Below are positions 1-64,000 of a stretch of DNA of 64,000 nt, piece by piece; position 1 is the first letter of the stretch, and every line of letters begins with the position of its first letter. Location: NCBI RefSeq assembly GCF_021088345.1, contig NZ_CP088156.1, forward strand, positions 6,749,001 to 6,813,000, given 5' to 3'. The translations under genes were made by a program, and so were the position numbers. The stretch is from Bradyrhizobium ontarionense (GTDB lineage Bacteria; Pseudomonadota; Alphaproteobacteria; Rhizobiales; Xanthobacteraceae). The notes below the pieces were generated by a model that ran no database searches, was not told where the DNA came from, and saw only the letters and a program-made list of their open reading frames with translations.

Positions 1-141
1 GGTTCCGGCACCGACACGCCTGCACGCAGTGGTGCGGGCCAGATCGGCGGCAACAACAACGGCGCCGCGGCGCCTCAGGGCAGCGGAACCAAGCCCGACG
101 CCTGCAAGGATGGCGCAGCGGAGTGTCGGCCGCAGCCGTGA
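1..141 (+). CDS. C-terminal end of a Gly/Asn/Ala-rich protein (5' partial)
   Basis: Frame 1 is open from the first base and stops with TGA at 139-141, giving the last 46 residues of a protein. They are rich in Gly, Ala, Asn and Pro and include two cysteines near the end (PDACKDGAAEC). Such a tail fits a large exported or surface protein. Because a two-partner-secretion transporter lies further downstream, a TpsA-type exoprotein is one possibility, but nothing in the 46 residues proves it. The start and all defining domains are outside the window. Confidence 0.5.
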   Translation, partial: GSGTDTPARSGAGQIGGNNNGAAAPQGSGTKPDACKDGAAECRPQP

Positions 142-363
142 GCCGACATCATGTGGCTTCGCGCGAGCGGGCGCGTAGCGTCACGTCGTTTCGTCGCACG
201 GTGAGCTGTGCCTTCCATGAGACCGACGGCGGGAGCCGGACGGTCGCCGTTGTTGCTGCTGCGCTGACACAAGAGGATAGACGGGGTCGGAAGGCCCTCG
301 CAAGCGAGTCCAGCTCGGGAAAGGTCCGCGGCGATGGCGCGGACGGCCGTCATCGCCGCAGTC

Positions 364-1029
364 CTAACTACCAGTGTCTTCCAGCGCCGGCGTCCAGGCC
401 CGCACGGGAGGGCAAGGCAATAGGCGGGCGTCTACCCGCGACGGCGCCCGCCGCTCCAGCGGACGCTTGAGCTGACCAGCGCAATGGAGCAACGCCTCGC
501 GCAATTCGACCTGGATCCGGCGCACGGACACCCGATGGCGTCGCGCGATCTCGTGCACCGACAGCTCATCGACGAACGTGGCAAAGATGATGTCGCGCTG
601 ACGCTCGGAGAGTTGCCCCAGGACGCGACTCAGCGCGGCCATCTCGGACCGAGACTCCGCGATGCGGGCGGGATCAGGCGACTCGTCGGGGATCTCCAGC
701 AGCGCATCGATCTCCGATGTCGTGAGCCTGCGACTCTCGGCCACCCGTCGGTTGGTTGCGAGATTGAGCGCGGTCCGGAACAGATAGGCGCGCGGACTCT
801 GCACAGCACCGACGTCGTTGCCGCACTCGATGCGTAGGAACGTATCCTGAAGCGCTTCGCCCGCAAGCTCGGTCGAACCCAATCGGCGCGCGAGCCGCCG
901 CTTCAGTTCGTCATAGCCATCGATCAGCGCGCTCAGCAACGCCGCTCGGCCCGAATCCCGCATCTCTGAAACGCCCGCCCCTGGGTGACCTTTCGGAACA
1001 CGCGGCCGCGAAGGTCTCGTCACTAACAA
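364..1029 (-). CDS. RNA polymerase sigma factor, ECF family (FecI-like)
   Basis: This 221-residue protein has the layout of an ECF sigma factor. A region 2 core lies around residues 40-105 (AGEALQDTFLRIE, then SPRAYLFRTALNLATNRRV) and a region 4 helix-turn-helix around 135-185 (LSERQRDIIFATFVDELSVHEIARR). The SPRAYLFR-xALN pattern is typical of FecI-like factors that respond to cell-surface signalling. The C-terminal 30 residues are Pro/Arg-rich and extra to the fold. It is transcribed away from the PstS-like gene and has no FecR partner beside it in the window; a partner may lie to the left. It resembles the second sigma factor at 4431-5039. The start may lie a little downstream, at an internal Met before the DSGRAALL stretch. 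Confidence 0.85.
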   Translation of the reverse strand: MLVTRPSRPRVPKGHPGAGVSEMRDSGRAALLSALIDGYDELKRRLARRLGSTELAGEALQDTFLRIECGNDVGAVQSPRAYLFRTALNLATNRRVAESRRLTTSEIDALLEIPDESPDPARIAESRSEMAALSRVLGQLSERQRDIIFATFVDELSVHEIARRHRVSVRRIQVELREALLHCAGQLKRPLERRAPSRVDARLLPCPPVRAWTPALEDTGS

Positions 1030-1406
1030 GGTACCGGTTCACGATGACTGACCCATGACATGTGTTGCAGCACGTGTCTCAAACACAACGTTGTGCTCGC
1101 TCGCAGCCAGGGCACGACGCACTGCGCGATCATCGAACAGCTGCGCGAGATTTTTCAGAGAAAGAGATTCGCCGAGACGCCGCGTCGATTGTCTCTCCAA
1201 TGCAAGCCATCGATCGCAATGACGCGGGCGAGCTTTGTGGGATCATCAATCCGTCCCCAATGATCGCACCGGTCGTGCCGGAGAGTGGATCGCTTATCCG
1301 ACTGATCGTTGCATCATGATGGGTCCTCACCCTCCCCACCGACGACGACCCGCATCGTTGCGCATCGAAGGCTCGCAATCTGACTGCAACCCCACGGAGA
1401 TTTCCG
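1030..1406. promoter_or_regulatory. Divergent intergenic region with a 12-bp palindrome
   Basis: This 377-bp region separates the minus-strand sigma gene from the plus-strand PstS-like gene and should hold both promoters. A perfect palindrome CACAACGTTGTG lies at 1084-1095, about 55 bp upstream of the sigma start, and could be an operator. I see no convincing gene: the short open frames here have no recognisable features. No regulator can be named from the sequence. Confidence 0.35.
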
Positions 1407-3320
1407 ATGACGACTCGTTCTTCGATCAGCCGCCTGCGCTGCACCGCTTCGGTGCTGGTGCTGTCGACTGCCGCGACCTTTGCCGCAGCGGTGCAGCCTG
1501 CCGCTGCCCAGACCGCCGTCTACGGCGGCGGCAGCACGCTGGTGTCGCTCGCCATGCGCCAGGCCATGGACTGCTATAACGCGCAGACCGTGACCAGCGA
1601 CGGCTACAGCTTCTCGACCGGCTTCGATGCGACGGCCCCGACGCCCGGGCTTCTGCCCCAGACGGCGGACGGCGCCAATTGCAGCCAGCTCGGTGCGCTC
1701 GGAACGGTCGGCCTCTACGCCGCCGTCGGCTCCGGCGCCGGTCAGCGCGCCTTCATCACCAACGATCCGAAGCAGCTGCTCCGTGGCAGCGCGCCGACGC
1801 TGTCGCTGCCGGCCGTGCCGCCGGTGTTCCTCGAGAGCGGCGTTCCGGCGCTTGCGACCTATCCCTATGCGCGCGTCGACTTCGGCGCCGGCGACTCGCC
1901 GCTTCCGAGCTCGCCGACGAACACGCCGAGCGTGACGGCCCTGACCAATTTCTCCTCGGTCAGCAACTGGCAGAACCAGACCAACATCACGGCCAGCAAC
2001 GCGTCCTCTGCCACGGCCTATAACGCTGCCGCCTTCGGCCCAGCAGTCCAGCTGCCGATGATCGAGGCTCCGGTGGCGATCGTCGTCAACACCAACAGCA
2101 CCCCGACGGCCACCTGGACCATCAACTCGGCCGGCACAGCGGGCACGCCCGGTTCGGCGATCCAGCTCTCGACCGCTCAGCTCTGCGCCATCTTCTCGGG
2201 CGAGGTGCGTGACTGGAGCTCCACCGCTGCAATCGCGGCGCTCGACAACGTCGGCCAGGCCCGCGTCCAGACCTTCATGGACGACAACACCGGCAACGGC
2301 GGTGCGGCCCAGGCCTACGTTTCGAATTCGCTGCCGATCCAAGTCGCGTTCCGTTCCGACGGCTCCGGCACCAGCTTCATCCTCACGAACTTCCTCGCCA
2401 ACAGCTGTCCTCAGCTCGATGCCGATGGTTCGCACAACTACGCGAAGATCTTCACCGGCGTGGGCGTCACCTTCGCCAGCACGGTCGTGACGCTCAACGA
2501 CCAGGTGACCGGAACGACCACGACCACCACGATCGCCGCCAAGACCAACGCGTCGGCTGTCAACCTGCCGTCGACGACCTTCGCCAACCTGATCGCCAAC
2601 ATCAAGGCCGTGAAGGGTGTCGACGTCTCGACCGGCGCCGGCGGCTGGCTCGCGGGCAACGGTACCGGCGAAGTCGCCGACACCGTCAACAGCAACGCGC
2701 AGAATGCCAACGGCAATTACCTGGGCGGTCGCATCGGCTATGTCAGCAACGACTTTGCCAAGCCCTACAACCCTGCCGCCAGCGGGCCGCTCTCGGCCAG
2801 CGTCCAGAACGACGATCAGCGCGCTCGTGGTGTCTATCACCCGGGTGACCAGGGGGAGAACTTCATCGCGCCGACCCCGGCGTCTGCGGATCTCGCCTTC
2901 CAGAGCGTGACTGTGCCCACTGGCACGGATTACGCGTCCTGGAACCTCTACAACCAGACCTATGCTGGTGTCGGTCAGAACGCCGGCGTCACGGTCGACG
3001 GCAAGTCGCAGCTCGGCCTGCCGATCACCGCGGGGGCCTATCCGATCACCGGCACGACCTTCGCCTATCTCTATAGCTGCTACAACACGACGTCGGCCCC
3101 GACCCGCGTGGCCGACATCACCAACTTCCTGACTTGGTTCTATTCGAGCCAGGATGCGGCCAGCGTTCTTCAGAACAACGGCTTCAATGCGCTCAACGCC
3201 TCGTTTGCGACCCAGATCAAGACGAGCTACCTGACCTCCGGCAGCGGCGTTGCCATCGCCGCCAGCTCGACCCAGGCCGACGGTTGCAGCACCGTCGCCG
3301 CCGGCGCCGGCGCTCAGTAA
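1407..3320 (+). CDS. Large PstS-like periplasmic/secreted substrate-binding protein
   Basis: This 637-residue protein begins with a signal peptide (residues 1-35, cleavage after a PAAAQ-type end). It is followed by GGGSTL, which matches the first phosphate-contact loop of PstS-type binding proteins. Near residue 315 the stretch FRSDGSGTSF matches the second anion-binding loop (S-G-T). Ordinary PstS proteins have about 350 residues, so this one carries large insertions. It stands alone, without pstCAB genes, and ends at a strong terminator, so it is probably not part of a normal phosphate ABC importer. It may scavenge phosphate outside the inner membrane or be a secreted protein. The nearby ECF sigma and TonB genes suggest control by a surface-signalling or phosphate-starvation circuit, which is inference. 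Confidence 0.8.
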   Translation: MTTRSSISRLRCTASVLVLSTAATFAAAVQPAAAQTAVYGGGSTLVSLAMRQAMDCYNAQTVTSDGYSFSTGFDATAPTPGLLPQTADGANCSQLGALGTVGLYAAVGSGAGQRAFITNDPKQLLRGSAPTLSLPAVPPVFLESGVPALATYPYARVDFGAGDSPLPSSPTNTPSVTALTNFSSVSNWQNQTNITASNASSATAYNAAAFGPAVQLPMIEAPVAIVVNTNSTPTATWTINSAGTAGTPGSAIQLSTAQLCAIFSGEVRDWSSTAAIAALDNVGQARVQTFMDDNTGNGGAAQAYVSNSLPIQVAFRSDGSGTSFILTNFLANSCPQLDADGSHNYAKIFTGVGVTFASTVVTLNDQVTGTTTTTTIAAKTNASAVNLPSTTFANLIANIKAVKGVDVSTGAGGWLAGNGTGEVADTVNSNAQNANGNYLGGRIGYVSNDFAKPYNPAASGPLSASVQNDDQRARGVYHPGDQGENFIAPTPASADLAFQSVTVPTGTDYASWNLYNQTYAGVGQNAGVTVDGKSQLGLPITAGAYPITGTTFAYLYSCYNTTSAPTRVADITNFLTWFYSSQDAASVLQNNGFNALNASFATQIKTSYLTSGSGVAIAASSTQADGCSTVAAGAGAQ

Positions 3321-3373
3321 GGCAGTTGCAGGGGCCGCAGGTCCCGCGCAGATTGCCCAGTCACAATCCCGGG

Positions 3374-3405
3374 CCGGGCGCCGTCATGGCGCCCGGTTTC
3401 GTTTT
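3374..3405 (+). terminator. Rho-independent terminator after the PstS-like gene
   Basis: A perfect 9-bp stem (CCGGGCGCC at 3374-3382 and GGCGCCCGG at 3388-3396) has a 5-base loop GTCAT and is followed by TTTCGTTTT. It lies 54 bp after the stop of the PstS-like gene and should end its transcript, separating it from the TonB gene downstream. Confidence 0.85.
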
Positions 3406-3618
3406 GTAGTTGCAGACTCCAAATTGCTGAACGCCTGTGACAGGGACTCACCGCGAGCGGCCGAAACGATCGCGCGGCGCCTCGACATCGGATCAATAAC
3501 GCGATACCAGCTTGGCTGTGCCTGGGAAGATGTTCACGGGAAGAACCATGTGGCGCTCGGCGTCCCTCAGCCGGCCGGTTCATGATTTCGGCATGCGTGC
3601 TTGAATGGATTGAATTCG

Positions 3619-4365
3619 ATGGCGCAGAGCGCGTGGCGGTCCAAGCACATTGATGAGGAGTTGCAACACCACGACTGGCGTGCGGCAGCTCCGGCAATCG
3701 GTCTGCGCTCGCTCGCAGCCGTTGCAATGACCGTGCCGGCCCTTCTGGCCGTCGGTGTCTACTGGCTGCGTCACACGCCGACCGGCACCGGGATGCCCTC
3801 GAGCGACAACGTGATGCAGGTGCGGCTCGTCGCGTCGCCGGCGACCGATGCCGCGCGGCCGGTCGTTACAGCGAACACGCCGGCCCTGTCTCCGGCCAGC
3901 GCCCCGGCTCAGGATCCGAAAGTCGCTGCGGCTGCAGCCGTGGCCGGGTCCGAGAGCGTGACGGCTCGGGACTCGACGGCGCCTGGGTTGGCGTTGTCGC
4001 ATCTGCCGGCCGCGCCGGCGTGGGACGCGCCCGTTCCCGGCTCGCCGCTTACCGTGACGCGGGCGATGCCTGATCAGAAGACGATGACCTTCGTCCGCAC
4101 GGTCAAGTCGCATATCGCCCGTTTTCAGTATTATCCTGAGCGCGCCCAGCGCGAGCGCAACCAGGGCCAGGTCGGTCTCGTGCTCACGCTGCGGCGTGAC
4201 GGCACGGTCACGAACGTCCGGATCGCATCGAGTTCCGGCTTCGCCGCTCTCGACGCGGCCGCCGTCGACACGGTGAGAAGGGCGCAGCCGCTGCCGAGCA
4301 TTCCGGTGGAATTGCCGGGGCAGCTTAGCCTGGACTACACGATCGCGTTCGATCTGCCACAGTAG
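3619..4365 (+). CDS. TonB-family energy transducer
   Basis: The protein (248 residues from the ATG at 3619; an in-frame TTG at 3601 is less likely) has a short cytoplasmic N-terminus and one transmembrane segment around residues 28-46. A Pro/Ala/Ser-rich periplasmic linker follows, then a TonB C-terminal domain of about 90 residues. The end domain shows the family pattern GQVGLVLTLRRDGTV then SSSGFAALDAAAVDTVRRAQPLP. TonB proteins pass the energy of the inner-membrane proton gradient to outer-membrane receptors or transporters. No receptor and no ExbB/ExbD lie beside it; the nearest pair is at 8274-10680. It is followed 65 bp later by an ECF sigma gene. It is one of three TonB-type proteins in the window. 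Confidence 0.85.
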   Translation: MAQSAWRSKHIDEELQHHDWRAAAPAIGLRSLAAVAMTVPALLAVGVYWLRHTPTGTGMPSSDNVMQVRLVASPATDAARPVVTANTPALSPASAPAQDPKVAAAAAVAGSESVTARDSTAPGLALSHLPAAPAWDAPVPGSPLTVTRAMPDQKTMTFVRTVKSHIARFQYYPERAQRERNQGQVGLVLTLRRDGTVTNVRIASSSGFAALDAAAVDTVRRAQPLPSIPVELPGQLSLDYTIAFDLPQ

Positions 4366-4430
4366 TTGGCCAACGGCGCCACCATTTCTGGTCGTCACGT
4401 CACTGTCATTCTCCGCCGATAGGTAAACGA

Positions 4431-5039
4431 GTGGGGTTGAGAACTGCCTGCAAATGCGGGCGGCGTCACGGGGCTGCGTTGGTGTCGTATTCGAACAGCA
4501 AATCGCTGCGTGATGTGCTCGCGGCGGATTATGAAAGTCTGGCTCGCCGCCTGACGCGCTGCCTCGGCTCGCCGGACATCGCGCGCGAGGCGCTTCACGA
4601 GGCTTTTGTTCGAGCGGATCGCGTCTCCGAGGCCATTCCTGTCCGCAGTCCCGTGGACTATCTGTTCCGGATGGCGCTCAATTTGGCAAAGGATCATCGC
4701 AAGAGCGAGCGCCGGCTTCTGAACGCCTCCGAAATCGAGGCGATCATGGCTTTGCCCGACGAGCGTCCGGGGCCTGCTGCTGAGGTCGAGTCTCGCTTCG
4801 AGCTCGAACAATTCGAAAGGGCGCTTGCGGAGTTGCCGCCGCGCAAGCGCGACGTCTTCATCAGCGCCCATCTCGAGCTCGTGCCGCATCGCGAGATTGC
4901 CAAACGTTTCGGCATCAACGTGCGCACCGTCGAGTTCGATCTGCAGCACGCCATGGAGCATCTCAGCCGCCGGCTCGGGCGCAAGGTCGTCCGCAGATTC
5001 GGTCCCCGTGCGACCGCCCAATCCAGCGACCGCAGCTAG
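4431..5039 (+). CDS. RNA polymerase sigma factor, ECF family (FecI-like)
   Basis: This is a FecI-like ECF sigma factor. Region 2 covers roughly residues 27-95 (IAREALHEAFVRADR, then SPVDYLFRMALNLAKDHR) and region 4 residues 125-185 (LPPRKRDVFISAHLELVPHREIAKRF). The GTG at 4431 gives 202 residues and has AGGT seven bases upstream. A GTG at 4482 would give 185 residues, closer to the usual size, so the start is uncertain. It is followed 167 bp later by a FecR-type regulator, the usual sigma/anti-sigma order. By analogy with the P. aeruginosa VreI/VreR pair it could drive the secretion operon starting at 6508, but no promoter evidence is available. Confidence 0.88.
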   Translation: MGLRTACKCGRRHGAALVSYSNSKSLRDVLAADYESLARRLTRCLGSPDIAREALHEAFVRADRVSEAIPVRSPVDYLFRMALNLAKDHRKSERRLLNASEIEAIMALPDERPGPAAEVESRFELEQFERALAELPPRKRDVFISAHLELVPHREIAKRFGINVRTVEFDLQHAMEHLSRRLGRKVVRRFGPRATAQSSDRS

Positions 5040-5206
5040 CGCGGCGCAATCCTGCGAGAAGGGAGCTTGCCGCATTCCGGCTTTGTACGCTATTCAGCGG
5101 TGAACGAGCGCCGGAATGGAATTGAGGCTCCGCCGATATCGGGATTGAAGCGTGCGAAGTATTCGGGTTTCCATTTCGGTCCAACGCTGTACGAATCGTC
5201 TATCAG

Positions 5207-6277
5207 ATGACCGCGGGGCGTTGCCGTGAGGGAACCGTCCCTCAGCCGCCGAAACAAGCGAGCGACGTCATCTTGATCGCAGGCGACGACAGCCACTCGG
5301 ACATGGATCAGACTCTTCGTCAGGCCTTGGCATGGGTGATACGGCTTAATTCCGGGGAGGCAACCTCGGACGATGCTGCTGCGTTGACGTCGTGGCGAGA
5401 GCGAAGCCCTGAGCATGAAGCCGCGTTTCGGCAGGCGGTGACGCTATGGCACGGCTTTGGTGACGCCACCCGCAAGCTCGCGGGTGATGCTGCGTTCGTC
5501 AAAGCCGCTTCACGCCGCCCGGAGCCGATGCCTCGCGCTGGTCTCGGCCGCCGCGCGCTGATCGGAGGAGCGATGGCGGCTGCAGCATCGGTGGCCGGCG
5601 GCTATCTGGCGCTCCGTCCGCCGCTGGAGCTCTGGCCGTCGCTGCAGGAACTATCGGCCGACATGCGGACGGCCAAGGGCGAGCGGCGCAGCGTTGCGTT
5701 CGCGGGCGACGCCTCCGTGGTACTCAACACCCAGACCAGCATCGCGCTGCGGCCGGCAGATGGGCCTCGGCGCTTCGAGCTCATCTCGGGAGAGGCCGCA
5801 GTGCAGTGCGGGCCGACCGCGCAGGATCCGGTGATCATCGATGCTGCGGGTGGTCAGATCACCGCGTTGCAGGCCGACTTCAACCTGAGGTGCCTCGGTG
5901 GTCTTGTGACCGTCTCCTGTCTTGACGGCAGCGTCGATGTTGCGTGCAAGGGCCGCGTCGTCAGGATCGTCAAGGCTCAGCAAGTTTCCTACTCAGTCGA
6001 AGCGGGACTCGGGTCGACGTCGCGCCTGGATCTGGACTCGGCCAAGGCGTGGCAGAATGGCCTTCTGATCGTGCGCGACTGGCCCGTCAATCGCCTGGTG
6101 GGCGAGATCAACCGCTATCGCCCCGGCAAGATCGTGGTCCTGGACGAGCAGCTGGGGCGACGCATGATCTCGGGTACGTTCCATCTTGATCACTTGGACG
6201 ACTTCATCAGTCAGGCCGAGAATCTGTTCGGAGCCAAGGCGCGCTCCTTGCCGGGCGGCCTCGTTCTGCTGAGCTGA
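5207..6277 (+). CDS. FecR-family anti-sigma / sigma regulator
   Basis: The 356-residue protein has the three-part FecR layout. An N-terminal helical sigma-binding domain (DUF4880 type, about residues 35-90, with the HEAAFRQAVTLWHGF pattern) comes first, then a transmembrane stretch near 115-135 (a GGAMAAAASVAGGYL run). A periplasmic FecR domain (about 150-245, containing TAKGERRSVAFAGDASVVLNT) and a C-terminal STN/DUF4974-like segment complete it. FecR proteins hold an ECF sigma factor and release it when an outer-membrane receptor signals. The partner is presumably the sigma factor just upstream. No signalling TonB receptor lies next to the pair, so the signal source is open. The start could instead be the ATG at 5303, which begins MDQTLRQ. 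Confidence 0.88.
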   Translation: MTAGRCREGTVPQPPKQASDVILIAGDDSHSDMDQTLRQALAWVIRLNSGEATSDDAAALTSWRERSPEHEAAFRQAVTLWHGFGDATRKLAGDAAFVKAASRRPEPMPRAGLGRRALIGGAMAAAASVAGGYLALRPPLELWPSLQELSADMRTAKGERRSVAFAGDASVVLNTQTSIALRPADGPRRFELISGEAAVQCGPTAQDPVIIDAAGGQITALQADFNLRCLGGLVTVSCLDGSVDVACKGRVVRIVKAQQVSYSVEAGLGSTSRLDLDSAKAWQNGLLIVRDWPVNRLVGEINRYRPGKIVVLDEQLGRRMISGTFHLDHLDDFISQAENLFGAKARSLPGGLVLLS

Positions 6278-6507
6278 CGCGCCTCGCTCACCGGATACGG
6301 CCGGTCGCTGTGCCACCTTAGATTCAGGGCTGCAGACGAAGAGCCGCGGATCTCGTCGGATCAGGCGGAGCGCTCGCCCCGCGATCCGCTGCGGATGCTT
6401 TGCAAACGGCGAAACGCGATCTGCGAATCGGGTTGTACAAACCAGGCATTCGTTAAAATTCCGATTCAGTCTCTCCGGGTATCGGTCGTCTGTCCTGCAG
6501 AGGCACC

Positions 6508-8274
6508 ATGCTTGCGGCTTCCTGCCGCGGCGCCCTGTGTGTGCCCGAAGGCGAGCGGAAGTCCGTGCGGGTCAGAATTGGGTACGAGCGGGGCGGGCGT
6601 TGGTCGGCGCGGCCGACACTGATCGGTTCGGCTATGCTTGTTTCCGTGAGCGTCATGGTCAGCGGCAGCGTCGCTCCGGTGCGGGCCGAGGCTGCGGCGG
6701 GACAGCAGCCGTCGGCTGGTGCGGCGAAGCCGGCAGCTGGCCCGCTGCAGCGTTTCGATATCGATGACTTTGCGGTTCAAGGCGCCGAGAAACTGGCGGA
6801 TGTGGACCTCGAAGAGGCCATTTACCCCTTTCTTGGCCCCAACAAGACGGCCGAGGATGTCGAGAAGGCGCGCGCGGCACTCGAGAAGGCCTATCACGAC
6901 AAGGGGTTTCAGGCCGTCTCGGTGGAGGTTCCTCCGCAGAACCCGTCGAACAAGGTCGTCATCCTCAAGGTGAGAGAGCTCAAGGTCGGCCGGCTCCGCG
7001 TCAAGAATTCCCGCTACTTCGATACTGACAAGATCAAGGACGGGGCGCCCTCGCTCAAGGAGGGCACCGTCCCGAACTTCAACGACCTGACCAAGGACAT
7101 CTACGCACTCAACCAGTGGCCGGATCGCCGCGTCACGCCGGCATTGCGCGCCGGCGTCACTCCGGGAACCGTCGACGTCGACCTCGCTGTCGAGGACAAG
7201 GCGCCGATTCACGGCAGCCTCGAATTCAACAACCGACGTTCCGGCGACACGACCGCGACCAGGGCCATCGCCACTGTCCATTATGACAATCTCTGGCAGC
7301 TCGGACATTCGCTGACGCTCAGCTATCAGGTCGCGCCGCAGCGGCCGAAGGACACGGAAGTGTTCTCGGCATCCTATCTGGCGCGCCTGCCGGTCGATTG
7401 GCTGGCGCTGCTGGCTTACGCGGTGAAGTCGAACAGCGATGTGGCCACGGTCGGCGGTACCAACATCGTCGGTCCGGGCCAGATCGTGGGCACGCGCGCC
7501 GTGATGACGCTGCCGGGCCGCGATGGATTCACGCAGACGCTGTCGGCCGGCGTCGACTACAAGCATTTCTTCCAGCTCGTCTCCCTGAACGGCGGCGGTT
7601 TCGCGTCCCCGGTCACGTATTTCCCTGCCGTGGCCAGCTATACGGGAACCTTCCAGGGCGAGAAGTTCACGACGCAGTTCAATGCGTCGCTGACGTCGAA
7701 TCTGCGCCCGCTGTCGAGTGACCATGTCGCATTCGACAACAAGCGCTATGCGGCATCGGCGAGCTTCACGCATGTGAACGTCGATGTCTCGCACACCCAG
7801 GAGCTGCCGGAAGGCTACCAGCTCTGGGGCAGGCTGCAGGGACAGAAGGCGGACGGGCCTCTGGTCTCGAGCGAGCAGATCAGCGCGGGCGGCCTCGACA
7901 CGGTGCGTGGCTATCTGGAGTCGGAAACGCTGGGCGACGACGGTGTCATCGGTAACATCGAACTGCGCAGCCCCGACATCGGCGCGATGCTGCAGAAGCA
8001 GATGAAGGATGAGACCGGGCAGGGCGCACCGCGCTTCACGACCTTCAACGAGACGCGGCTGTTCCTGTTTGCCGATGCCGGTCTGGTTCACACCCAGCGC
8101 GCTCTCACGGATCAGACGTCGCAAGCGGACCTCTGGAGCTATGGCGTCGGGACCCGCTTCAAGATGTTCAACGCCTTCAACGGCCTGTTCGCGCTCTCGG
8201 TGCCGATGATGAACCAAACCTATACCCGCGCGGGCAATCCGCGCCTCAATGTCCGACTCTGGGGCGAATTCTGA
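6508..8274 (+). CDS. Two-partner secretion outer-membrane transporter (ShlB/FhaC/HecB family)
   Basis: This is a TpsB-type Omp85-family transporter of up to 588 residues. After a signal-like segment come a POTRA domain (about residues 85-165, FDIDDFAVQGAEKL) and a second POTRA-like part with the RVTPALRAG/PGTVDVDL pattern typical of FhaC-type proteins. A 16-strand beta-barrel follows and ends in an aromatic residue (WGEF). The VRGYLES motif near residue 470 is the conserved loop-6 V-R-G-Y signature. Such proteins move a large TpsA exoprotein through the outer membrane. The next gene overlaps by one base. The ATG at 6634, which begins directly with a signal peptide, may be the true start. The position beside ExbB/ExbD/TonB recalls P. 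aeruginosa PdtB (from memory). Confidence 0.88.
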   Translation: MLAASCRGALCVPEGERKSVRVRIGYERGGRWSARPTLIGSAMLVSVSVMVSGSVAPVRAEAAAGQQPSAGAAKPAAGPLQRFDIDDFAVQGAEKLADVDLEEAIYPFLGPNKTAEDVEKARAALEKAYHDKGFQAVSVEVPPQNPSNKVVILKVRELKVGRLRVKNSRYFDTDKIKDGAPSLKEGTVPNFNDLTKDIYALNQWPDRRVTPALRAGVTPGTVDVDLAVEDKAPIHGSLEFNNRRSGDTTATRAIATVHYDNLWQLGHSLTLSYQVAPQRPKDTEVFSASYLARLPVDWLALLAYAVKSNSDVATVGGTNIVGPGQIVGTRAVMTLPGRDGFTQTLSAGVDYKHFFQLVSLNGGGFASPVTYFPAVASYTGTFQGEKFTTQFNASLTSNLRPLSSDHVAFDNKRYAASASFTHVNVDVSHTQELPEGYQLWGRLQGQKADGPLVSSEQISAGGLDTVRGYLESETLGDDGVIGNIELRSPDIGAMLQKQMKDETGQGAPRFTTFNETRLFLFADAGLVHTQRALTDQTSQADLWSYGVGTRFKMFNAFNGLFALSVPMMNQTYTRAGNPRLNVRLWGEF

Positions 8275-10271
8275 TGATCATGGAACGCAAGGACCAGCGA
8301 ACGAGCTGCCGCGCAGGAGTTGCGAAGCGCGTCGCCGCGCGGCTGTTCGGTGTGATCGCGACATTGGCGGTTCTGTCGTCACCGGCAAGCGCCTGGTGGA
8401 ACGACGAATGGCAGCTGCGCAAGAAGATCAGCATCGATGCGAGTGCCGCCGGCGCCAATATCACCGATCCGATCGGCACGACACCTGTCCTGATCAGGCT
8501 GCATCCCGGCAACTTCCGCTTCAGCGCCACCAAGGATGACGGCAGCGATCTCCGCTTCGTCGCCGGCGACGACAAGACGCCGCTGAAGCACCACATCGAA
8601 AAATATGACGCGCTGCTGGGTGAAGCGTTGGTCTGGGTCTCGGTGCCGAGCCTGCCGTCGGGCGCCAAGTCGGAGATCTGGCTCTATTACGGCAACAAGA
8701 AAGCGATACCGGTCGCAGACGCCAAGGGCAGCTACGATCCCGATTTTGCCCTCGTGTACCATCTTGCGGAGCGGGGCACGCCTGCATTGGACTCCACGGT
8801 TTGGGGAAACAACGCGCAGAGCGTCGGACAGCCGGCCGAGGGCTCGCTGATCGGCACGGGCCTTCGGCTCGATGGGCGGACGCCGCTGACCCTGCCGTCA
8901 TCATCGTCGCTGGCGATGGCCGCCGATGCCGGCTGGACGTTCTCGCTGTGGATCAAGCCGTCGGCGCTGCAGCCGAATGCTGCGCTGTTCAGCCGCCGCA
9001 ACGGCGACAGCGGCATCGTGATCGGTCTCGACAATGGCGCGCCTTTCGTGGAAGTGACCAATGCCGGCTCCGCGCAGCGGACTTCGGCAGGCGCGGCGAT
9101 CGCTGCGGCGAGCTGGCATCATCTGGCCGTTGTTGTAGGCAGCGGCAGGATCTCGCTCTACCTCGACGGCAATGCCTATGCGGCTCTCGATGCCGGTCTG
9201 CCGACGCTCGACACCACCGCGCAGATCGGTGGCAGCGATGCCGTGGCGGCCGCTCCGGCTCCCACTCAACCAACTCCTGCTGCGGCATCCGGTGATGCGG
9301 CCTCGGCGGATACGAATGGCGCGCCGGCAGGCACCAACGATGCGGCCGTCGCGGCGAGCCCGACGTTCGCGGGATTCGTCGGCGACGTCGACGAGCTCCA
9401 GATCAGCAAGGTCGCTCGCCCGGCAGGTTTCATTCGGCTCGCTGCGATCGGTCAGGGGCTGGATCAAGGCAAGCTCGTCACGTTCAGCGTGGACGAGGAG
9501 ACTGCGAGCTGGCTGTCCGGCTATTTTGCCGTGATCCTGAAATCGGTCACGCTCGACGGATGGGTGGTGATCGGTGTTCTGATGGTCATGGCCGCTGTCA
9601 GCTGGATGGTGATGTTCGACCGCGCCTCTTATCTGCGCAGTCAAGCCAAGGCCAACGCGCGCTTCCTGAAGGTCTATCGTGATCCGAAGTTCGACCTGAC
9701 GGTTTTCGGCAGCGGCGATGCCGAGGCCGTCGCATCGCTCGCTGGCGGCATCGGCAAGCGCGATGCGATCGTGCTGCGGTCGTCGTCGCTCTATCGCATC
9801 TACCGCATTGCAGCTGACGAGGTCCGGCGCCGTTCGGCTCGGAACGCCTTGCCTTACCTCTCCGCGACATCCATGGCTGCGATCCGCGCCGCTCTCGACG
9901 GCGGTGTCGTCCGGGAGATCCAGCGCCTGAACAGGCTCATGGTGATCCTCACGATCGCGATCTCGGGAGGACCGTTCCTGGGACTGCTCGGGACCGTCGT
10001 CGGCGTCATGATCACTTTCGCTGCGATCGCAGCGAGCGGCGACGTCAATGTCAACGCCATCGCGCCCGGCATCGCCGCGGCGCTGGTCGCCACCGTCGCG
10101 GGTCTCGGCGTCGCGATACCGGCCCTGTTCGGCTACAACTATCTCATCTCACGGATCAAGGATCTCACCGGCGACATCCAGGTCTTCGTCGACGAGCTGG
10201 TGACGCGGCTCGCGGAGCTGCATTCCGCAGATCAGCCGGATCCGGTCGAGCGCCGCATGGCAGCGGAGTAG
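8274..10271 (+). CDS. DUF2341-LamG-ExbB fusion protein (MotA/TolQ/ExbB proton channel)
   Basis: This 665-residue fusion has a signal peptide or first membrane segment (about 20-42), then a DUF2341 domain (about 42-150; WWNDEWQLRKKISID, SDLRFVAGDD, and the WLYYGNK ending). A concanavalin/LamG-like domain follows (about 165-390; GWTFSLWIKPS, WHHLAVVVGSGRISLYLDG). The C-terminal part (about 410-660) is an ExbB/TolQ proton-channel subunit with three membrane helices and the GTVVGVMITFAAIA motif. An Ala/Pro/Thr-rich insert sits within the LamG part at about 325-360. The periplasmic front half probably binds glycans or the exported substrate, while the back half works with the ExbD gene five bases downstream. 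The ATGA overlap with the transporter gene argues for one operon. Confidence 0.9.
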   Translation: MIMERKDQRTSCRAGVAKRVAARLFGVIATLAVLSSPASAWWNDEWQLRKKISIDASAAGANITDPIGTTPVLIRLHPGNFRFSATKDDGSDLRFVAGDDKTPLKHHIEKYDALLGEALVWVSVPSLPSGAKSEIWLYYGNKKAIPVADAKGSYDPDFALVYHLAERGTPALDSTVWGNNAQSVGQPAEGSLIGTGLRLDGRTPLTLPSSSSLAMAADAGWTFSLWIKPSALQPNAALFSRRNGDSGIVIGLDNGAPFVEVTNAGSAQRTSAGAAIAAASWHHLAVVVGSGRISLYLDGNAYAALDAGLPTLDTTAQIGGSDAVAAAPAPTQPTPAAASGDAASADTNGAPAGTNDAAVAASPTFAGFVGDVDELQISKVARPAGFIRLAAIGQGLDQGKLVTFSVDEETASWLSGYFAVILKSVTLDGWVVIGVLMVMAAVSWMVMFDRASYLRSQAKANARFLKVYRDPKFDLTVFGSGDAEAVASLAGGIGKRDAIVLRSSSLYRIYRIAADEVRRRSARNALPYLSATSMAAIRAALDGGVVREIQRLNRLMVILTIAISGGPFLGLLGTVVGVMITFAAIAASGDVNVNAIAPGIAAALVATVAGLGVAIPALFGYNYLISRIKDLTGDIQVFVDELVTRLAELHSADQPDPVERRMAAE

Positions 10272-10275
10272 CGTC

Positions 10276-10680
10276 ATGCAGATCAATGCCGACTCCAAAC
10301 CCTACGACGACATCAACATCACGCCGATGTTGGACCTCGCCTATGTGCTGCTGGTCATCTTCATCATCATGACGACCGCGACGGTACAGGGGCAGAAGGT
10401 CAACCTGCCCAAGGCGTCGGCGGCGCCGAGCCTCGCGACGCAGACGACCAAGGCGATCACGGTGGCCAACGACGGCAAGATCTTCCTCGACACCATTCCG
10501 GTGACCCTGCCGGAGCTCGAGCAGCGCCTGATCCAGCAGAAGGCGTTGACACCGGAATTTCCGGTGGTGCTGCGCGGCGATGCGCAGGCGCAATATCAGA
10601 GCGTGATGGACGTGCTCGACCTGTTGGGCCGTATCGGCCTGACCCAGGTCGGGCTTGCAACCAAGCCGCTGGTGAAGTGA
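10276..10680 (+). CDS. exbD: ExbD/TolR-family biopolymer transport protein
   Basis: The 134-residue protein has the ExbD plan: a short cytoplasmic N-terminus ending in INITPMLDLAYVLLVIF, where the Asp in the single membrane helix is the conserved proton-carrying residue, then a periplasmic domain of about 100 residues (ITVANDGKIFLDTIPV, VVLRGDAQAQYQSVMDVLD). With the fused ExbB encoded just upstream it should form the proton-driven motor for the TonB protein at 11179-11931. It is in the middle of the secretion operon. Confidence 0.92.
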   Translation: MQINADSKPYDDINITPMLDLAYVLLVIFIIMTTATVQGQKVNLPKASAAPSLATQTTKAITVANDGKIFLDTIPVTLPELEQRLIQQKALTPEFPVVLRGDAQAQYQSVMDVLDLLGRIGLTQVGLATKPLVK

Positions 10681-10699
10681 TCGAGCCGGACCGGATCAC

Positions 10700-11182
10700 A
10701 TGCGCAAATTGCCTCCCCCTCGACCGCCTGGTTCGCACCGCCCTCAGGACGGCGTGCTCGTGCAGCTGCGTGAGCTCATCCTGCGGCGGCGGATGCAATT
10801 GCTGTCGGCACGATCTGAAGGGGAGACGGTGTCGCTGGTTGAGTGCGACGAGTCTGCGGCGGTGTTGCCGTTTCCCGTCCGGAGTGAAGCGTTGCTCGCC
10901 AGTCTGGTGCCGACGCTTCGCGACCTCTATGTCCGTGGTGAGGACGAGAGCGACCCGTTCCTGATGACCATGTTGCATGGTCCACGGCCGCGATTGTCGA
11001 TCGATCGTGACGCCTATGTCGAGGTCAGGCACCAGCCCGAGGCGTTCCTTCTGAAGATCGCCGCGGCGCCGGATTCGAAGATCACGTTCGAGACGCCGGA
11101 TTTTGCCACGCTGGTGAAGTTCGTGCTGCAGTACATGGCCGAGCGGCATGGCGAGCCCCGGTCGGACGGGAGCTTGTCGTGA
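10700..11182 (+). CDS. Conserved hypothetical protein in the secretion operon
   Basis: I do not recognise this 160-residue protein. It has no signal peptide and no membrane helix, starts with a basic Pro-rich stretch (MRKLPPPRPPG) and looks like a soluble cytoplasmic protein with alternating strands and helices. Its stop overlaps the GTG start of the next TonB gene by four bases (GTGA), so the two are almost certainly translated together. The position between exbD and tonB suggests a role in the energising or regulation of the export machinery. P. aeruginosa has uncharacterised genes at the corresponding place of its pdt locus (from memory), which would be the first comparison to make. Confidence 0.7.
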   Translation: MRKLPPPRPPGSHRPQDGVLVQLRELILRRRMQLLSARSEGETVSLVECDESAAVLPFPVRSEALLASLVPTLRDLYVRGEDESDPFLMTMLHGPRPRLSIDRDAYVEVRHQPEAFLLKIAAAPDSKITFETPDFATLVKFVLQYMAERHGEPRSDGSLS

Positions 11183-11931
11183 GCGAGCTCGAGAGCGGCA
11201 CTCGCGTCGCGGCCGAATCGGTAGGGGCTGGCACGCAACCCAGCCGGTTGGGCTCTTCGCTGCGTTTTGCCGTGACGATCATTGTGATCGCGTTGCCGTT
11301 GGGGAGCGTCGCCTATTGGGTTTTCGCGCAGCGCGATCAGCCGCCCCCGCCGCGTCAGGTTCACGAGATTACGCTGCTGACCATCACGCCGCCGCCTCCA
11401 CCGCCTCCGCCCCCGAAGGTAGCGCCGCCGGTCGAGCAGAAGATGGTCGAGCAGCCGAAGATGGCGGAGCCCGAATTCAAAGAGGACAAGCCGGTCGACA
11501 AGCCGCAGGACAAGCCGATCAAGGACGCCAAGGCTGATCAGCCGCCGGGCCCGCTGTCGCTCGACGCCAAGGCGACCGGCCCCGGCGATCTGTTCGGCCT
11601 CGGTGGCAAGCCCGGCGGCAGTCCCTACGGCGGCGCAGGCGGCGGTGGCAGCCGCTGGGGCTGGTACGCCTCGATGATCCAGCAGCAGATCGAGGCGGCG
11701 CTGCGCGCCAACGACAAGACCAAGAAGGCGGTCATCAGAGTGCAGATCAGCCTTTGGGCCGACAGCTCTGGACGTGTCAGCCGCGTCCAGCTGCTCTCAT
11801 CAACGGGGGACGCTGCGCTGGATCAGGCGCTGCGTGACGACGTTCTCGGCAGTCTGATGCTGCGTCAGCCGCCGCCGAAGGACATGCCGATGCCGATCGT
11901 GACTCGCGTCACGGCGAGCCGGCCGAGCTGA
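11179..11931 (+). CDS. TonB-family energy transducer of the secretion operon
   Basis: The 250-residue protein starts at a GTG overlapping the previous stop. One membrane helix lies at about residues 30-50. A classic proline-rich linker follows (eight prolines in a row near residue 75, then repeated EQPKMAEPEF/KPVDKPQDKP units), then a glycine-rich hinge and a TonB-type C-terminal domain (RVQISLWADSSGRVSRVQLLSS, GDAALDQALRDDVLGSL). It is presumably the dedicated partner of the adjacent fused ExbB and ExbD. Its outer-membrane target is not obvious, since no TonB-dependent receptor is encoded in this operon. The candidates are the two-partner transporter or the porin that follows, either of which would be unusual. 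Confidence 0.87.
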   Translation: MSELESGTRVAAESVGAGTQPSRLGSSLRFAVTIIVIALPLGSVAYWVFAQRDQPPPPRQVHEITLLTITPPPPPPPPPKVAPPVEQKMVEQPKMAEPEFKEDKPVDKPQDKPIKDAKADQPPGPLSLDAKATGPGDLFGLGGKPGGSPYGGAGGGGSRWGWYASMIQQQIEAALRANDKTKKAVIRVQISLWADSSGRVSRVQLLSSTGDAALDQALRDDVLGSLMLRQPPPKDMPMPIVTRVTASRPS

Positions 11932-11969
11932 TTTCCGTCAAACACGACGAGCTAAAAGGACTGGGGACG

Positions 11970-13844
11970 ATGTTCGAGACTTTTCCAAATGCACGCAGAT
12001 GTGCGCTCCTGATCGCCGCCTCGCTCGCGGCGGTCGGCTGTGCCGCCCCGGCATTTGGCCAGACTTCCGATCAAGCCGCAGCATCCGAGAAGAAGTCGGG
12101 CTCGAGCAAACCGAAATTGTCGGATGCCAGACCGACCTCGCCGAACGCCACGATCAATCTCGTCCATCTCCTCGTCAAGCAGGGCGTCCTCACCGAGGAC
12201 CAGGCGGCGGGGCTGATCAAGCAGGCCGACGATGAGGCCTACATCGCGCGCCAGGCAGCGAAGAACGCTTCGACCAGAGCGGAGGAGGCCGCCAAGGCTG
12301 CCAACGCCGCGGCGGCGGCGACCGAACCGAATGGCACGCGGCACGTCACCTACGTGCCTGAGGTGGTCAAGCGGCAGCTGCGCGAGGACATCAAGCGCGA
12401 GGTGATGGCGAGGGCGGAGCATGAGAACTGGGCGTCGCCGGGCAAATACCCGGAGTGGGCGCAGCGCATTCGCTTCTACGGGGACATTCGCGCCCGCTAT
12501 CAGGGCAGCTTCTTTCCGACTGGCAACGATCAGCTCGATGCATTCAACTTCAACACGGTCAATACTGGCTCGCCTTACGACATGGCGAGTTCATACAATC
12601 TGCCGACTTACAACGCCTCCAAGAACCGCAATCAAGCCAAGCTTCGCGCGCGCCTCGGAATGGAAGCGGATCTCACCAGCGGCTTTCTTGCAGGAATCCG
12701 TATCGCGACAGGTGAGTCGAACTCACCAGTTTCGACAAACCAGACCATGGGCGGTGGTGGTTCGAATTTTTCCAAGTTCGGGCTGTGGCTCGATCGGGGG
12801 TACCTGACCTATCAGGCATGGGACCGGGATCTGGTGGCATCGGTCGGACGTTTCGACAACCCGTTCTGGTCGCCGACCGATCTCGTCTGGAACCGCGATC
12901 TCGGGTTCGACGGCTTTGCGCTTCAAGGCAAATATCGCGTGTCCGAGGGCTTCACGCCGTTCGGCGTGATCGGCGCCTTTCCGATCTTCAACACCGACTT
13001 CAACGCTGGCACCAATCTGACGCAGCTGGACTCCAAGTTTGCAAGCCACGACAAATGGCTGTTCGGCGCGCAAGGCGGCTTCGCGTCGCGTTTCGATCCA
13101 CTTCACGAATTCCGCGTCGCCGCCGCTTTCTATGATTTCGAAAACGTGCAGGGCCAGGCTTCCGAGCCGTGCTACGTACAGTCGAGTTCGGACGTCTGCA
13201 ACACGGACCAGACGCGGCCGTTGTTTGCCCAAAAGGGCAACACCTACATGCTGCTGCGCAACTTCCAGGTTGGCTCCTGGAACAATAACGGCACGACAAG
13301 CCTCTATCAGTATTTCGGTCTGCTGCAGAAATACCGGCCACTGACGGTGAGTGCATCGGTCGATCTCGGCGATTTTCATCCCTATCATATCGTGATTGAC
13401 GGCGAGTTCGTCTGGAATACGGCCTTTAATCGGGCGCTCACTGCCGGCGGCACCGGCCTCGCGGCAAGCACCGGCATCACGGCGCCAGGCATGGCGCTCA
13501 ACAATCGCGCCGCGACGTCGGACGGACAGACCATCGGCCCGTTCAATGGCGGCGACAAAGGCTGGATGACACGGGTCACGGTCGGCAACAAGGAGATCAA
13601 GCAGCTCGGCGACTGGAACGTCCACGCCGGCTACAAATATCTCGAGTCCGACGCCACGCTCGACTCCTTCGTCGATTCCGACTTCGGCCTCGGCGGCACC
13701 AACCTCAAGGGCTACTTCGTTGGCGGCAGCTACGGTCTCAGCCCGAATGTCTGGGCCTCGCTGCGCTGGATGAGCGCCAATAGTATCGGCGGTGCGCCTT
13801 ACGCGGTCGACGTCCTGCTCGTCGATCTCAACGCGAAGTTCTGA
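11970..13844 (+). CDS. Putative outer-membrane porin with coiled-coil N-terminus
   Basis: This 624-residue protein has a signal peptide (residues 1-31), a Ser/Lys-rich segment and a helical stretch of about residues 60-115 that may form a coiled coil (NLVHLLVKQGVLTEDQAAGL is a domain start seen in putative porins). A beta-barrel of roughly 450 residues follows, starting near RIRFYGDIRARYQG and ending in Phe (LVDLNAKF), as expected for outer-membrane proteins. Putative porins of this kind occur in proteobacteria near TonB/ExbB systems. It lies 38 bp after the TonB gene and three bases before the next gene, so it is part of the operon. It may let phosphate, small solutes or the energising complex reach the outer membrane; the substrate cannot be read from sequence. 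Confidence 0.8.
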   Translation: MFETFPNARRCALLIAASLAAVGCAAPAFGQTSDQAAASEKKSGSSKPKLSDARPTSPNATINLVHLLVKQGVLTEDQAAGLIKQADDEAYIARQAAKNASTRAEEAAKAANAAAAATEPNGTRHVTYVPEVVKRQLREDIKREVMARAEHENWASPGKYPEWAQRIRFYGDIRARYQGSFFPTGNDQLDAFNFNTVNTGSPYDMASSYNLPTYNASKNRNQAKLRARLGMEADLTSGFLAGIRIATGESNSPVSTNQTMGGGGSNFSKFGLWLDRGYLTYQAWDRDLVASVGRFDNPFWSPTDLVWNRDLGFDGFALQGKYRVSEGFTPFGVIGAFPIFNTDFNAGTNLTQLDSKFASHDKWLFGAQGGFASRFDPLHEFRVAAAFYDFENVQGQASEPCYVQSSSDVCNTDQTRPLFAQKGNTYMLLRNFQVGSWNNNGTTSLYQYFGLLQKYRPLTVSASVDLGDFHPYHIVIDGEFVWNTAFNRALTAGGTGLAASTGITAPGMALNNRAATSDGQTIGPFNGGDKGWMTRVTVGNKEIKQLGDWNVHAGYKYLESDATLDSFVDSDFGLGGTNLKGYFVGGSYGLSPNVWASLRWMSANSIGGAPYAVDVLLVDLNAKF

Positions 13845-13847
13845 GCC

Positions 13848-14447
13848 ATGCGCATACGTTCGTCATTCCTCGTGATCGCAGCGGCTGCTTGGATACCGGT
13901 TGGACTCGCGCGGGCCGCCGACAGCGACGCCGACAAGCTGCGCGAGGCGCTGCGCGCCGCGACCATGCAGACGCGCCAGTTGGAGGACCAGCGGGCCGCG
14001 CTGCAGGCGAAGCTCGCCGACGCCGAGAAGGAGAAGGCCGTCGCCAAGGCCCAGATCGAGGGCGCGAAGGCCGAGACCCGCAGGGTCGAGAAGCGGGAGC
14101 GCGAGACGACGGAGGAGTTCAACCGCCGTCTCGCGGAACGCGACGAGACGCTCGACAAATGGAAGGCCGCCTATGAGGAGGCGGCCAGTGTCGCCCGCGA
14201 TCGCGATGCGGCGCGTGCGAAGTTCGAGGCCGAAGCCAAGGCGTACAAGGCTTCGACCGACAGCTGTGTTGCCAAGAACACGCAGCTGATCACACATGGC
14301 CAGGATCTCCTGCGGCGTTATCAAAGTGTCACCATCGGCGACACAATCGTGGCGCGTGAGCCCGTGCTCGGCTTGCGGCGTGTCGAAATCCAGAACGCGA
14401 TCCAAGACCTCCGGGACAAGATCCTCGACCAGAAGGCGGCACCATGA
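13848..14447 (+). CDS. Exported coiled-coil protein of unknown function
   Basis: The 199-residue protein has an N-terminal signal peptide (residues 1-23, cleavage after an ARA end) and then a continuous charged helix from about 25 to 135. That helix is rich in Ala, Lys, Glu and Arg with heptad spacing, so it is a coiled coil. The last 60 residues contain one Cys and a compact segment (TQLITHGQDLLRRYQSV). It is not a recognised enzyme. It sits three bases after the porin gene and overlaps the peptidyl-prolyl isomerase gene by four bases, so it should act in the periplasm with the same machine, perhaps as a spacer or scaffold. Confidence 0.75.
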   Translation: MRIRSSFLVIAAAAWIPVGLARAADSDADKLREALRAATMQTRQLEDQRAALQAKLADAEKEKAVAKAQIEGAKAETRRVEKRERETTEEFNRRLAERDETLDKWKAAYEEAASVARDRDAARAKFEAEAKAYKASTDSCVAKNTQLITHGQDLLRRYQSVTIGDTIVAREPVLGLRRVEIQNAIQDLRDKILDQKAAP

Positions 14448-15499
14448 GTTCTCCATTCTTCGGCAGCGCAGTCCGGATGCGATCGTTCCAGGTTTCCATG
14501 CTCGCCGCGGCGCTGGCCTGCGCCCCCTTGGCGGTTTCGGCGCAGACCGCCCCGCCGCGTCCTGCCGCCCCGGCCGTCAAGCCGAAGCCGTCAGCGCCGG
14601 TGGCTGCCACGGCCGCGCAACCTCCGGCCGCGACGCCGGTGCAGAGCGTCGCATCCGGCAAGAGCACGGGAGGCGATGACGTCATCGCCCGCGTCGGCGG
14701 CACCAACGTCTCCGCTGACGAGATCCGCAGTTATGTCGCTGCGCTCGGACCGCGCGAGCGCGCGGCGTTCGGACAGGATCCGGGCCTGCTCAGCCAGGCC
14801 GTTCGCATGATGCTCGCCAACCGCATCGTGCTGCAGGAGGTCGTCGCCAAAAAGTGGGATCAGCAGCCGAGCATCGCCGAGCAGCTCGACCGCGTGCGTG
14901 AGAATGCCGTGGTGGAGTTGTATCTGCAATCGGTGTCGACGCCTCCGGCCGGCTTCCCCAGCGATGACGAGCTGCAGAAGGTCTACGACGCCAACCGCGC
15001 GGCATTGCTGATGCCGCGTCAGTTCCAGCTGGCGCAGATCTTCGTGCCCTTGTCCAAGGACGCCGACAAGGCGGCCGAGGACAAGAGCAGGAAGACGGTC
15101 GAAGACATCCAGCGCAAGCTGAAGGCGCCGGGAGCCGATTTCGCTGCCCTCGCCAACGACAACAGCGAGGTCAAGAACGGCGGCGACCTCGGCTGGATCG
15201 TCGAAAGCCAGATCCGCCCGGAGATCCGCGCCACCGTGATGGAGCTTGCCAAGAGCGCCGTGTCGGAGCCGATCAAGCTCGACGATGGCTGGCACATCCT
15301 CAAGCTGGTCGACACCAAGGCGTCCTACACGCGGACCCTGCCCGAGGTTCGTGATGCGCTCGTGCAGCAGATCCGCAACGAGCGCGCGGGCGCGCTGCGG
15401 CGCGCCTATCTCGCCGATCTCGTGAAGCAGCATCCGCCGGTCATCAACGAGCTCGCGCTGTCCAATCTGCTCAGCGAGCAGGTCTCGGCGGCGAGATAG
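14444..15499 (+). CDS. Periplasmic parvulin-type peptidyl-prolyl cis-trans isomerase (PpiC/SurA-like)
   Basis: The 351-residue protein has a signal peptide, a Pro/Ala-rich linker (to about residue 75) and a SurA-like N-terminal chaperone part (about 80-180). One parvulin rotamase domain follows at about 185-290, with the usual RQFQLAQIFVPL start, ADFAALANDNSE, the GGDLGWI motif and DGWHILKL end. Such proteins help outer-membrane or secreted proteins fold in the periplasm. Here it probably serves the exoprotein or the barrels of this operon. From memory, a parvulin gene also occurs in the P. aeruginosa pdt region, which supports the comparison. It overlaps the upstream gene by ATGA. Confidence 0.87.
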   Translation: MSSPFFGSAVRMRSFQVSMLAAALACAPLAVSAQTAPPRPAAPAVKPKPSAPVAATAAQPPAATPVQSVASGKSTGGDDVIARVGGTNVSADEIRSYVAALGPRERAAFGQDPGLLSQAVRMMLANRIVLQEVVAKKWDQQPSIAEQLDRVRENAVVELYLQSVSTPPAGFPSDDELQKVYDANRAALLMPRQFQLAQIFVPLSKDADKAAEDKSRKTVEDIQRKLKAPGADFAALANDNSEVKNGGDLGWIVESQIRPEIRATVMELAKSAVSEPIKLDDGWHILKLVDTKASYTRTLPEVRDALVQQIRNERAGALRRAYLADLVKQHPPVINELALSNLLSEQVSAAR

Positions 15500-15565
15500 C
15501 GCCGCGATGTCTGCTCGCGTTGCCGGCGCGCCGGCCGTCCTCTCGTTTCTGATACGGAGCTTCTG

Positions 15566-16093
15566 ATGTCCGACACCATCATCGACAGGCTGTCTCTCGA
15601 TCGGCTGCGCGAGCAGTTCCAGCACGCGGGCTACCGCGTCGAAGCGCTGACCGATCCCGCCGCGAACCTCTCCTATCTGCGCTCTGCGACCAACGGGATC
15701 GCATTCGATATTCGTCCCGGCAACATGCTGCCCGGCGACGAGCAGGTCTTCGTCGACGTCGCGCTGATCGCGGTCCTGCACGTGCAGGGTGAGATGCCGC
15801 TGGATCTCGTCAATCGCTGGAACGCAACGCGCCGCTTCGCCCGCCTGCAGTTCAGCCCGCCCTTCCTGGCCTTGTCGCTGGACATCTCCGTGGCCGGCGG
15901 TGTTTCTCCAACCCATGTGCGCGGACAGATCGAGATCTGGGACCAGCTCGTGCAGCAGCTGGTGTCTTTCCTCCGTGAGGAGATCGCAGCCCTTGCCAAG
16001 CCGAAGCAGGCCGACGATGCCCAGACCGCGACGACGCCCGCGTCTGCAAACGGCCACATCGCCGATGCGGGTCCGGCTCATCCGGTGCAGTAG
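15566..16093 (+). CDS. YbjN-domain protein
   Basis: The 175-residue protein matches the YbjN family over most of its length: an N-terminal helix (IDRLSLDRLREQFQHAGYRVE), an alternating beta core (IAFDIRPGNMLPGDEQVFVDVALIA) and the helical end VRGQIEIWDQLVQQLVSFLREEI. The last 25 residues are a flexible Ala/Thr tail. YbjN proteins are fold relatives of type III secretion chaperones and are thought to bind other proteins; E. coli YbjN affects motility and stress responses. In this operon a chaperone or adaptor role toward the secretion apparatus is a reasonable inference. There is no signal peptide, so it is cytoplasmic. Confidence 0.8.
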   Translation: MSDTIIDRLSLDRLREQFQHAGYRVEALTDPAANLSYLRSATNGIAFDIRPGNMLPGDEQVFVDVALIAVLHVQGEMPLDLVNRWNATRRFARLQFSPPFLALSLDISVAGGVSPTHVRGQIEIWDQLVQQLVSFLREEIAALAKPKQADDAQTATTPASANGHIADAGPAHPVQ

Positions 16094-16100
16094 CGCGCGC

Positions 16101-16961
16101 ATGGGTAACACCGCGAGCATCGATCCCGACAGGCAAAGCGCAGCCATACCGTGCGGCCGCCGCATGGTCGTGCTCGCAGCCGTCGCGATCGCACTTGCGG
16201 CTGCCGTTTCGGTCGCCCCGCTGCACGCGGAGCCGGCCGCTGAGGATCGCGCCGCTCGCGAGAGTGATGCAGGCTCCGAGTCGACGCTGAGCGTTGTCGC
16301 CAAGCCGCCGGCGGTTTCTGCACTCTCAAGGCCGGGATCATCCTCGGCTCCATCCGTCGGCCCGTCCTCGACCGCAGGTCAGTCAGACGCACTCGGCACC
16401 TATCGGGCGTTGATCGCCAAGGAGGCTCGGAACTCGGCGCTTGCGCCGGAGATTGCCGAGGCGGTCATGGCCGTGGAGAGCGGCTACAACCCCGACGCGA
16501 TCGGCGGCTCCGGTGAGATCGGCCTGATGCAGATCATGCCGTCGACGGCGCGGATGCTGGGGTTTATCGGGAGCAATGCCGAACTCGCGGTGCCCGAGAC
16601 CAACATTCATTATGGTGTGCTGTACCTGGCCCAGGCTTGGCGTCTGGCCGGCGGCGATCTCTGTACGGCGACGATGAAATATCGTGCCGGCCATGGCGAG
16701 ACGCGGTTCTCCTATCTGTCGGTCAACTACTGCCTGGCGGTGCGGGCCAAGCTCGCCGCGCGCGGCTTCGCCGTGACCGGCGAGGTTCCGACGCCGACGT
16801 TCGGGGCGCCCGGCAGCGCCGCTGCGAGCAGCGTTGCGCGGGCCGGCGGCGCCTGCGGCCGCCGCTGCCTGATCGCACCGGCGACGCTCGGCCGCGTCGA
16901 TCTGGCATCCCTCAATGCGAAGCTGAGCACACTGGTCGTGCAGGCGCGCGCGGGGAGGTGA
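16101..16961 (+). CDS. Lytic transglycosylase, SLT domain
   Basis: From the ATG at 16101 the protein has 286 residues. It has an N-terminal signal/membrane segment (about 22-44), a Ser/Pro-rich linker, then a Slt-type lysozyme-like domain at about 100-225. The catalytic Glu is E126 in AVESGYNP, followed by the GLMQIMPSTA motif and the AYL/Y-type GVLYLAQAW segment. Two closely spaced cysteines (CGRRC) lie in the C-terminal tail. Such enzymes cut the peptidoglycan sugar backbone and often make room for trans-envelope machines. The gene starts seven bases after the YbjN stop and ends overlapping or adjoining the next gene, fitting a cell-wall-gap role for this locus. Confidence 0.87.
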   Translation: MGNTASIDPDRQSAAIPCGRRMVVLAAVAIALAAAVSVAPLHAEPAAEDRAARESDAGSESTLSVVAKPPAVSALSRPGSSSAPSVGPSSTAGQSDALGTYRALIAKEARNSALAPEIAEAVMAVESGYNPDAIGGSGEIGLMQIMPSTARMLGFIGSNAELAVPETNIHYGVLYLAQAWRLAGGDLCTATMKYRAGHGETRFSYLSVNYCLAVRAKLAARGFAVTGEVPTPTFGAPGSAAASSVARAGGACGRRCLIAPATLGRVDLASLNAKLSTLVVQARAGR

Positions 16962-16966
16962 CGCCG

Positions 16967-17455
16967 ATGCTGTGCTCGAGCCGATGGCCTTTACCAACAT
17001 GGCCCTTACCGACAACGGCGCTCGTTCCCGCCGCCATGCTGCTCCTCATCAGCGTGCCTTCCATCGCCGCCGAGCCGCAACTCCTTCCGCCGGTGACCGT
17101 GGACCTGCCGGATCGCCCGCCGGCGAGTCCGCTGTTGCCAGGACCAGGGGACACGGCTGCGACCCCGGTGCTGGGTGGCCGCGTGGCGACGTCCGGCGAC
17201 AAACCCGAGCGCTGTGCGGACGGCGCCTCCGCCCAGCCTCGCACGCTCAGTTGCATCAACGAAAGCCTCAGGCGCAAGGTGGACGCCGTCAATCCCCTCG
17301 GCAACCAGGCGCCGATCGACGCGAGATCATCCGATCTCAAGGTCGGCACCGCGAACGTCCCCGCGGTTCGGCAGCAATACGGTGATAATTTCGGGCGCTC
17401 GGTCGTGCCCTATCGGCCCACGGCGGTGTTTCCTTCGGGCTTCGGGCGCCGCTGA
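16967..17455 (+). CDS. Small exported hypothetical protein
   Basis: The ATG at 16967 gives 162 residues; a GTG at 16958 that overlaps the transglycosylase stop is also possible. A hydrophobic signal segment (about residues 15-34, ending SIAAEP) is followed by a Pro/Gly-rich low-complexity region, two cysteines about 20 residues apart (ERCADG and LSCINES) and a basic C-terminus (PSGFGRR). I recognise no family. It is the last gene of the operon; the RND pump genes are convergent 160 bp further on. A periplasmic accessory role is inferred only from position. Confidence 0.65.
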   Translation: MLCSSRWPLPTWPLPTTALVPAAMLLLISVPSIAAEPQLLPPVTVDLPDRPPASPLLPGPGDTAATPVLGGRVATSGDKPERCADGASAQPRTLSCINESLRRKVDAVNPLGNQAPIDARSSDLKVGTANVPAVRQQYGDNFGRSVVPYRPTAVFPSGFGRR

Positions 17456-17617
17456 GCGGGCTTCGAGCCCCGACGGTTTCCTGCCTTCGCGCGCTAGTCT
17501 AACGATCATGGCCCTCATGCCGCGCTGGCCTCGGCTCGCGGGAGTTCTTGTTTGCGCTTTCGTCCACCTGATCGTTGTGCCCGGCGTCGATCCAGGGTGA
17601 CGCGGCGCCTGTCTTCG

Positions 17618-20600
17618 TCACGACCTCACATTGCTTTCACGGTGCGCGTCCTGCGCCTCGTACGCGAACCGTGCGAAGCGCAGGGCCAGCGTCGGCAGCA
17701 CGAGGAGATTGAGTGCCATCGAGGTCAGCAGTCCGCCGAGGATGACGATGGCCATCGGGCCCTCGATCTCGCGGCCCGGCTCGCCGGCGCCGAGCGCGAG
17801 CGGCAGGAGGCCGAGACCGGTCACCAGCGACGTCATCAGGATCGGCACGAGGCGGTCGGCCGCGCCGGCGATCGCCGTTTCCAGACCCCACGCACGACCC
17901 TCGGCCACGACCAGATGCTCGTAGTGCGAGATCATCAGGATCGAGTTGCGGAGCGCAATTCCGAACAGCGTGACGAAGCCGACCATCGAGCCCAGCGACA
18001 GCACGCCGCCCGTCAGGGCGACCGCGAACACGCCGCCCACGAAGGCGAAAGGCAGGTTGATCAGCACCAGCGCGAGGTTGCGCCAATGGCCGGTGACGAA
18101 CGACAGCAGGAGCACGATGCCGATCGTCGCCAGCAGCGAATTCACCAGCAGGTCGCGCCGTGACCGCGCCTGCGCCTCGGCCGCGCCGGTGAACTCGACG
18201 TGCGCGCCGGGCGGTAGCTCGACCTCCTTGGCGATCTTCTTCCTGGCTGCGGCGACGAAGGATTCAAGGTCGCGCTCGGCGACGTTGGCGGTGACCGTCT
18301 GAACGCGCTGCGCATTGCGATGGAGCACGACGTAGCGCCCGGACGTGCCGTAGACGTCCGCAACCTGCTTCAGGAGAATGTAGGCACCGCTCGGCGTGCG
18401 GATCGGCATGTCGCCGATCTGGCTCGGGCGGGCGCTGGCCTCGGGGTCGAGCTTCACGATGACGTTGAAGACGATGTTGCCTTCATAGGCCTGGCCGACC
18501 ACGTCGCCCTGATAGGCGGTGCGGATCAGCTCCAGCACTTCGACCGCGTCGAGGCCCCAGGCCTGCAGATCGGTCGGCCGCAGCGTCACGTTGACCTGCG
18601 GCATACCCGGCGGCGATTGCTGTTGGATGTCGATCGCGCCCCAGACTTCGCCGAGCTCGCGCGCGATGTCGCGCGCCGCACGCTCGAGGTCGTCGAGATC
18701 GGGACCGAACACGTTGATGACGACGGCGGCGTTGAAGCCGGAGACCGTCTCCTCGATGCGCTCGGTGAGGTAGGTCTTGATCGACAGGCTGATGCCGGCA
18801 AAATTGGCGAGCGCAGCGCGGATGCGCTGCTCGGCGCGTTCCTGCGCCTCGCCGGACAGGCCCGGCTGCAGATCGACCTCGATCTCGCTGGAATGGGTGC
18901 CGGCCGTGTCGACGCCGGCTTCGGCGCGGCCGGTATGCTGCGCGATGCTGCGCACCTCCGGAACACTGCGCAGGGCATCGGCGATCAGCGTGCCGAGGCG
19001 CAGCGATTCATCGAGCGACGTGCCGGGAAGCGTCGAGACGTGCAGGATGAGGTGGCCTTCCCGCAGATCGGGCAGGAACGTGCCGCCGAAGAATGGCACG
19101 ATGGCAGCCCCGGCCAGCGTGAGCAGGATCGCCATCGCGGTGACGAGCCTCGGAAACCGGCCGAGCCGGCCCAGCAGCCGCTCGTAACGGCGGCGCGACC
19201 AGCGCACCAGCGGCGGCTCGCGCGCCTCGCCGCGCGGCTTCCTGCCGGTCAGCAGCATTATCGACAGTGCGGGCGTCACCGTCAGAGCGACGATCAGCGA
19301 CGCCAGCACGGCCAGGATGTAGGCGATGCCCAGCGGACCGAACAGCCGGCCGGCGAGGCCCGGTAGCGCCAGGATCGGCACGAACACCAGCAGCACCGCG
19401 AACGTCGCGTAGGCGACGGCGCTGCGGACCTCGAGCATGGCGTCATAGACGACGCGGGCTTCGCTGCGCGGTAAGGGCAGGCTTCGGTTCTCACGCAGCC
19501 GGCGCACCACGTTCTCGACCCCGATCACGGCATCGTCGACGACCTCCCCGATCGCGATCGCAAGGCCCCCGAGAGTCATCGTGTCCAGGCTCTGCCCCAT
19601 CCATTGCAGGGCCAGCACCGCCGAGAACAGCGACAGCGGGATCGCGGTGCAACTGATCAGCGAGGTGCGCCAGTCGTAGAGGAACAGGAACAGCACGACG
19701 ATGACCAGCGCGCCACCGATCAAAAGCGCGGACAGCACGTTCTGGGTCGCGGCATCGATGAAGGTCGCGGGCCGAAACAGGTCGGCATGCAGATCGACCT
19801 TTTCGCTCTCCAGCGCCGGGCGCAGCTCCTGCAGCGCAGCCTCGACGCGCGCCGCGACATTGCGCGTATTGGCGCCGTATTGCTGGCTGATCATCATCAT
19901 GATGCCGGGCTTGCCATTGATCAGCGCGCCGCCGATCGGCGGCTCGGGCGCGTTCGCGATCGTTGCGACGTCGCCGAGCACGACGCTGGCGCCACCCTGG
20001 TGCAGCAGGACCGTTCGCGCGAGCTGCTCCGGCGTCAGCGACTGGCCCTGCGTCTGCAGGATGACCCGCTGATTGGCGGTGTCGACGAAGCCCGCGCCGC
20101 GGACCCCGGTGGCCTTGCGCGCGGCGGCCAGGACGTCGTTGATGCCGACGCCGAACCGGACCAGGTCGTCGGATCGGACCTGCACCTGCAGCGACCTGAT
20201 GTCGCGGCCATAGGTCGTGATCTGCGCCACGCCGGCGACGGCGAGCAGGCGCCGGCTCACGGTCCAGTCGGCGATGGTGCGCAGATCCATCAGCGAGCGC
20301 TGCTCGGAGGTCAGCCCGATCACCAGCACCGTGCCCGCCGCCGGCACCAGCGGCGTCATCGCGGGGGCCCGCACGCCCTGCGGCAGACCGCTCGCGACCA
20401 CGGTGAGCCGCTCCGTCACCAACTGCCGCGCCCTGAACACGTCGGTGCCGGGCTGGAAGATCACCGAGACGACGGACAGGCCCTGAATCGACGACGAGCG
20501 CATGCTCTCGACGCCGGCGAGGCCATTGATCGAGGTCTCGATCGGCTGCGTGACCAGCACTTCGACCTGCTCCGGACTGAGGCCGGGGGCCTCGGTCTGG

Positions 20601-20779
20601 ATCGAAACCTGCGGCGGCGCAAATTCGGGGAAGACGGCGTATTTGGCGCTGCCCAGCGAGAAGATGCCGTGACCAAGGATGGTGCAGGCGAGCGCCAGCA
20701 TCATGCCGCGAAAGCGGATGGCGAACGAGACCAGCGCGGCCTGCGGACCCGTGGCGGCGACGCGAACGCCGTTAGTCAT
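17618..20779 (-). CDS. RND efflux pump, inner-membrane permease
   Basis: From the ATG at 20779 the protein has 1053 residues, normal for RND permeases. It shows two repeats of six membrane helices with large periplasmic loops, and the acidic motif VDDAVIGVEN in helix 4 (about residues 412-421) that relays protons. The segment FLPDLREGHLILHVS and the PxGLSPEQVEVLVTQPIE start are closer to the CzcA/CusA metal branch than to drug pumps, but the substrate cannot be fixed. The start overlaps the stop of the adaptor gene by eight bases. Upstream in-frame Met codons would add an unlikely Ser/Arg-rich leader. No outer-membrane channel gene is next to it, so it would need a TolC-like partner from elsewhere. 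Confidence 0.9.
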   Translation of the reverse strand: MTNGVRVAATGPQAALVSFAIRFRGMMLALACTILGHGIFSLGSAKYAVFPEFAPPQVSIQTEAPGLSPEQVEVLVTQPIETSINGLAGVESMRSSSIQGLSVVSVIFQPGTDVFRARQLVTERLTVVASGLPQGVRAPAMTPLVPAAGTVLVIGLTSEQRSLMDLRTIADWTVSRRLLAVAGVAQITTYGRDIRSLQVQVRSDDLVRFGVGINDVLAAARKATGVRGAGFVDTANQRVILQTQGQSLTPEQLARTVLLHQGGASVVLGDVATIANAPEPPIGGALINGKPGIMMMISQQYGANTRNVAARVEAALQELRPALESEKVDLHADLFRPATFIDAATQNVLSALLIGGALVIVVLFLFLYDWRTSLISCTAIPLSLFSAVLALQWMGQSLDTMTLGGLAIAIGEVVDDAVIGVENVVRRLRENRSLPLPRSEARVVYDAMLEVRSAVAYATFAVLLVFVPILALPGLAGRLFGPLGIAYILAVLASLIVALTVTPALSIMLLTGRKPRGEAREPPLVRWSRRRYERLLGRLGRFPRLVTAMAILLTLAGAAIVPFFGGTFLPDLREGHLILHVSTLPGTSLDESLRLGTLIADALRSVPEVRSIAQHTGRAEAGVDTAGTHSSEIEVDLQPGLSGEAQERAEQRIRAALANFAGISLSIKTYLTERIEETVSGFNAAVVINVFGPDLDDLERAARDIARELGEVWGAIDIQQQSPPGMPQVNVTLRPTDLQAWGLDAVEVLELIRTAYQGDVVGQAYEGNIVFNVIVKLDPEASARPSQIGDMPIRTPSGAYILLKQVADVYGTSGRYVVLHRNAQRVQTVTANVAERDLESFVAAARKKIAKEVELPPGAHVEFTGAAEAQARSRRDLLVNSLLATIGIVLLLSFVTGHWRNLALVLINLPFAFVGGVFAVALTGGVLSLGSMVGFVTLFGIALRNSILMISHYEHLVVAEGRAWGLETAIAGAADRLVPILMTSLVTGLGLLPLALGAGEPGREIEGPMAIVILGGLLTSMALNLLVLPTLALRFARFAYEAQDAHRESNVRS

Positions 20780-21788
20780 CGTCGCCGCCGTTGCCGCGAA
20801 GCTCGCTCCTGGCCTCTTCCGACAGCAGGACCTGGGCGCCGCGAAGGACGATCTCGGAGCCCGACGGAATGTCCTGCACGACATAGTCATCGTCGGAGAC
20901 GGGCTGATCGGTGCGGATCGGATGGCGCCTGAAGGTCTCGGGTCCGGCGCGCAGATAGACCCAGGAGCGGCCCTGCCATTGCACGATGGCGGTATCCTCG
21001 ACGAAGACACCGTCGAACGATCTGCCGGAGGGCACGTAGGCGGTGGTGTTCATCCCAGGCAACAGCCCGCTGTCGCCGGCGCCGACGAAGAAGTAGCTCA
21101 CGCCCTGGATGCGCGGGTCCGTTCGCGGCGCGGGCGACAGGTATTGGAGGTCGATGTTGGCCGTGCGGGTCGGCGCCTGGGCAAGCGCGGTGCGCGGCGG
21201 CGCGGCCAGCGTCACGCCCGGCGGCAGGGTGACCTGAACGAGCAGCAGCTCGCGTTCGATCAGCTGCACGACCTGGGGCGAGCGCTCGATGATGCCTTTT
21301 CCGATCACCGGCCCCCATTCCTGCCGTGCGGTGGCCATCAAGGTCTTGACCTGCGATTCCGCGGCGGCGAGCGCAGCCTGGTCGGTGCGGAACGTGCCTT
21401 CGGCCGCCTCGGCGTCCTTCTTGGGCATCGCTGCGGACTGGAATAGATCGCGGGCGCGCTCGAATGCGAGCTTCGCGACGTCGAGCTTCGCCTGCGCGGT
21501 CTGCAGCTGAGCCTGGGCGTTGGCGTAGTTGTTGGTGAGCTCGGTCAGCCTGGCGACGTCCAGCACGGCGCCGTAGGCACGAAACTGTTCGGGATGGGAT
21601 TCCGCGGCCAACACCGCGGTCTGGAGTCCGATCTGCTTCTGCTGCGTCGCGGAAAGCTTGACCGTCGCCGGTTCACGGCCCGCCGCGCCGGCGGCCTGTG
21701 CCGGCGCCTGATCGCTCCAGGGAAGCGTGATCAGCGTCAGCAGTGTTGCACCGCATGCGGCCGCAGCTCTGATCCGTTGCCAAGACAT
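20772..21788 (-). CDS. RND efflux periplasmic adaptor (HlyD/CusB-like, reduced)
   Basis: From the ATG at 21788 the protein has 338 residues and begins with a signal peptide (an alternative ATG at 21842 would put 18 more residues in front). A helical hairpin lies at about residues 75-160 (NYANAQAQLQTAQAKLDVAKL and matching return helix), followed by a beta-barrel and membrane-proximal domain. The usual first lipoyl half with a GxVxxxxVxxGDxV pattern is hard to find; the chain goes almost straight from the start of the adaptor into the hairpin. This suggests a reduced or divergent adaptor. It ends in DDD after a Gly-rich tail. It should link the RND permease to an outer-membrane channel. Confidence 0.8.
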   Translation of the reverse strand: MSWQRIRAAAACGATLLTLITLPWSDQAPAQAAGAAGREPATVKLSATQQKQIGLQTAVLAAESHPEQFRAYGAVLDVARLTELTNNYANAQAQLQTAQAKLDVAKLAFERARDLFQSAAMPKKDAEAAEGTFRTDQAALAAAESQVKTLMATARQEWGPVIGKGIIERSPQVVQLIERELLLVQVTLPPGVTLAAPPRTALAQAPTRTANIDLQYLSPAPRTDPRIQGVSYFFVGAGDSGLLPGMNTTAYVPSGRSFDGVFVEDTAIVQWQGRSWVYLRAGPETFRRHPIRTDQPVSDDDYVVQDIPSGSEIVLRGAQVLLSEEARSELRGNGGDDD

Positions 21789-22571
21789 GCAGTGATGGAC
21801 CACCAGCCGGGGACGTCGGGACGACGTTGATATGACGGCCATAACTGCTACTTCAGGTTCCCAGGCGATTCAAGGCGCGCCATCCGGCATGACGACATGA
21901 GCGCTCAGCGAGGCGCATGCACCCCGAACAGGAGGTTGCGTCACGACCGCCTGCCGCATCACGGCACCGGCCATGCGGCGATCCGTGCGAGGTGGGACAC
22001 TCCGGATCGGCCGTCAAGGCGAGCGAATATTCGGGCAACGCGGCGCACGACTCGTGGCGGCCCATCCATGTCGAGCCGCATACGAGGTCTCGCTGTGGCC
22101 GAACGTTGACCGTACGCGCGCCCTTATGTGGAGACGAGGCGGCTCACTATGCGCCCGGGCGTTTCTGTTTGTCGTTAGAAGTATTCTTAGACATCTTCTA
22201 AGCGTATTCGCGTGCGACAAGTTCGCATCACGGCTGTCATGGCGGTGGTTACAGAAAAAGCGCAAGACTAGCGCGCGTTACGCAAGATACCTGCTCCCGA
22301 ATGACCCGGGATTTTTTCCCGATTCCTGGCAAGGCGCGACAATCGTCACATTCATCTACCTGTCGGGTCATTGATGTGACCTACCTTCGCCATACGCCTC
22401 CGCAACGACTTGGACGTTCCAGCGACGTTGCAGCGAGGAAAGCTTGTCCAGACTGAACCCACTCCCCGATGGCCCGGTGTGCCGTGATCACGAGCACGGC
22501 GATCCTCGTTGGTCAGCCTCGCGCCGCCCTCAGGCCGGTCTTGCAGCCCAGCTCAGAGGGGGATCAGTGCA
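21789..22571. other. Divergent intergenic region, no gene seen
   Basis: This 783-bp region lies between the divergent adaptor gene and the large membrane protein. The part from about 22140 to 22330 is less GC-rich than its surroundings and probably holds promoters. It contains the iron-box-like element listed separately. Before the plus-strand start at 22572 there is a strong ribosome site (AGAGGGGGA, ten bases upstream). Short open frames on both strands have no features of real genes. Confidence 0.5.
22175..22201. promoter_or_regulatory. Iron-control-element-like inverted repeat (possible Irr site)
   Basis: TTAGAA-GTA-TTCTTA at 22175-22189 matches, with one mismatch, the TTAGAA-N3-TTCTAA pattern that I recall for the iron control element bound by Irr in Bradyrhizobium and relatives. 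A further CTTCTAA at 22195-22201 forms a perfect 7-bp inverted repeat with TTAGAAG at 22175-22181. The element lies in an AT-richer stretch about 370 bp before the large membrane protein and 390 bp before the efflux adaptor, so its target is unclear. It is a pattern match only. Confidence 0.4.
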
Positions 22572-25500
22572 ATGAGCCATCCGGTGATCATGCGGCCCAG
22601 CGAGGCCAACTCCATCGATCGCATCTCGCCGATCGGCGGCGCCGACCACGGCGTGCGCCTGCTTGGACCCATCGGGGCCGGTGGGGCGCCGGCGGCGGAG
22701 ACCGAGTCGTCCGCGGACCATTGGGAATCAGCTGTGGCCGCATCGTTCAACGCGGGACCGGTCGTCGATCCCCTGCAGAACGTCCTCGGCTGCCTGACCG
22801 AAATCATTCGCTCCGAGCGGTCTCCGGCCGAACGCCCGTCGGATCATCCGTTCGCTGACGATCATGGCCTCGCTCTGCACCAGGAGGAGCTCGAGAGCCT
22901 GCCGGGCGTGGTGCTCAACACCTTCGACGTCGACGGTCCGGTGTGGCTCGCGGTCGAGGCGCTCACCGCGACGGAGCCCCCGGCGATCGATTCCGATCTC
23001 GAGATGTGGGTCGAGCTGTCCTCCGATCCGGATCGGCGTCCGATGCCGCGCGACAACGTGGTGGTCACGGTCGACGAGATCGAGAAGAACCGCCTCACCT
23101 TTGCCCGCCATGCGCGGCCCGAAGATTTTTCGCCGGCTGCGTCGCACGACGCCGGCGCTGGCGCCTGGTCCGGACGGCTGCGGCTGGAGCAGCGCACGGA
23201 CCTCGTCCATCGGATCGAGCGCTACGTTGCCGGGCCGTGGACCGCGTGGGCCGAAACCGAACGCGCGCGTCGCCGCACCATGGCAATCCACCAGCGCCTG
23301 TCTGAGATGGCCACTGCGCTCGATGCCGATCTGACCAAGGAGATCATGTGGGGCATCGCGCTGTCGTCATGGCGGTACGGCGGGCGCCAATTCGAACTGC
23401 CGTTGTTCGAGCGCCCCGTCGAGATCGAGATCATCGAACGTCCCGATGCTGAGATCAGAATCCGGCCGCGCTTCGTCGGAGCGGCCGTCAATCTCAGGGC
23501 GCTCGAGGCATTGGCACCGGACGCGGCGCTTGCCTTGTGCCACAAGTCCGAACGCTTGATCGAGGCGCTCGAGCAGCGTGGTGAACTGTCGCCGTTCACG
23601 CCGATCGGCCTCGAGCAGATCCTGAACGCGGTTGGTGCGCAGCCCGGGCAGAAGGCGATCCGGGGCCTTGCGGCATCGGAAGACGCGCCACCTTCGGACG
23701 CCGGCGACCCCTCGGTCGCGGCGGGACGCTGGGTGATATCAGCGCGGCGGCGGCCGGAGAGCCTGGCCTTGCGCGACATCGATTGCCTGAAGAACGCGAT
23801 CGAGCATGCGCCGCAGAGCGAGTGCTGCCTGTCGGACGCAGTGGAGGGGCTGCTGGCGCAGCCGAACGGCAGGGGGCACGCCAGTGCCCGCCGGCACCTG
23901 TCCAGCATCGTCGGCGGCCCGATCGACATTGCGCCTGCACCCAAGCCCGACCTGGCCGATCAAGGCGATCTGTTCTTCCCGCTGCCGGCCAGCATCGAGG
24001 ACGTCGAGGTCGTGCGCGAGCTCTCGCGATCGGATGGCCTCGTGGTCCAGTCCGCCGGACGCGACGAGCGGATCACGACGCTCGTCAACATCGTCTGCCA
24101 TCATCTCGCGCTCGGCTCGCGCATCCTCGTCGTGTCGCGCGACGAGACCGCGCTTTCGCTCCTGCATCAGAAGCTGCCGTCGAGCATCCGCGAGCTGACG
24201 GTCAGTTCGACCGGCTCAGACAAGGACGTGCTCAGGAAAGCCGAAGCGCTGGCGAGCCGCTTGCAGCCGCTCCTGGACACGACCAACCTGCGCGACCATG
24301 CCGGTCAGATCGGCCGGCTGGAACGCGACATCATCTCCAAACGCTCGCAGATTGCATCGCTCGACGATGAAATCGCCGACATCGTCCGGCGCAATCTGCG
24401 GCTGGCCGGCAGCGTGCCGGAGCTGTCGTTCGAACTGATCGAGGGGCTGGTCACCGGCCAGGACGTGTATTCCTGGTTCACCGACCGTCCGATATGTCTG
24501 CTCGCCAACACGGCGCCTCTGGTTGCCGCGGTGGACGAGGCGGGCGAGGCGCGACGTCGGCTCGCCGGGCGTCTCAAGCACATCGACGACGACTTGCCTG
24601 AGATCGCGACGCTTCCCGACGCAGCGGCGATTCTCGCCCTGCACGAGGAGTTGCGGCAGCAGGCCGGGCTGTCGTCCGACGAAGGCCGCGACGAAGACCT
24701 TGCGCTCGACGCCATCGCGATGTTCGGACTGGACGCAACCAGCAGGTTGGCGGCCGATCTCGATGCGCTGGTCTCGGCTCATCGCGCCATCGCCGACCAG
24801 GCCTGGCTCGCACGGCTGTCGCCGCTCGGTACCGGCAAGACTGACGTTTCCCCGGGTCTCGACAAGGTCGTGGGTTGGGCGCGCGACGCCTCCTTCCAGC
24901 TGTCCAGAAGCGCCGAATTCGCCAAGCGACAGGTGCAGGCGCCGGTCGAACTGTTCACCAAGCGAGACGCGATCCGTGTCGTCGAGCGGCTCGCGGCCGG
25001 CGAGAAGGCATTTGCGCGATTCTCCCCATCGCGGCGCGGCCTGAAGGCCGCCATAGAGGCGATCACGGTGGACCGCGTTGCACCGTCGACGCCGGCCGAC
25101 TGGCGGTATGTCGGCCGCTTCCTGCTCTGGCGTCATGACCTACATTCGCTGCGGACGCGATGGACATCGATTGCGACGAGGATCGACGCGCCGGCGGTTC
25201 AGCTGGAATCGGCGCGGGCGTTCGACGACCTGGAGCGCGTTGTCAGGGGTGTCGAGGCCGCGATCGTGACGGCCGCACTCGCTGTCCGCAACGTCGTCGA
25301 TGCCTGCCGCAAGCTGTCGATGCCGGATAGCGAGATCGACGCGATGCTCGCGGACGTGCAGCGGCCGACGGCGTTCGGCGCGGCCATCCGGAGCGTCATG
25401 AAGCGCGTGTCGGGGCCGCTGGTCGAGCTCGCGCGGCTGGGCGAATTGTTCGCCGGAGCAGGCGAGCTGGCTGCTTCCGTTCAGGCCGATGTTCTCTCGC

Positions 25501-27797
25501 AGATCGGCGATCCCGAGGTTGATCCACAGCGGCTCGAGGCGCGCTGGGCGGGCGTTCTCGCAACCATGGACTCGATCGCGCAGGCCCGCGGTGACTACGA
25601 GCTCGTCAGAACGGCGTGCCGGATGGCGATCGAGGCGGGGGCGCCGGATCTCGCCCATCGGCTCCGCACCGAGCCGGCAATTCGCGGCGCCGAGGACACG
25701 GTGCCGCGCTCGGACTGGGTGACAGCCTGGAACTGGGCCGTGCTGATGCGGATCGAAAATCCCGATGAGCGGCAGCTGCTGTACGACCTCTCGGCTCAGC
25801 GTCATCGCCTGGAGAAGCGATCGCTGGCGCTGTTCGAAACCGTGATCAGCGCGCGGATGACGCTCGGCATCGCGCAGAACGCGAGTGGCCCGGTCAGGCA
25901 GTCGCTCAAGCGGTTCAAGGACACGATGCAAAAAATGGCGTCGGCGTGCTCCGGCCCGACCGCGCGCCGGCTTCGTGTCGCTGCCCGCAGCTCTCTGGAC
26001 GGCTGGCTCGAGGACGTCCCGTGTCACGTCATGCCTGCATGGCGCGTCGCCGAGCTGCTGCCGGCTCGGATCGGCACTTTCGATCTGCTGGTCGTCGATC
26101 ATGCGTCACGCTCGGATCTGCGCGAACTGACGGCCATGCTGCGGGCCCGCAAAGTGCTGATCAGCGACGAGCGTCGCGATACCGGCCGCAGCGAGCTCGT
26201 CCGCAACGAAGTCGGCATCGAACCGAAGAACCTGCGTGGCATTCCTCCCGCGCTTCGTCGATTGCTGCTGCCGGATGCCTCATTGCGTGATTTCGCCGAA
26301 ATCCTGTTCCCGGAGCGCATCGTCGAGATTCGCCCGCGCAGCGGCGACGTCGAAGCCGCCGCGATCGGTGCTTCGCTGCAGCCTGAACGGTCCGAGACGG
26401 TCGACGCCCTGACACGGGAGGCGCCGAAGCCGAAGCGGACCGACGCGGTCGCAACGAAGCGTCGGGCCCCCCCACTGCCGAAGGCCAATGCAGCGCATAC
26501 ACTCGAGGATGAGATCGCGACGTTGGCGAAGTATTTGTCGCTCGCCCGCCGGTCCGGAACCGAGCTCGTCGCCAAGGCGGGCGCGGTGATCGATGGCCCA
26601 ACCGCGCAACGGCCCGAGGCCCGCCCGGCCATGCCCAAGGCATCGCCGGAGGTCCGTGTGCTGCGCCGGCGCCCGCCGCGCGTTGCGGCGACGGAGGCCG
26701 TCATCCTCCCAGCGCAGCCCGAACGTCCGCTCGCGGTGCTCCCGCCGGCGGCGGTCGTGCCGGCCAAGCCTGATCCTGCCGCCGCTCGCCCAAACATCGT
26801 GGTCGATCCGCAGGTGATAGCCGATCAGCCGGATCAGAAGGGACCCAGTCCCGTCATCGAGGTGGCGGTCGAAGCGGTCGTCAAGGAGGTGCCGGCGAGC
26901 ACGGAGCCGGCGAAGCAGCCGGAGCCGAGTGCGGCCCCGGCAGAGAGCAAGATTCATCCGTCGCTGCTCGAGATGGCGTTCAAGGCGGTCGAGGACACCG
27001 CGAAACCACGCCGTTATTTGTCCCGCCGGCGCGTGATGGCCGTTGCAGCGGTTGGCCTGTTGGCGATCGCAGGCGTCGCGGCCGCCTATTGGGAGCGGGC
27101 CCCCGAGTGGGGCCAGGTGTTGGTGAGCAGTGCCACGCCGGCCTCGGCACAGCCCAGCGAGCCAGCGCCGCGCACGGTCGGCGCCGAACGGATCATGCCT
27201 GACGGCAAGCAGGTCGTCGCCAGCGACGATCACGCCACCGTCGGACAGGCTGCGGCGGCCGTGGCAGCTCCAGCGCAGGCGTTCCTCTATCACGAGGATC
27301 CGCAGGATCCGAAAGGCAAGCGCTTCTCCGGCAAGGTGACCTGGTCGCTCGAACAGAGCAAGGGTCCCCGCCTCGATTCATCGCCCGTGATCAAGGGAGA
27401 CATCGAGATCGAGAATGGCATGAAAGTATCGATGACGCTGCGGCGGAACGGCGATCTGGAGCTGCCGGCGAGCCACGTCATGGAGCTGGCGTTCAACTTG
27501 CCGGATCAGGCTGCGGGCGGGCTGTCGAGCCTGAGAGGCGTCGGACTGAAAGGCGAGGAGACGGAGCGTGGCATCGCGCTGGCCACTCAGACCGCGAGGG
27601 TGACACCGAAGTTCTTCATGATCGCGCTGTCGGCCAACGACGTCGATACGAAGCGAAACATGATGCTTCTGACGAGCAAGAAGTGGTTCGATATTCCGAT
27701 CGTGTACGAGACCGGCAACCGGGCACTGTTGTCGATCGAGAAGGGGGGCGACGGCGAGCGTGTATTCAACAACGCAGTCGCCGCCTGGGGTCAGTGA
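22572..27797 (+). CDS. Giant membrane-anchored protein with degenerate superfamily-1 helicase-like core
   Basis: The protein has 1741 residues from the ATG at 22572. Residues about 190-510 resemble large superfamily-1 helicase-like ATPases of the COG1112 type: PWTAWAETERARRR, a WGIALSSWR block, then LFFPLPASIEDVEVVREL. Where that family has Walker A (G-P-P-G-T-G-K-S) this protein has QSAGRDERIT (residues 493-502), lacking the Gly-Lys-Thr. The Walker B-like FDLLVVDHAS (1170-1179) has His in place of the catalytic Glu, and the following motif reads KVLISDERRD. The second RecA domain is absent. Instead there is a Pro/Ala-rich linker (about 1300-1460), one membrane helix (about 1488-1508) and a globular end domain (about 1570-1741) that is probably periplasmic. 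It is followed 32 bp later by the FGE-like gene. Function unknown. Confidence 0.7.
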   Translation: MSHPVIMRPSEANSIDRISPIGGADHGVRLLGPIGAGGAPAAETESSADHWESAVAASFNAGPVVDPLQNVLGCLTEIIRSERSPAERPSDHPFADDHGLALHQEELESLPGVVLNTFDVDGPVWLAVEALTATEPPAIDSDLEMWVELSSDPDRRPMPRDNVVVTVDEIEKNRLTFARHARPEDFSPAASHDAGAGAWSGRLRLEQRTDLVHRIERYVAGPWTAWAETERARRRTMAIHQRLSEMATALDADLTKEIMWGIALSSWRYGGRQFELPLFERPVEIEIIERPDAEIRIRPRFVGAAVNLRALEALAPDAALALCHKSERLIEALEQRGELSPFTPIGLEQILNAVGAQPGQKAIRGLAASEDAPPSDAGDPSVAAGRWVISARRRPESLALRDIDCLKNAIEHAPQSECCLSDAVEGLLAQPNGRGHASARRHLSSIVGGPIDIAPAPKPDLADQGDLFFPLPASIEDVEVVRELSRSDGLVVQSAGRDERITTLVNIVCHHLALGSRILVVSRDETALSLLHQKLPSSIRELTVSSTGSDKDVLRKAEALASRLQPLLDTTNLRDHAGQIGRLERDIISKRSQIASLDDEIADIVRRNLRLAGSVPELSFELIEGLVTGQDVYSWFTDRPICLLANTAPLVAAVDEAGEARRRLAGRLKHIDDDLPEIATLPDAAAILALHEELRQQAGLSSDEGRDEDLALDAIAMFGLDATSRLAADLDALVSAHRAIADQAWLARLSPLGTGKTDVSPGLDKVVGWARDASFQLSRSAEFAKRQVQAPVELFTKRDAIRVVERLAAGEKAFARFSPSRRGLKAAIEAITVDRVAPSTPADWRYVGRFLLWRHDLHSLRTRWTSIATRIDAPAVQLESARAFDDLERVVRGVEAAIVTAALAVRNVVDACRKLSMPDSEIDAMLADVQRPTAFGAAIRSVMKRVSGPLVELARLGELFAGAGELAASVQADVLSQIGDPEVDPQRLEARWAGVLATMDSIAQARGDYELVRTACRMAIEAGAPDLAHRLRTEPAIRGAEDTVPRSDWVTAWNWAVLMRIENPDERQLLYDLSAQRHRLEKRSLALFETVISARMTLGIAQNASGPVRQSLKRFKDTMQKMASACSGPTARRLRVAARSSLDGWLEDVPCHVMPAWRVAELLPARIGTFDLLVVDHASRSDLRELTAMLRARKVLISDERRDTGRSELVRNEVGIEPKNLRGIPPALRRLLLPDASLRDFAEILFPERIVEIRPRSGDVEAAAIGASLQPERSETVDALTREAPKPKRTDAVATKRRAPPLPKANAAHTLEDEIATLAKYLSLARRSGTELVAKAGAVIDGPTAQRPEARPAMPKASPEVRVLRRRPPRVAATEAVILPAQPERPLAVLPPAAVVPAKPDPAAARPNIVVDPQVIADQPDQKGPSPVIEVAVEAVVKEVPASTEPAKQPEPSAAPAESKIHPSLLEMAFKAVEDTAKPRRYLSRRRVMAVAAVGLLAIAGVAAAYWERAPEWGQVLVSSATPASAQPSEPAPRTVGAERIMPDGKQVVASDDHATVGQAAAAVAAPAQAFLYHEDPQDPKGKRFSGKVTWSLEQSKGPRLDSSPVIKGDIEIENGMKVSMTLRRNGDLELPASHVMELAFNLPDQAAGGLSSLRGVGLKGEETERGIALATQTARVTPKFFMIALSANDVDTKRNMMLLTSKKWFDIPIVYETGNRALLSIEKGGDGERVFNNAVAAWGQ

Positions 27798-27829
27798 GCG
27801 GATTGGCAGCGTCGCGAGATGAGGACAGC

Positions 27830-29326
27830 ATGAGCGAGAGTTCAGCGTTGCAGTGGCTGCGAGCCCCCAGGCTTGCCGAGGATACTCTGCCGAACGACGC
27901 GGTCACGGTCGACTGCAAGCGGTGCGGCCGCTCGGTGCAGGTTTCCCTCAGCCCGATGCGTCCGTCATGCTTCCTGCACGTCGACGATCAGGTCGAGTGT
28001 CCCGAAGTCCAGGAGCGCTGGACCGGGAACGGCGACGGCGGGCTCCTGCTGATGATGTGCGGCGCGTTGGAGCGGTCGCTCGACGCCGATTGGGAGGCCG
28101 AGGAAGCCGCGGTCGCGGCAAGGCACGCTCCGGCGCCGGTCGTTCCCCCCTTGCATCCACGCTCCGCGCCCGAGCGCGCGGATGCAGAGTCGTGGAACGA
28201 CGATCAGGGGGACGAGCAGGATGATGCGGGCCGCATCGGTTGGCTGCATGGGCTGTTCGCAAGGATCGGTCGTCCAGGAAAGCGCCATGTCCGCACCGCC
28301 ATTGGCGTCGTTTCGCTCATCATCGTAGTCCTCGGTGGCCTGGTGCTGCCATTCCGCGAAATGAAGCTCCTGATCCAGTCTCAGCCGGGGCCGGCGGGGG
28401 CTTCCAATCTGCAGAGGGATGCACTTCCCGTCACCTCGCCTCGACGGATCGCGACGGAAACCGCGAGCAGTGCTGCCTCGACGCAGGAGATGCCGCTCGG
28501 CGCAAGGTCGGTGTCCAACTCCGCTGCCGTGCCGCGCCAGCCACCGGCAATGGAGACGGCACCGTCGAAGCTCTTGGCTGAGGCCACCGCATCGTTACAG
28601 ACGGCGATGGCGGCCCAGTCCGCTGCGGGACCGGCGCCGAAGCTGCGCGCACCCGAGATGGTCCAGATCGCCGGCGGCACGTTTGCCATGGGCGGCGATG
28701 ACGATTCCGAGCAGCCGGTCCACCAGGTCAGCATCCGGTCCTTCGCCCTCGGTAAATATCCGGTGACGGTCGGGGAGTGGAAGCAGTGTGTCGCCGCCGC
28801 AAGCTGCGCCGACATCGCAGCGGGCGCCGACGATCGCCCGGTCGCCAATGTGAGCTACGACGACGCGCAGGCCTATCTCGCATGGCTCGCCAAGGTCACC
28901 GGCAAGCCGTTCCGGTTGCCCAGCGAGGCGGAGTGGGAATATGCCGCGCGCGGCGGACAGCGCAGCAAATATTGGTGGGGCGATCGCATGCGCTCCGGCA
29001 TGGCCAATTGCAAGGGATGCAACAACAACAATGATGCTGCGGAGGCGGCGCAGCCGCTGAAGGTCGGCAGCTTCCAGCCGAATTCCTTCGGCCTGTTCGA
29101 CATGGGAGGCGGGGTCGGCCAATGGGTCGCGGACAACTGGCACAAGAACTACAAGGGGGCACCGGCCGACGGCGCGGCATGGCTGGAGGAGGGCAACTAC
29201 GCCCGTGTCATCCGCTCGGGGTCGTGGACGAACGGGCCGGCCGATGCGCGTGCGGGCAGTCGCGATCGCTATGACGGCCGCATCAGACATCCGACGCTGG
29301 GCTTCCGCGTCGCCCTCTCACCATAG
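27830..29326 (+). CDS. Membrane-anchored formylglycine-generating-enzyme-like (SUMF1/FGE-sulfatase domain) protein
   Basis: From the ATG at 27830 the protein has 498 residues. The N-terminal part has four cysteines (C29, C32, C47, C57; CKRCGRS first) that could bind zinc. One membrane helix follows at about 156-174, then a disordered Ala/Ser/Pro linker and an FGE-sulfatase domain at about 276-498 (MVQIAGGTFAMGGD, FRLPSEAEWEYAARGG, RVIRSGSWTNGP, GFRVALSP). In true formylglycine-generating enzymes the copper-binding cysteines lie in the stretch after the GSW motif; here that stretch (ADARAGSRDRYDGR) has none, so oxidase activity is unlikely. The usual VWEW is changed to VGQW. The domain should be periplasmic and may bind ligands or peptides. 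It probably acts with the large protein encoded upstream. Confidence 0.82.
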   Translation: MSESSALQWLRAPRLAEDTLPNDAVTVDCKRCGRSVQVSLSPMRPSCFLHVDDQVECPEVQERWTGNGDGGLLLMMCGALERSLDADWEAEEAAVAARHAPAPVVPPLHPRSAPERADAESWNDDQGDEQDDAGRIGWLHGLFARIGRPGKRHVRTAIGVVSLIIVVLGGLVLPFREMKLLIQSQPGPAGASNLQRDALPVTSPRRIATETASSAASTQEMPLGARSVSNSAAVPRQPPAMETAPSKLLAEATASLQTAMAAQSAAGPAPKLRAPEMVQIAGGTFAMGGDDDSEQPVHQVSIRSFALGKYPVTVGEWKQCVAAASCADIAAGADDRPVANVSYDDAQAYLAWLAKVTGKPFRLPSEAEWEYAARGGQRSKYWWGDRMRSGMANCKGCNNNNDAAEAAQPLKVGSFQPNSFGLFDMGGGVGQWVADNWHKNYKGAPADGAAWLEEGNYARVIRSGSWTNGPADARAGSRDRYDGRIRHPTLGFRVALSP

Positions 29327-29341
29327 CGCGAGGAGAGCTGC

Positions 29342-29956
29342 ATGTGGCGAACGACATCCGCGCGACTTTGCCTCTTCCTGACGATGTCGCTCGCGCTCGC
29401 GCCCTCGCTGGCGTCCGCCAAGGGGACGAAGTCGCAGAAGGACGCACGCGTCTACTTCATCGCGCCGGCAGACGGCGAGACGGTGACCGGGCCGTTCGTC
29501 TGCCGCTTCGGCCTGCGCAACATGAGCGTCACGCATGCGGGGGACGATTTCGCCGGCAGCGGCCACCACCATCTCCTGGTCGATGTCGATGAAACGATGG
29601 AGGCCGGCCAGCCGATCCCGCGCGACAAGAAGCATATCCACTATGCCGCCGGCGAGACCGAGGCGCGGGTCGAGCTGTCGCCGGGCAAGCATACGCTGCA
29701 GCTCGTGCTGGGCGATTCGAAGCATCTCAACTTCGACCCGCCGGTGGTCTCCGAGAAGATCATGATCACCGTCGGCCGCCCGAATGCGTCGGAGGAGCAG
29801 GCCCGCGCGGCGAGGAAGACCAGTGAGCGGAGAAAGCTCCTGGAGCGAGTCGCGCCTGCAGAGCCGCAGCAGACTCAAGCTGATCCGACGCCAGAGATGA
29901 CGAAGTCTCCTGAGAGCTCGAACTTCCTCAGCCGCGTCCTGTCCGGGACAAAGTAG
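29342..29956 (+). CDS. DUF4399 exported protein
   Basis: The 204-residue protein has a signal peptide (residues 1-26, ASA/KG cleavage) and a DUF4399 domain at about 33-142. The domain shows YFIAPADGETVTGPFVCRFG, the HHHLLVDVDE cluster and the family end GKHTLQLVLGDSKHLNFDPP. The three adjacent histidines could bind a metal. A charged C-terminal tail of about 60 residues is probably disordered. It starts 15 bp after the FGE-like gene with a GGAGAG ribosome site, so it belongs to the same transcription unit. The role of DUF4399 is not known to me. Confidence 0.85.
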   Translation: MWRTTSARLCLFLTMSLALAPSLASAKGTKSQKDARVYFIAPADGETVTGPFVCRFGLRNMSVTHAGDDFAGSGHHHLLVDVDETMEAGQPIPRDKKHIHYAAGETEARVELSPGKHTLQLVLGDSKHLNFDPPVVSEKIMITVGRPNASEEQARAARKTSERRKLLERVAPAEPQQTQADPTPEMTKSPESSNFLSRVLSGTK

Positions 29957-30196
29957 AACACGGCTTGGATCGTCGCCCCATGGCGGTCGCCGCAGGCCCG
30001 GCATCGGGGCCGTGTCGCGGCCGAACATCCTGCATGTGATCGTGATGCTCTGGGCCGGCATGCGTCGGTCCCGATCGCGCGCTCAGGCGCGTACCATCTT
30101 CAGGAACCATCGTGCGCGGCGACGCTTGTCCATCCGCAGCGCGCGGCCGATGCAGGCCATGCCCGCCTGCGGCCAGCAGCAATCGATGGGTGGACC

Positions 30197-30421
30197 ATGT
30201 CGAAACGCGCGTTACAGCCTGCCAGTCACGCCGCGCTGCGCAGCGCCGCCGGCAACGACAGCGGTTTGCCGGATGGCGGGCGCAGGTCTGGTCCCACGTG
30301 GATGGCAGAGCGGGATCCGTCGTGGGATATCGTCGCCGAAGCGTCCGACCAATCCTTCCCGTGCAGCGACCCGCCCCCATGGTCGGCACTCCGCGTCGGT
30401 GAGAGCATCGATCACACGTGA
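30197..30421 (+). CDS. Small conserved protein with the ESFPxSDPP-type motif
   Basis: A 74-residue open frame ends in the stretch WDIVAEASDQSFPCSDPPPW. This matches a motif I recall (EASxESFPASDPPSW) in many small proteins of unknown function in rhizobia and other alphaproteobacteria. The rest of the protein is basic and low in complexity. The ATG at 30197 has GGTGGA just upstream. The motif makes it very likely to be a real gene rather than chance, but no role is known. It stands alone between the DUF4399 gene and the PepSY gene. Confidence 0.65.
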   Translation: MSKRALQPASHAALRSAAGNDSGLPDGGRRSGPTWMAERDPSWDIVAEASDQSFPCSDPPPWSALRVGESIDHT

Positions 30422-31022
30422 GATGGGCTCCTGCTGCTCCGTGCGGGGCTCGTCGCGGTTCGCACGAATGTGCGCTTGGCGGCGGCTGATCGCGCGCGAA
30501 TGAGGCCACGTCGGTCGTGATCGGGCGTCCTCGACCATCCGATGCGTGAGAGATCGGTGAGATAAAAATTTTTTTCTGAGGCTTAAGGTCGCAGCTCGTC
30601 GTCGGCGGTTCGGTTCTCGCCTCATCGTCGTCACAGCTCCAATCGGGCGGGAGTGTGGTCTCCGACGGTGTCCGCGGTAGCGTCCGCGGCGGGAGTTGAA
30701 CCCGGTCGGCATGTCACGACGGCGATACGTCCTTGCGAATCAATGTCACTTGCAGTGCGCGGGAACCGCACCCAATTCGTGACCTCAGAAAACATCAGTG
30801 GTCTGCGGACATGGTTCGATCGCAACTGGAACGCACTTAAGTCCGTGCGCCAGCGACAATGCGGCCGCATGCGGGACGACTTGGGCTGCGCATGCGCATT
30901 CGAGGCCGGCGACGGCCGCGAGCGATGTCCAAGTTTCGTTGAAATCTCCCTCCCCTTTGTCACCTCGCGCAGTGAGCGCTGAACGCGCCGGATAGCGCAG
31001 TCGTTGAAGGAGGGATTTGATT
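30422..31022. other. Intergenic region, no gene seen
   Basis: This 601-bp stretch has open frames on both strands but none with recognisable features. An AT-rich patch with AAAAATTTTTTTCT lies at about 30566-30579 and may belong to a promoter. The ribosome site GAAGGAGGG at 31005-31014 belongs to the PepSY gene. Confidence 0.5.
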
Positions 31023-31301
31023 ATGAAGGTCATCAGGATCTTGGTCGTTGCATTGGCGGCGGGTATCGCATCGGGCTCCGCTGCACTCGCCGACGGCTAC
31101 AAGGATTGCACCAAGCTCGACAAGGCGTCGTGGAAGACCGTCGCTGATGCCGAGGCCAAGGCAAAAGCGGCGGGCTATGAGGTTCGCCAGACCAAGATCG
31201 AGGGCACCTGCTACGAAGTCTACGGCGTCAAGGGCGGCAAGCTCTTCGAGCTGTTCTACAGCCCGGAAAACCTCGCGCTGAAGCACACCATCGCGAAGTG
31301 A
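31023..31301 (+). CDS. Small periplasmic PepSY-domain protein
   Basis: The 92-residue protein has a signal peptide (about residues 1-23, ALADG cleavage) and a single PepSY-like domain. Its SWKTVADAEAKAKAAGYEVRQ helix, a beta hairpin with KIEGTCYEVYGVKGGKLFELF and two cysteines fit this family. Stand-alone PepSY proteins are common next to b-type cytochromes and may bind or present a cofactor or metal in the periplasm. The ATG at 31023 has a strong GGAGGG ribosome site; the cytochrome gene follows ten bases after the stop, so the two form an operon. Confidence 0.85.
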   Translation: MKVIRILVVALAAGIASGSAALADGYKDCTKLDKASWKTVADAEAKAKAAGYEVRQTKIEGTCYEVYGVKGGKLFELFYSPENLALKHTIAK

Positions 31302-31311
31302 TCTGACCATC

Positions 31312-32106
31312 ATGCGTGACGCAGGGCAGGCACGCCGGAACGTCTCGTCCGAGACGCCGGCGAACTCACGTTCGGACACCGTCGCGGTCTGGGACTTTCC
31401 GCTTCGCGTCTGGCACTGGGCTCTCGCGGCCTTCGTGCTCGTCGCCTGCGTCACGCCCAACACGTTCGATCCGCTGCATCGGCTGGCGGGCTATGCCGTC
31501 ATCGGACTTCTTGCATTCAGACTGATCTGGGGACTCATCGGCGGCCGCCATTCGCTGTTCGCGCGCATCAGCCTCAAGCTGCGCGCGGCGCCTCGATACA
31601 TCGTGGGCATGCTGCGGGGAGAGACGGGGCGGTATCTCGGGCTGAACCCGGCGGGGGCCGCGATGCTCGTCGTGATGCTCGGGCTTCTGATCGTCTCGAC
31701 GATCAGCGGCGTGATGCAGGTCTCGGTCCGGTTCTTCGGCGTGGGGTGGATCGAACAGACGCATGCCCTGTCGTCCAACGCCATCATCGCCCTGATCGCC
31801 GTGCACGTGCTCGGAACGTTGTGGATGAGCGTGCTGCAGCGGGAAAATCTCGTACGTGCCATGTTCACGGGGCGCAAGCGCGTGCCTGGAAGCGCGCGCG
31901 CCGCGCCGGTGGATCCGCGCGTTGTCGCGAGCGCGAACGGCAGCAGGGAGCCCGAACCCGTGGCGCCCGAAGAGCGCATATCCGTCGTGCCCGATTTTCC
32001 GCCGTTGCGGGCGGACACCCCGGTCGTCGGCGCGAGGCCGGCCGGGCCGGCCCGCATGCCGCGATCCCTCAGCATTCACGACAAGCGGCTCGGAGTGAGT
32101 CGATGA
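31312..32106 (+). CDS. Cytochrome b561-like membrane protein (di-heme b-type)
   Basis: The 264-residue protein has four membrane helices between about residues 33 and 175 and a soluble Pro/Arg-rich C-terminal tail of about 85 residues. Candidate heme ligands are H35 (RVWHWAL), H56 (LHRLAGY), H151 (EQTHALSS) and H165 (AVHVLGT), the usual distribution of the cytochrome b561/Ni-Fe-hydrogenase b-subunit family. It should move electrons between a membrane or quinone donor and a periplasmic acceptor. The PepSY gene directly upstream is a common neighbour. The cupredoxin gene 554 bp downstream could be an electron partner, but it has its own upstream region. Confidence 0.87.
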   Translation: MRDAGQARRNVSSETPANSRSDTVAVWDFPLRVWHWALAAFVLVACVTPNTFDPLHRLAGYAVIGLLAFRLIWGLIGGRHSLFARISLKLRAAPRYIVGMLRGETGRYLGLNPAGAAMLVVMLGLLIVSTISGVMQVSVRFFGVGWIEQTHALSSNAIIALIAVHVLGTLWMSVLQRENLVRAMFTGRKRVPGSARAAPVDPRVVASANGSREPEPVAPEERISVVPDFPPLRADTPVVGARPAGPARMPRSLSIHDKRLGVSR

Positions 32107-32660
32107 GACGGTCCGCACCGGTCGCGTGCGCTCGTCGGCGATATGGGCGGGCAAACACCGGACTGATTCGTCCCCGGCGCGCGCGGGACCCGCGACGGTA
32201 TGAGTCGAGCGACAGCGTCGCGGCGAGCGCCTGGAAGATCGGACCTGAGCGTCAGCAGGCGTCTGTCGCGAGCTCGACGCGCCCGGCCAATGCCGATCAC
32301 GAACGACGCTGGATCAGGCGGCACGATGAAGCTGCGATGTCTGCGGTATCTCGTATCATTGCGGCCGCTAGGCGAACTAATTGCAGCGAATTGTCGAAGT
32401 CGCTTTGCGCGGCTGGAAGCCGCTTGCTCGAGCTGTTCTTCGATGCAGCGTCCTTTGTGAGACGATCGACGCAGCACATCGACACGACGAAACTAATAAA
32501 TTCGCGCGCTTTGTCGCACACAGCGAGTTTGTCAAATTTCGATACGGCAAATTGCCGCATTCGGAAACTTAAAGTCATTCTACGAAGCACGGCGGTTCGC
32601 CGAGCCGCGCGGGCGACGGCAACATTCGGCAGACGGTGAACTGGGGACAGGACGGACATC
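32107..32660. other. Intergenic region with a short palindrome
   Basis: This 554-bp region has no supported gene. Its last 150 bp (32480-32590) are clearly less GC-rich than the neighbours and probably hold the promoter of the cupredoxin gene. A 13-bp inverted repeat CGGCAA-A-TTGCCG lies at 32545-32557, about 105 bp upstream of that gene, and may be an operator. Confidence 0.4.
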
Positions 32661-33002
32661 ATGACACTCATTCAGAAGGCACAGGTCGGGGGAGCGATCG
32701 CTTTGCTGATGACGGCATTTGCGCCGCTGGCAAGCGCGGCCGAGACCACCATCGAGATCTCGGTCAAGGACAACAAGTTTCAGCCGGCCGAGATGAAGGC
32801 GCCAGCCGGCACGCCGATCGTGTTCAAGGTCAAGAATCTCGATGGCTCGCCGGTCGAGTTCGAGAGCGAGCCGCTGGAGTTCGAGACGGTGATCAAGCCG
32901 AACATGGAAGGCGTGATCAAGGTCAAGGCGCAGAAGCCCGGCCGCTACGAGTTCTTCGACGACTTCCACCAGGGCAACAAAGGCACGCTGGTCGTGGAGT
33001 AG
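32661..33002 (+). CDS. Periplasmic cupredoxin-like protein
   Basis: The 113-residue protein has a signal peptide (residues 1-26) and one cupredoxin_1 domain: TTIEISVKDNKFQPAEMKAPAG, VFKVKNLDGSPVEFESE and the closing GRYEFFDDFHQGNKGTLVVE. The normal type-1 copper set (His, Cys, His, Met) is missing: there is no cysteine in the mature part and only one His in the FHQGNKG loop. That fits the variants linked to EfeO/FTR1-type iron uptake or P19-like proteins, which bind metal differently. No iron permease gene lies beside it here. Its job may be periplasmic iron or copper handling with the cytochrome and PepSY proteins upstream, which is inference. Confidence 0.83.
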   Translation: MTLIQKAQVGGAIALLMTAFAPLASAAETTIEISVKDNKFQPAEMKAPAGTPIVFKVKNLDGSPVEFESEPLEFETVIKPNMEGVIKVKAQKPGRYEFFDDFHQGNKGTLVVE

Positions 33003-33239
33003 CCGAGGGTCGGCCCGCCAAGGCCGGCGTGAATGTCGGGCGTGCCACGACGCTCCGTCTGCCGGCGCTGCCGAGTCCGGTCGCCCGGCGACAGCTCGAA
33101 CCGGGTCCGAAACCTTGCACCCGACGACGGCGGCTTGCGGGCCGCGAGCTGTCAAGCCTTCGACGCGCGCCGGTCGCAACGCGTCGTTCAATGCCGGGAT
33201 CGACGGGAACGATCGCTTTTGGAACAGGCAGGAGGTGAA

Positions 33240-35069
33240 ATGGTCGCTCCCAGACGTCGCATTGGCCACGACGTCTCGCGGCGCCAGAAGGAGCCGGCTG
33301 CGATCACCGCCCTGCTGCTGACGCTGTTCGGTGCTGCGCCGTCCTACGGCCAGGATGCCGAGCGGGTCCCGCAGGTCCGGGCCTACGCGGATCCGAACGA
33401 CAGCGGTCCCGTCATCGTCGTTCCTAATCGCCGCCGTCAGGCCGTGCGGCCCGCGAACGGCAATGGTCCCGTGGTCATTCCACAGGTGATCGTCTCTCCT
33501 GGCGGAGGCGAGCCGGAGGCGAAGACGCCCACGCAGGTGGAGGAACGTCCGCCGCCGCGGCCGCGCTCCCCGATCGATCCGGGCGCTGGTGCACTTCCCC
33601 AGGCGGCGCGCCGCGAGCCTGCGCCGCGTCTTGCTCCCGTTCGCAATGGCTTCTTCGGTGCGCCGTCTGCCGGTCTGGTGGTCGGCGGCTGCTTGTCGAC
33701 ACCGGGCCGGCTGTCGACGACGAACGTCCCTGATCGCTGTCTCGACGCGCTGGCCTTCGCTGTCAGTCCGCCGCCGGCGACGCGCGGCGTGCTGCCGCGC
33801 AATCTGCCGCCGATCCCGCGGCAGGATGCGCAGCCGATCCCGCCCGTTCTGGCGGACAAGCCGCGCATGCGCCAGCCGATGCAGGAGACTGCGAAAGCGC
33901 AGCCGCAGCAGCCGGCACCGCCGATGATGGAGGAAGATCCCTACGAGCCCAAGGGCATCAAGGTGGGAAACTTCATCCTGAAGCCCGCGTTCGAGATGAC
34001 CTCCGGCTTCGACAGCAATCCGGGGCGCGTGCCGAGAGGGGCCGGCTCGGGTTTCGTCAGCGTTGCGCCTGTGCTGCTCGTGCGCTCCCAGTTCGACCAG
34101 CACCTGCTCAATGCCGATGTGCGCGTCAGCTACATCGACTATGCCAAGCTGCGGCAGCTGAGCCGTCCGACCGTCGATGCCAAGGTCAACGGGCGCTACG
34201 ACATTACCGATACGTTTGCGCTCAATGGCGAGGGCCACGTCGCCGTCGATGCCGATGATCCCGGCACGCCGCGCTTCGCAGGCCGGTTCGCCAGGATTCC
34301 GCTGGCCAGCACCGTCGGCGGCTCGGCGGGCGTCACCAAGCGATTCGAGGATTTCGAGGTCTCGACCAAGGCGGCCATCGACCGTGTCGCCTTTCAGAAC
34401 GCGCCGCTCGTCAACGGCCAGATCGTCAGCAACGCCGACCGCAACTTCAATCAGTACGCCTCGCAGAGCCGCGTGACCTACAATCTGACCCCGGAGATCC
34501 GGCCCTTCGTCGACGTGACCGTCGACCGGCGCGTTCACGACATCGCGGTCGATGCCGAAGGCTTCCGCCGTGACTCCACCGGCACGGCGGTCGAGGCGGG
34601 CGTGACCTTCGCATACGCCGACAAACTGACCGGCGACGTCGCCGTCGGCTATCTGACGCGTCGCTATCAGGATCCGATGCTGAAGCCGGTCAGCGGCTTC
34701 ATCGCCGACGCCAATCTCACCTGGCAGTTCGCCAAGGAGACCGCGATTGCGCTCGGCGCCAAGTCGCAGGTCGTGGAGATCACCGAGCCCGGAATCTCCG
34801 GCGTGCTCAAGCGCGACGTCACCGTCGGCGTTGAGCACCAGTTTCAGCCGTGGCTCGTCGGCACGTTTCTCGCCGGCTATGGCCAGGACGCCTTCACGGG
34901 CACGACGCGGGTTGACGACCGCTACGTCGTCGAGCTCGGCATGCTCTACAAGTTCTCCCGCCTGCTGCAGCTCAGGACCAGCGTTCGGCGCGAAGAGACG
35001 CGCTCCAACGTCAAGGAGAACAATCTCTCGGCGACGGTCGTGCAGGTCGGCGCCAGGGTGCAGTACTGA
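33240..35069 (+). CDS. Outer-membrane beta-barrel protein
   Basis: The ATG at 33240 follows a clear AGGAGGTGAA ribosome site and gives 609 residues. A signal peptide ends near residue 37 (SYGQD). A Pro/Arg-rich disordered region extends to about 235 and a beta-barrel of roughly 370 residues follows. The barrel starts at GNFILKPAFEMTSGFDSNPG, the usual opening of the rhizobial outer-membrane beta-barrel family that is often annotated BBP2-type, and ends VVQVGARVQY with a terminal Tyr. Such proteins are often linked to polysaccharide export or surface structure, but no exopolysaccharide genes are near. Upstream in-frame codons from 33033 look non-coding. Confidence 0.8.
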   Translation: MVAPRRRIGHDVSRRQKEPAAITALLLTLFGAAPSYGQDAERVPQVRAYADPNDSGPVIVVPNRRRQAVRPANGNGPVVIPQVIVSPGGGEPEAKTPTQVEERPPPRPRSPIDPGAGALPQAARREPAPRLAPVRNGFFGAPSAGLVVGGCLSTPGRLSTTNVPDRCLDALAFAVSPPPATRGVLPRNLPPIPRQDAQPIPPVLADKPRMRQPMQETAKAQPQQPAPPMMEEDPYEPKGIKVGNFILKPAFEMTSGFDSNPGRVPRGAGSGFVSVAPVLLVRSQFDQHLLNADVRVSYIDYAKLRQLSRPTVDAKVNGRYDITDTFALNGEGHVAVDADDPGTPRFAGRFARIPLASTVGGSAGVTKRFEDFEVSTKAAIDRVAFQNAPLVNGQIVSNADRNFNQYASQSRVTYNLTPEIRPFVDVTVDRRVHDIAVDAEGFRRDSTGTAVEAGVTFAYADKLTGDVAVGYLTRRYQDPMLKPVSGFIADANLTWQFAKETAIALGAKSQVVEITEPGISGVLKRDVTVGVEHQFQPWLVGTFLAGYGQDAFTGTTRVDDRYVVELGMLYKFSRLLQLRTSVRREETRSNVKENNLSATVVQVGARVQY

Positions 35070-35420
35070 AGCGTCGTGTCATCTCCCCTTGCAAGGCACG
35101 GCTGTGGCATATGACTGGTGCGTAGGGTCGACCTTTTCTCGCCTCGTGGTTCTCCAGGCGAAGCGGAGAATCGCCCGGAGGACGCCCGCGGCGCGTCTCG
35201 CCGCCATTTCATTTGGAGCGAGTCCGGTTCCGGTCCCCGCACCTCGGACGATGGCTTGACGCCGAGCAACTCTGACAAGACCTCCATCCCGGCCGATCTG
35301 TTCAGAGCTTGGTCCTTCGGGTAGTTCACGTTGATTCCTGTTGCACCGCTCGGCCAGATCGCATGGCTGCGTCGCATGGCTTGAGCATCGCATCCACCTC
35401 TTCTTTCCAAGTCCTCTGAT

Positions 35421-35458
35421 GACGTGGATGGCCGGGACGAAGCCCGGCCATGACGATG
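35421..35458. repeat. Palindromic intergenic repeat, Bradyrhizobium type (copy 1)
   Basis: GACGTGGATGGCCGGGAC starts the element. ATGGCCGGG (35428-35436) and CCCGGCCAT (35443-35451) form a perfect 9-bp stem with the loop ACGAAG. From memory this is the core of a very common dispersed intergenic repeat in Bradyrhizobium. A related copy lies at 38963-39030 in the opposite orientation. Confidence 0.7.
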
Positions 35459-35540
35459 CGGAGACAGACGAAAGAGCTCCTATTGTCACATGCGATCGTC
35501 TTGCCTTGCCGAGGTAGGTGACACCGACCCACCTTCAAAA

Positions 35541-35576
35541 CGAAAAGGCAGCGTCCGCGGCTCCGCGAACGCTGCT
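35541..35576 (-). terminator. Rho-independent terminator of the tonB-exbD-exbB operon
   Basis: On the minus strand a stem of about 14 bp with two mismatches (AGCAGCGTTCGCGG, two-base loop region, CCGCGGACGCTGCC) is followed by TTTTCGTTTT. It lies 33 bp downstream of the tonB stop and should end the exbB-exbD-tonB transcript. Confidence 0.8.
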
Positions 35577-35608
35577 GAGATGGACTGCCATCGGCAATCG
35601 GCGTGCTG

Positions 35609-36397
35609 CTACTTCTTCTGGTTGAAGTTCACGTCGATGCTGAAGCTGAACTGATCGTCCGTCAGTCCGGAGGGCGGCGCCGGCACCGGATCCGAGCGAT
35701 GGATCATCGACAGCGCCGCCTCGTCGAAAATCGAGTCGCCGGAGGACTGCATGACGGAGGCCGACATCACCTTGCCGGCTCGGCTCAGCACCAGCGCGAC
35801 CTTGACCGTGCCGTTGTGCTTCTTGCCTTCCGGATAGCGCTTGTGCAACTCGAAATAGGCGCTGATCTTGCGTCCCCAGTTGTTGGTCAGCTTCTGCTTG
35901 TCCTTGCCCATTCCCGGGTTGGGAGCCTTGGCGGTCTCTGCCGGCGGCGCAGCCTCGTCCAAGGCCTTACGGGCCGATTCGTCCTGGGCGGCGGATGCGA
36001 CCGAGGCCTCGGCCTGCTCGGTCGCGAGCTGCTGCTCCTCCTTTTCCGGCTTCTTCGGGTCGTTCATCGTGACGACGCGATCTGCTTCCTCCTCGGTCTC
36101 GGTCGGCTTGTCCTTGACCGCATCGGACTCCTTGACCTCGGCGGTCTGCTGCATCTGCTCCGGCGCGGCCTCGGCCGCGTCGCTGTCCGGTCCGGCAGGA
36201 AGGTCGTTGTCCTCGACCTGGGGTGAGGCCATCTCGAGCGCGAACTCGGCGCCGTTGGCGCCAAGGCCTCCGTCGGCATCATTGGCGTTGAGATGAACGA
36301 CGGCGAGAGCGGCGCCGCCGCCATGCAACATCAGCGCCCCGATCGCCGCTGAAATCCACAAGCGGCGCGACGCTCCCTGATACTTGTGTTCGACCAT
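35609..36397 (-). CDS. tonB: TonB-family energy transducer (iron-uptake type)
   Basis: From the ATG at 36397 the protein has 262 residues: a cytoplasmic start, one membrane helix at about 14-34, a long acidic linker rich in Glu, Ala, Lys and Pro (about 60-170), and a TonB C-terminal domain (RKISAYFELHKRYPEGKKHNG, VALVLSRAGKVMSASVMQSSG, FDEAALSMIHRSDPVP). It transfers energy from ExbB/ExbD to outer-membrane siderophore receptors, of which two lie 4-9 kb away. It is the last gene of an exbB-exbD-tonB operon that ends at a terminator. An in-frame ATG at 36463 exists but would add residues before the normal start. Confidence 0.9.
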   Translation of the reverse strand: MVEHKYQGASRRLWISAAIGALMLHGGGAALAVVHLNANDADGGLGANGAEFALEMASPQVEDNDLPAGPDSDAAEAAPEQMQQTAEVKESDAVKDKPTETEEEADRVVTMNDPKKPEKEEQQLATEQAEASVASAAQDESARKALDEAAPPAETAKAPNPGMGKDKQKLTNNWGRKISAYFELHKRYPEGKKHNGTVKVALVLSRAGKVMSASVMQSSGDSIFDEAALSMIHRSDPVPAPPSGLTDDQFSFSIDVNFNQKK

Positions 36398-36422
36398 TCT
36401 ACACTTCCATCTCTGATTGGTT

Positions 36423-36878
36423 TCAATGCGCAGGCTGAGCGGTCGCGGCAGCCTGCGAAACACCTTCGACGGTCACGAGCTTGATCTTCGGATAGCCTCC
36501 GGTCCGCAGCAGCTCCATCACGTCCATCAGCTCGCCGTACGGCACGCCGCGGTCGGCGCGCAGGAAGATGAAGCGGTCCTTGGCCGCCTCGGGAATGTGC
36601 TCGAGCGTGCTCACCAGGCTGGTTCGCTTCACCGGATCCTCTCCGACGAACAGCGTCAGGTCCGGCTTGATGCTGACATAGATCGGCTTGTCCGGCTTCT
36701 TCTGTGGCGTGGCGGTCGAGGTTGGAAGATCGACCGGCACGTCGACTGTCGAGAGTGGTGCGGCCACCATGAAGATGATCAGCAGCACCAGGATCACGTC
36801 GATGAAGGGGGTGACGTTGATGTCGGCGGATTCGCTGAGATCATCGTCACCGTCGGCCTCCGAAACAGAAACGGCCAT
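36423..36878 (-). CDS. exbD: ExbD biopolymer transport protein
   Basis: The 151-residue protein has the ExbD layout: a cytoplasmic N-terminus, the membrane helix with the essential Asp in NVTPFIDVILVLLIIFMVAAP, and a periplasmic domain ending in VSQAAATAQPAH. The VPVDLPTSTATPQKKPDKP segment and DRFIFLRADRGVPYGELMDVM are typical. It forms the proton-driven motor with ExbB, whose stop is three bases upstream, and the TonB protein encoded just downstream. Confidence 0.94.
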   Translation of the reverse strand: MAVSVSEADGDDDLSESADINVTPFIDVILVLLIIFMVAAPLSTVDVPVDLPTSTATPQKKPDKPIYVSIKPDLTLFVGEDPVKRTSLVSTLEHIPEAAKDRFIFLRADRGVPYGELMDVMELLRTGGYPKIKLVTVEGVSQAAATAQPAH

Positions 36879-36881
36879 GGC

Positions 36882-38183
<1,302 letters not shown>

Positions 38184-38962
38184 GTTGCTGCACACCCCTT
38201 GATAGTTAAGCTGCGGCCATGTTTCCAGACGTAACGGGGCTGTTTTGAGACGGCGCCTTGACTCAAAGCAGGAACCTCGATGTCGGCGAGCAAGCCGATG
38301 CGTGCGATGCCGCTCATCGAATCGAATCATGAGATCGGAACATTGGCGGTCGGAGCCCGTCATCACCTCGTAACTCCCTGAAAGATCTAAACTGGAACGC
38401 TTCGAGGGATACGAGGTCGCCGCAATGCGGCCGCCTGATCACGCAAATGCCGCCGTTCGTCCTTCCATCAATTCTAATTAGTCGGCGCCGGCATTGTGTT
38501 CCGGCTTGGTTGTCGCAGGTCTCATCCCGAACCGCTTTCGAATCACGATGTCGTTCGGCGCGATGGAGGAGCGGCGAGATCCGAGCCGACACGCGTGAAT
38601 CCAACCGTTCGAAAAGCTGCGCAGGCCGCGCGATCCGATCGCCGCGCGCGGGCGATCCATCAAGACGGCTCGAACAATAGGGATCGCGGGTTCGCGAAGC
38701 GTACGCGGGGCGAGGCAGAGGCGCGAGAACGAATCATGCCGTTGTCGATGCTTGCTTGTCATTGCCCAGCCGCGGTCCGGACGGGCCAAGATTTTTTCCA
38801 ATGGCTTCAACGACGTGGATGACCAATACGCGCGCAGCTACGACGGCGTGGAACGAGCCGAGCACAAACTTGGACCCCGTGTGACTGCCGGCTGATTGAA
38901 GGGCACGGCGACGCATGTGACGACGATGCAAGGTCGTGACAAGGAAACCTGCTCATTGATTA

Positions 38963-39030
38963 ATCGTCGTGCCCGTGCTCGTCCCGGCCATCCAGGTCTC
39001 GTTCCCAGTCCTCCAAAGGCGTGGATGGGC
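38963..39030. repeat. Bradyrhizobium-type intergenic repeat (copy 2, inverted relative to copy 1)
   Basis: The segment contains GTCCCGGCCATCCAGGTCTC, the reverse complement of the core in copy 1 (GGATGGCCGGGAC). It also contains CAGTCCTCCAAAGGCGTGGAT in the forward sense, matching the left flank of copy 1 (AAGTCCTCTGATGACGTGGAT). The palindrome is less perfect here, so this copy has decayed or is a variant. Confidence 0.6.
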
Positions 39031-39141
39031 GGAGCGAGGTGGAAAGCGCCGAACTAAATTCCGATCGTGACCTGTGGCTGTCGGCTTCCGCAACTGCCGC
39101 CTCTTGTCGCCGATACGGCAAGAGAGAACTCTGCAAACGAA

Positions 39142-39179
39142 ACGAGCCGGATTGCATCTGCGGGTGCAATCCGGCTCGT
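39142..39179 (-). terminator. Strong hairpin terminator downstream of the piuC-like gene
   Basis: A perfect 15-bp stem (ACGAGCCGGATTGCA at 39142-39156 and TGCAATCCGGCTCGT at 39165-39179) encloses an 8-base loop. On the minus strand it is followed by TTCGTTTGC, a T-rich tail. It lies 115 bp after the stop of the piuC-like gene and should end the receptor-piuC transcript. Confidence 0.8.
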
Positions 39180-39294
39180 GGCCGACGGAGGTGAATGACG
39201 TGAAGTGAGCGAGGTCCTGGAGAGCGAGAGGAAGAAGCCGGGAGATGGGCTCAGGCCGGAGCGCCGGTGCCGCAGGCCCGATCGAAGCGGCGGC

Positions 39295-39984
39295 TCAGGT
39301 CTCGGCCCAGTACCGGATCAGGTTATGATAGAGGCCCGTCAGCCGCACCATTTCCGGATCATCGCGTCCGAGCCGCTGCGACAATCCCTGGATCGTCGTG
39401 TCGAGATCGAAGATCATGCTGCGCGCCAAGGGATCGCGGATCATGCTCTGCAGCCAGAAGAACGAGGCGACGCGGACGCCGCGCGTCACCGGCGTGACCA
39501 TGTGCAGGCTCGAGGCGGGATAGAGCACGAGGTCGCCCGCCGGCAGCTTCACCTCGTGCGAGCCGTAGAGGTCCTCAACGACGAGCTCGCCGCCGTCATA
39601 CTCGTCGGGTTCGGAGAGAAACAGCGTGACCGAGAGATCGGTGCGGATGCGCAGGCCGGTGAGCTTGTCGCCACGCACGGCGTTGTCGACGTGAATGCCG
39701 AAATGATGGCCTCCGTCCGCGGCGTAGCGGTTGAACAGCGGCGGAAAGATCTGCTGCGGAATGGCGGCGGCGAGAAAGCGCGGGCTGGCGGTCATCGCCG
39801 AAATGATGCGGTGGCCAAGCTTGCGCGCCACCTCGCTGTCGGGCGGCAACTGTTCGTTGCGCTTGACCATGGCCGACTGGGCGCCGGCGGTCGAGCGGCC
39901 GTCCTCCCAGTTGCTTGAATCCATGATGCGGCGGAACTCCGCCACATCGTCTTTGCTCAAAATTCCGGGGACACAGATCAGCAT
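39295..39984 (-). CDS. piuC: PiuC/YbiX-type Fe(II)/2-oxoglutarate-dependent dioxygenase
   Basis: From the ATG at 39984 the protein has 229 residues, the standard size of PKHD-type hydroxylases. The iron ligands H98 and D100 (HHFGIHVD) and H161 (SSLHMV) and the 2-oxoglutarate-binding R171 ([11 protein letters not shown]) are all present. The C-terminal part matches the PiuC cap (YHNLIRYW end). PiuC-type enzymes are nearly always encoded next to catecholate siderophore receptors and are iron-repressed; the exact substrate is not established. Here it follows the receptor gene by 43 bp on the same strand, the usual order, so it probably forms an operon with it. Confidence 0.92.
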
Positions 39985-40027
39985 GAACTCATGAACTCGA
40001 TGTGTGCCCCGGCTGGGTGGTCTGCGA

Positions 40028-42556
40028 TCAGAAGTGTCCTGACAGGACGACCGATGCGCTTCTTCCCGGACCGACGAGCACGAATGGCGTGGCACTCTGA
40101 TAGAGCGCGTCGTAGTAGAGCTTGTCGAAGATGTTGGCAACAAACACCTTGGCGGTCCAGTTCTTGTCGATCTTGGCTTCCGCGAAGGCATCGAAGCGCC
40201 AGTAGCTTGGCAGCTCGGTGCCCTGGTTGGCCGCGAGGAAGGTGCCGCCGAAGATCTTCGAGCGGTACACGGCCTGGCCGCCGATCTCCCAGGTGTCGTT
40301 GATCTGGTACTTGGTCAGCAGGCTGAACGACTGGTGCGCGGTGTTGGCGAGCTGCAGGCCGACATTGCTGGTGAACAGCGCCGTGTTGGCCGGCGGGACG
40401 TTCGACTTGGTCACCTCGGACTGCATCAGCACGAGGCCGCCGAAGATGCTCCATTTGTCGGTCAGCTTGCCGCCTGCCTGCAGGTCGATGCCGCGGATAC
40501 GGTACGCGGCGCCGGCCGAGAGACACGGCACGGTACCGGTGGTGCCCGCCGGATAGGGGCAATCCGCCGTCGCCGTGGTCGCGGTGATGTTGCGCGACTC
40601 GCGGGCATTCTCCTTCTCGGTCTGGAACAGCGCCGCGGTGACCAGCAGCCGTCGGTCGAGCAGCTCCCACTTGGTTCCGATCTCGATGGAGGTGTTCTTC
40701 TCAGGCCCGAAGATCTGGCTGGCACCGCCATTGGTGACCGCAGAGAGGCCGCCATATTGCGTGCTGAGGCCGTCGAATTCCGCGCCGACCGGGTTGGACG
40801 AGGTGGCATAGGCCGCATAGAAGCTGGCATAGGGCACCGGCTTCAACACGATGCCGAGGTTGAAGTTCGGCATGCCGCTGTCCGCCGACGTCGAGCCCGG
40901 CACGTTGGCGACGCCGTTGACGGTGCCGAAGCCGTCGACCCGGACGTCGTACTTGTCGTAGCGGATGCCGCCGTTGAGGATCACCAGATCCCGGTAGTTG
41001 ACGCTGTCGAGCGCATAGACGCTCGCCGTATCGATCTTGATGTTGGTCGGGAACTGGCTCAGCGACGGGATGCCGAACGGCAGGTTGGTGAACTGCGGAT
41101 TGAACACGCTCACGGTGGAGAGCGATCCGGTCCCCGAGAACGGCAGGCCCTGCTGCTCGGAGGTCAGGCCGGTGTAGCTGTTGATGAGTGCCTTTTCCTG
41201 CGAGACTTCGAGGCCCGCGAGCAGCGTGTGCTTGAAGGCGCCGGTGTCGAACTTGTACGTCGCCTCGAGCTGGTTGGCGAGCACGTCGGTCTGCTGGAAG
41301 CGGCTCTGCGGGTTGGCCCTAATGACCGAGTTGGACAGCGGGTCGGTGAGCGTGGCGCCTTCAGGCAGCGTGCCGATGTAGTTCAGGGTCGAGCGCGACA
41401 CCCGGACCTTGTCGGAGATCGTCAGGTCGGGCGTGACCTTCACCTCGGCATTGAACGAGCCGATGTCCTGGCCGATGCGCGAGAAGTCGCGGTTGACGAA
41501 GCCGTACCAGTTGTTGCGGGAGGAGCCAACCTCGGGGAACGGCGCGCCGGCAGCGAGCGTGCTCGGCCGGTAGTACGGCACGCCGAAGTCCGGACGACCG
41601 GTCACCTCGCTGTGGACGTAGTTGGTGGACAGGGTCACGGTGTCCAGCGGCGTCCACTTGGTCGAGATGAAGCCGCCATTGCGATTGTCGGTGACGTAGT
41701 CGCGCCCCGCCACGCCGGCATCCTGGAACATCCCGCCGACGCGCGCGGCGAAGGTGGGCGTGATCTTCTGGTTGACGTCGATGACGATGCGCTTGGTCTT
41801 GTCGGTGCCGAGCGTGCTGTCCATGTTGTAGAAGCTGTTCTCGGTCGTGGCCTGCTTGGTCACGATGTTGATCGCGCCGCCGGTCGTGCCGCGTCCGGCG
41901 AAGGACGAGGCCGGGCCGCGCAGGATCTCGACCTGCTCGGTGAAGAAGTTTTCGCGCACGCTGACGCCGCCGTCGCGGACGCCGTCGATGAAGACGTCGT
42001 TGCGGGCGTCGAAGCCGCGGATGAAGAAGCGGTCGCCGAACGCGTTGCCGCCTTCGCCGGTTCCGAGCGTCACGCCGGCGGTTGAGAGCACGGCGGACCG
42101 GAGGCTGGTGGAGTTCTTGTCCGCCAGGATTTCCTTGCTCAGCACCGTCACCGTCTTCGGCGTGTTGAGCAGCGGCTCCGGAAACTTGCCGGAGGCCTGC
42201 AGGCGCTCGCCCTTGTAGGGCGACGCCGGGCTCGAATAGGGATTGCGGTCGGCCGGCAGAGTGGGCTTCGGCGCCGCTGCCTGTTGCTGCTGCTGCTGAC
42301 GGGCCGCGCGGCGCAGCGCATCTCGTGCCCGGATCTGGTCGGCCGTGGGCCGCGACGCCGCCGGCTTGGGACGGGCGGCCGGAGCTTCGACGTTGACGGA
42401 CGGCAGAGGCGCCTGCTGGGCTTCGGCGCTGGTGAAGGAAGCGACCGCGATCAGGCCGGCCACCGCCGATACCGTGACGCCGGAAACGTCCGAAGATGGA
42501 TATCCCTCGGGCGCGATCGTCCCGCGCAAGCTTCTTGGAAAGACTGCCTTACCCAT
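40028..42556 (-). CDS. TonB-dependent siderophore receptor (Fiu-like), copy A
   Basis: The 842-residue protein has a signal peptide (cleaved near AEAQQ, about residue 47), an Ala/Pro/Gln-rich segment with a run of six glutamines, a plug domain at about 125-250 ([59 protein letters not shown]) and a 22-strand barrel ending in Phe ([10 protein letters not shown]). It belongs to the ferric catecholate siderophore receptor group. A PiuC-type gene follows in the same operon. It is a close paralogue of the receptor at 42959-45352. Energy presumably comes from the exbB-exbD-tonB genes nearby. Confidence 0.93.
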
Positions 42557-42715
42557 ATTCGACTACCCCACTCGCTACGCAATACTTGTTCTTGGGTTCG
42601 TTGGTTTGCGCGCAATCGGCCTGATCCAATTGCGAACGAGTGGCAAACTCAAAGGCAATCGGACCAAAAGTGGGTTCCGCAGGTGGCTAGAATGAGAAAG
42701 GTTTCGATCGATGTC

Positions 42716-42735
42716 TGAGAATAACAATTGATCGC
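42716..42735 (-). promoter_or_regulatory. Conserved element upstream of siderophore receptor A
   Basis: TGAGAAT at 42716-42722 followed by ATCGCA at 42730-42735 resembles the TGATAAT...GTCGCA element found upstream of receptor B. Both lie about 155-160 bp before their start codons. A shared iron-responsive operator or promoter is the likely reading, but the regulator cannot be named. Confidence 0.4.
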
Positions 42736-42890
42736 AAAATGTCGCGTCACAGCAACACTCGAAACCTCCTGGTTGAGCTCTGATCCGTTGTTCAATTGCT
42801 GATGGGAGAAAGCCTGACCACGATACCGTCTCCAGGGCCGCTACCGTGCGTCGTAATGTCTCAGCCGACGATGGCCCGTGGGGTCTCTTC

Positions 42891-42918
42891 TCCCGCCGCA
42901 TCGAGGGATGCGGCGGGA
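42891..42918 (-). terminator. Hairpin downstream of siderophore receptor B
   Basis: TCCCGCCGCATC (42891-42902) and GATGCGGCGGGA (42907-42918) form a perfect 12-bp stem with the loop GAGG. It lies 41 bp after the receptor B stop. No T-run follows on the minus strand, so it may be a weak terminator or an mRNA-stabilising stem. Confidence 0.55.
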
Positions 42919-42958
42919 ATCCGGCGGTATTGTTTCCTGACGGAGGCGCGGCCCCGAT

Positions 42959-45352
42959 TCAGAACTTTGCGGTCGTGATCAGGTAGAAAGCCCGTCCGGG
43001 CGCGACCGCAGTGAAGGGAACGTTGCTGCGATAGAAGGTATCGTAATAGAGCTGGTTGGTGAGGTTCTGGGCGTAGACCTTCATGCTCCAGTTCTTGTCG
43101 ATCTGCTTCTCCACGAACGCATCGAAGCGCCAGTAGCTCGGCAGCTCGTTGCCGGTGTTGGCCGCGAAGGTGCCGCCGAACACCTTCGAGCGGTACACCG
43201 CCTGGCCGCCGATCTCCCAGCCGTCGTCGAACTTGTATTTCGTGAGCACGCTCAGCGACTGGTGCGCGATATTGGCGAGCTGCAGACCGGTGTTGGAGGC
43301 GACGCCGCTCTGCGTCACCTTCGACTGCATCAGCACCAGGCCGCCGAAGATGCTCCAGCGGTCGGTGAGCCTGCCCTCCGCCTCGATGTCGATGCCCTGG
43401 ATGCGATAGGCCGCGCCTGATGTCAGCAGGCCGTTGACGGTCTCGCGCGCATTCTCCTTGACGGTCTGGAACAGCGCGCCGGTCACCAGCAGATGACGGT
43501 CGACCAGCTCCCATTTGGTGCCGATCTCGGCGCCCTTGTTGCGTTCGGGGCCGAGGATGATGGTGCTGTTCGGCGGGATGCCGCCGTAATCCGTCGCGGT
43601 GCCGTCGAGCTCCGAGCCGAACGGATTGGCCGAGGTCGCATAGGCCGCGTACAGGCTGCCGATCGGCATCGGCTTGTAGACCAGGCCGACATTGTAGTTG
43701 ATCAGGTCGGAATCGACCGTGGTCGAGCTCGTGTTGTTTGACGAGCGCATCGCATAGCCGTCGTAGCGCAGCCCGCCGGTGAGGATGATCACGTCGCGCC
43801 AGTTCGCGGTGTCGATGACATAGGCGCTCTTGCTGTCGACGTCGTAGCGCGTCGGATTTCCGGTCAGGAACGGCACGGTCGCGAACGGCAGGTTGGTGTA
43901 GCCGGGGCTGAAGATGCTCTGGTTCTGCAGCGCGCCACCTGCGGTGCCCTGGTTGCCGAACGCCTCCGAGGTCAGCCCGGCGTAGCGGTCGATCGAGATG
44001 TTCTCCTTGGAGAATTCGGTGCCGACCACCGTCGTGTGCTTGACCGGACCGGTGTTGAACTTGATCGTCGCATCGTTCTGGTTGGCCCAGTTGTCGACGG
44101 TCTGGAAGCGGCTCTGCGGACTCGCGTTGAAGAACCATTTGGTCGGGTCGGGGCTCGCCGTTCCCGCCACCGTCGTATTGGGCAGCGTGCCGATGTAGTT
44201 GAGCTCCGAATGCTCGCCACGCAGCTTGCTGCTGAGCGTGATCGCGTCGTTGAGTTTCAGCTCGGCCGCCAGTGTGCCGAAATCCTGCCGCGCCGCCTGG
44301 AAGTCGCGGTTGAGGAAGCCGTACCAGGTCTCGCGCGGGATGCCGGCCGAGGTCACCGGGATGTTGCCCTGCTTGTAGAACGGCACGCCGAAATCCGGAT
44401 AGCCGCTGAGATCGGTGTGGACGTAGTTGGTCGTGACCTTCAGCGAATCGGTCGGTGTCCACTTCGTCGAGACGAAGCCGCCCCAGCGGTCGTCGGTGAC
44501 GTGATCGCGGCCGGCGACGTTGGCGTCCTGGAACAGGCCGCCGGTGCGCACCGAGAAGGTCGGCGAGATCGTCTGGTTGACGTCGAGCGTCACGCGCTTG
44601 GTCTGGTCGGTGCCGAGCGTCGACTCCGCGTTGTAGAAATTGCGGTCGCCGGCCTGCTTGGTGATGATGTTGATGGCGCCGCCGGCGGTGCCGCGTCCGG
44701 CATAGGCCGAGGCCGGTCCGCGCAGGATCTCGACCTGCTCGGTGAAGAAGTTCTCGCGCACCGAGACGGCGGGATCGCGGATGCCGTCGATGAAGATGTC
44801 GTTGCGTGCGTCGAAGCCGCGGATGAAGAAGCGGTCGCCGAAGGCGTTGCCGCCTTCGCCGGAGCCGAGCGTCACGCCCGCGGTCGAGCGGCCGATCTCC
44901 TTCAAGGTCGTGACGTGCTTGTCCTCCAGCACCTCCTTGCTCATCACGGTGATGGTCTTCGGCGTGTTGACCAGCTTCTCGGTGAATTTGCCGGACGCCA
45001 CGCGGTCGACCTTGTAGGGCGCGGCCGCATCCGCATAGGGGTTGGCGTCGGGCGGGGTCTGCGGGCCGGCAGGCGCCGGCTGCTGCTGCGGCTGGCGGGC
45101 CGCCCGGCGCAGCGCGCTGCGGGCGCGCACCTGGTCGGCAGTGGGTCGCGAGGCCGCCGGCTTGGCCCGCGCTGCCGGGGCGTCGACAGTGACGGATGGC
45201 AGCGGCGCCTGCTGCGCCTCGGCACCCGAGAACGACGCCACGACAATCAGGCCCGCGACCGCCGACACTTTCATCCCCGATCTATCGGAAGCGGGCTCCC
45301 ATTGGTGCGCGAGGCCCCCGCGCAAGCTTGCTGGAAAGACGGCTTTAGCCAT
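42959..45352 (-). CDS. TonB-dependent siderophore receptor (Fiu-like), copy B
   Basis: From the ATG at 45352 the protein has 797 residues. It parallels copy A: MAKAVFPASLRGG against [13 protein letters not shown] at the start, the same signal peptide end ([11 protein letters not shown]), the same plug motifs ([36 protein letters not shown]) and a barrel ending in Phe (FYLITTAKF). Copy A has extra loop sequence in the barrel, including a cysteine pair region absent here. This is a tandem duplication with later divergence of the outer loops, which should change siderophore specificity. It is separated from copy A by 402 bp that includes copy A's own promoter region. Confidence 0.93.
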   Translation of the reverse strand: MAKAVFPASLRGGLAHQWEPASDRSGMKVSAVAGLIVVASFSGAEAQQAPLPSVTVDAPAARAKPAASRPTADQVRARSALRRAARQPQQQPAPAGPQTPPDANPYADAAAPYKVDRVASGKFTEKLVNTPKTITVMSKEVLEDKHVTTLKEIGRSTAGVTLGSGEGGNAFGDRFFIRGFDARNDIFIDGIRDPAVSVRENFFTEQVEILRGPASAYAGRGTAGGAINIITKQAGDRNFYNAESTLGTDQTKRVTLDVNQTISPTFSVRTGGLFQDANVAGRDHVTDDRWGGFVSTKWTPTDSLKVTTNYVHTDLSGYPDFGVPFYKQGNIPVTSAGIPRETWYGFLNRDFQAARQDFGTLAAELKLNDAITLSSKLRGEHSELNYIGTLPNTTVAGTASPDPTKWFFNASPQSRFQTVDNWANQNDATIKFNTGPVKHTTVVGTEFSKENISIDRYAGLTSEAFGNQGTAGGALQNQSIFSPGYTNLPFATVPFLTGNPTRYDVDSKSAYVIDTANWRDVIILTGGLRYDGYAMRSSNNTSSTTVDSDLINYNVGLVYKPMPIGSLYAAYATSANPFGSELDGTATDYGGIPPNSTIILGPERNKGAEIGTKWELVDRHLLVTGALFQTVKENARETVNGLLTSGAAYRIQGIDIEAEGRLTDRWSIFGGLVLMQSKVTQSGVASNTGLQLANIAHQSLSVLTKYKFDDGWEIGGQAVYRSKVFGGTFAANTGNELPSYWRFDAFVEKQIDKNWSMKVYAQNLTNQLYYDTFYRSNVPFTAVAPGRAFYLITTAKF

Positions 45353-45507
45353 AATCGACCACCCCACTGGTTACACAGAACTGAACCTCGGTTCGCATGT
45401 TCGGCGGTTGGATCCGCCAAATGCGAATGGTTCTCAACAGTGGCTCGAAACTCGACTAAAGCTGGTTCCGCCGGTGGCAGCACTGGGACGATGTTACCTA
45501 ATGCATG

Positions 45508-45524
45508 TGATAATCAGTCGCATC
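45508..45524 (-). promoter_or_regulatory. Conserved element upstream of siderophore receptor B
   Basis: TGATAATCAGTCGCATC lies 156 bp before the receptor B start. The matching element in front of receptor A is TGAGAAT...GATCGCA. The half TGATAATCA looks like part of a Fur-type box. The flanking sequence, including GGTTCCGCCGGTGG at 45464-45477, is also shared with receptor A, so the promoter was duplicated with the gene. Confidence 0.4.
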
Positions 45525-45615
45525 TAGTGCGTTGGTGGCACTAAACGGTTCAATATTACCGTGCGCATCGACCCGAGGGCGCTCGTCCGGAACGACGTCG
45601 TTCGGCGGCTCTCGT

Positions 45616-46731
45616 TCAGGTCCTGTCGACGATGATCGCGATCGGCCCGCCGCCGTCCGGTCCCTGATGCTCGGCACCTCCGGAGACGAACAGGTCGGTG
45701 AAGCCGAACAGCCCGGCCAGCGCGCCGGCGACGAAGGCCCGGGCATGGCGGGTCGAGGAGATGTCGCTGTCGTCCAGCATCGTGTGCCTTCGGCCGCGCA
45801 CCTTGCCGCTCTGCGCCGCCTCGGCCTTGGCGAGCACGGCGGCGATGCGGCCGCGGCCGGCCTCCGGCACCTGGCCAGGCACAGCCAGCCCGAGCCGGGC
45901 GAGGGCGGCACGCGCGGGCTCGATGTCGATGGCGTCGCGCATGACGGCATGATCGATGGCGAGTGGCCCGGTCCAGGCCGCGGACATGCCGGCCACCATG
46001 ATCTCATGGTCGAGTAGCTCGACTCCGCCCGACGTCGCGGCGCGCTCGCTGTAGCGCGCATAGTCCGAACAGATCATCGCGTCGGACAGATCGGACAGCG
46101 TCAGCTCGCCGAGCGCGACCGCCACCCCGAGCGCGGAGGCGCCGCGCGAAAATCCCATCGACTTCAACGTGTCGCGCACGGCCGTGCGTAGCCCGCGCGC
46201 GTCCACGGCCTCGATCCGCTCCATCGTCAGCAGCGGGCATTTCACCTGGACGTAGTGGACGTCGGCGGGATCGCTGATGCCGGCATCCTTGATGGCGGCC
46301 GTTACGCCGGCCGCGACCTGCTCGACCTGCTGCATGCGGCCGAGATGCTCCCCCGCAAGCGGGGGTGTCTGCGCCCGGCCGAGCGCCAGCGATTTGACGA
46401 ACGCGCGCGGCGTGTCATCGCGGGCCTCGCGTGCCTCGAACACGATCATGTGCGGCGACAGCGCGCCCTCGGTGCCGCCCGACATCACCATGGCGATCCG
46501 GCGCAAGGCCTCGGTCGGGAGATGTTTTTCGAGCAGCGCTTCGAGCGACCGCACGGCGAAGGCGCGGGTGAAGTCGTTGACGCAGCCATTGCCCTCCGTC
46601 TTGCCGAGAATGGCGACGATGCCGGCCGGGTCGATGCCGCCCTCCGCGATCGCAGCTTCCAGCGCGCTGACGTCATCCGGGCTCCGCATCGGCAGGCGGT
46701 GGACGTGAGCGCAGCGCGAGGCGGTCGGCAT
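45616..46731 (-). CDS. atzD: Ring-opening amidohydrolase (cyanuric acid hydrolase / barbiturase family)
   Basis: The 371-residue protein matches the AtzD/TrzD/barbiturase family in length and plan: three homologous domains, each giving one Lys-Ser pair. The pairs visible are K44 with S84 (GKTEGNG, SGGTEG), K164 with S234 (VKCPLL, TSGGVE) and K302 with S350 (VSGGAEHQGPDGGG). The family opens the ring of cyanuric acid or barbituric acid by hydrolysis. From memory, Bradyrhizobium has a characterised cyanuric acid hydrolase, and all catalytic residues are kept here, so activity is likely; which of the two substrates is used is not certain. No biuret or allophanate hydrolase gene is next to it. 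A divergent MBL-fold gene lies upstream. Confidence 0.82.
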   Translation of the reverse strand: MPTASRCAHVHRLPMRSPDDVSALEAAIAEGGIDPAGIVAILGKTEGNGCVNDFTRAFAVRSLEALLEKHLPTEALRRIAMVMSGGTEGALSPHMIVFEAREARDDTPRAFVKSLALGRAQTPPLAGEHLGRMQQVEQVAAGVTAAIKDAGISDPADVHYVQVKCPLLTMERIEAVDARGLRTAVRDTLKSMGFSRGASALGVAVALGELTLSDLSDAMICSDYARYSERAATSGGVELLDHEIMVAGMSAAWTGPLAIDHAVMRDAIDIEPARAALARLGLAVPGQVPEAGRGRIAAVLAKAEAAQSGKVRGRRHTMLDDSDISSTRHARAFVAGALAGLFGFTDLFVSGGAEHQGPDGGGPIAIIVDRT

Positions 46732-46850
46732 GTTTCAAACTCCTGTGTGCAGTCTCGGAACAGTAGGCAATCACGAAGCTGCGCGCGACCGTGTTGCGGG
46801 ATGGCCGGCATGCTAAGGTCGCCGCTTCCCGAAGTCGGATGGCGGTGACC

Positions 46851-47654
46851 ATGCCTCTCTGGACCTGCTTTCAATGCGGCGCGCAGTTTCCCGATACGGC
46901 CTCGCCGCCGGCCGCGTGCAAGATCTGCGACGAGGAGCGCCAGTTCGTGAACTGGAGCGGGCAGAGCTTTCTCAGCCGCGACGAGCTCTCCGCCCGCCGT
47001 CAGGTCGTCTGGCGCGAGGACGACGGCGTGACCGGCCTTGGCCTCGACCCGAGCTTCGCGATCGGCCAGCGCGCGCTGCTGATTCCAGAGCCCGACGGCT
47101 GCGTGATGTGGGATTGCATTCCGCTGGCGACGGAGGCGGCCGTCGCCCAGGTGCGTTCGCTCGGCGGGCTGAAGGCCATCGCGGTGTCCCACCCGCATTT
47201 CTATGGCGCGGTGGCCGACTGGAGCGAGGCCTTCGGCGCTGTGCCCATCTATCTCCATGGCGACGACCGGGACTTCGTCACCCGGCCGCATCCCGCCATC
47301 GTGCCGTGGACCGGCGACCGTCTGGCCATCTCGGATGATGTCGTGCTGCTGCGGACCGGCGGGCATTTCGCCGGCGCCACCGTGCTGCATTGGCGCAAAG
47401 GCGCTGATGGCAAGGGCGCGCTGTTCACCGGCGACATCGCCATGGTCGCCATGGATCGCCGCCATGTGAGCTTCATGTACTCCTATCCGAACTACATCCC
47501 GCTCGGCGCCGCCGCCGTGCGCCGGATCGCCGCCGCCGTCGCGCCGCTGGCCTTCGACCGCATCTACGGCGCGTGGTGGCAGAAGAACATCGCGACCGGT
47601 GCGAAACCGGCGTTCGAGCGCTCGGTCGCGCGCTATCTCGCGGCGATCGCCTGA
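46851..47654 (+). CDS. MBL-fold metallo-hydrolase-like protein with N-terminal zinc ribbon
   Basis: From the ATG at 46851 the protein has 267 residues; an ATG at 46839 is also possible. The N-terminal 30 residues hold two CxxC pairs (C6, C9 and C23, C26), a rubredoxin-like zinc ribbon. The rest is a metallo-beta-lactamase fold with an altered metal site: the HxHxDH motif is represented by SHPHFYGAVADW, followed by GGHFAGAT and FTGDIAMV. So some metal ligands are kept and others changed. The GA-WW-KN segment near the end is also notable. Its role is unknown; it is followed 19 bp later by a DUF427 gene, so the two are probably co-transcribed. Confidence 0.82.
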   Translation: MPLWTCFQCGAQFPDTASPPAACKICDEERQFVNWSGQSFLSRDELSARRQVVWREDDGVTGLGLDPSFAIGQRALLIPEPDGCVMWDCIPLATEAAVAQVRSLGGLKAIAVSHPHFYGAVADWSEAFGAVPIYLHGDDRDFVTRPHPAIVPWTGDRLAISDDVVLLRTGGHFAGATVLHWRKGADGKGALFTGDIAMVAMDRRHVSFMYSYPNYIPLGAAAVRRIAAAVAPLAFDRIYGAWWQKNIATGAKPAFERSVARYLAAIA

Positions 47655-47673
47655 GCTTGCTGGAGACATCGCC

Positions 47674-48162
47674 ATGCAGCGTGTGCCGCCCGGGCCCGGG
47701 CAGGAATCCGTCTGGGACTATCCGCGGCCGCCGCGGCTGGAGCGCTGCGAGGCGCGGCTGCGCGTCGTGTTCGCCGGCGTCACGATCGCCGACACACAGG
47801 ATGGCTACCGCGTGCTCGAGACCAGCCATCCGCCGGTCTACTACCTCCCGCCGCAGCACGTTGCGATGCAATTGCTGCGGCGCGCGCCTGGCCGTTCGTT
47901 CTGCGAGTTCAAGGGCGTCGCGAGCTACTGGACGGTCGAGGCCGACGGCCGCGTATCCGAGCAGGCGGCCTGGAGCTACGAGCAGCCGACGCTGTCCTTC
48001 GCAGCGATCGCCGGACATCTTGCTTTCTACGCCTCGCGCGTCGAGTCCTGCTTCGTCGGCGATGAGCGCGTCGCAGCGCAACAGGGCGACTTCTACGGCG
48101 GCTGGATCACCTCGGCCGTGGTCGGCCCGTTCAAGGGCGCGCCCGGCACGCGGCACTGGTAG
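47674..48162 (+). CDS. DUF427 domain protein
   Basis: The 162-residue protein, from the ATG at 47674, shows the DUF427 core: RVVFAGVTIADTQDGYRVLETSHPPVYYLPP, then EFKGVASYWTVEADG and the closing WSYEQPTLSFAAIAGHLAFY. The ETSHPPVYY motif is diagnostic for the family as I know it. DUF427 proteins are small beta-rich proteins of unknown function that occur alone or fused to dehydrogenases. The tail (FYGGWITSAVVGPFKGAPGT) is conserved in longer members. It lies in one unit with the MBL-fold gene. Confidence 0.85.
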   Translation: MQRVPPGPGQESVWDYPRPPRLERCEARLRVVFAGVTIADTQDGYRVLETSHPPVYYLPPQHVAMQLLRRAPGRSFCEFKGVASYWTVEADGRVSEQAAWSYEQPTLSFAAIAGHLAFYASRVESCFVGDERVAAQQGDFYGGWITSAVVGPFKGAPGTRHW

Positions 48163-48301
48163 CTGATCCAACCGCCGAGCCTGATCGTATAGGATATCGG
48201 TCCCAGCCGGCTGCTCGCGCAGCGCGGCCGGTCTTGGGCGTGGCGAGGACACGACCCCTTGCCATCACTGATCTCATCTTCACGACGCCGGGGGAAATGC
48301 C

Positions 48302-48784
48302 ATGCGACGGTTGATGAAGTTCCTGCACACGATGGGCGCGATCGGCATGATGGGCGCGATGGCCTGCCTGGTCGTGCTGCTCGGCATGATTCCGCAGCCT
48401 TCCGAGTCGCTGTCGCACTACGCCGAGATGCGCGCGGCGATGGGCGCCATCGTCCGCTACGTGTTCTTCCCCTCGCTCGGCCTGACCCTGATCGCCGGCC
48501 TGCTCGCCATCGCCATCAATCGCGCGCTGCACAGCGCCGGCTGGGCGCTCGCCAAGCTGGCCTCGGGCATCTTGGTTTTCGAATGGGGCTTTGCCGCGGT
48601 GCAGGGGCCGATGCAGGAGGCGGCGGAGGAGGCCGCGCGCGCCGTCGCCGGCCAGATCGATCCGGCCACGCTCGCGCCGTCCTTCGGCACCGAGCAGGGC
48701 GCCATCTGGGTCATGCTCGGCGTCGCTACCGTCAACGTCATTCTGGGCGTCTGGCGCCCGCGGTTCACGAACCTGCCGGATTGA
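48302..48784 (+). CDS. Four-helix integral membrane protein (DUF2269-like)
   Basis: The 160-residue protein has four hydrophobic segments at about residues 10-30, 50-72, 80-100 and 135-152. The first begins KFLHTMGAIGMMGAMACLVVL; a conserved-looking LHT at the start and the loop before helix four are typical of the DUF2269 group of small membrane proteins, to which I assign it with moderate certainty. Members are of unknown function; histidines in the first helix could bind heme or metal. It is followed by a convergent VOC-family gene. Confidence 0.7.
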   Translation: MRRLMKFLHTMGAIGMMGAMACLVVLLGMIPQPSESLSHYAEMRAAMGAIVRYVFFPSLGLTLIAGLLAIAINRALHSAGWALAKLASGILVFEWGFAAVQGPMQEAAEEAARAVAGQIDPATLAPSFGTEQGAIWVMLGVATVNVILGVWRPRFTNLPD

Positions 48785-48797
48785 GAGAGCAAGGCGC

Positions 48798-49232
48798 CTA
48801 TCTCAATCCCAGGTCCTGCGCGAACCGGAGCAGGTAACCGTCGGGATCCTGAACCAGAAACTGGCGTTGGCCGCGAGCACGTTCGCCGACACGATACCAG
48901 GCCTCGCGGCATTTCTCGAATAGCGGCCAGTTCGCTTGCGCAAGTGCCGCCAGCATTGGATCGACGTCATCAACGACGATCTGGAAATTGATACCCCGTC
49001 CGAACGGTCGTTCGAGGGGGCCGGTCTCCCAATTACCGTTGTGCTGCATCAGCATCACCTGCGCGCCCTGCAACTCGATATACATGAAGCGGTCTTCGGG
49101 ACGCTGATAGGCGATCCGAAAGCCCAGCAGGTCGCACCAGAAGCTCTTGCTCGCACCGAGATCGCTGACGTCCAGCTCGGGGACGAGAGGAGCGAAGCCA
49201 CCGGTGGGCAATCTGTCGGAGGAGACGGTCAT
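48798..49232 (-). CDS. VOC-family protein, bleomycin-resistance/glyoxalase-like
   Basis: The 144-residue protein has one VOC unit pair: LVPELDVSDLGASKSFWCDLLGFRI at the start, YIELQGAQVMLMQHNG, a second half beginning GINFQIVVDDVDPMLAALAQA and the closing FLVQDPDGYLLRFAQDLG. This order and the lack of the usual metal His/Glu pattern at all positions are typical of bleomycin-binding (Ble-like) resistance proteins, which bind the drug without catalysis. A general small-molecule-binding role is also possible. It is convergent with the membrane protein gene, 13 bp apart. Confidence 0.87.
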   Translation of the reverse strand: MTVSSDRLPTGGFAPLVPELDVSDLGASKSFWCDLLGFRIAYQRPEDRFMYIELQGAQVMLMQHNGNWETGPLERPFGRGINFQIVVDDVDPMLAALAQANWPLFEKCREAWYRVGERARGQRQFLVQDPDGYLLRFAQDLGLR

Positions 49233-49855
49233 ACCGTACCACCATAGCCGGCAGCGCGCGCGAGAGCCACGGCGTTTGGCTTGTCCGACGGAGCAAGATT
49301 CTTATTGCTATTTTTCCGAAATCGTGATTATCTCCGCCCATCCCGCCTCGTGCAGAGGGACGTACGCGTCGTCACGAACGTGGAGGTGGGCTGCGATGGA
49401 CGTGAACGCGGCGCCAGACGAGCGCAGGCGTCACGGACGGCGAAGTCGTGTGGTCCTGGCCTCTCGACGCTGAGGTCAAGTTCGCGAGTGATGCTGTGAC
49501 GGCTCGCGCGGGCGATGGGGGCAAGAAAGCCGATCCCCAGGGAGAGCACGAAGGACACCGTTAAAACCGATCGCGCAGGGAGGGCCGGGTCATCCGGCTG
49601 TACCTGTGGTTCCTGCCCCGTGCATTTCTTTCGCACGGGGGCCACGGGCCTCAGCCGAGGTCCGGCCTTCCCTGCGCCCTCTCGTTTTTCGAGAGGGACA
49701 TCACTGCCGCATCACTCGGGCCCGATGGGCCGCGAGATCGCGATCACGCATGGGCACGATGTCAGCGCACCCACACGTACCAAGGACCGACGCGTCATCC
49801 CATCATGGGGGACGGCAGCGCACTCAGCTGGCTGCCGTCATCCATGCCGAACTGC
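49233..49855. other. Intergenic region with two perfect hairpins, no gene seen
   Basis: This 623-bp region has no supported gene. Two perfect inverted repeats lie close together: CCCCGTGC/GCACGGGG (49616-49623 and 49633-49640, 9-base loop) and CCCTCTCG/CGAGAGGG (49677-49684 and 49690-49697, loop TTTTT). A paired arrangement like this may be a dispersed repeat or a pair of RNA structures. Neither is followed by a clear T-run, and the neighbouring genes point away from or end far from them. Confidence 0.5.
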
Positions 49856-50266
49856 TCAGAGCTGGGTCGCGCGCAGCTCGATCGTGAGCGGCACCGGGGT
49901 GCGCCTGGTGGCCGGATCGGCCGGCATCTGCAACACGCGGGCGCGCTGGCCGGCGGCGAGGTCGGTGACCTTGACGATGCGGCCGTTGGAAAATTCGAGC
50001 GCGTCGTGATGCTCGGTCAGCTTGTCCGTGTCGACCTGGCGGAAGCGGGCGAGATGGGCGCCAACCTTGCGGCGGAAGAAAAAGCCCTTGATGCGGACGT
50101 CGTCGTCGAAGGCGAGTTCGGTGCCCGGACGCAGGCATACCGCGGTCAAGGGATCGTCCTTGGTGCAGAAGCCGCGCGTCTCCGTGCTCGGAAAGCGACA
50201 GGAGACCAGCACGTCGGAGACTTGGGCATCACGGGAGGCAACGGTATGCAGACTGTAGTCACACAT
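49856..50266 (-). CDS. Conserved hypothetical protein starting MCDYSLH
   Basis: This 136-residue protein has no signal peptide or membrane helix. It begins MCDYSLHTVASRDAQVSD, a start I recall from small conserved proteins of rhizobia, and has several charged beta-type segments (RIKGFFFRRKVGAHLARFRQ, HHDALEFSNGRIVKVTDL). Two further cysteines (VSCRFPS, RGFCTKDD, AVCLRPG) could bind metal. The function is unknown. The ribosome site GGAGCTCC lies directly upstream. It probably has its own promoter, because the next gene upstream on the same strand ends 127 bp away. Confidence 0.7.
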   Translation of the reverse strand: MCDYSLHTVASRDAQVSDVLVSCRFPSTETRGFCTKDDPLTAVCLRPGTELAFDDDVRIKGFFFRRKVGAHLARFRQVDTDKLTEHHDALEFSNGRIVKVTDLAAGQRARVLQMPADPATRRTPVPLTIELRATQL

Positions 50267-50392
50267 GGGGAGCTCCTGAAGACCACCAGCACTGAGGCCG
50301 CAACTGCGCAGCAGGAAAGTCGTTCCATGTGGCGGGCGTCGAAGCTCGTTCCCACCGCCCGGGCGACAGGCGGTGGGAACTCGCGCCGTGTG

Positions 50393-51049
50393 TCAGGTGA
50401 GGTGCGTAGCCTCCTCGGCCTCCGCGTCCTCGGCCTCGGCACCCCAATGCGATGCGTGCTTGATGGTCGGGTCGATCAGCTCGCCGCGCAGCAAGGCGAG
50501 CGGCGACTTCCAATACAGCGCGATGTTGTGGAACGGGTCGGTCAGCACCTTGAACGCCCAGATCAGGCCGGTGGAAACATCCTGCGTCGCAAACAGCTGG
50601 ATGACGCGGAACAGGCCGCCGCCGATGCCGACGCCGAGCCACAGCACGCCGACGTGACGGACGAAGTCCATCCGGCCAGCCGGTTCGGCGAACAGGCCGA
50701 ACAGCGTCGGAAACGCGAACAGCGCGACCGGCACCAGGCCCCACACCGTGAGCAGGACGATCTTGCGGGTCTGATTGTAGCCGACCTTGACCGATTCCTT
50801 GTAGTCGTTGGTGACGTCGTTGACGTGATCGTAGCCGTTCGGCTCGAAGAAGAAGTGCCCGGTCTGCCGCGTCAGCATCGCGAGCCAGCCGACCAGGCCG
50901 GCCATCGCCGGATCCTTGAACAGCAGCGCGTAGCAGACGAGGAAGATCACGGCGCTGATCAGGTGCAGCGTCTGATTGATCCGGCTCTGATGATAGTAGC
51001 GGTAGTCGTCGAAGCGCTGCGTCTGCAGGGTCTTGTAGTAGCGCGGCAT
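50393..51049 (-). CDS. Membrane protein, possibly DUF962/Mpo1-like
   Basis: The 218-residue protein has four to five hydrophobic segments between residues 28 and 165. The start YYHQSRINQTLHLISAVIF and the following RQTGHFFFEPNGYDH resemble the H-xxx-N-xxx-H and GH-x-F-E motifs of the DUF962/Mpo1 family, whose yeast member is an iron-dependent dioxygenase of 2-hydroxy fatty acids. The match covers only the first 80 residues and the protein is longer than the family norm, so the assignment is tentative. The C-terminus is acidic and disordered. The gene lies before the hypothetical MCDYSLH gene on the same strand. Confidence 0.6.
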   Translation of the reverse strand: MPRYYKTLQTQRFDDYRYYHQSRINQTLHLISAVIFLVCYALLFKDPAMAGLVGWLAMLTRQTGHFFFEPNGYDHVNDVTNDYKESVKVGYNQTRKIVLLTVWGLVPVALFAFPTLFGLFAEPAGRMDFVRHVGVLWLGVGIGGGLFRVIQLFATQDVSTGLIWAFKVLTDPFHNIALYWKSPLALLRGELIDPTIKHASHWGAEAEDAEAEEATHLT

Positions 51050-51296
51050 GCGAATCCCCGTGCGGTTGTGGAACGAGACGGAGGCGTAGAGCGCTTCAGT
51101 GAAGGTGGCGTGACATTATGATGTTGTCACAATGAAACCGACCGGTCGCGGATTGGAGCCCGCCCACAGCGCCGACGAACGGCCACGCCCGTGGCAGGCG
51201 AATCTCCGGGTGATCGCTGTCTCTGCCGTAACAGGCCAGCGTGCGGCATTGATCGGGATCAAAACCGCACGCCGATGCGGTGTGTTGCTGTCTGCC

Positions 51297-51491
51297 TCAG
51301 CCGCCGGGCGAGCGCGCCAGCCGGATCGCCTCGCTGAGGATCGCGCGGTCGCCGATATGGTTGGCGAGCAGCAGCACCAGCCTTGCGTTCATGCGCAAGG
51401 CCTCGTCCTCGCTGAGCTCGCGCTGGCCGCCGATCAGCTCGGCATAGAAGTCGTCGGGATCGCTGATGTTCGGAGCAAGGGTCAGGCTCAT
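51297..51491 (-). CDS. DUF2783 small protein
   Basis: From the ATG at 51491 the protein has 64 residues: SDPDDFYAELIGGQRELSED then ARLVLLLANHIGDRAILSEA. This matches DUF2783, a small acidic helical protein nearly always encoded next to FAD-dependent aromatic hydroxylases. It overlaps the stop of the monooxygenase gene by ATGA, so translation is coupled. It may be a helper or subunit of that enzyme; its exact function is unknown to me. Confidence 0.85.
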   Translation of the reverse strand: MSLTLAPNISDPDDFYAELIGGQRELSEDEALRMNARLVLLLANHIGDRAILSEAIRLARSPGG

Positions 51492-53125
51492 GCGGCAAGC
51501 TCCTGCTTTGACGCGCTGCGCTGGCCGCAGGCGCGCCGGATGGCATCGGCGATTGCGGCCTCGTCGAAGCGTGTCCAACGGGCGGTGACGTAGTGATCGG
51601 GCCGGAACAGATAGGTCGTGCCCGGCGAGGCGCCGTAGCGCTCCGTGAGCAGCCCTTTGGCATCGGCAATGTCGCGGCCGACGACGATGGCTCTGGCCGC
51701 GATGCCGTCGATGCTGAGCTCCTCGGCCGTCACCGTGCCGTCGAAAGTAACCACGGTGAAGCCGGCGCCGAGGCAGTTCAGGAACCAGCCGGGCTGGCCC
51801 GCGATCGTGACCGGCGCGTCGGCCGCATTGGTGCCGGGCGTCATGGCGCTGGGGAAGCTTGCGCTGTCCGGCGTGTTCAAGGAGGAGGCGACGTAGGGCG
51901 TCGGCGTCGACAGTCGCCCGCTGTTGACCAGCGGCCGCGCGAAAGCGTGATGCTGCGCAAGGTCGAGCACGGCGTCACGGAAGGTGCGGCTCGCTTGCGT
52001 CTTCGGCGTGATGAAGTCGGTCGCCCGTGTCGAGTTCAGGATGTTGTCGTCGGCGGCAAAGGCACGCTCCTCGTGGTAGCTGTCGAGCAGGCGCTCGGGC
52101 GCCTCGCCGCGCAGCACCAGCGCCAGCTTCCAGGCGAGGTTGTCGATGTCCTGGACTCCGGTGTTGGCGCCGCGGGCGCCGAACGGCGACACCTGATGCG
52201 CGGCATCGCCGGCGAACAGCACGCGGCCGTGGCGGAAATTGTCGATGCGCCGGCAGGCGAACTGATAGATCGACACCCATTCCAGCTCGAATTCGGTGGT
52301 CTCGCCCAGCATCGCCCGGATGCGCGGGATCACGCGCTCGGGTGTCTTCTCCTCGTCCGGATTGGCGTCCCAGCCGAGCTGGAAATCGATGCGCCAGATG
52401 TTGTCGGACTGGCGATGCAGCAGCACCGACTGCCCCGGATGGAACGGCGGATCGAACCAGAACCAGCGTTCGGTCGGGAACTCCGCCTTCATTCTCACAT
52501 CAGCGATGAGAAAGCGGTCCTGGAAGAACTGGCCCTTGAACTCGGCGCCGACCATGCGCCGCGTGTCCGAATTGGCGCCGTCACAGGCGACCACCCATTG
52601 CGCCTCCATGGTGAAGATGCCGTCGGGCGTCTCCACCGCGAGGTCAGCGCAGTCGTCGGTATGCTTCAGGCTGACCAGCCGATGCTTCCAGCGCAGATCG
52701 ACCAGCGGGCTCCGGTCGCAGGCGTCGACCAGGATCTCCTCCAGATAGTATTGCTGCAGGTTGATCATCGCCGGCCAGCGATGGTCGGGCTCGGGCAGCA
52801 GGTCGAACTGGTAGGAAAGCTGGTCGCGGAAGAACACTTTGCCGATGTTCCAGCTGACGCCCTTGTCGACCATCGGTGCGGCGCAGCCGAGCCGGTCCCA
52901 GATCTCGAGCGGGCGCTTGGCATAGCAGACGGCGCGCGAGCCGATGCTGACCGTGTCGTTGTCGTCGAGCACGACGACCGGCTGGCCGTGGGCGGCAAGA
53001 TCGAGCGCGGCCGTAAGCCCAATGGGCCCGGCGCCGATCACGACGACCGGGTGGCGGCGGATCGTGCCGCTGCGCTGCTCCGCCGAGCAGACGTAAGGAA
53101 ATCGCGGATAGACATAATTGCTCAT
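51488..53125 (-). CDS. FAD-dependent monooxygenase (aromatic hydroxylase, MhpA/PheA-like)
   Basis: The 545-residue protein is a group A flavoprotein hydroxylase. The FAD/NADH-binding start GAGPIGL lies at about residues 31-37, the DG motif at WVVACDGANSDTRR (about 178-191), and the GD motif FAGDAAHQVSPFGARGANTGVQD (about 305-327). The C-terminal 130 residues form the thioredoxin-like end domain of this group. Such enzymes add one oxygen to phenolic or quinoid rings. The gene is coupled to DUF2783 downstream and lies 51 bp after a VOC dioxygenase gene, with a MarR regulator divergent, so a small aromatic-degradation operon is likely. The substrate cannot be told from sequence. Confidence 0.9.
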   Translation of the reverse strand: MSNYVYPRFPYVCSAEQRSGTIRRHPVVVIGAGPIGLTAALDLAAHGQPVVVLDDNDTVSIGSRAVCYAKRPLEIWDRLGCAAPMVDKGVSWNIGKVFFRDQLSYQFDLLPEPDHRWPAMINLQQYYLEEILVDACDRSPLVDLRWKHRLVSLKHTDDCADLAVETPDGIFTMEAQWVVACDGANSDTRRMVGAEFKGQFFQDRFLIADVRMKAEFPTERWFWFDPPFHPGQSVLLHRQSDNIWRIDFQLGWDANPDEEKTPERVIPRIRAMLGETTEFELEWVSIYQFACRRIDNFRHGRVLFAGDAAHQVSPFGARGANTGVQDIDNLAWKLALVLRGEAPERLLDSYHEERAFAADDNILNSTRATDFITPKTQASRTFRDAVLDLAQHHAFARPLVNSGRLSTPTPYVASSLNTPDSASFPSAMTPGTNAADAPVTIAGQPGWFLNCLGAGFTVVTFDGTVTAEELSIDGIAARAIVVGRDIADAKGLLTERYGASPGTTYLFRPDHYVTARWTRFDEAAIADAIRRACGQRSASKQELAA

Positions 53126-53176
53126 GGCTGCCTCGCCTGGCGCGTTGCGGTCGGAGTTGTCGGATCGAGCGATCGC

Positions 53177-53719
53177 TCAGTCGACGCCGGCGAATTCCTT
53201 CTCGTGCATCCAGGCGGTGTGCCGCGGCGGCTTCTTGGTGGTGGCCCATTCGTCGACCATGGCGTGGGCGACCGACTTCATCCGGCCGATTTGCTCGGGC
53301 GTTGCGGTCCAGGCCGCGATCTCCAGCCGATGGCCGCTGGGATCATGGAAATAGATCGACTTGAAGATGGTGTGGTCGGTGATGCCGACGACGTCGAGGC
53401 CGGCGGCTTCGGCGCGCGCCTTGGCTTCCTCCAGCTCATCCATGTCCTTGACCTGGAAGGCGATGTGCTGGGTCCATTCCGGCGTATTGGGATCGCGGCC
53501 CATCGGCGGCGAGTTCGGCAGCTCGAAGAAGGCCAGGATGTTGCCGTTCCCGGCATCGAGGAAGATGTGCATGTAGGGATCGGGCGCCTTGGTCGAGGGC
53601 ACGCGGTCCTCGGCGATCGCGCCGAGCAGGTCCATGTTGAGGACCTTCTTGTAGAACTCGACGGTCGCCTTGGCGTCGACGCAGCGATAGGCGACGTGAT
53701 GGATCTTCTCGATCTGCAT
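53177..53719 (-). CDS. VOC-family ring-cleavage-type dioxygenase
   Basis: From the ATG at 53719, which follows a strong GGGAGGAGAA ribosome site, the protein has 180 residues. It contains one VOC module: the first metal His in KIHHVAYRCVDA, a second His in TQHIAFQVKD and the closing Glu in GHRLEIAAW. These are the three positions that bind iron or another metal in glyoxalase-fold dioxygenases. The C-terminal tail (TAWMHEKEF) is extra. Together with the FAD monooxygenase gene 51 bp downstream it suggests hydroxylation followed by ring cleavage. An in-frame ATG at 53749 is less likely. Confidence 0.87.
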   Translation of the reverse strand: MQIEKIHHVAYRCVDAKATVEFYKKVLNMDLLGAIAEDRVPSTKAPDPYMHIFLDAGNGNILAFFELPNSPPMGRDPNTPEWTQHIAFQVKDMDELEEAKARAEAAGLDVVGITDHTIFKSIYFHDPSGHRLEIAAWTATPEQIGRMKSVAHAMVDEWATTKKPPRHTAWMHEKEFAGVD

Positions 53720-53859
53720 GTCTTCTCCTCCCGTGTTCGTGGTTGGCATGATAGTAACGGATGATACGATCTGGTGGCTTTGATCCAGATCAACCCGATC
53801 GGGATCGGATTGAGGTCGCCAGGGGCGAGCGCCTGGAACGAACGAGGGCAGGGGATGCG

Positions 53860-54354
53860 ATGACGAAGGCGGTCAATGAGACCCGAGACCGGACAGACGG
53901 CGAGGGGACCACCGAGCACGAGCTCAGACTGCAGCGCTACTTTCCCTATCGGCTGGCCCGCCTCGCCGAGCAGGTGTCGCTGGCGGTGGCGGAGGTCTAT
54001 GCCGACCGGTTTGCGCTGTCGCGGCAGGAGTGGCGGATCCTGGCGGCGCTGGGCGAGCAGCCGCGGTTGCCGACCAAGGAGATCGGCCGCCTGACGACGC
54101 TCGACAAGATGAATGTCAGCCGCGCCATGCAGAGCCTGGAGGTGCGCGGCATTGTCACCCGGAGCCGCGATCCGGAGGACGGGCGCGAACGGATCGTGAC
54201 GCTTTCGGCCGCCGGGCGGGCGCTGTATCGCAAAATCGTGCCCTATGCGCTGGCGCGCGAGGCCGACCTGCTCGACGTGCTCACGCGGGAGGAGGTCGCC
54301 ACCCTCAATACGGTCATCGACAAGCTCCTGAGCGCGACGGACCGGTCGGCATGA
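53860..54354 (+). CDS. MarR-family transcriptional regulator
   Basis: From the ATG at 53860 (ribosome site GGCAGGGG) the protein has 164 residues, the usual MarR size. The winged helix-turn-helix lies at about residues 60-130: LSRQEWRILAALGEQPRLPTKEI, recognition helix LDKMNVSRAMQSLEVRG and wing RSRDPEDGRERIVTLS. The genes of the VOC dioxygenase and monooxygenase are divergent, with a 140-bp gap, which is the normal place for a repressor released by the pathway substrate. Its ligand is presumably an aromatic acid or phenol, which is inference. Confidence 0.9.
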   Translation: MTKAVNETRDRTDGEGTTEHELRLQRYFPYRLARLAEQVSLAVAEVYADRFALSRQEWRILAALGEQPRLPTKEIGRLTTLDKMNVSRAMQSLEVRGIVTRSRDPEDGRERIVTLSAAGRALYRKIVPYALAREADLLDVLTREEVATLNTVIDKLLSATDRSA

Positions 54355-54472
54355 ACAACTGCCACGGGTCCGGATGGGTGCTCGCAATGCTTGATCAGAG
54401 GCTTGATCGGCGCCGCCGCCACGCTATATCGACGGTCTCTCCCTCATTGCCAGCATGGGCCGACGCACGACG

Positions 54473-56341
54473 ATGACAGACACCGCGACCGTTAGCCATT
54501 CCTTCCAGGCCGAAGTCTCCGAGTTGCTCCATCTGATGGTGCACTCCGTCTACTCCGAGACCGACATTTTCTTGCGCGAGTTGATTTCGAACGCCTCCGA
54601 CGCCTGTGACAAGCTGCGCTACGAGGCGATCGCAAAGCCCGACCTGATCGGCGACGGCGAGGCGCCGCAGATCCGCATCATCCCGAACAAGGCTGCTGAT
54701 ACCCTGACCATTGCCGACAGCGGCATCGGCATGGACCGCCAGGAACTGATCGACCATCTCGGCACCATCGCCCGCTCCGGCACCAAGGCCTTCGTGCAGA
54801 AGCTGACCGAGGCCAAGGACGGCACCGGCCTGATCGGCCAGTTCGGCGTCGGCTTCTACTCGGCCTTCATGGTCGCCGACCGCATCGTCGTCATCAGCCG
54901 GCGCGCCGGCGGCGATGAGGTGTGGACCTGGACGTCGTCGGGCGGCGCCGGCTTCGAGGTCGCTGCCGCGTCCGAGGAGGAGGCCAAGCGGGTGGCGCGC
55001 GGCACCGAGATCGTGCTGCATCTGAAGGACGACGCCAAGAAATATCTCGAAGCTTTCGAGATCGAGCGCATCGTCACCGCCTATTCCGACAACATCCAGT
55101 TCCCGATCATGCTGGTGCCGGAGGAGGGCGAGCCGCGCCAGATCAACTCGGCCAGCGCGCTGTGGCAGCGCTCCAAGTCCGAGCTGACGCCGGAGGACTA
55201 TGCCAAGGCGTACAAGTCGATCGCCAATGCCTTCGACGAGCCGGCGATGACGCTGCACTATCGCGCGGAAGGCCGCTATTCCTACGCGGTCCTGCTGTTC
55301 GCGCCCGCGACCAAGCCGTTCGACCTGTTCGAGCCGGCGCGCAAGGGCAAGGTCAAGCTCTATGTCCGCCGCGTCTTCATCACCGACGACGCCGACCTGA
55401 TGCCGGCATACTTGCGCTTCATCCGTGGCGTGATCGACAGCGAGGATCTGCCGCTCAATCTGTCGCGCGAGATGCTGCAGAACAATCCGCAGCTGGTGCA
55501 GATCCGCAAGGCGGTGACGACGCGGGTGATCAGCGAGCTGGAGCAGCTCGCCGACAAGGACGCCGAGAACTTCGACAAAATCTGGGATTCCTTTGGCGCC
55601 GTCATCAAGGAAGGCCTGTACGAGGATTTCGAGCGTCGCGACAAGCTGCTGGCGCTGGCGCGCTTCACCACCACGACCGGCGAGAAGCGTTCGCTGAAGC
55701 AATATGTCGAAGGCCTCAAGGAGAACCAGACCGAGATCTACTTCCTGGTCGGCGACAGCATCGAGCGGCTGAAGTCCAATCCGCGGCTCGAGGCGGCCAA
55801 GGCGCGTGGCGTCGAGGTGCTGCTGCTGACCGATGCGGTCGATGCGTTCTGGACCTCGGCAAGGCTCGAATATGACGGCAAGCCGCTGAAGTCGCTGAGC
55901 CAGGGCGACATCAATTTCGATCCGATCCCGGTGACCGAGAAGGCCGAGGACGAGGCGCAGCCCGCGGCCGACGAGGCCAGCACGATCGCGCTGATCAAGG
56001 CGAGCCTCGGCGAGCACGTCACCGACGTGAAGGTCTCGACCCGGCTCACCACCAGTGCCTCGTGTCTGGTGGCCGGCAGCCACGGTCCCGACCGTGAGCT
56101 GGAGCGCATCCTGTCGCAGCAGGCGCGCGGCGCCCGCACCAAGCCAATCCTGGAGATCAACCTGCGCCATCCGCTGGTCGTGGCGGTCGCCAAGGCCGCG
56201 GCCGACAAGGCCAAGGTCGACGATCTGTCGTTCCTGCTGCTCGAGCAGGCGCAGATCCTGGATGGTGAATTGCCGGAGGATCCCGCGGCGTTCGCGGCGC
56301 GGCTCAACCGGCTCGTGCTGCAGGGCGTGGCGGGGGCGTGA
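54473..56341 (+). CDS. htpG: Molecular chaperone HtpG (Hsp90)
   Basis: From the ATG at 54473 (an earlier ATG at 54455 adds six residues) the protein has 622 residues, standard for bacterial Hsp90. The N-terminal ATPase domain shows [20 protein letters not shown], the DSGIGM motif, [15 protein letters not shown] and the GTEIVLHLK stretch. The middle domain contains the catalytic-loop segment [16 protein letters not shown], and the C-terminal dimerisation domain follows. It lies downstream of the MarR gene on the same strand but with a 118-bp gap, so it probably has its own promoter. The transporter protein gene ahead is convergent. Confidence 0.97.
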
Positions 56342-56367
56342 GGCGGGACCGGTGCGGGCGCTAAGGC

Positions 56368-57369
56368 CTATCTGGTCGGGCTCGCCTGCGCGGCGACGAG
56401 CTTGCGCCAGTGCATGACCTCGGCCCGGTAGGTCGCCGCGTAGACGCCGCTGTCTCCGGTGATCGGCGTGGCGCCGAGTTCGGCGAAGTGCCTGTTGATC
56501 TCGGCATCGGCCAGTGCCGCGTTGATCTCGCGGTTGAGCAGATCGACGATCGCCTGTGGCGTGCCGTGCGGCGCGGCGACGCCGTAGAAGCCGGACGTCT
56601 CGAAGCTCGGCAGGACGTCGGCGACCGGCGGCAGCTCGGGGAAGGCCGCAGCGCGCTCGCGGGTCGAGACGGCGAGCGCCCGAACCTTGCCGCTGCGAAT
56701 GAGGTCGACCGCGGCGGCCGTGTTGTCGAACATGGCGTGGATGTGGCCCGACGCGAGGTCGGTGAGGGCCGGACCCGAGCCGCGATAGTGCACCACGGAC
56801 CAGGTGATCCCGCCGAGGGTCCGGAACAGGTCGGCCGACAGCAGCTGGACCGTGCCCGGTCCGGCCGAGCCGACGGTGAGCTTGCCCGGATTGGCCCTGG
56901 CATGGGCCAGGAACTCGGGCAGCGTCTTGACCGGCAATTGCCTGCTGACCAGGAGCAGCAACGGCATGCGCGCAAGCCCGGCGACCGGGACCAGATCGTC
57001 GTTGCCCTCTGCGGTGGTCGGCGCCGGATCGCGCGAGGCGTTGATGACGTTGGCGGTCGAGGTGGCGAGGATCGTGTAGCCGTCCGGTGCGGCGCTCGCG
57101 ACGCTCCTTGTGGCGACATTGCCGCCGGCGCCGGGCCGGTGTTCGAGCACGAAAGGCTGGCCCAGCCGCAGCGAGAGCCGCTCGCAGATCAGGAGCGACA
57201 GGCGGCCGGTGGCGCCGCCCGGGGCAAACGGAATGACCCAGGTCACGGGCCTGGACGGGTAGGGCGCATCGGCCGCGGCGAACGCCGCGGCTGGAGATAT
57301 CGCCGCAACGCTGCTCAAGGCGGCGCATTGCAGCAGCGCACGTCGTGTGATCGTCGTGTCCTTGGTCAT
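56368..57369 (-). CDS. Bug-family tripartite tricarboxylate transporter (TctC-type) binding protein
   Basis: From the ATG at 57369 the protein has 333 residues. It starts with a twin-arginine-like leader (TITRRALLQCAAL) and continues with YPSRPVTWVIPFAPGG, the family opening, GQPFVLEHRPGAGGNVATRSVA and the middle motif GKLTVGSAGPGT. Such proteins bind carboxylates or similar small molecules in the periplasm. There are no membrane subunits (TctA/TctB) beside it, which is common for this very expanded family. The gene is convergent with htpG. The ligand is unknown. Confidence 0.92.
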   Translation of the reverse strand: MTKDTTITRRALLQCAALSSVAAISPAAAFAAADAPYPSRPVTWVIPFAPGGATGRLSLLICERLSLRLGQPFVLEHRPGAGGNVATRSVASAAPDGYTILATSTANVINASRDPAPTTAEGNDDLVPVAGLARMPLLLLVSRQLPVKTLPEFLAHARANPGKLTVGSAGPGTVQLLSADLFRTLGGITWSVVHYRGSGPALTDLASGHIHAMFDNTAAAVDLIRSGKVRALAVSTRERAAAFPELPPVADVLPSFETSGFYGVAAPHGTPQAIVDLLNREINAALADAEINRHFAELGATPITGDSGVYAATYRAEVMHWRKLVAAQASPTR

Positions 57370-57547
57370 GCCGGCCTTCGCGTTGGCATGTTCTGGGATC
57401 GCCACCCTAACGGGTATTTGCGAGTACTTCGTAAAGGATGGCATTCGTATCAACAGCGACGGACTTCTGGCCGGTTAACCGTGCCGGTTAACGCCTGGGC
57501 AGGCGGCCGCACCTATAAGAGCGCCGGACTTTGAAGCGGTGGCAGCC

Positions 57548-59350
57548 ATGAACTCCGAGCGCGCGGACCGATCTGCGGAACCCATCACGCCCGGTCCCAG
57601 GCCGTCGACGGCGAAGATCTGGCTGAAGGCGATCGAGCTGACCTCGGGCATCGAGGCGGAGCCCGCAAGGTTGTTTGCCGACATCGTGGACGAGTGGGCC
57701 GTGCGGCAGCCCGAACGGCCGGCGCTGATCTCCGATCGCGAGACCTTCACCTATCGCGAGCTTGCGGCCCGCATCAACCAATATGCCCGCTGGGCGCTGG
57801 CGGGCGGCATCGGTCGCGGCGATACGGTGGCCCTGATGGTGCCGAGCCGGCCCGACTATCTCGCGGCGTGGCTCGGGATCAGCCGCGTCGGCGGCGTCGT
57901 GGCGCTCATCAACACCAACCTGGTAGGTTCATCGCTCGCCCATTGCATCAATGTCGCACGGCCGTCCCACCTCATCGTCTCGGGAGAATTCCGCGAAGCC
58001 TATGCGAGTGCAGATCCGCCGATCTCAGGCGCTCCGCGCGTATGGACCCACGACGGTGGCGAACTGGAGGCGGCGCTCGCTGCGACGGACACGCATGCAC
58101 TCACGCCGGCCGAGCGTCCCGCGATCACCATCAACGACCGCGCCTTGCTGATCTACACGTCCGGCACCACGGGCCTGCCGAAGGCCGCCAGCATCAGCCA
58201 TCGCCGCATCCTGAACTGGGGCGGCTGGTTCGCCGGGCTCACCGCCGCCGGTCCCGATGATCGCCTTTACGACTGCCTGCCGGTCTATCATTCCGTCGGC
58301 GGTATCGTCGCGCCCTGCAGCATGCTGCGCGCCGGTGGCGCGGCGGTGCTGGCGGAAAAGTTCTCGGCCCGGAATTTCTGGCGCGACATCACCCGTCACG
58401 ACTGCACGCTGGTCCAGTATATCGGCGAGCTCTGCCGCTATCTGCTGGCGGCTCCGCCGTCCGACTTCGACCGCGCGCATCGGCTGCGGCTCGCCTGCGG
58501 CAACGGCCTGCGCGGCGACATATGGGACGCATTCCAGTCGCGTTTTGCCATCCCGCAGGTGCTGGAATTCTACGCCGCGACGGAAGGCAATTTCTCGCTC
58601 TACAACGTCGAGGGACGCGTCGGCTCGATCGGCCGCGTGCCGTCGCTGCTCGCGCACCGGTTTCCGGCTGATATCATCAGGCTCGATGCCGACCGGTGTG
58701 CGCCGCTGCGTGGGCCCGACGGCCTCTGCCTGCCATGCGCGCGTGGCGAGATCGGCGAGGCGGTGGGACGGATCGGAAAGGCGGACGAAGGCGGCGGCCG
58801 CTTCGAGGGCTATACTGACGGGGCCGAGACCGAGAAGAAGATCCTGCGCGACGTCTTCGCCAAGGGCGATGCCTGGTTCCGCACCGGCGACCTGATGCGC
58901 AGGGACGAGCAGGGCTTCTTCTACTTCGTCGATCGCGTCGGCGACACCTTCCGCTGGAAGGGCGAGAACGTTGCGACCAGCGAAGTGAATGAAGCGATCC
59001 TGCAATGTCCGGGCGTTGTGGAAGCCTCGACTTACGGCGTGGCCGTGCCCGGTGCAGACGGGCGCGCCGGCATGGCCGCGCTGGTGGTCGATGAGGAGTT
59101 CGATCGTGATGTGCTGTCGGCCGAGCTTGCCCGCCGCCTGCCGGTCTATGCACAGCCGGTGGCGCTGCGCATTACGTCGTCGCTGCAGGCCACGGAGACC
59201 TTCAAGCAGAAGAAGCAGGAATTGATGCGTGACGGCTTCGATCCGTCGGTCGTGTGCGAGCCGCTCTACATGCGAGATGCGACCGGCGCCTACCGCGCGC
59301 TCGATCGTGATCTCTATGCGCGGATCGCGGCTGGCGAGGTCCGTTTGTAG
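57548..59350 (+). CDS. Long-chain acyl-CoA synthetase, FATP/VLACS type
   Basis: From the ATG at 57548 (an in-frame GTG at 57539 is also possible) the protein has 600 residues. It shows the adenylation motifs LLIYTSGTTGLPKAASISH, the YAATEGNFSLYN stretch, and the TGDLMRRDEQGFFYFVDRVGDTFRWKG segment near the C-terminus. The length and the FRWKGENVAT motif match the fatty-acid-transport-protein branch of acyl-CoA synthetases, which act on long and very long chains. It is followed 126 bp later by the acyl carrier protein gene and may supply or load the chains used by that set. Confidence 0.9.
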   Translation: MNSERADRSAEPITPGPRPSTAKIWLKAIELTSGIEAEPARLFADIVDEWAVRQPERPALISDRETFTYRELAARINQYARWALAGGIGRGDTVALMVPSRPDYLAAWLGISRVGGVVALINTNLVGSSLAHCINVARPSHLIVSGEFREAYASADPPISGAPRVWTHDGGELEAALAATDTHALTPAERPAITINDRALLIYTSGTTGLPKAASISHRRILNWGGWFAGLTAAGPDDRLYDCLPVYHSVGGIVAPCSMLRAGGAAVLAEKFSARNFWRDITRHDCTLVQYIGELCRYLLAAPPSDFDRAHRLRLACGNGLRGDIWDAFQSRFAIPQVLEFYAATEGNFSLYNVEGRVGSIGRVPSLLAHRFPADIIRLDADRCAPLRGPDGLCLPCARGEIGEAVGRIGKADEGGGRFEGYTDGAETEKKILRDVFAKGDAWFRTGDLMRRDEQGFFYFVDRVGDTFRWKGENVATSEVNEAILQCPGVVEASTYGVAVPGADGRAGMAALVVDEEFDRDVLSAELARRLPVYAQPVALRITSSLQATETFKQKKQELMRDGFDPSVVCEPLYMRDATGAYRALDRDLYARIAAGEVRL

Positions 59351-59476
59351 ATGATTTTAATCATAGGCCATGACGGGCATTTACCAACGGCCCCGAAAGA
59401 TCCCGCGCAGGTCCGGGTTCCTTCACCTTCCCGCTCTATGGTCGGTCGCATCGTTTGAACAGTGACGGATTGGGCC

Positions 59477-59722
59477 ATGTCGGTACGGTTAAGAATCATT
59501 GCGGCGATCAAGCAGATCGCGGAGGAGCAGAAGGTCAAGCTGCCGCCGCTCACGGACGAATTGACGCTGCACGAGACCGGCTTCGACTCGCTCGCTTTCG
59601 CCATCCTGGTCGCCCGCCTGGAGGATGATCTCGGCGTGGATCCGTTCACGCTGTCCGAGGAAGTGACCTTCCCCAACACGATAGGTGATTTCATCGGGGC
59701 CTATGAGAATGTCCCCGCGTGA
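59477..59722 (+). CDS. Acyl carrier protein
   Basis: From the ATG at 59477 the protein has 81 residues and one acyl-carrier-protein fold. The attachment Ser is S38 in ETGFDSLAF, in the normal place for 4'-phosphopantetheine, and the following helix (ILVARLEDDLGVDPF) is typical. It is not the housekeeping AcpP, because it lies between two AMP-forming ligase genes. Its stop overlaps the start of the second ligase by 20 bp, so the two are translated together, and the ligase probably loads it directly. Confidence 0.9.
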   Translation: MSVRLRIIAAIKQIAEEQKVKLPPLTDELTLHETGFDSLAFAILVARLEDDLGVDPFTLSEEVTFPNTIGDFIGAYENVPA

Positions 59723-61097
59723 GGTCTTCGCGCTGCGCGATCATCTCGGGACCGCTCTGACCGAGCGGTCGATCTCCGATCCGCGTCACGTGGTGTCGCT
59801 CGCGCAGCTCGCGACTGACAGCTGCCTGGGCGGACGAAGCGGTGAGCTCGACGGACGTTCGGTGCTGCTCGCAACCTCCGGGCAATTGCTGGCCGGCCTT
59901 GCGCTGATCGAGATCGACGGCGTCGCCCGGCGCATGCTGCTGTGCCCGCCTGATCTGAAGCCTGAGCATCTCGCCAGCATCATCGCCGATGCCGGGATCG
60001 ATGCCGTCGTCACCGACGAGCCCCAGCGCTTCGCAGAGTGCGGCGTGGATCTCGTCATCACGGTCGGCCTGCCGCAGCCCTCGACGGCGACCGGGCAGAC
60101 CGTGCGCGCCACCGAATGGCTGATGCTGACCTCGGGGACGTCGGGCGTGCCGAAGATCGTCGGCCATACGCTGGACGGCCTGTGCGGCGCCATCGTCGGC
60201 GACAGTCCGGCTCCCGGCGAGGCGATCCCGGTGTGGGCCACCTTCTATGATATCCGCCGCTATGGCGGACTGCAGATTTTCCTCCGGGCGATCGTCGGCG
60301 GCGGCTCCATGGTGCTGTCCGATCCGGGCGAGGCGCTGGCCGACCACATCGCGCGCCTCGCGGCGCGCGGCGTGACCCACATCTCCGGAACGCCGTCGCA
60401 TTGGCGCAAGCTGCTGATGAGCGGCTCGATCGAGGGCTTTAGGCCGCGCTATGTCCGGCTCTCCGGCGAGATCGCGGACCAGGCCGTGCTCGACGGATTG
60501 AAGCGGGCGTTTCCCGACGCTTCGATCGGTCATGCCTACGCCTCGACCGAGGCAGGCGTCGGTTTCGCCGTCAATGACGGGCTGGAAGGTTTCCCGGCGA
60601 CCCTGCTCGGCGAAGGCCGTGGCGCCGTCGACATGAAGGTCGTCGACGGCTCCCTGCGCATCCGCTCCAAGCGCGCCGCCCATGCCTATGTCGGGCGCGC
60701 CGCGGCCGAGCTCACCGATGGCGACGGCTATGTCGACACCGGCGACATGGTGGAGCTGCGCGGCGGCCGCTACTACTTCGTTGGACGTCGCAACGGCATC
60801 ATCAATGTCGGCGGGCTCAAGGTCCATCCCGAGGAGATCGAGGCCGTCATCAATGGTCATCCCGAGGTGCGGATGTCGCGCGCCAAGTCGCGCCGCAGCC
60901 CGATCACGGGCGGTATCGTCGTGGCCGAGGTGGTGCTGACGGCGGATGCTGATCCGATGCGGGCGGATATGGTGCGTAACCAGATCCTCGCCGAGTGCCG
61001 CACGCGGCTGGCCGCCCACAAGGTGCCGGCGATGATCCGGTTCGTGGCGGCGCTCGACGTCACCCCGGCCGGCAAGCTGGCGCGCACCGATGCGTAA
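59703..61097 (+). CDS. AMP-forming ligase (short acyl-AMP/ACP ligase)
   Basis: The ATG at 59703 gives 464 residues, shorter than usual acyl-CoA synthetases (about 520-600). Key motifs are the P-loop LTSGTSGVPKIVGHT, the SxTEA-type AYASTEAGVGFAV, the DTGDMVELRGGRYYFVGR segment and the final lysine region PAGKLART. The N-terminal domain is compact. Together with the ACP gene that overlaps it, the likely role is activating an acid and loading it onto that ACP. The reductase gene downstream overlaps by eight bases. The natural substrate is unknown. Confidence 0.85.
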   Translation: MRMSPREVFALRDHLGTALTERSISDPRHVVSLAQLATDSCLGGRSGELDGRSVLLATSGQLLAGLALIEIDGVARRMLLCPPDLKPEHLASIIADAGIDAVVTDEPQRFAECGVDLVITVGLPQPSTATGQTVRATEWLMLTSGTSGVPKIVGHTLDGLCGAIVGDSPAPGEAIPVWATFYDIRRYGGLQIFLRAIVGGGSMVLSDPGEALADHIARLAARGVTHISGTPSHWRKLLMSGSIEGFRPRYVRLSGEIADQAVLDGLKRAFPDASIGHAYASTEAGVGFAVNDGLEGFPATLLGEGRGAVDMKVVDGSLRIRSKRAAHAYVGRAAAELTDGDGYVDTGDMVELRGGRYYFVGRRNGIINVGGLKVHPEEIEAVINGHPEVRMSRAKSRRSPITGGIVVAEVVLTADADPMRADMVRNQILAECRTRLAAHKVPAMIRFVAALDVTPAGKLARTDA

Positions 61098-61821
61098 CGT
61101 CCTCGTCACCGGCGGCAGCCGCGGCATCGGGCTGTCCATCGCGCGCAGGCTCGCGGGCGCAGGCTACGACGTGATTGCTGTCGCCCGTCGCGAGAGCGCG
61201 GAGTTGCGCGCAGCGATCGCCGAGTTCGGCGCCAGCAGCGGCGGCATCCATTTCCGCGCCTGCGACCTCAGCGTGATCGATGCACTCCCGAGCTTCGTGA
61301 AATCGGTGCGCGATGAGTTCGGTCCACTCTACGGGCTCGTCAACAATGCGGGCGTCGGGACCGAGGGCCTGTTGGCCACGATGCACAATTCCGAGATCGA
61401 GGCATTGGTGCGGCTCAACGTGCTGGCGCCGATGGTCCTGACCAAATACGTCGTCCGCCACATGATGGCGGCGGGCGAGGGCCGCATCGTCAACATCTCC
61501 TCGATCATCGCCAGCACCGGCTATAATGGACTGTCCGTCTACGGCGCCACCAAGGCTGCCGCGAACGGCTTCAGCCGCTCGCTGGCGCGCGAGGTCGGCA
61601 AGGTCGGCATCACCGTGAATGCGATCGCGCCCGGCTTCATCGCGACCGAGCTGACACAGAGCATGGACGACGAGCAGCAGAAGCGCATCGCCGGCCGCAG
61701 CGCCTTGCGCCGGCTGCCCGAGACGGACGACGTGGCGGCCATGGTCGAATACCTGCTCGGTGACGGCGGGCGCAACGTCACCGGCACGGTGCTGACGGTG
61801 GACGCCGGCAACACGGCGTGA
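61090..61821 (+). CDS. Short-chain dehydrogenase/reductase (FabG-like)
   Basis: The 243-residue protein is a classical SDR: NAD(P)-binding VTGGSRGIGLSIARRLAGAG at the start, NNAGVG at about residue 85, catalytic Ser in IVNISSIIAS, and the YxxxK pair in SVYGATKAAANGFSRS. The length and the C-terminus (NVTGTVLTVDAGNT) match 3-oxoacyl-ACP reductases. It overlaps the ligase gene by eight bases. In this operon it probably reduces a ketone or aldehyde on the chain carried by the neighbouring ACP, which is inference. Confidence 0.92.
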   Translation: MRNVLVTGGSRGIGLSIARRLAGAGYDVIAVARRESAELRAAIAEFGASSGGIHFRACDLSVIDALPSFVKSVRDEFGPLYGLVNNAGVGTEGLLATMHNSEIEALVRLNVLAPMVLTKYVVRHMMAAGEGRIVNISSIIASTGYNGLSVYGATKAAANGFSRSLAREVGKVGITVNAIAPGFIATELTQSMDDEQQKRIAGRSALRRLPETDDVAAMVEYLLGDGGRNVTGTVLTVDAGNTA

Positions 61822-61933
61822 AGCCATTGCGTCCGGATCGCAGTCCCCGCGACCCTGCTTGCGGTTGATTTCGCTCAAGCGCCGGCGGGGCCGCTGCGGC
61901 GATACTGCGGGCGTAATCCGGAACCTTCCTGCC

Positions 61934-64000
61934 ATGTTCGAACGCATTCTGCGGTGGACCCTCGTTGCAATCGCGGTCGCCGGCCTCGCCGCCGGCGGTC
62001 TCGCGCATGCGGCAGGTCGCGCCGACCTCGCCGGCGTCGCCTTTACGGCCTCGACGGTGCCGGTCATCGTCGGGCTGGTCGCCTCGATCGTCAGGGATGT
62101 CCTGGCCGGGCGCATCGGCGTCGATGCGATCGCGCTGGTGTCGATGAGCGCGGCGATCATCCTTGGCGAGCCGCTGGCCGGCGCCGTCGTCGCGCTGATG
62201 TATTCCGGCGGCAACGTGCTCGAGGACATCGCCGTCGCGCGCGCCGAGCATGATCTGCGCGCGCTGGTCGATCGCGCGCCACGCGAGGCGCACCGCCGCC
62301 GCGGCGACGAGATCGAAGACGTTCCCATCGCCGGCGTGGCCGTCGGCGACCGCCTCATGGTCCGCGCCGGCGAGATCGTCCCGGTCGATGGTGTGGTCGA
62401 ATCGGCCATCGCCGTCGTCGACGAGTCGGCGCTCACGGGCGAGCCGATCCCGGTCTCGAAAACACGTGGCATGGCGATCCTGTCCGGATCATTGAATGCC
62501 GGCGAGACTTTCGAACTCTCGGTCACGGCCACCGCCGGCGAGAGCACCTATGCGGGGATCGTCAAGCTGGTGACGGCGGCCCAGACGGCGAAGGCGCCGT
62601 TCGTGCGGCTCGCCGACCGCTATGCGCTGATCTTCCTGCCGGTGAGCCTCGCCATTGCGGCTGCGGCCTATCTCGCTTCGGGCGACGTCATCCGGAGCCT
62701 GGCGGTGATGGTCGCGGCGACGCCGTGTCCGTTGATCCTGGCCGCCCCTGTCGCGTTCATCGCCGGCGTGGCACAGGCGGCGCGCAACGGCATCCTGGTC
62801 AAAGGCGGCGGCAAGCTGGAAGCGCTCGCCCGCGCTCACACCGTGCTGTTCGACAAGACCGGTACGCTCACCGTGGGTGGGGCGCGCCTGCTGTCGGTCG
62901 AGGTCGCAGCAGGGGAGGACGCGGACACGGTGCTGCTGCTCGGCGCATCGCTGGAACAGGCCTCGCATCACGTGGTGGCGCATGCGATCGTCCAGGCCGG
63001 CCTTGGCCGCGGGCTGAAGCTGAAAGTGCCCGAAGCGGTGAGAGAGACCATGGGCTCCGGCCTCGAAGGCGTCATCGATGGCCGCCGCATCGTCGCCGGC
63101 TCGCGCGACCTCGTGCTGGGTAACCGTACGCCGGCGCCGTGGGCGGCCCGGGCGATCCGCCGCGCCTCCTGGCGCTCGGCGCTCATCGTGTTCGTCGCCG
63201 TCGAGGGGCAGCCCATCGGCGCATTGTTGTTGGCAGACGAGTTGCGCGCGGACACCCCGCGTGCCATCCGCTGGCTGCGCGAGGCCGGCATCGCGCGCAT
63301 GGTGATGGTGACCGGCGACCGCGCCGCAGCCGCCCAGGCGATCGGTGCCGCCCTCGATCTCGATGCGGTGCTGGCCGACCGCGTGCCGTCCGACAAGGTC
63401 GACGCGGTCAGGAGCGAGCAGCGGCTGCATCCGACGATCATGGTGGGCGACGGCATCAACGACGCGCCGGCGCTGGCGTCCGCCGATGTCGGCATTGCGC
63501 TCGGTGCCCGCGGCGCCAGTGCCTCGTCGGAAGCGGCCGACGTCGTGATCCTCGCGGATCGGCTCGACCGCGTCGGCGAGGCGATCGTGATCGCGCAGCG
63601 CGCCCGCCGCATCGCTTTGGAGAGCATCATCGCCGGCATGGCGCTGTCGTTTCTCGCCATGGGCGCGGCCGCGTTCGGCCTGCTGCAGCCGGTGCCGGCG
63701 GCGCTGGTGCAGGAGGCCATCGACGTCGCCGTCATCCTCAATGCGCTGCGCGCGCTGCTGCCGGCCGGCCGCGGCAAGGCTGGCCGCATCACGGCCGAAG
63801 ACGGTCGCGGGCTCCGGCATGATCATCAGGCGCTGCTGCGCGGCCTCGATCGCCTGCGTTCCATCGTCGATGCCCTCGACGAGGCCTCGCCTGAACAGGC
63901 CATCAGCCTGATCGGGCAAGCCAACGCGGTGGTCCAGGATCAGGTCGTCGCGCACGAGCGCGACGACGAGGGCTCGGTCTATCCGCGGCTCGCGCGGCTG
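61934..64000 (+). CDS. P1B-type heavy-metal ATPase with C-terminal hemerythrin-like domain (3' partial)
   Basis: The frame is open from the ATG at 61934 to the window end, giving 689 residues. There is no N-terminal metal-binding domain; the first membrane helices start at once. The membrane metal-site motif is TPCP (residues 263-266) rather than CPC, the phosphorylation site is DKTGT (D307 on) and the hinge is GDGINDAPA. The usual HP dipeptide is SHH here. After residue 625 a helical part begins GLRHDHQALLRGLDRLR and continues VVAHERDDEGSVYPRL, a hemerythrin-like HHE pattern with H-D-H and E-x-x. TPCP plus a hemerythrin domain is the combination described for P1B-5 ATPases such as Sinorhizobium Nia, which export nickel and iron (from memory). 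The C-terminus is beyond the window. Confidence 0.88.
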   Translation, partial: MFERILRWTLVAIAVAGLAAGGLAHAAGRADLAGVAFTASTVPVIVGLVASIVRDVLAGRIGVDAIALVSMSAAIILGEPLAGAVVALMYSGGNVLEDIAVARAEHDLRALVDRAPREAHRRRGDEIEDVPIAGVAVGDRLMVRAGEIVPVDGVVESAIAVVDESALTGEPIPVSKTRGMAILSGSLNAGETFELSVTATAGESTYAGIVKLVTAAQTAKAPFVRLADRYALIFLPVSLAIAAAAYLASGDVIRSLAVMVAATPCPLILAAPVAFIAGVAQAARNGILVKGGGKLEALARAHTVLFDKTGTLTVGGARLLSVEVAAGEDADTVLLLGASLEQASHHVVAHAIVQAGLGRGLKLKVPEAVRETMGSGLEGVIDGRRIVAGSRDLVLGNRTPAPWAARAIRRASWRSALIVFVAVEGQPIGALLLADELRADTPRAIRWLREAGIARMVMVTGDRAAAAQAIGAALDLDAVLADRVPSDKVDAVRSEQRLHPTIMVGDGINDAPALASADVGIALGARGASASSEAADVVILADRLDRVGEAIVIAQRARRIALESIIAGMALSFLAMGAAAFGLLQPVPAALVQEAIDVAVILNALRALLPAGRGKAGRITAEDGRGLRHDHQALLRGLDRLRSIVDALDEASPEQAISLIGQANAVVQDQVVAHERDDEGSVYPRLARL

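Follow-up and report, generated by a model that had tools for sequence, protein, structure and literature searches.

The closest described relatives of the protein examined here are the superfamily 1 (SF1) helicase-nucleases PDC-S37, ProA and Hhe, which are established or candidate anti-phage proteins and with which it shares an N-terminal domain and a RecA1 domain carrying a long helical insertion. Unlike these proteins, it lacks Walker A, the motif II glutamate, most of motif III and RecA2, and in place of the MTES_1575 nuclease and GreA-like tail it has a transmembrane (TM) helix and a periplasmic domain. To our knowledge, the inactivated helicases AddB/RecC, PriA and Utp25 have neither a membrane anchor nor a partner resembling formylglycine-generating enzyme (FGE). 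Helicase folds that have lost their motor have been described before. AddB and RecC have SF1 helicase domains that are inactivated and have been proposed to recognise Chi DNA (PMC4824097), and Deinococcus PriA and yeast Utp25 are described as pseudohelicases, with a helicase fold but without motor motifs (PMC4504706, PMC9539457). On these accounts, all four have in common with our protein a helicase fold lacking motor motifs; AddB has a tandem of two RecA-type domains, whereas our protein has no RecA2.

The protein is encoded in a 64,000-nucleotide stretch of Bradyrhizobium ontarionense (hereafter the window). An earlier sequence-only reading had placed a three-gene unit at 22572-29956, encoding a protein of 1741 residues, an FGE-like protein and a DUF4399 protein, and translation and Pfam searches bore out both the coordinates and the layout (Table 1). 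From its N-terminus, the large protein consists of an N-terminal domain, a RecA1 remnant, a helical insertion, a proline-rich linker, one TM helix and a periplasmic C-domain. The K/R-rich side precedes the single TM helix, so that by hydropathy and the positive-inside rule this protein and the FGE-like protein are both predicted to span the membrane with a cytoplasmic and a periplasmic part, as had been proposed. Among the frames examined, those of the group to which the window copy belongs (group A) begin with MSHPV or MSQLV. The window protein (P0001) matched no Pfam family above its cut-off, including the MTES_1575 nuclease, and its NCBIfam and PADLOC matches were marginal (12.6 bits to ProA, under the cut-off of 1500, and E 0.014 to PDC-S37); a PDB sequence search gave no hits.

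Table 1 Features of the three-gene unit in the window.
Feature	Position	Strand	Remarks
Pseudo-helicase gene, 1741 aa	22572..27797	+	Translation; 80 further homologues
RecA1, first part, residues 466-560	23967..24251	+	Median dN/dS 0.199, lowest among the group A stretches tested
Former Walker A, residues 494-501	24051..24074	+	SAGRDERI; GPPGTGKT in intact relatives
RecA1 long helical insertion, about residues 561-1110	24252..25901	+	
Former motif II, residues 1169-1180	26076..26111	+	DHAS (window copy reads VDHAS); DEAS in intact relatives
Pro-rich linker, about residues 1262-1487	26355..27032	+	Stands where RecA2 and nuclease would be
Pseudo-helicase TM helix, residues 1488-1506	27033..27089	+	Hydropathy; positive side cytoplasmic
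Periplasmic C-domain, residues 1559-1741	27246..27794	+	Alphaproteobacterial, without Pfam model; predicted fold resembles IalB
FGE-like membrane protein	27794..29326	+	Start GTG 27794 (overlaps stop of first gene) or ATG 27830
Four-cysteine cytoplasmic stretch (C41, C44, C69, C89) of FGE-like protein	27914..28060	+	Conserved in 21/21 unit members
TM helix of FGE-like protein	28298..28354	+	Hydropathy, positive-inside rule
Periplasmic FGE-like domain	28649..29314	+	Without catalytic cysteines; GNVWEW-type motif reads GGGVGQW
DUF4399 protein, 204 aa	29342..29956	+	DUF4399 match 8.7e-35

To place the protein, we listed 81 proteins including the window's own, scored from candidates of similar length that shared words with it. 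Seventy carry the membrane/periplasmic tail domain. All 70 have lost both the Walker A pattern GxxxxGK[ST] and the EHFRC motif of RecA2, and motif II DEA is lost in 64 and kept in six; the 11 untailed proteins all keep Walker A, DEA and EHFRC. The claims that Walker A is replaced, that the motif II glutamate has become histidine and that RecA2 has given way to a proline-rich linker followed by a membrane helix and a periplasmic domain thus hold for the window copy, and damage confined to this one strain, which the sequence-only reading had considered, was not seen. It is at the first motif of RecA2 that the sequences part: LKEHFRCVEP in the intact P0073 corresponds to LREHARRVDP, still present upstream of the linker, in the group B paralogue P0037 and to EIRPRSGDVEA in the window copy. 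A FastTree phylogeny with 58 rows, for which eight intact helicases picked by hand served as root, placed all 47 tailed rows in one clade (support 0.986); the intact P0073-P0075 are the sister group of this clade, and three basal pseudo-helicases are 47-53% identical to them. The basal relatives P0063-P0072 come from metagenome contigs; when 391 genomes of the family were searched for basal pseudo-helicases, the 12 matches comprised six known carriers and six intact helicases.

The relatives are Upf1/IGHMBP2-type SF1 helicases, mostly with an MTES_1575 nuclease. A Pfam scan of one intact Bradyrhizobium relative, L075, gave matches to AAA_11, AAA_12 and the MTES_1575 nuclease (114.8 bits); the best PADLOC match of L075 was PDC-S37 (5.7e-71), followed by Hhe and MkoA, and its best NCBIfam match was the anti-phage protein ProA (1.1e-71, at 241.9 bits well under the cut-off of 1500). 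P0037 still matches PDC-S37 (5.9e-14). Both descent and fusion are well supported. The ancestors of the pseudo-helicase were Upf1-like SF1 helicase-nucleases similar to the anti-phage PDC-S37, ProA and Hhe; the ATPase motifs, RecA2 and the nuclease were lost, and the remainder is now joined to the linker, the TM helix and the periplasmic domain. The loss of the motor motifs is old and inherited.

A helicase fold is predicted for the protein on the strength of structural re-alignment and sequence descent, and Foldseek alone gave no match for the helicase part at E <= 0.001, with coiled-coil proteins ranking at the top. With SF1 (Upf1/IGHMBP2-like) helicases the protein shares the RecA1 fold and common descent, and with SF1 topology, motor motifs gone and selection maintaining the protein, it is a pseudohelicase.

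Selection was estimated on the pseudo-helicase gene only, from 10 group A copies (45 pairs) and 10 group B copies. The overall median dN/dS in group A was 0.29; its folded parts ranged from 0.20 to 0.28, including 0.20 for the former P-loop segment, 0.24 for the helical insertion and 0.23 for the periplasmic domain, against 0.50 for the linker (residues 1262-1470). In group B the medians were 0.27 for the head, 0.17 for the tail domain and 0.56 for the linker. These values show purifying selection on the fused protein, also over what was once its P-loop. We then measured retention at positions invariant in seven intact helicases. With motif borders set by hand and columns that are not independent, motifs I and III together keep 3/20 invariant positions in group A compared to 112/176 in the other stretches tested (Fisher p 4e-5), and 4/20 compared to 123/176 in group B (Fisher p 2e-5). 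Motif Ia keeps 5/5 positions in group A and the helical insertion (residues 571-1100) 40 of 51. Little is left of ATPase motifs I and III, in contrast with motif Ia and the helical insertion, most of which survives. Only 7/20 positions survive after motif III in group A, which speaks against a simple story of retention. That the protein binds nucleotide without hydrolysing it, serving as a nucleotide sensor, is very unlikely: group B does keep parts of the loop (e.g. GARGPDRT, with Lys changed to Arg) and mostly the motif II aspartate, and six tailed proteins retain DEA, but group A, including the window copy, keeps just 2 of 12 motif I positions and has no glycine-rich loop.

The sequence-only reading had called for a search for the three-gene order. 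We fetched 20 Bradyrhizobium loci for holding a pseudo-helicase (nine relatives of the window's copy A, ten of copy B and the own genome's copy C), and the order pseudo-helicase, FGE-like, DUF4399 was kept in 20/20, which is more than chance would give. Among named genomes, 297 stretches encode a relative; within the best 77 of these, all ten pseudo-helicase loci carry both partners (all Bradyrhizobium, and largely the same strains as the 20 loci), and the 67 others have the P-loop pattern, a few of them fragmentary or split, with the tail domain in none and some FGE-like gene nearby in two. Across 265 Bradyrhizobium species, 16 gave a match: 11 to a pseudo-helicase, four to intact helicases and one (G156) to fragments only. 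Ten of the 11 carriers have copy A, and ten have copy B counting the metagenome-assembled genome G207, which has a B-like copy only; as no more than two candidates were scored in each genome, this search misses extra copies such as the own copy C. All ten carriers of copy A have reaction-centre genes (PF00124); G207 has none, and two of 18 other Bradyrhizobium have them. Copy A is thus associated with photosynthetic strains. The photosynthetic Bradyrhizobium clade nodulates Aeschynomene.

In the own genome, copy C (L074:4955-9762; C1:5857290-5862061) has a pseudo-helicase that is broken into two reading frames at about residue 1110; the FGE-like and DUF4399 genes that follow it are open. This split copy is what speaks for a decaying pseudogene family, an explanation we consider highly improbable, given that 19 of the 20 loci encode pseudo-helicases of 1637-1769 residues, that median dN/dS is 0.29-0.30 and that the loss is selective for motifs. 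For copies A and B, conserved length, conserved gene order, the loss of motor motifs throughout the tailed proteins and purifying selection led us to reject a pseudogene or strain-specific damage.

The same RND gene and cytochrome b561 gene flank copy A in the window and in 9/9 relatives; the own-genome copies B and C lie elsewhere, with neighbours including a secretin gene and a subtilase/RTX gene. The part of the neighbours that we scanned with Pfam is ordinary and points to no pathway. These settings bear on the idea of an anti-phage sensor or decoy, in which the dead helicase would mimic active defence helicases and act at the membrane as a trap for phage proteins or for entering DNA. The PDC-S37 and ProA scores of L075 and the residual PDC-S37 match of P0037 fit this idea, as do the TIR and caspase-like heads that share the tail (below) and a description of conflict systems with modules acquired 'typically in inactive form', one class of which has effectors that include FGE-type domains (PMC7159879). 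The fixed RND/cytochrome b561 setting argues against it, however, and neither a defence gene nor a MoxR or vWA gene was found by Pfam among the neighbours scanned; on balance we think it unlikely.

The FGE-like protein scores 181.8 bits against PF03781 (cut-off 23.3, E 2.5e-53) and 142.7 bits against PvdO (cut-off 500), and with its one TM helix and the adjoining DUF4399 protein, whose N-terminal hydrophobic leader looks by eye like a signal peptide, it agrees with the membrane-anchored neighbour described earlier. It shares the domain match with the FGE/PvdO/EgtB family (PF03781), but lacks the active-site cysteine pair, has Q for E in the WEW motif and adds the four-cysteine stretch and the TM helix. 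Active FGE is described as having a bis-thiolate Cu(I) site (PMC12123546). All 21 unit members carry the Q, and the GSW...GFR stretch contains no cysteine in any of them, nor in ten distant relatives that we aligned. We take the GSW...GFR stretch to be where the canonical FGE cysteine pair lies. With both cysteines absent in 21/21, we rejected an active formylglycine-generating enzyme. By our reading of the alignment, the Q is found also in eight of the ten distant relatives and the cysteine stretch, complete or for the most part, in six; these traits, like the cysteine loss, are not unique to the unit. With the window's cysteine stretch as query, 2 of 98 sampled Bradyrhizobium genomes matched, both of them pseudo-helicase carriers; the sample included two of the 11 carriers.

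The C-domain has a wider distribution than the pseudo-helicase and was detected in 263 of 265 Bradyrhizobium species. Most of the frames listed with it are about 530-550 residues long, and those that we read have a MADYYPL head, a proline-rich linker and a TM helix. These core proteins of Bradyrhizobium and other Hyphomicrobiales, annotated as 'hypothetical protein', have the linker, the single TM helix and a homologous periplasmic domain in common with the window protein, and differ in having a short cytoplasmic MADYYPL domain in place of the pseudo-helicase head. In the own genome, the core gene (L082:8447-10102) lies directly after purA and before a DUF5413 gene; L080, a relative of the own-genome core protein, had no Pfam or NCBIfam match. 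Other heads occur on the same tail. A TIR domain (PF13676) precedes the TM helix and C-domain in L101:5918-7348 of genome G022, directly behind a normal core copy, and was seen in this genome only (one row covering the TIR part among the rows listed for 257 genomes). A caspase-like head (PF00656, 5.9e-25) with an apparent signal peptide is encoded in the own genome at L083:8153-9727, adjoining a nicotinate phosphoribosyltransferase gene, and its catalytic His and Cys, at what we presume to be the active-site positions, are apparently replaced. By eye, relatives of the C-domain are also present in a multi-TM, O-antigen-ligase-like protein (L095:3517-5505) and a ClpP-like protein (L098:4992-6098) from other genomes of the order.

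The fold predicted for the C-domain is confident (mean pLDDT 91) and resembles that of IalB. Sequence homology to IalB was dropped: PF06776 matched 0/37 C-domain sequences, and hhalign against 13 IalB sequences, and against 30 under four settings, gave a probability of 0.3% or less; for this reason we claim only a resemblance in fold. Foldseek alone gave no match to the C-domain at E <= 0.001, and a PDB search with its profile returned two uninformative hits (E 0.74 and 1.6). In contrast to IalB, the window C-domain has no cysteine. Two open frames, 1358 and 654 residues long, each hold two IalB matches in tandem (G000:C1:4975896-4976789 and G000:C1:2055643-2056545).

The near-universal C-domain raises the alternative that it is the business end of the protein, acting in the pathway of the purA-adjacent core protein, with a head that is merely bulky or regulatory and replaces MADYYPL. 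Besides the distribution of the domain, the strong constraint on it in both groups, the shared order of head, linker, TM helix and C-domain in the core proteins examined and the TIR, caspase-like, ClpP-like and multi-TM variants are in keeping with this explanation. Yet the head of about 1250 residues shows, in group A, a level of constraint close to that of the C-domain, the own core copy is flanked by purA and DUF5413, and no FGE-like match of the own genome lies near it, so we hold this alternative to be rather improbable.

Our preferred reading, to which we give about an even chance, is that the products of the three genes form a non-catalytic assembly across the envelope, a sensor or scaffold in which the cytoplasmic pseudo-helicase would bind a ligand, most likely nucleic acid. 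The head would be a binding module at the inner membrane, most likely for ssDNA or RNA and otherwise for a protein. The FGE-like protein, whose four conserved cysteines would face the cytoplasm and whose FGE fold would face the periplasm, may serve as co-receptor or scaffold partner, and the DUF4399 protein as a periplasmic third subunit; ligand binding on one side of the membrane would alter the complex on the opposite side, in either direction. Nucleic acid is put first because of the analogy with AddB and RecC (Chi recognition), and the complete motif Ia may be a hint of nucleic-acid binding. RecA2 forms half of the usual nucleic-acid track, and its loss, together with the poor retention after motif III, counts against this explanation, as do the ordinary neighbours that indicate no pathway. 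The proposal that a helicase-like protein became an envelope signalling or scaffold component is supported to this extent, its descent and fusion being well supported and its function and signalling being what we infer. A more specific version is considerably less probable: a domesticated defence helicase acting as a transmembrane receptor that surveys nucleic acid at the inner membrane face and passes its state to a periplasmic IalB-like/FGE-like complex, as one of a modular set in which the same tail is joined to helicase-, TIR- or caspase-derived heads.

Pseudohelicases as such are already known; among open-licence papers we found none describing a membrane-spanning pseudohelicase with a periplasmic domain or the three-gene unit, and none for BRADO6305-6308, of which BRADO6307 is named in the source and the neighbouring numbers were guessed. 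The locus and its relatives provide a record of a phage-defence-type helicase becoming a membrane protein, from intact relatives through a basal group whose motifs have decayed in part to two descendants that arose by duplication. The tail to which it is joined is a large unannotated envelope domain with an exchangeable head, present in 263/265 Bradyrhizobium species. If the head binds nucleic acid, the protein, found in the photosynthetic Bradyrhizobium clade, would be a bacterial receptor of a type for which we are aware of no example.
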